Source: Acholeplasmatales bacterium (GTDB lineage Bacteria; Bacillota_I; Bacilli_A; Acholeplasmatales; Anaeroplasmataceae). Taken from it: a DNA stretch of 8,352 nucleotides. How positions within the stretch are numbered: position 1 is the first letter of the stretch; the number at the start of each line of letters is the position of its first letter. Below are positions 1 through 8,352 of this stretch, in pieces. The notes below the pieces were generated by a model. It was not told where the DNA came from. It did not search any database and was given only the letters and a program-made list of their open reading frames with translations. The position numbers and the translations under genes are program-made. The stretch lies in NCBI GenBank assembly GCA_024681175.1, contig JAILBI010000256.1:1-8352 (forward strand), in the 5' to 3' direction.

Positions 1-16
1 TACTTAAAGGTTTTTA
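1..16 (+). terminator. Possible 3' half of an upstream gene's terminator
   Basis: Bases 3-15 (cttaaaggttttt) are identical to bases 1776-1788, the right arm and T-run of the complete terminator behind hipA. The left arm would lie before the window, so the hairpin cannot be verified. Its position, just before the hipBA control region, fits the end of a preceding transcription unit. Confidence 0.35.
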
Positions 17-42
17 ATTTATTCATAATTTTTATATCAAAA

Positions 43-56
43 TGCAACATATTGCA
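43..56. promoter_or_regulatory. Distal HipB-type operator (O1)
   Basis: A perfect inverted repeat, TGCAA-CATA-TTGCA, five-base arms with a four-base spacer. It lies about 100 bases before the hipB start. The core gcaacatattgcata occurs again at 85-99, exactly 41 bases further on, which is close to four helical turns, so two bound dimers would face the same side of the DNA. HipB-family repressors are known to bind paired palindromes upstream of their own operon. That these are HipB sites is inferred from position, symmetry and duplication. Confidence 0.6.
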
Positions 57-83
57 TATTATACAATAATTTTACTAATAATA

Positions 84-97
84 AGCAACATATTGCA
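84..97. promoter_or_regulatory. Proximal HipB-type operator (O2)
   Basis: Second copy of the palindrome, here GCAA-CATA-TTGC with perfect four-base arms; the outermost pair differs from O1. It overlaps the candidate -35 hexamer TTGCAT (93-98) of the hipB promoter, so a bound repressor would block RNA polymerase. The 15-base identity with O1 inside otherwise unconstrained A+T-rich sequence makes chance unlikely. Confidence 0.6.
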
Positions 98-121
98 TAA
101 TATATTAAAATGTAGTAAAAT
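93..121 (+). promoter_or_regulatory. Candidate hipBA promoter
   Basis: TTGCAT (93-98) and TAAAAT (116-121) are separated by 17 bases, a good sigma-A spacing. Transcription would start near 128, leaving only about a dozen bases before the ATG at 141 but still including the ribosome binding site. An alternative pairing uses TTTACT (71-76) with CATAAT (96-101) at a looser 19-base spacing and gives a longer leader. In both cases O2 overlaps a promoter element. In A+T-rich DNA such hexamers are common, so the exact start is uncertain. Confidence 0.4.
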
Positions 122-128
122 ATCTTTG

Positions 129-135
129 AAGGTGA
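129..135 (+). promoter_or_regulatory. Ribosome binding site fixing the hipB start
   Basis: AAGGTGA lies five bases before the ATG at 141. The upstream in-frame ATG at 42 has no such site, and its first codons run through both operators and the promoter. This decides the start at 141. Confidence 0.75.
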
Positions 136-140
136 TATAT

Positions 141-467
141 ATGAGAATTGATAATTTATATAATATGGATGTTATTTTAAAGGAAATAGGAAGAAGAATA
201 AGAGAATATAGAATAGGTTTATCTATTACTCAAAATGATTTTGCCAAAAAAGTGGGAGTATCAACTAGAACTATAAGTAGCATTGAAAATGGCTTAGATA
301 CGAGCTTTTCTACAATAATAAGAGTATTAGATGGCTTAAAGCTTATAACAAATTTAAATTTATTGGTTCCCGAAAAAGAAGAATATATCATTCAAGAGCA
401 TACTGAGAAAAAAAGATATAAAAAATCAAATAAAAAATCAGAATGGAAGTGGGGCGATGAGAAATGA
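141..467 (+). CDS. hipB: HipB-like XRE-family antitoxin / operon repressor
   Basis: A 108-residue cytoplasmic DNA-binding protein. A Cro/C1-type helix-turn-helix spans about residues 16-70. Its recognition core contains the family pattern LSITQNDFAKKVGVS (27-41) followed by TISSIENG (44-51). The C-terminal third is short, strongly basic and ends in WKWGDEK. The stop overlaps the hipA start (ATGA at 464-467), so the two are translationally coupled. In known HipBA systems HipB binds HipA, neutralises it, and represses the operon through palindromic operators, and two such palindromes lie just upstream. The frame is open back to an ATG at 42, but the start at 141 is preferred because of its ribosome binding site. 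Met9 (165) is a weaker alternative. The assignment rests on the XRE fold and the hipA neighbour. Confidence 0.85.
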   Translation: MRIDNLYNMDVILKEIGRRIREYRIGLSITQNDFAKKVGVSTRTISSIENGLDTSFSTIIRVLDGLKLITNLNLLVPEKEEYIIQEHTEKKRYKKSNKKSEWKWGDEK

Positions 468-1750
468 TTAAAGCAATAGTGAAAATGTGGGATACAAAAA
501 TTGGAGAAGTAACACAATTAGATGATGGCTATTGCATATTTAGTTATGATAAAGATTTTTTAAGATCAAATATACAAATATCCCCAATATATATGCCTCT
601 TTCAAATAATGAATATATTTTTAGAGATTTATCATATAAAACATTTTTAGGATTACCAGGGCTTTTGGCTGATTCACTTCCAGATAAATTTGGCACATCT
701 ATTTTAGCCGATTGGCTAGCTACAGATGGTAGAACCATTGATGACTTTGGTCCTGTAGAAAGATTATTATATATAGGCACAAGAGGCTTAGGAGCACTTG
801 AATATTTTCCTTCATATATAAAAAAAGAAACTAGTACAAATATCTATTTAGATAGAATTGTTGATTTATGTAATGATATATTAAATTCAGATAAGCATCT
901 TGGCGCTAAAGAAATGGATTTAAGAAATTTAATTAAGGTAGGAACATCAGCAGGTGGTGCAAGAGCAAAAGCAATTGTTGCCTATAATAGAGAACTTGAT
1001 AAATTTAAATCTGGTCAAATAGATGCAGGAGAAGGATATGACTATTATATTTTAAAATTTGACGGCATAACTAAAAATAAAGATAAAGACAAAATTGATT
1101 CTATTTACGCAACTAGAATAGAATATGCTTACTACTTAATGGCAATAAATTCAGGAATTAATATGTCTCCATCAGAATTGTTAATTAGAGATGATAAATA
1201 TCATTTTATGACAAAAAGATTTGATAGATATATTGACAATTTAGGTAATATGAAAAAAATTCATATGCAATCTTTATGTGCAATTAATCATTTAGCATTT
1301 GATAAAACAAGAATTTTTGGATATGAACAAACTGCCCAAATAATGAAAAAAATGGATATTGGTCAATCTGAAATAGAACAATTTTTTAGAAGAATGGTAT
1401 TTAATATTATGGTAAGAAATCAAGATGATCATGTCAAAAATATTTCATTTTTAATGGATAAAAATGGAAATTGGAGTCTTTCACCAGCATATGATATTAC
1501 ATATATGTATGATCCTACTGGCAAATGGACAAATGAACATCAAATGCTAGTAAATGGTAAAAGTAGTGATATTAATTTAAATGATATTTTTTCTGCAGGA
1601 AAAAACATGAATATTAGTGATATAAAAATGAAAAAAATCATTGAAGAAGTAAAAAATGAAATAAAGAAATTTGATTTTTATGCTTCAAAAGCTTTTCTTC
1701 CTAAAGAAATAATTGATGAAATTAAAAATAGTTTTGAATTATTAGATTAA
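464..1750 (+). CDS. hipA: HipA-family Ser/Thr kinase toxin
   Basis: A 428-residue protein, close to the usual HipA length (about 440), full length by motif content. Residues 1 to about 110 form the N-terminal HipA-coupling region. The glycine-rich phosphate loop VGTSAGGARAKA is at 159-170, and Ser162 sits where E. coli HipA autophosphorylates (Ser150). KRFDR is at 251-255, the catalytic loop RNQDDHVKN at 318-326, and the metal-binding SPAYDIT at 340-346. All key residues are present, so the kinase is expected to be active. HipA proteins phosphorylate a translation component (Glu-tRNA synthetase in E. coli) and cause growth arrest; the target here is unknown. The gene overlaps hipB by four bases and is followed at once by an intrinsic terminator, so hipBA is its own transcription unit. 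The sequence gives no sign of decay. Confidence 0.93.
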   Translation: MIKAIVKMWDTKIGEVTQLDDGYCIFSYDKDFLRSNIQISPIYMPLSNNEYIFRDLSYKTFLGLPGLLADSLPDKFGTSILADWLATDGRTIDDFGPVERLLYIGTRGLGALEYFPSYIKKETSTNIYLDRIVDLCNDILNSDKHLGAKEMDLRNLIKVGTSAGGARAKAIVAYNRELDKFKSGQIDAGEGYDYYILKFDGITKNKDKDKIDSIYATRIEYAYYLMAINSGINMSPSELLIRDDKYHFMTKRFDRYIDNLGNMKKIHMQSLCAINHLAFDKTRIFGYEQTAQIMKKMDIGQSEIEQFFRRMVFNIMVRNQDDHVKNISFLMDKNGNWSLSPAYDITYMYDPTGKWTNEHQMLVNGKSSDINLNDIFSAGKNMNISDIKMKKIIEEVKNEIKKFDFYASKAFLPKEIIDEIKNSFELLD

Positions 1751-1760
1751 ATAATTAAAG

Positions 1761-1790
1761 ACCTTTAAGAGTGTTCTTAAAGGTTTTTTT
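1761..1790 (+). terminator. Intrinsic terminator of hipBA
   Basis: A perfect 10-base-pair stem, ACCTTTAAGA and TCTTAAAGGT, with a GTGT loop, followed by an uninterrupted run of seven T (1784-1790). It begins ten bases after the hipA stop and separates hipBA from the sigma-factor operon. Confidence 0.9.
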
Positions 1791-1829
1791 AATGACTTAA
1801 TAGATTCTATTTAAATCATATATAAATAA

Positions 1830-1857
1830 TTGTATCATTAAAATAATATTATTTAAT
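1830..1857 (+). promoter_or_regulatory. Weak candidate promoter of the sigma-factor operon
   Basis: TTGTAT (1830-1835) and TTTAAT (1852-1857) are 16 bases apart. A perfect 14-base A+T palindrome (1841-1854) lies between and partly within them. A start near 1864 would place the hairpin at 1865-1879 at the very 5' end of the transcript. I see no clear ECF-type promoter (an AAC-containing -35 with a CGT-containing -10), so autoregulation by the encoded sigma factor is not shown by the sequence. Confidence 0.25.
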
Positions 1858-1864
1858 ATTAATG

Positions 1865-1885
1865 CACCCAAAAAGGGTGATTTTT
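1865..1885 (+). terminator. Leader hairpin with T-run (attenuator or terminator)
   Basis: CACCC (1865-1869) pairs with GGGTG (1875-1879) across an A5 loop, then A and five T follow. Four of the five pairs are G-C, which stands out in this A+T-rich gap. It lies between the hipBA terminator and the sigma-gene ribosome binding site, with no gene before it that needs ending. It could be a second stop for read-through from hipA, a 5' stabilising hairpin, or an attenuator of the operon. Confidence 0.45.
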
Positions 1886-1912
1886 AGTCTTATTAAGTGA
1901 AGAGGGTAAAAT

Positions 1913-2413
1913 ATGAGTTTAGAAAAGGATGTTAATATAAATAGTGATCTAGATAAACTATTTGAGAAGTATTACAAGACATATTCTAAACTTGTTTATT
2001 TCGTTGTCAATCGATTAATTGAGGATGAAATAGAAGCAGAGGATTTAACTAATGAAGTATTTCTTAATTTTTTTGAAAAATATAAAAATGAAAAAATTAG
2101 GAATGTCAAAGGGTATTTGACTGCTTCAGCAAGAAATATGTCTATAACATTTTTGAATAAAAAGAATAAGATGGTTATTGATAATGAATATATTAATAAT
2201 CTATCTGATAATAATGAAAAAAGTTATTATCATGAGCTTATAAAATCATTTAAAAAGCTATTAAATGATCTTGAATTAGAAATTGTTATAGATCATATTG
2301 TTTATGATGTAAAGCTTTCAACAATTGCAAAAGAGAAGGGTGTATCAAATAATACAATAAAAAGTATATACCGTAGAGCACTTAATAAATTAAAGAAAGG
2401 TCTTAATTTATAA
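1913..2413 (+). CDS. ECF-type RNA polymerase sigma factor
   Basis: A 166-residue sigma-70 family protein of the small two-domain ECF type. Region 2 spans about residues 17-85: region 2.2 carries EAEDLTNEVFLNFF (41-54), and the DNA-melting/-10-binding part carries VKGYLTASARNMSITFLNK (65-83). After an acidic linker (about 86-112), region 4 spans about 113-164, with the helix-turn-helix LSTIAKEKGVSNNTIKS (135-151) and a basic tail. No region 1 or 3 is present, as usual for ECF factors. The start is supported by AGAGGG six bases upstream. The next gene begins two bases after its stop and encodes a membrane protein with a short cytoplasmic tail, the usual place for the cognate anti-sigma factor. 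It presumably directs RNA polymerase to this operon or to protease/envelope-stress genes, but no target promoter is evident here. Confidence 0.88.
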   Translation: MSLEKDVNINSDLDKLFEKYYKTYSKLVYFVVNRLIEDEIEAEDLTNEVFLNFFEKYKNEKIRNVKGYLTASARNMSITFLNKKNKMVIDNEYINNLSDNNEKSYYHELIKSFKKLLNDLELEIVIDHIVYDVKLSTIAKEKGVSNNTIKSIYRRALNKLKKGLNL

Positions 2414-2414
2414 T

Positions 2415-3875
2415 ATGAAAAAAATAGAAAAAATGATATTAAATAATATTGATTCAAATATTAATAAGGAATTTGATTATAAAAAAATAAGAAATAATCT
2501 TAATTTAGATAAAGATACATATACTATAAAAGAAGGAAGAAAAAGAAGAAAAATAATAATTGCATTATCTTCAGTTTTATTTGCATCACTAATTGTAAGC
2601 ATATCTTTTATCATAAGAGGTCTTAATGAGGATGAGATTAAACTTAATAGATTTGGTTTTTATGTAACAGAAGGATTTGAAGATCAAAATGATTTACCAA
2701 AAATAACTGATTTTACTGTTTTTCCTAATACATATTATGAAGATGAAATATATTCTCAAGAAGGATATAGAAATTTTGTAACAAATTATAATAATTTTGC
2801 TGGAAAATATGCCCAATATTTTAAAGAAAATAATGAAAAAGACAATTTAATTGTTTCACCAATTGAAACATATGAGGCATTATTAAAATTATCTCAAATG
2901 ACAACAAAAGGATATGAAGATTTAGATATTGCAACTAATGTAACAAGAGAAGAAATAGATAATTATTCATTTCCGTTCTTTCTTTCAAATCAAGCTATAT
3001 ATTTTTCTGAATATGTAATGATTCCTAATGAGGTCTGGAGAGCAAGTGAAGACGATATTACATTATGGATGAGCAAAAAATTCAAATTTAATGAAGAAGG
3101 AAAACCATATGCAGAAGGATGTAGGTTATATCGTTCAGATTTTAATTCTATTACGCTTCTTGAAGCGGACATTAATAAAAGTTTAAAAACAAATTCAATC
3201 AAAATAAATATGGGTGATTCCTTATTTATTAATAATTTATTTCATGTCGATGATGATTGGGAATATAGCTTTAATGTAGTTGAAACAAACCTTAATTTTT
3301 ATAATTATGATGGTACGAAATCATCAAAAAGATTCATTGTTTCAAATAAAAATGATTCTTTTGTAAAGGGATATGACACATTTGTATTGTTCACAATTAA
3401 AACAGTACATAATTATTATCTAAGATTTATGCTACCAAAAGATGGTTATAGTGTAGATGATATATTTACAAATGATAATATTAATTTAAGTAATAGAAAT
3501 ATTTTAGATGATTATGATTATCAAAAGAATATTGTGTTTCCTGAATTAAATTTAAAAAGTGAAATAAATACAGAAAGCTTTTTAAAATATTCAGGTATAG
3601 ATTTAGATAATAATATGCGAAATTTAACTTTATTTCCTGATTATTATAAATTAAGTAATATTTATGATGTAGCAAAAATAAATATTACCGCCGAAGGAAT
3701 AAAAATAAATTTAAAAGAATCCAATTATTCACCAAAGGAAGTATCAATGCCAGGTTCTAGGGTTTTAATTGATCAGCCTTTCGGATTTTTAATTACTACT
3801 AATGATAGTAAGACTTCAAAAATAGAAGATAGAGAAGATAAAATATTATTTTCAGGTATAGTAAATAAATTATAG
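2415..3875 (+). CDS. Membrane-anchored serpin-domain protein, putative anti-sigma factor
   Basis: A 486-residue protein predicted N-in/C-out. Residues 1-46 are a charged cytoplasmic part ending in GRKRRK. A single membrane helix lies at about 47-69, and an extracellular domain follows. From about residue 118 on I recognise a divergent serpin by an ordered series of motifs: NLIVSPIETYEALLKLSQ (144-161, the SPLS helix region), GDSLFINNLFHVDDDWEYSF (267-286, the strand-3A NALYFKGxWxxxF region), RFMLPKDG (337-344), FPELNLKSE (375-383), VAKINITAEG (419-428, the reactive-loop hinge), DQPFGFLI (453-460) and ILFSGIVN (477-484). Length after the helix fits a whole serpin, though the region about 165-250 is poorly conserved. 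The hinge has bulky or charged residues (Ile429, Lys430, Ile431) where inhibitory serpins carry Thr/Glu/Ala, so classical inhibition is doubtful. The anti-sigma role is inferred from position directly after the sigma gene and from topology; there is no zinc-binding HxxxCxxC. It lacks a well-placed ribosome site (AAAGG is 14 bases away), suggesting translation coupled to the sigma gene. Confidence 0.72.
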   Translation: MKKIEKMILNNIDSNINKEFDYKKIRNNLNLDKDTYTIKEGRKRRKIIIALSSVLFASLIVSISFIIRGLNEDEIKLNRFGFYVTEGFEDQNDLPKITDFTVFPNTYYEDEIYSQEGYRNFVTNYNNFAGKYAQYFKENNEKDNLIVSPIETYEALLKLSQMTTKGYEDLDIATNVTREEIDNYSFPFFLSNQAIYFSEYVMIPNEVWRASEDDITLWMSKKFKFNEEGKPYAEGCRLYRSDFNSITLLEADINKSLKTNSIKINMGDSLFINNLFHVDDDWEYSFNVVETNLNFYNYDGTKSSKRFIVSNKNDSFVKGYDTFVLFTIKTVHNYYLRFMLPKDGYSVDDIFTNDNINLSNRNILDDYDYQKNIVFPELNLKSEINTESFLKYSGIDLDNNMRNLTLFPDYYKLSNIYDVAKINITAEGIKINLKESNYSPKEVSMPGSRVLIDQPFGFLITTNDSKTSKIEDREDKILFSGIVNKL

Positions 3876-3892
3876 AAAAGGGGGTATACTAT

Positions 3893-5305
3893 ATGAAAAA
3901 AATAGCGTTAGTTTTATCATTGTTTTTAAGTGTTTTCTTTTTAAATGTTTTAGCTTCATCCGCAGATGAATTTGAGGATGAGATTTTGTGCACATTCTTT
4001 GAAAATAAAGATAGTGTTGGAAGAACTATTTATAAATCAGAATGTACCTGCAATTATACTGAAATACAGGGAACTGATGAAGAAGAATTAGATTCTTTGG
4101 AAGGAATGAGTTTGAATCCTGGCGCTGGTATAAATAATATTATACCTAATGATAATAGAACTAGGATCACAAATGATAACCTTTATAATCAAAATCCATA
4201 TAATAAAGTTTGTATGATTGTTACAACTTTTGGTAATGATAATGTAACTTCATATGGAACTGGATTTTTAGTTGGGCCAAAAACAATAATGACTTCATGC
4301 CATAATTTATATCGACAAGGTGTAGGCTTTTACAATACTATTAGTGTTAAAATTGCTGAACATTATGATAATTCTGTTGGAACTTATGTGAATACTTATC
4401 AAGCATCTAATATAACAAATTATGAAATAGGTAATTATTGGTATTCAAATAATCCTGATGATGATTGGGCAATATTTAATTTAACAGGTAATGTATCTTT
4501 TCCTTATTTTTCAACAACATCAGAAGTTTTAAATAATAATGTTGTATTAAATACTTTAGGATATCAAGATGATTATAATCATGATCTTGGTATATCAAAT
4601 GGAAACGTTAATACTCCAGGTACTTATTCATTTAAGCATACCTGTGATACTACAGATCAAACATGCGGTGCTCCTATTAGAAATACATCAGGTAAAGTAG
4701 TAGGAATTGAATCGGATTATAATATTACAAATTATAATTATGGAAGTAAAATTTCAATTTATTTAATTGATAGAATTATGAATAGAATAAATGGTTCAGT
4801 AGTTGATAATGGTGTTCCTAACGATTTTGAATTATATGAAGATCAGTCAAGTGAATATACTCTTGAACACATAGTAACTGATGAAGATCCTATGTATTAT
4901 GAACAACCATATGAAGAAATATCTTTCTCTAATTTTGACAATTCTATTTATTATTATTTAAGCCTTGGATATAACACCTTGATGATTAAATATTCCCTTG
5001 ATTTAAGAGAAATAAATGATGGTTATCAAGAAATGTATGTTATGGATTATTCAGGAAATAATTTAGTTAATCCAATTCTTGATTTTGATTATGTCGAATA
5101 TGCGGTTGGAGATATTTATTCAAATTTCACATTTTATGCCGAAATTCCTTTAAATCAGCTTACAGATGATATAAGCATTTATTTAAGATTTGGCGCTAAT
5201 GGAAATTATGATGATGACTGGAAGTATAGGCATCTTTCATATAAATTTTATTTATCATATATGGATAGGGTATATAATGATTTGATTTGTGTGAATAATT
5301 TATGA
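3893..5305 (+). CDS. Secreted chymotrypsin-fold protease (V8/glutamyl-endopeptidase group) with Cys nucleophile
   Basis: A 470-residue exported protein. A signal peptide (residues 1 to about 24, basic start, hydrophobic core, ASSA end) is followed by a probable propeptide to about 82. The protease domain runs about 83-300 and matches S1B glutamyl endopeptidases in order: NDNRTRITN (87-95), GTGFLVGPKTIMTSCH with His137, DDDWAIFNL with Asp191, and DTTDQTCGAPI with Cys258, then GKVVGIES. The last block aligns without gaps to the family's GGxSGSPV block, so Cys258 (codon TGC, 4664-4666) replaces the nucleophilic Ser. Glu273 sits where V8 has the His that binds a P1 glutamate. The rest (about 310-470) is an acidic, aromatic-rich, probably beta-rich domain I do not recognise; it could be a targeting or binding module. 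AAAAGGGGG eight bases upstream is the strongest ribosome site in the operon, so this may be its most translated product. Its stop overlaps the next gene (ATGA). It could be a Cys-type protease or an inactive binding protein. Confidence 0.82.
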   Translation: MKKIALVLSLFLSVFFLNVLASSADEFEDEILCTFFENKDSVGRTIYKSECTCNYTEIQGTDEEELDSLEGMSLNPGAGINNIIPNDNRTRITNDNLYNQNPYNKVCMIVTTFGNDNVTSYGTGFLVGPKTIMTSCHNLYRQGVGFYNTISVKIAEHYDNSVGTYVNTYQASNITNYEIGNYWYSNNPDDDWAIFNLTGNVSFPYFSTTSEVLNNNVVLNTLGYQDDYNHDLGISNGNVNTPGTYSFKHTCDTTDQTCGAPIRNTSGKVVGIESDYNITNYNYGSKISIYLIDRIMNRINGSVVDNGVPNDFELYEDQSSEYTLEHIVTDEDPMYYEQPYEEISFSNFDNSIYYYLSLGYNTLMIKYSLDLREINDGYQEMYVMDYSGNNLVNPILDFDYVEYAVGDIYSNFTFYAEIPLNQLTDDISIYLRFGANGNYDDDWKYRHLSYKFYLSYMDRVYNDLICVNNL

Positions 5306-6882
5306 GATTTAAAGATTATATTTATACATCAAGAAAGATGTATGGAACAAAAAATATTATATTTATAATAATTGGATTCATATTTTCCTTATCTATTATT
5401 TTTTCAATCATATTCATTTCCTATCAGTTTAGATATGGAATTGTAGATACCATTAATAATGATTACCCAGAATATGATTCAATGTATATTAAAGATAATC
5501 ATAGAAAATCACTAAATTATGATTATGATGAATATAAAAATAAATATGGAATAGATGAATTGGTTTCAACTTTGTTTGTGTGGCCAAATCGTAGTAGAAA
5601 CAAAGAGATTTACTTAGATGGTGAAGAAATTTCGTATGATTTTGAGGATGTTACACAGGAAGATGATTTTTATTCTTATTGGATATTTGATGATAACGTT
5701 TCAGATGATTTTTATACAAAATACGATGAAAAATATTTAAAAAGATATGGTAAAGGGGATGCAATATTAGCTGGTGAGTCATTTAAAGATGACAAGGATG
5801 AAATAATGGTATCTGATGCTTTTTGCAATCTTCTGGGAATAAATTATGATGACATCATTGGAAAAAAAGTCTCATATTTGATTTATTTTAATAAACAAAA
5901 TAATCAAGAAATATATGTAAAAGATGATGTGACTGGAGAATATAAAATATATAATAATTCTGATCCGATTGAATATTATGAATTTAAAGATTATAAAATT
6001 ATTGGCGTATATAATGATTTTATGGTAAATCGTACACCAAGCCGTAGGGAATCTGGTGCCACAAACACATATTTTATGGTGAAAAGAAGTAGTGTTGTAG
6101 ATCTTGATACTGCAAGAATGAGAAAATATGAAGATGGCTATGAATATTATGATAATGATAATTATTATTTTGATGAAGAACCATCTGCTGCGTTTGAGAA
6201 GATTTATAATAATCAAGGAATATGTCATATTGGTTCACCAGGAGAAAAAATCGGTAGAAATAGCGAAGAATCGAGTGATGATAAAAATGTTTTATTTTTA
6301 AATTATTGTTATTTCAATGATTTTGATAGTGGATATTCTTTTTATAAAATGATAAAAGATTCTAATAATTCAAGATCATTTGATTACTATGAGAATACAA
6401 GATTGGACCAGATTTATTCATTTATGCCATTTTATGAGCTTATTAGTAAAATTTTACTTATTAGTACAATTGTTTTAGTCTTGATAGCTATGATTAACAC
6501 ATTAAGGATAATGCAAAAATATATTAAAAATAGTATGGGATTTTTATCAATGTCTCTTGCAATTGGTATGAAGAAAAAATCTATATACATTCTTACATAT
6601 ATAGAGATGATTAAATCTGCATTTTATTCTTTGATACCTGCAGTATTAATATCACTTTCACCATGTATTTTATTTAATAATTATATGACTCAAAGACTTA
6701 GAATGCATGAAAAAGCGGTTGAAAATAGTTATATGTTTAATTTTAATGTTAGTTTTAGTTCATACCCTTGGATTATATTAATTTCTTTCTTTTCCTTTGT
6801 CTTAATAGTTTTCATACTCTCTTCAATAATTTTGAAAATTTCTGACAGGAAAATGTTGATTAATAGATTGAATGGAGAATAA
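5302..6882 (+). CDS. MacB/FtsX-like ABC transporter permease
   Basis: A 526-residue membrane protein with the four-helix MacB/FtsX plan. Helix 1 is at about 18-43, a very large extracellular domain spans about 44-378, and helices 2-4 lie at about 380-402, 428-458 and 490-512. The external domain holds the MacB-type pattern EIMVSDAFCNLLGI (167-180) then IIGKKVSY (185-192), and later YKIIGVYND (231-239). The segment MSLAIGMKKKSIYIL (417-431) before helix 3 is the cytoplasmic coupling stretch that contacts the ATPase in this family. Such transporters act as mechanotransmitters or exporters of peptides and lipids rather than as alternating-access pumps. The ATG overlaps the protease stop by four bases, so synthesis is coupled to the protease. 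The ATPase follows after two bases. The extracellular domain, about 330 residues rich in Asp and Tyr, is larger than in typical relatives and may bind an external partner. Confidence 0.85.
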   Translation: MRFKDYIYTSRKMYGTKNIIFIIIGFIFSLSIIFSIIFISYQFRYGIVDTINNDYPEYDSMYIKDNHRKSLNYDYDEYKNKYGIDELVSTLFVWPNRSRNKEIYLDGEEISYDFEDVTQEDDFYSYWIFDDNVSDDFYTKYDEKYLKRYGKGDAILAGESFKDDKDEIMVSDAFCNLLGINYDDIIGKKVSYLIYFNKQNNQEIYVKDDVTGEYKIYNNSDPIEYYEFKDYKIIGVYNDFMVNRTPSRRESGATNTYFMVKRSSVVDLDTARMRKYEDGYEYYDNDNYYFDEEPSAAFEKIYNNQGICHIGSPGEKIGRNSEESSDDKNVLFLNYCYFNDFDSGYSFYKMIKDSNNSRSFDYYENTRLDQIYSFMPFYELISKILLISTIVLVLIAMINTLRIMQKYIKNSMGFLSMSLAIGMKKKSIYILTYIEMIKSAFYSLIPAVLISLSPCILFNNYMTQRLRMHEKAVENSYMFNFNVSFSSYPWIILISFFSFVLIVFILSSIILKISDRKMLINRLNGE

Positions 6883-6884
6883 AT

Positions 6885-7568
6885 ATGATAATTCTTAATA
6901 ATATAAATAAGACCTATGAAAACAAAGATATCAAGGTGGAAGCACTGAAAAACATTAATTTAAAAATCGATAAAGGCCTTACTGTAATTTTAGGCAAAAG
7001 TGGCTCTGGCAAATCAACACTTATGAATTTAATAGGAGCTTTAGATAAACCAACATCTGGAGAAATATATTTTGATGATAAAAAAATTACTGATTTAAAA
7101 GATAATTATTTAGCTGTCTTTAGGAATAAAAATGTTGGATATATTTTCCAGTTTTTCTATCTTGAACCTCATCTAAAAGTTGTAGATAATATATGTTTGC
7201 CTCTTACTATTAATGGGATACCTAGAGCAGATAGAGAAGAAAAGGCCTTGAAATATCTTGAAATGCTTGGACTTAATTCAAAGGGTAATCAAATGACTGG
7301 AAAGCTTTCAGGTGGTGAGATGCAAAGGGTATGTATTGCAAGAGCGCTTATTAATGATCCTTTATGCATTTTAGCAGATGAACCAACAGGAAATCTTGAT
7401 AATGAAAATGCAATAGCTGTAATGGATTTATTGAAAAGTATTTCTAATAAAGGAAAAATTGTAATCCTTGTTACACATAATGAAGATTTTGCAAAGAAAT
7501 ATGCTGATAGAATAATAAGAATTGAAAATGGCCAAATCGTTGGTGATGAGATGAATGAAAATAATTGA
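6885..7568 (+). CDS. ABC transporter ATP-binding protein (MacB/LolD-like)
   Basis: A complete 227-residue cytoplasmic ATPase of the LolD/MacB/FtsE type. It has Walker A GKSGSGKST (37-45), Q-loop Gln89 in GYIFQ, signature LSGGE (141-145), Walker B CILADEP with Glu166, D-loop NLD (170-172) and switch His198 in VTHNE. All residues needed for ATP hydrolysis are present. It begins two bases after the first permease stop, with TGGAGA six bases before its ATG. Its 3' end overlaps the second permease gene by 14 bases. One ATPase between two FtsX-like permeases suggests a homodimeric ATPase driving a heterodimeric permease. The substrate cannot be read from this subunit. Confidence 0.96.
   Translation: MIILNNINKTYENKDIKVEALKNINLKIDKGLTVILGKSGSGKSTLMNLIGALDKPTSGEIYFDDKKITDLKDNYLAVFRNKNVGYIFQFFYLEPHLKVVDNICLPLTINGIPRADREEKALKYLEMLGLNSKGNQMTGKLSGGEMQRVCIARALINDPLCILADEPTGNLDNENAIAVMDLLKSISNKGKIVILVTHNEDFAKKYADRIIRIENGQIVGDEMNENN
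7542..7550 (+). promoter_or_regulatory. Ribosome binding site inside the ATPase gene for the second permease
   Basis: GGTGATGAG lies four bases before the ATG at 7555, within the last codons of the ATPase gene. It supports the overlapping start of the second permease. Confidence 0.6.
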
Positions 7569-8352
7569 TTTAATAAAATTTACCCTTCTTCAAATAAAAT
7601 ATAATTTATTTAGATTTTTCATCACATCTTTATTGTTTTCATTATGTATATTTCTTATATCGTTTTCTTTAGAACAAGGATTTAGTGTTTCAAATAATTA
7701 CAAAAATGCATATGATGGTTATATATCATATCATGGATTTCATATATCATGTAAAACTAAGTATTATGAAGAAGACATAGATTTAATTAAAGATCATATA
7801 TTAAATACTAAAATAAATCTTATTGAAAAAACTACTTCATTTGAACTTGTTTATAATTATAATGATGGAGATAATATCAAAAATAATTATGAAGATTTAA
7901 TTGATGCATATTCATATTCAGAAAAAGTATTAAAAAATAGACAAGAAAAAGTTCCAGAATATAAATATATTTTTTCAAAAGAACGAGCAGTAGATGACTA
8001 TGATAAAGGGCTTGATAAAATAAATCTTGTAAGTATAGTTTGTATTTGCATTGCCATACTAACATTTATTATTTCATTACTTTTATTAAAAAGCAGTATT
8101 AATTATGCTGCAGATGATTACAACAAAATAGTATCAATTTTAATGGCATATGGAGCTAAAAAAAGAGAAATAAAATTCATTATTTTATTAAATATATTTT
8201 TAACATTAATAATTGGCTTAGGTATTTCATTTATCTTTCTTTTTATTTCATCATATATGAATGAAATTATAGAAAATATTTTTAAGCAAAGCCTTGCAGA
8301 TGATGTAAGAAATTATATTAAAAATAATAATTATAAATATATTTCATATAAT
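7555..8352 (+). CDS. Second FtsX-like ABC permease, truncated by window end
   Basis: An open frame from the ATG at 7555 to the last base, 266 codons without a stop; the 3' end is outside the window. It begins MKIIDLIKFTLLQIKYN, has helix 1 at about 20-38, an extracellular segment of only about 115 residues (39-157), helix 2 at about 158-178, the coupling stretch ILMAYGAKKREIKF (195-208), which is the usual FtsX/MacB pattern, and helix 3 at about 208-232. A fourth helix is expected beyond the edge. It overlaps the ATPase gene by 14 bases. It probably forms a heterodimer with the 526-residue permease, whose external domain is nearly three times larger, giving an asymmetric transporter. Continuation as a longer multi-helix protein cannot be excluded. 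Confidence 0.82.
   Translation, partial: MKIIDLIKFTLLQIKYNLFRFFITSLLFSLCIFLISFSLEQGFSVSNNYKNAYDGYISYHGFHISCKTKYYEEDIDLIKDHILNTKINLIEKTTSFELVYNYNDGDNIKNNYEDLIDAYSYSEKVLKNRQEKVPEYKYIFSKERAVDDYDKGLDKINLVSIVCICIAILTFIISLLLLKSSINYAADDYNKIVSILMAYGAKKREIKFIILLNIFLTLIIGLGISFIFLFISSYMNEIIENIFKQSLADDVRNYIKNNNYKYISYN

What the first reader, a model, noticed from the sequence alone, without database searches (positions are those of the whole stretch)
1913..8352. Sigma factor + membrane serpin + Cys-type secreted protease + ABC transporter in one operon
The gene order is ECF sigma, transmembrane serpin in the anti-sigma slot, secreted trypsin-fold protease, then a MacB-like transporter. Gaps are 1 and 17 bases, then a 4-base overlap, 2 bases and a 14-base overlap. 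Protease and serpin are the natural enzyme/inhibitor pair, so their co-location with a sigma switch suggests proteolysis sensing or self-controlled protease secretion. I know of sigma/anti-sigma pairs with carbohydrate-binding or enzyme ectodomains (RsgI proteins of Clostridium thermocellum) and of secreted gut bacterial serpins, but not of this combination.
Basis: partly seen in the sequence, partly recalled or inferred. Interest (0 to 1): 0.87.

Follow-up and report, generated by a model that had tools for sequence, protein, structure and literature searches.

The report
Serpin-tipped anti-sigma switch with protease cargo
A bacterial gene switch whose outside sensor is built like a serpin, a fold usually used to trap proteases, turns up again and again in uncultured bacteria; in this window it sits in front of a secreted protease that carries the tail domain of pore-forming proteins, which suggests a way to sense or answer protease attack at the cell surface.

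Summary
It is a composite of two modules that recur apart. Trees and sigma similarity say that serpins were joined to sigma partners more than once, so the design recurs, not one inherited unit. Module 2: the protease's C-terminal domain is that of secreted MACPF proteins beside MacB-like ABC genes and of one thiol-cytolysin-like protein. The protease next to the serpin is seen only here, and this serpin's hinge has 0 of 7 small residues, against 3-6 of 7 in 24 of 24 aligned relatives, so a simple enzyme/inhibitor pair is unlikely. Most likely: a protease-responsive sigma switch that makes more of itself plus co-transcribed cargo. The biochemistry is inferred; the window promoter is only a weak match; both structure predictions failed.

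The parts
1761..1790 (+). 10-bp stem-loop followed by a T run between hipA and the sigma gene: likely terminator of the upstream hipBA unit
   Evidence: sequence directly; the stem is listed, on the minus strand only,
1863..1893 (+). candidate ECF-type promoter TGCACC-N18-GTCTTAT, 19 bases before the sigma start; overlaps a short inverted repeat (1865-1879)
   Evidence: read by eye at the place of the relatives' TGTCAC-N18-GTTTTAT; the relatives' motif itself is not found in the window with up to 3 mismatches; inverted repeat
1913..2413 (+). ECF-type sigma factor, 166 aa
   Evidence: PF04542, PF04545; TIGR02937 3.2e-18
2415..3875 (+). candidate membrane anti-sigma factor with serpin ectodomain, 486 aa
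   Evidence: PF00079 8e-11; helix position and N-terminal domain
2415..2558 (+). cytoplasmic anti-sigma-type domain, residues 1-48
   Evidence: best of 355 sequences (13.2 bits) against a profile from 30 non-serpin proteins in the same slot
2559..2615 (+). transmembrane helix, about residues 49-67
   Evidence: hydropathy
2784..3815 (+). serpin domain, residues 124-467
3696..3719 (+). reactive-loop hinge from the invariant P15 Gly428: GIKINLKE, non-canonical
3893..5305 (+). secreted trypsin-fold protease, 470 aa, N-terminal signal peptide (by eye)
4256..4708 (+). protease domain, residues 122-272; His137 and Cys258 as candidate catalytic residues
4868..5302 (+). C-terminal domain shared with MACPF and related secreted proteins
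5302..6882 (+). FtsX-type permease 1, 526 aa
   Evidence: PF02687 5.7e-7
6885..7568 (+). MacB/LolD-type ABC ATPase, 227 aa
   Evidence: 52% identical to the ATPase beside a stand-alone C-terminal-domain protein in L001
7555..8352 (+). FtsX-type permease 2, cut by the window end
   Evidence: PF02687 1e-6

Best explanation
The first two genes are a sigma/anti-sigma switch whose membrane anti-sigma factor uses a serpin domain as its outside sensor. Shown here: the architecture recurs, and the membrane helix and N-terminal domain lie where they lie in non-serpin proteins of the same slot. Inferred: the N-terminal 48 residues hold the sigma factor; cutting of the exposed reactive loop by a protease (or docking of one) changes the serpin domain and starts regulated proteolysis through the membrane, as in RsgI; freed sigma then transcribes its own operon. 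In the other loci the unit is mostly just sigma plus serpin, so the switch would replace the serpin that proteases use up. In the window the switch has cargo: a secreted Cys-type protease carrying a surface- or membrane-binding C-terminal domain, and a MacB-like transporter of the kind that accompanies MACPF proteins with that domain. Because the protease has its own signal peptide, the transporter more likely protects the producer or handles the protein at the membrane than exports it.
For: 23 sigma-serpin loci in 20 genomes besides the window. Of 88 serpin genes scored, 22 of 25 with an internal helix are sigma-linked and 0 of 63 others, Fisher p 7.6e-18, relatedness not corrected, rule set after a first look; the three exceptions are L108, L113 and L230, and L230 is sigma-linked by eye. 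The design arose more than once: on a tree of 48 serpin domains the 17 sigma-linked rows need 5 changes, well-supported branches force at least 3 (one gain and two losses would also be 3), 0 of 200 bootstrap trees have 1. The 30 loci returned for the window's sigma factor (matches in 86 of 160 order genomes) all have their most hydrophobic early stretch at residues 43-61 of the next protein, 28 of 30 above the helix threshold, and the window's N-terminus is the best of 355 sequences against their profile (13.2 bits; best of 300 shuffles of the first 44 residues 7.9; best of 31 secreted serpins 8.9). TGTCAC-N18-GTTTTAT lies exactly before the sigma gene in 6 relatives and before the sigma-serpin remnant of G133; in the eighth genome (G132) the contig ends inside the gene. 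C-terminal domain tied to MACPF and MacB-like ABC genes.
Against: No experiment. The window's hinge is non-canonical, so loop insertion may not occur in this member. The relatives' promoter motif is not found in the window with up to 3 mismatches; the window site was picked by eye, and the looser motif, written to include it, is in 9 of 23 upstream regions. The window's sigma factor is closest to sigma factors with non-serpin partners (best 3e-30), not to serpin-linked ones (best 1e-21; for the six order loci tested E 0.005 to 0.066), so the relatives' behaviour need not carry over. Of 24 sigma-linked serpins only the window and L025 beat the best shuffle in the anti-sigma-domain test, and so does one secreted serpin, L084. 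Switch and protease together are known from one window. Confidence was lowered from a planned 0.5 to 0.45 after the checks.
Confidence: 0.45

Rival explanations
1. The membrane serpin is a true inhibitor of the protease encoded next to it; it protects the producer and its loss reports free protease.
For: Adjacent genes with a 17-base gap; serpins are known to trap trypsin-fold enzymes and some cysteine proteases (recalled).
Against: Hinge P14-P8 is IKINLKE, 0 of 7 small residues and 3 charged, against 3-6 of 7 small in 24 of 24 aligned relatives. No relative of the protease in the 23 other sigma-serpin loci.
Confidence: 0.12
2. The serpin fold is only a scaffold: the ectodomain binds a non-protease signal (peptide, glycan, envelope damage), as sensor domains of other anti-sigma factors do, and the protease and transporter are simply its regulon.
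For: Similar sigma factors in this order have non-serpin membrane partners (6 partners scanned with Pfam, no serpin); the window hinge is degenerate.
Against: 15 of 15 sigma-linked relatives aligned (of 23) keep mostly or partly small hinge residues, 3-6 of 7, and the P15 glycine, which a passive scaffold would not need. Repeated joining of serpins, rather than any other fold, to sigma partners also speaks for a serpin-specific property.
Confidence: 0.28
3. An envelope-stress operon of the antimicrobial-peptide type: the ABC genes are a BceAB/MacB-like detoxifier, the protease degrades peptides, and the sigma pair senses damage.
For: The ATPase scores best with LolD, darobactin-export, MacB, FtsE and bacteriocin-export models, all below their cut-offs.
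Against: Related ATPases sit beside secreted proteins with the same C-terminal domain, mostly MACPF, though identity ranges of such and other ATPases overlap (38-52% and 24-39%).
Confidence: 0.13

Closest known systems
RsgI/SigI membrane anti-sigma factors (Clostridium thermocellum)
   Same: N-terminal cytoplasmic sigma-binding part, one membrane helix, exchangeable ectodomain; autocleavage, then RseP, then ClpXP (passages of PMC12203970 seen); carbohydrate-binding module as sensor (passage of PMC12484212)
   Different: ECF-type sigma rather than SigI; serpin ectodomain; no RsgI-family hit in the window protein
Secreted bacterial serpins (cellulosomal serpins of C. thermocellum; siropins; chloropin)
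   Same: same fold family
   Different: those are inhibitors outside the cell (passage of PMC12484212; search listing with abstract starts); here the serpin is membrane-tethered behind an anti-sigma-type domain
Bacterial MACPF/CDC proteins
   Same: the C-terminal domain of the window protease is also the C-terminal domain of MACPF proteins and of one Thiol_cytolysin protein
   Different: the pore-forming domain is replaced by a protease domain
Trypsin-fold cysteine proteases of viruses (TEV NIa type)
   Same: Cys at the nucleophile position (that this Cys is the TEV nucleophile is recalled)
   Different: bacterial, secreted, two-domain; sequence match weak (E 0.036)

Membership tests
ECF sigma / membrane anti-sigma pair | sigma regions 2 and 4 only, with a membrane protein encoded directly 3' | tested here: met
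ECF sigma / membrane anti-sigma pair | N-terminal domain binds and holds the sigma factor | not testable with these tools
   only sequence similarity to other N-termini in that slot, 13.2 bits
ECF sigma / membrane anti-sigma pair | autoregulated promoter | tested here: inconclusive
   clear motif in 7 relatives, one of them a remnant; not found in the window with up to 3 mismatches
RsgI | RsgI N-terminal domain and SigI partner | tested here: not met
   no RsgI family hit and an ECF-type sigma; it may work like an RsgI but is not filed as one
Serpin superfamily | serpin domain over nearly the whole profile | tested here: met
   profile 2-360 of 370, 8e-11, over the cut-off
Inhibitory serpins | P15 Gly and small residues at P14-P8 of the hinge (rule recalled) | tested here: not met
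   P15 Gly present, 0 of 7 small residues
Trypsin-fold (PA clan) proteases | His, Asp and nucleophile in trypsin-fold order | tested here: inconclusive
   PF13365 1.5e-7; His137 and Cys258 read by eye, Asp not fixed among 189-191; activity not testable
MACPF/CDC proteins | MACPF or thiol-cytolysin pore domain | tested here: not met
   only the C-terminal domain is shared
MacB/LolD-type ABC systems | LolD-like ATPase with FtsX-type permeases | tested here: met
   no equivalog cut-off reached, so no named member

The most novel reading that the evidence does not exclude
The serpin's stored folding energy is the signalling step: a proteolytic cut of the loop drives loop insertion in the ectodomain of a membrane anti-sigma factor, which triggers release of sigma, so that a suicide inhibitor reports its own consumption and orders its replacement. 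Bacteria have built this several times by joining serpins to ECF sigma partners, and the window shows such a switch put in charge of a secreted protease with a pore-former's binding domain.
Probability: 0.3. Interest if true: 0.9.

Novelty: new variant of a known kind. Interest (0 to 1): 0.72.

Why it matters
If true, a serpin serves not only as an inhibitor but as the trigger of a transcription switch, which would answer what some bacterial serpins are for and give a direct test of how proteolysis outside a cell is read inside. Repeated joining of serpins to sigma partners would show that the fold is well suited to this. It also shows a domain of pore-forming proteins re-used to place a protease.

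Tried and rejected
Structure: serpin alone and protease with two relatives gave mean pLDDT 32.7 and 32.1; no fold search was run on them. Protein search (5.8 billion sequences): serpin and permease 1 found only themselves, the protease only P0002, which the tool lists as one 89% cluster; this tool misses distant relatives. Serpin scans of genome contigs and viral contigs found none. Protease against plasmids and phages at E up to 1: 3 and 2 records, best E 0.02. Regulon search: 29 matches of TGTCAC-N18-GTTTTAT with up to 1 mismatch in 8 genomes, 18 for the backwards control (sums over the table); 8 matches are exact, 7 at the sigma or remnant promoter and one elsewhere (G133 C21). Of the 22 sites not at these promoters 13 were looked at: 11 lie inside ORFs, one (the exact G133 site) has no ORF within 300 bases, one has an ORF 98 bases downstream; 9 were not looked at. 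So there is no evidence for a wide regulon. Idea that MACPF-ABC loci are run by ECF sigma pairs: no sigma label in the 18 loci with the domain shown. Idea of one inherited sigma-serpin unit: rejected. Idea of the serpin as inhibitor of the neighbouring protease: lowered. First version of the helix/sigma table (21 of 23 against 0 of 65) mis-scored L227; one search replaces it. Paper searches showed no report of a serpin anti-sigma factor or of this domain in the titles and abstract starts listed (lists were capped); most subscription journals are not held. Passages seen: PMC8233489 (the word sigma does not occur in its main text), PMC12203970, PMC10059941 (serpin and anti-sigma factor named as separate things), PMC12484212. 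All other papers: listing only.
Full report
1. The observation. A hipB/hipA pair lies upstream and ends in a stem-loop with a T run at 1761-1790, so the operon probably starts just before the sigma gene. No whole genome is held. Of 8 loci found for the ATPase in genome contigs the best is from an Acholeplasmatales MAG (L001, 52%), so the window probably comes from that neighbourhood of low-GC bacteria (inference).

2. Module one: sigma plus membrane serpin. Serpin searches covered 160 genomes of L001's order (20 with a match over the cut-off), 395 of its class (64 over the cut-off) and, with alignment A3, 392 of its phylum (52 with a match); the three sets overlap. Reading the neighbourhoods gives 23 sigma-serpin loci in 20 genomes besides the window: 7 loci in 7 of the 160 order genomes and 16 loci in 13 further genomes (G317 has three, G500 two). 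In an eighth order genome (G133: L033, L128) only a fused remnant of sigma start and serpin end is left. L228 is recognised as a serpin only by profile A3 (4.7e-13). Not all serpin matches had their surroundings fetched.

3. The link is specific to membrane serpins. One search took 89 distinct serpin genes (380 aa or more, start inside the contig; window left out) and dropped one at a contig edge. With a helix starting 36 or more residues from the longest start, 22 of 25 are sigma-linked; of the 63 others none is. Exceptions: L108 and L113, serpins of another type with a long insert, and L230, whose start was called inside the sigma gene and which is sigma-linked by eye. The rule was set after seeing the data and related genomes are not independent, so p 7.6e-18 is only a guide.

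4. Not one inherited unit. On a maximum-likelihood tree of 48 serpin domains (17 sigma-linked, 31 secreted) the sigma-linked rows need 5 changes; starred branches force at least 3 (which could be one gain and two losses), and 0 of 200 bootstrap trees make them one group. They are still clustered (shuffled mean 14.2 changes). The window row has a very long branch (2.61) and its place, among secreted serpins, is unsure. The window's sigma factor is closest to sigma factors with non-serpin partners (3e-30, L245) rather than serpin-linked ones (best 1e-21; 21 of 23 compared). So serpins seem to have been joined to sigma partners repeatedly, and the window may be its own case.

5. A swapped sensor on a common chassis. 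The 30 loci returned for the window's sigma factor all carry, next to the sigma gene, a protein whose most hydrophobic early stretch starts at residues 43-61; 28 of 30 pass the helix threshold, L255 and L273 do not. Six of these partners were scanned with Pfam and none has a serpin. The first 62 residues of the window serpin protein top 355 sequences against the profile of the 30 pre-helix parts. In two of the closest relatives (L277, L278) the pair is followed by a secreted protein with a C39-like peptidase match (E 4.6e-4, below the cut-off, and 2.8e-6, above it), so a secreted cysteine peptidase after such a pair may not be unique to the window.

6. Promoter. G102, G131, G134, G136, G137 and G138 have TGTCAC-N18-GTTTTAT exactly before the sigma gene, G133 before its remnant; in G132 the contig ends inside the sigma gene. 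The eight genomes hold one further exact site, without an ORF within 300 bases. So in these relatives the switch seems to act mainly on its own unit. Of 23 loci one serpin gene ends at the contig end, 7 are followed by an opposite-strand ORF and 15 by a same-strand ORF 27 bases or more away. The window's site TGCACC-N18-GTCTTAT has the same place and spacer but is a weak likeness: the relatives' motif is not found in the window with up to 3 mismatches. A loose pattern written after seeing the sequences is in 9 of 23 upstream regions, shuffled mean 0.06.

7. Reactive loop. P15 is Gly in 25 of 25 aligned serpins. P14-P8 holds 3-6 small residues of 7 in 24 of 24 relatives (15 sigma-linked, of 23 known; 9 secreted) and none in the window, which has three charged ones. 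The relatives could work by loop insertion; the window member probably does not inhibit in the classical way.

8. No protease elsewhere. BLASTP of the window protease and its protease domain against all ORFs of 60 aa or more in the 23 loci (236,497 bases) found nothing at E up to 0.01. Seven neighbouring genes scanned with Pfam include a GH10 enzyme, a flavodoxin, a repeat protein and an ankyrin protein, no peptidase.

9. Module two: the C-terminal domain. Residues 312-449 of the protease match a stand-alone secreted protein beside the L001 ATPase (E 3e-14). Searches with this domain matched 13 of 160 order genomes (E up to 0.01) and 18 of 395 class genomes (E up to 0.001). Architectures of the 24 genes that I could classify: 15 with a MACPF domain (7 by Pfam, 1, 7 by my own MACPF profile), one with a Thiol_cytolysin domain (L184), five stand-alone proteins (L001, L065, L066, L175, L177), two LRR proteins (L187 by Pfam; L067 by eye), and one with two copies and a sub-threshold CHAT match (L176). 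Left out: weak or broken matches in G071, G111, G122, G440 and four further pieces in G001 and G152. By motif scan and eye, MacB-like ABC genes adjoin 12 of the 15 MACPF genes (of the other three, two lie at contig ends and L183 has none of this type) and 4 of the 5 stand-alone ones, once divergently. The window ATPase is 38-52% identical to ten such ATPases and 24-39% to four ABC ATPases from sigma-serpin neighbourhoods; the ranges overlap. The protease fusion itself is known only from the window and P0002.

10. Mechanism and limits. Shown: gene order, recurrence, domain make-up, the relatives' promoter motif, the hinge. Inferred: sigma binding, protease sensing, regulated proteolysis, autoregulation in the window, and the roles of the C-terminal domain and the transporter. 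Order, class and phylum are those of L001's genome and are not named by the tool. No function was tested.

Noticed in passing
window 42-1750: hipB/hipA-type pair (PF01381; PF13657 and PF07804) upstream on the same strand, with a 4-base overlap.
   Followed up: no
L184 1429-3030 (-): Thiol_cytolysin domain protein (PF01289 1.3e-34) that ends in the same C-terminal domain as the window protease, in a genome (G177) that also has a sigma-serpin pair elsewhere.
   Followed up: partly
L277 574-3641, L278 5449-8393: Sigma, membrane protein, then a secreted protein with a C39-like peptidase match: same layout as the window with other parts.
   Followed up: partly
L033 and L128 (G133): Remnant ORF with a sigma-like start fused to a serpin end, behind an exact TGTCAC-N18-GTTTTAT site.
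   Followed up: no
L107-L113: Serpins of 524-580 aa whose profile match is split by a long insert; two of them (L108, L113) have an internal helix and no sigma gene.
   Followed up: no
L176 (G223): Secreted protein with two copies of the C-terminal domain and a sub-threshold CHAT (caspase-like) match, E 0.0014.
   Followed up: no
L275 3789-9744 (G328): MacB-like ABC gene 192 bases before a sigma-serpin pair, and a GH10 glycosidase lipoprotein after it.
   Followed up: partly
L123-L127: A HU-like gene (by eye) follows the sigma-serpin pair in several related genomes, with an ankyrin-repeat gene (Pfam in L125) behind it.
   Followed up: no
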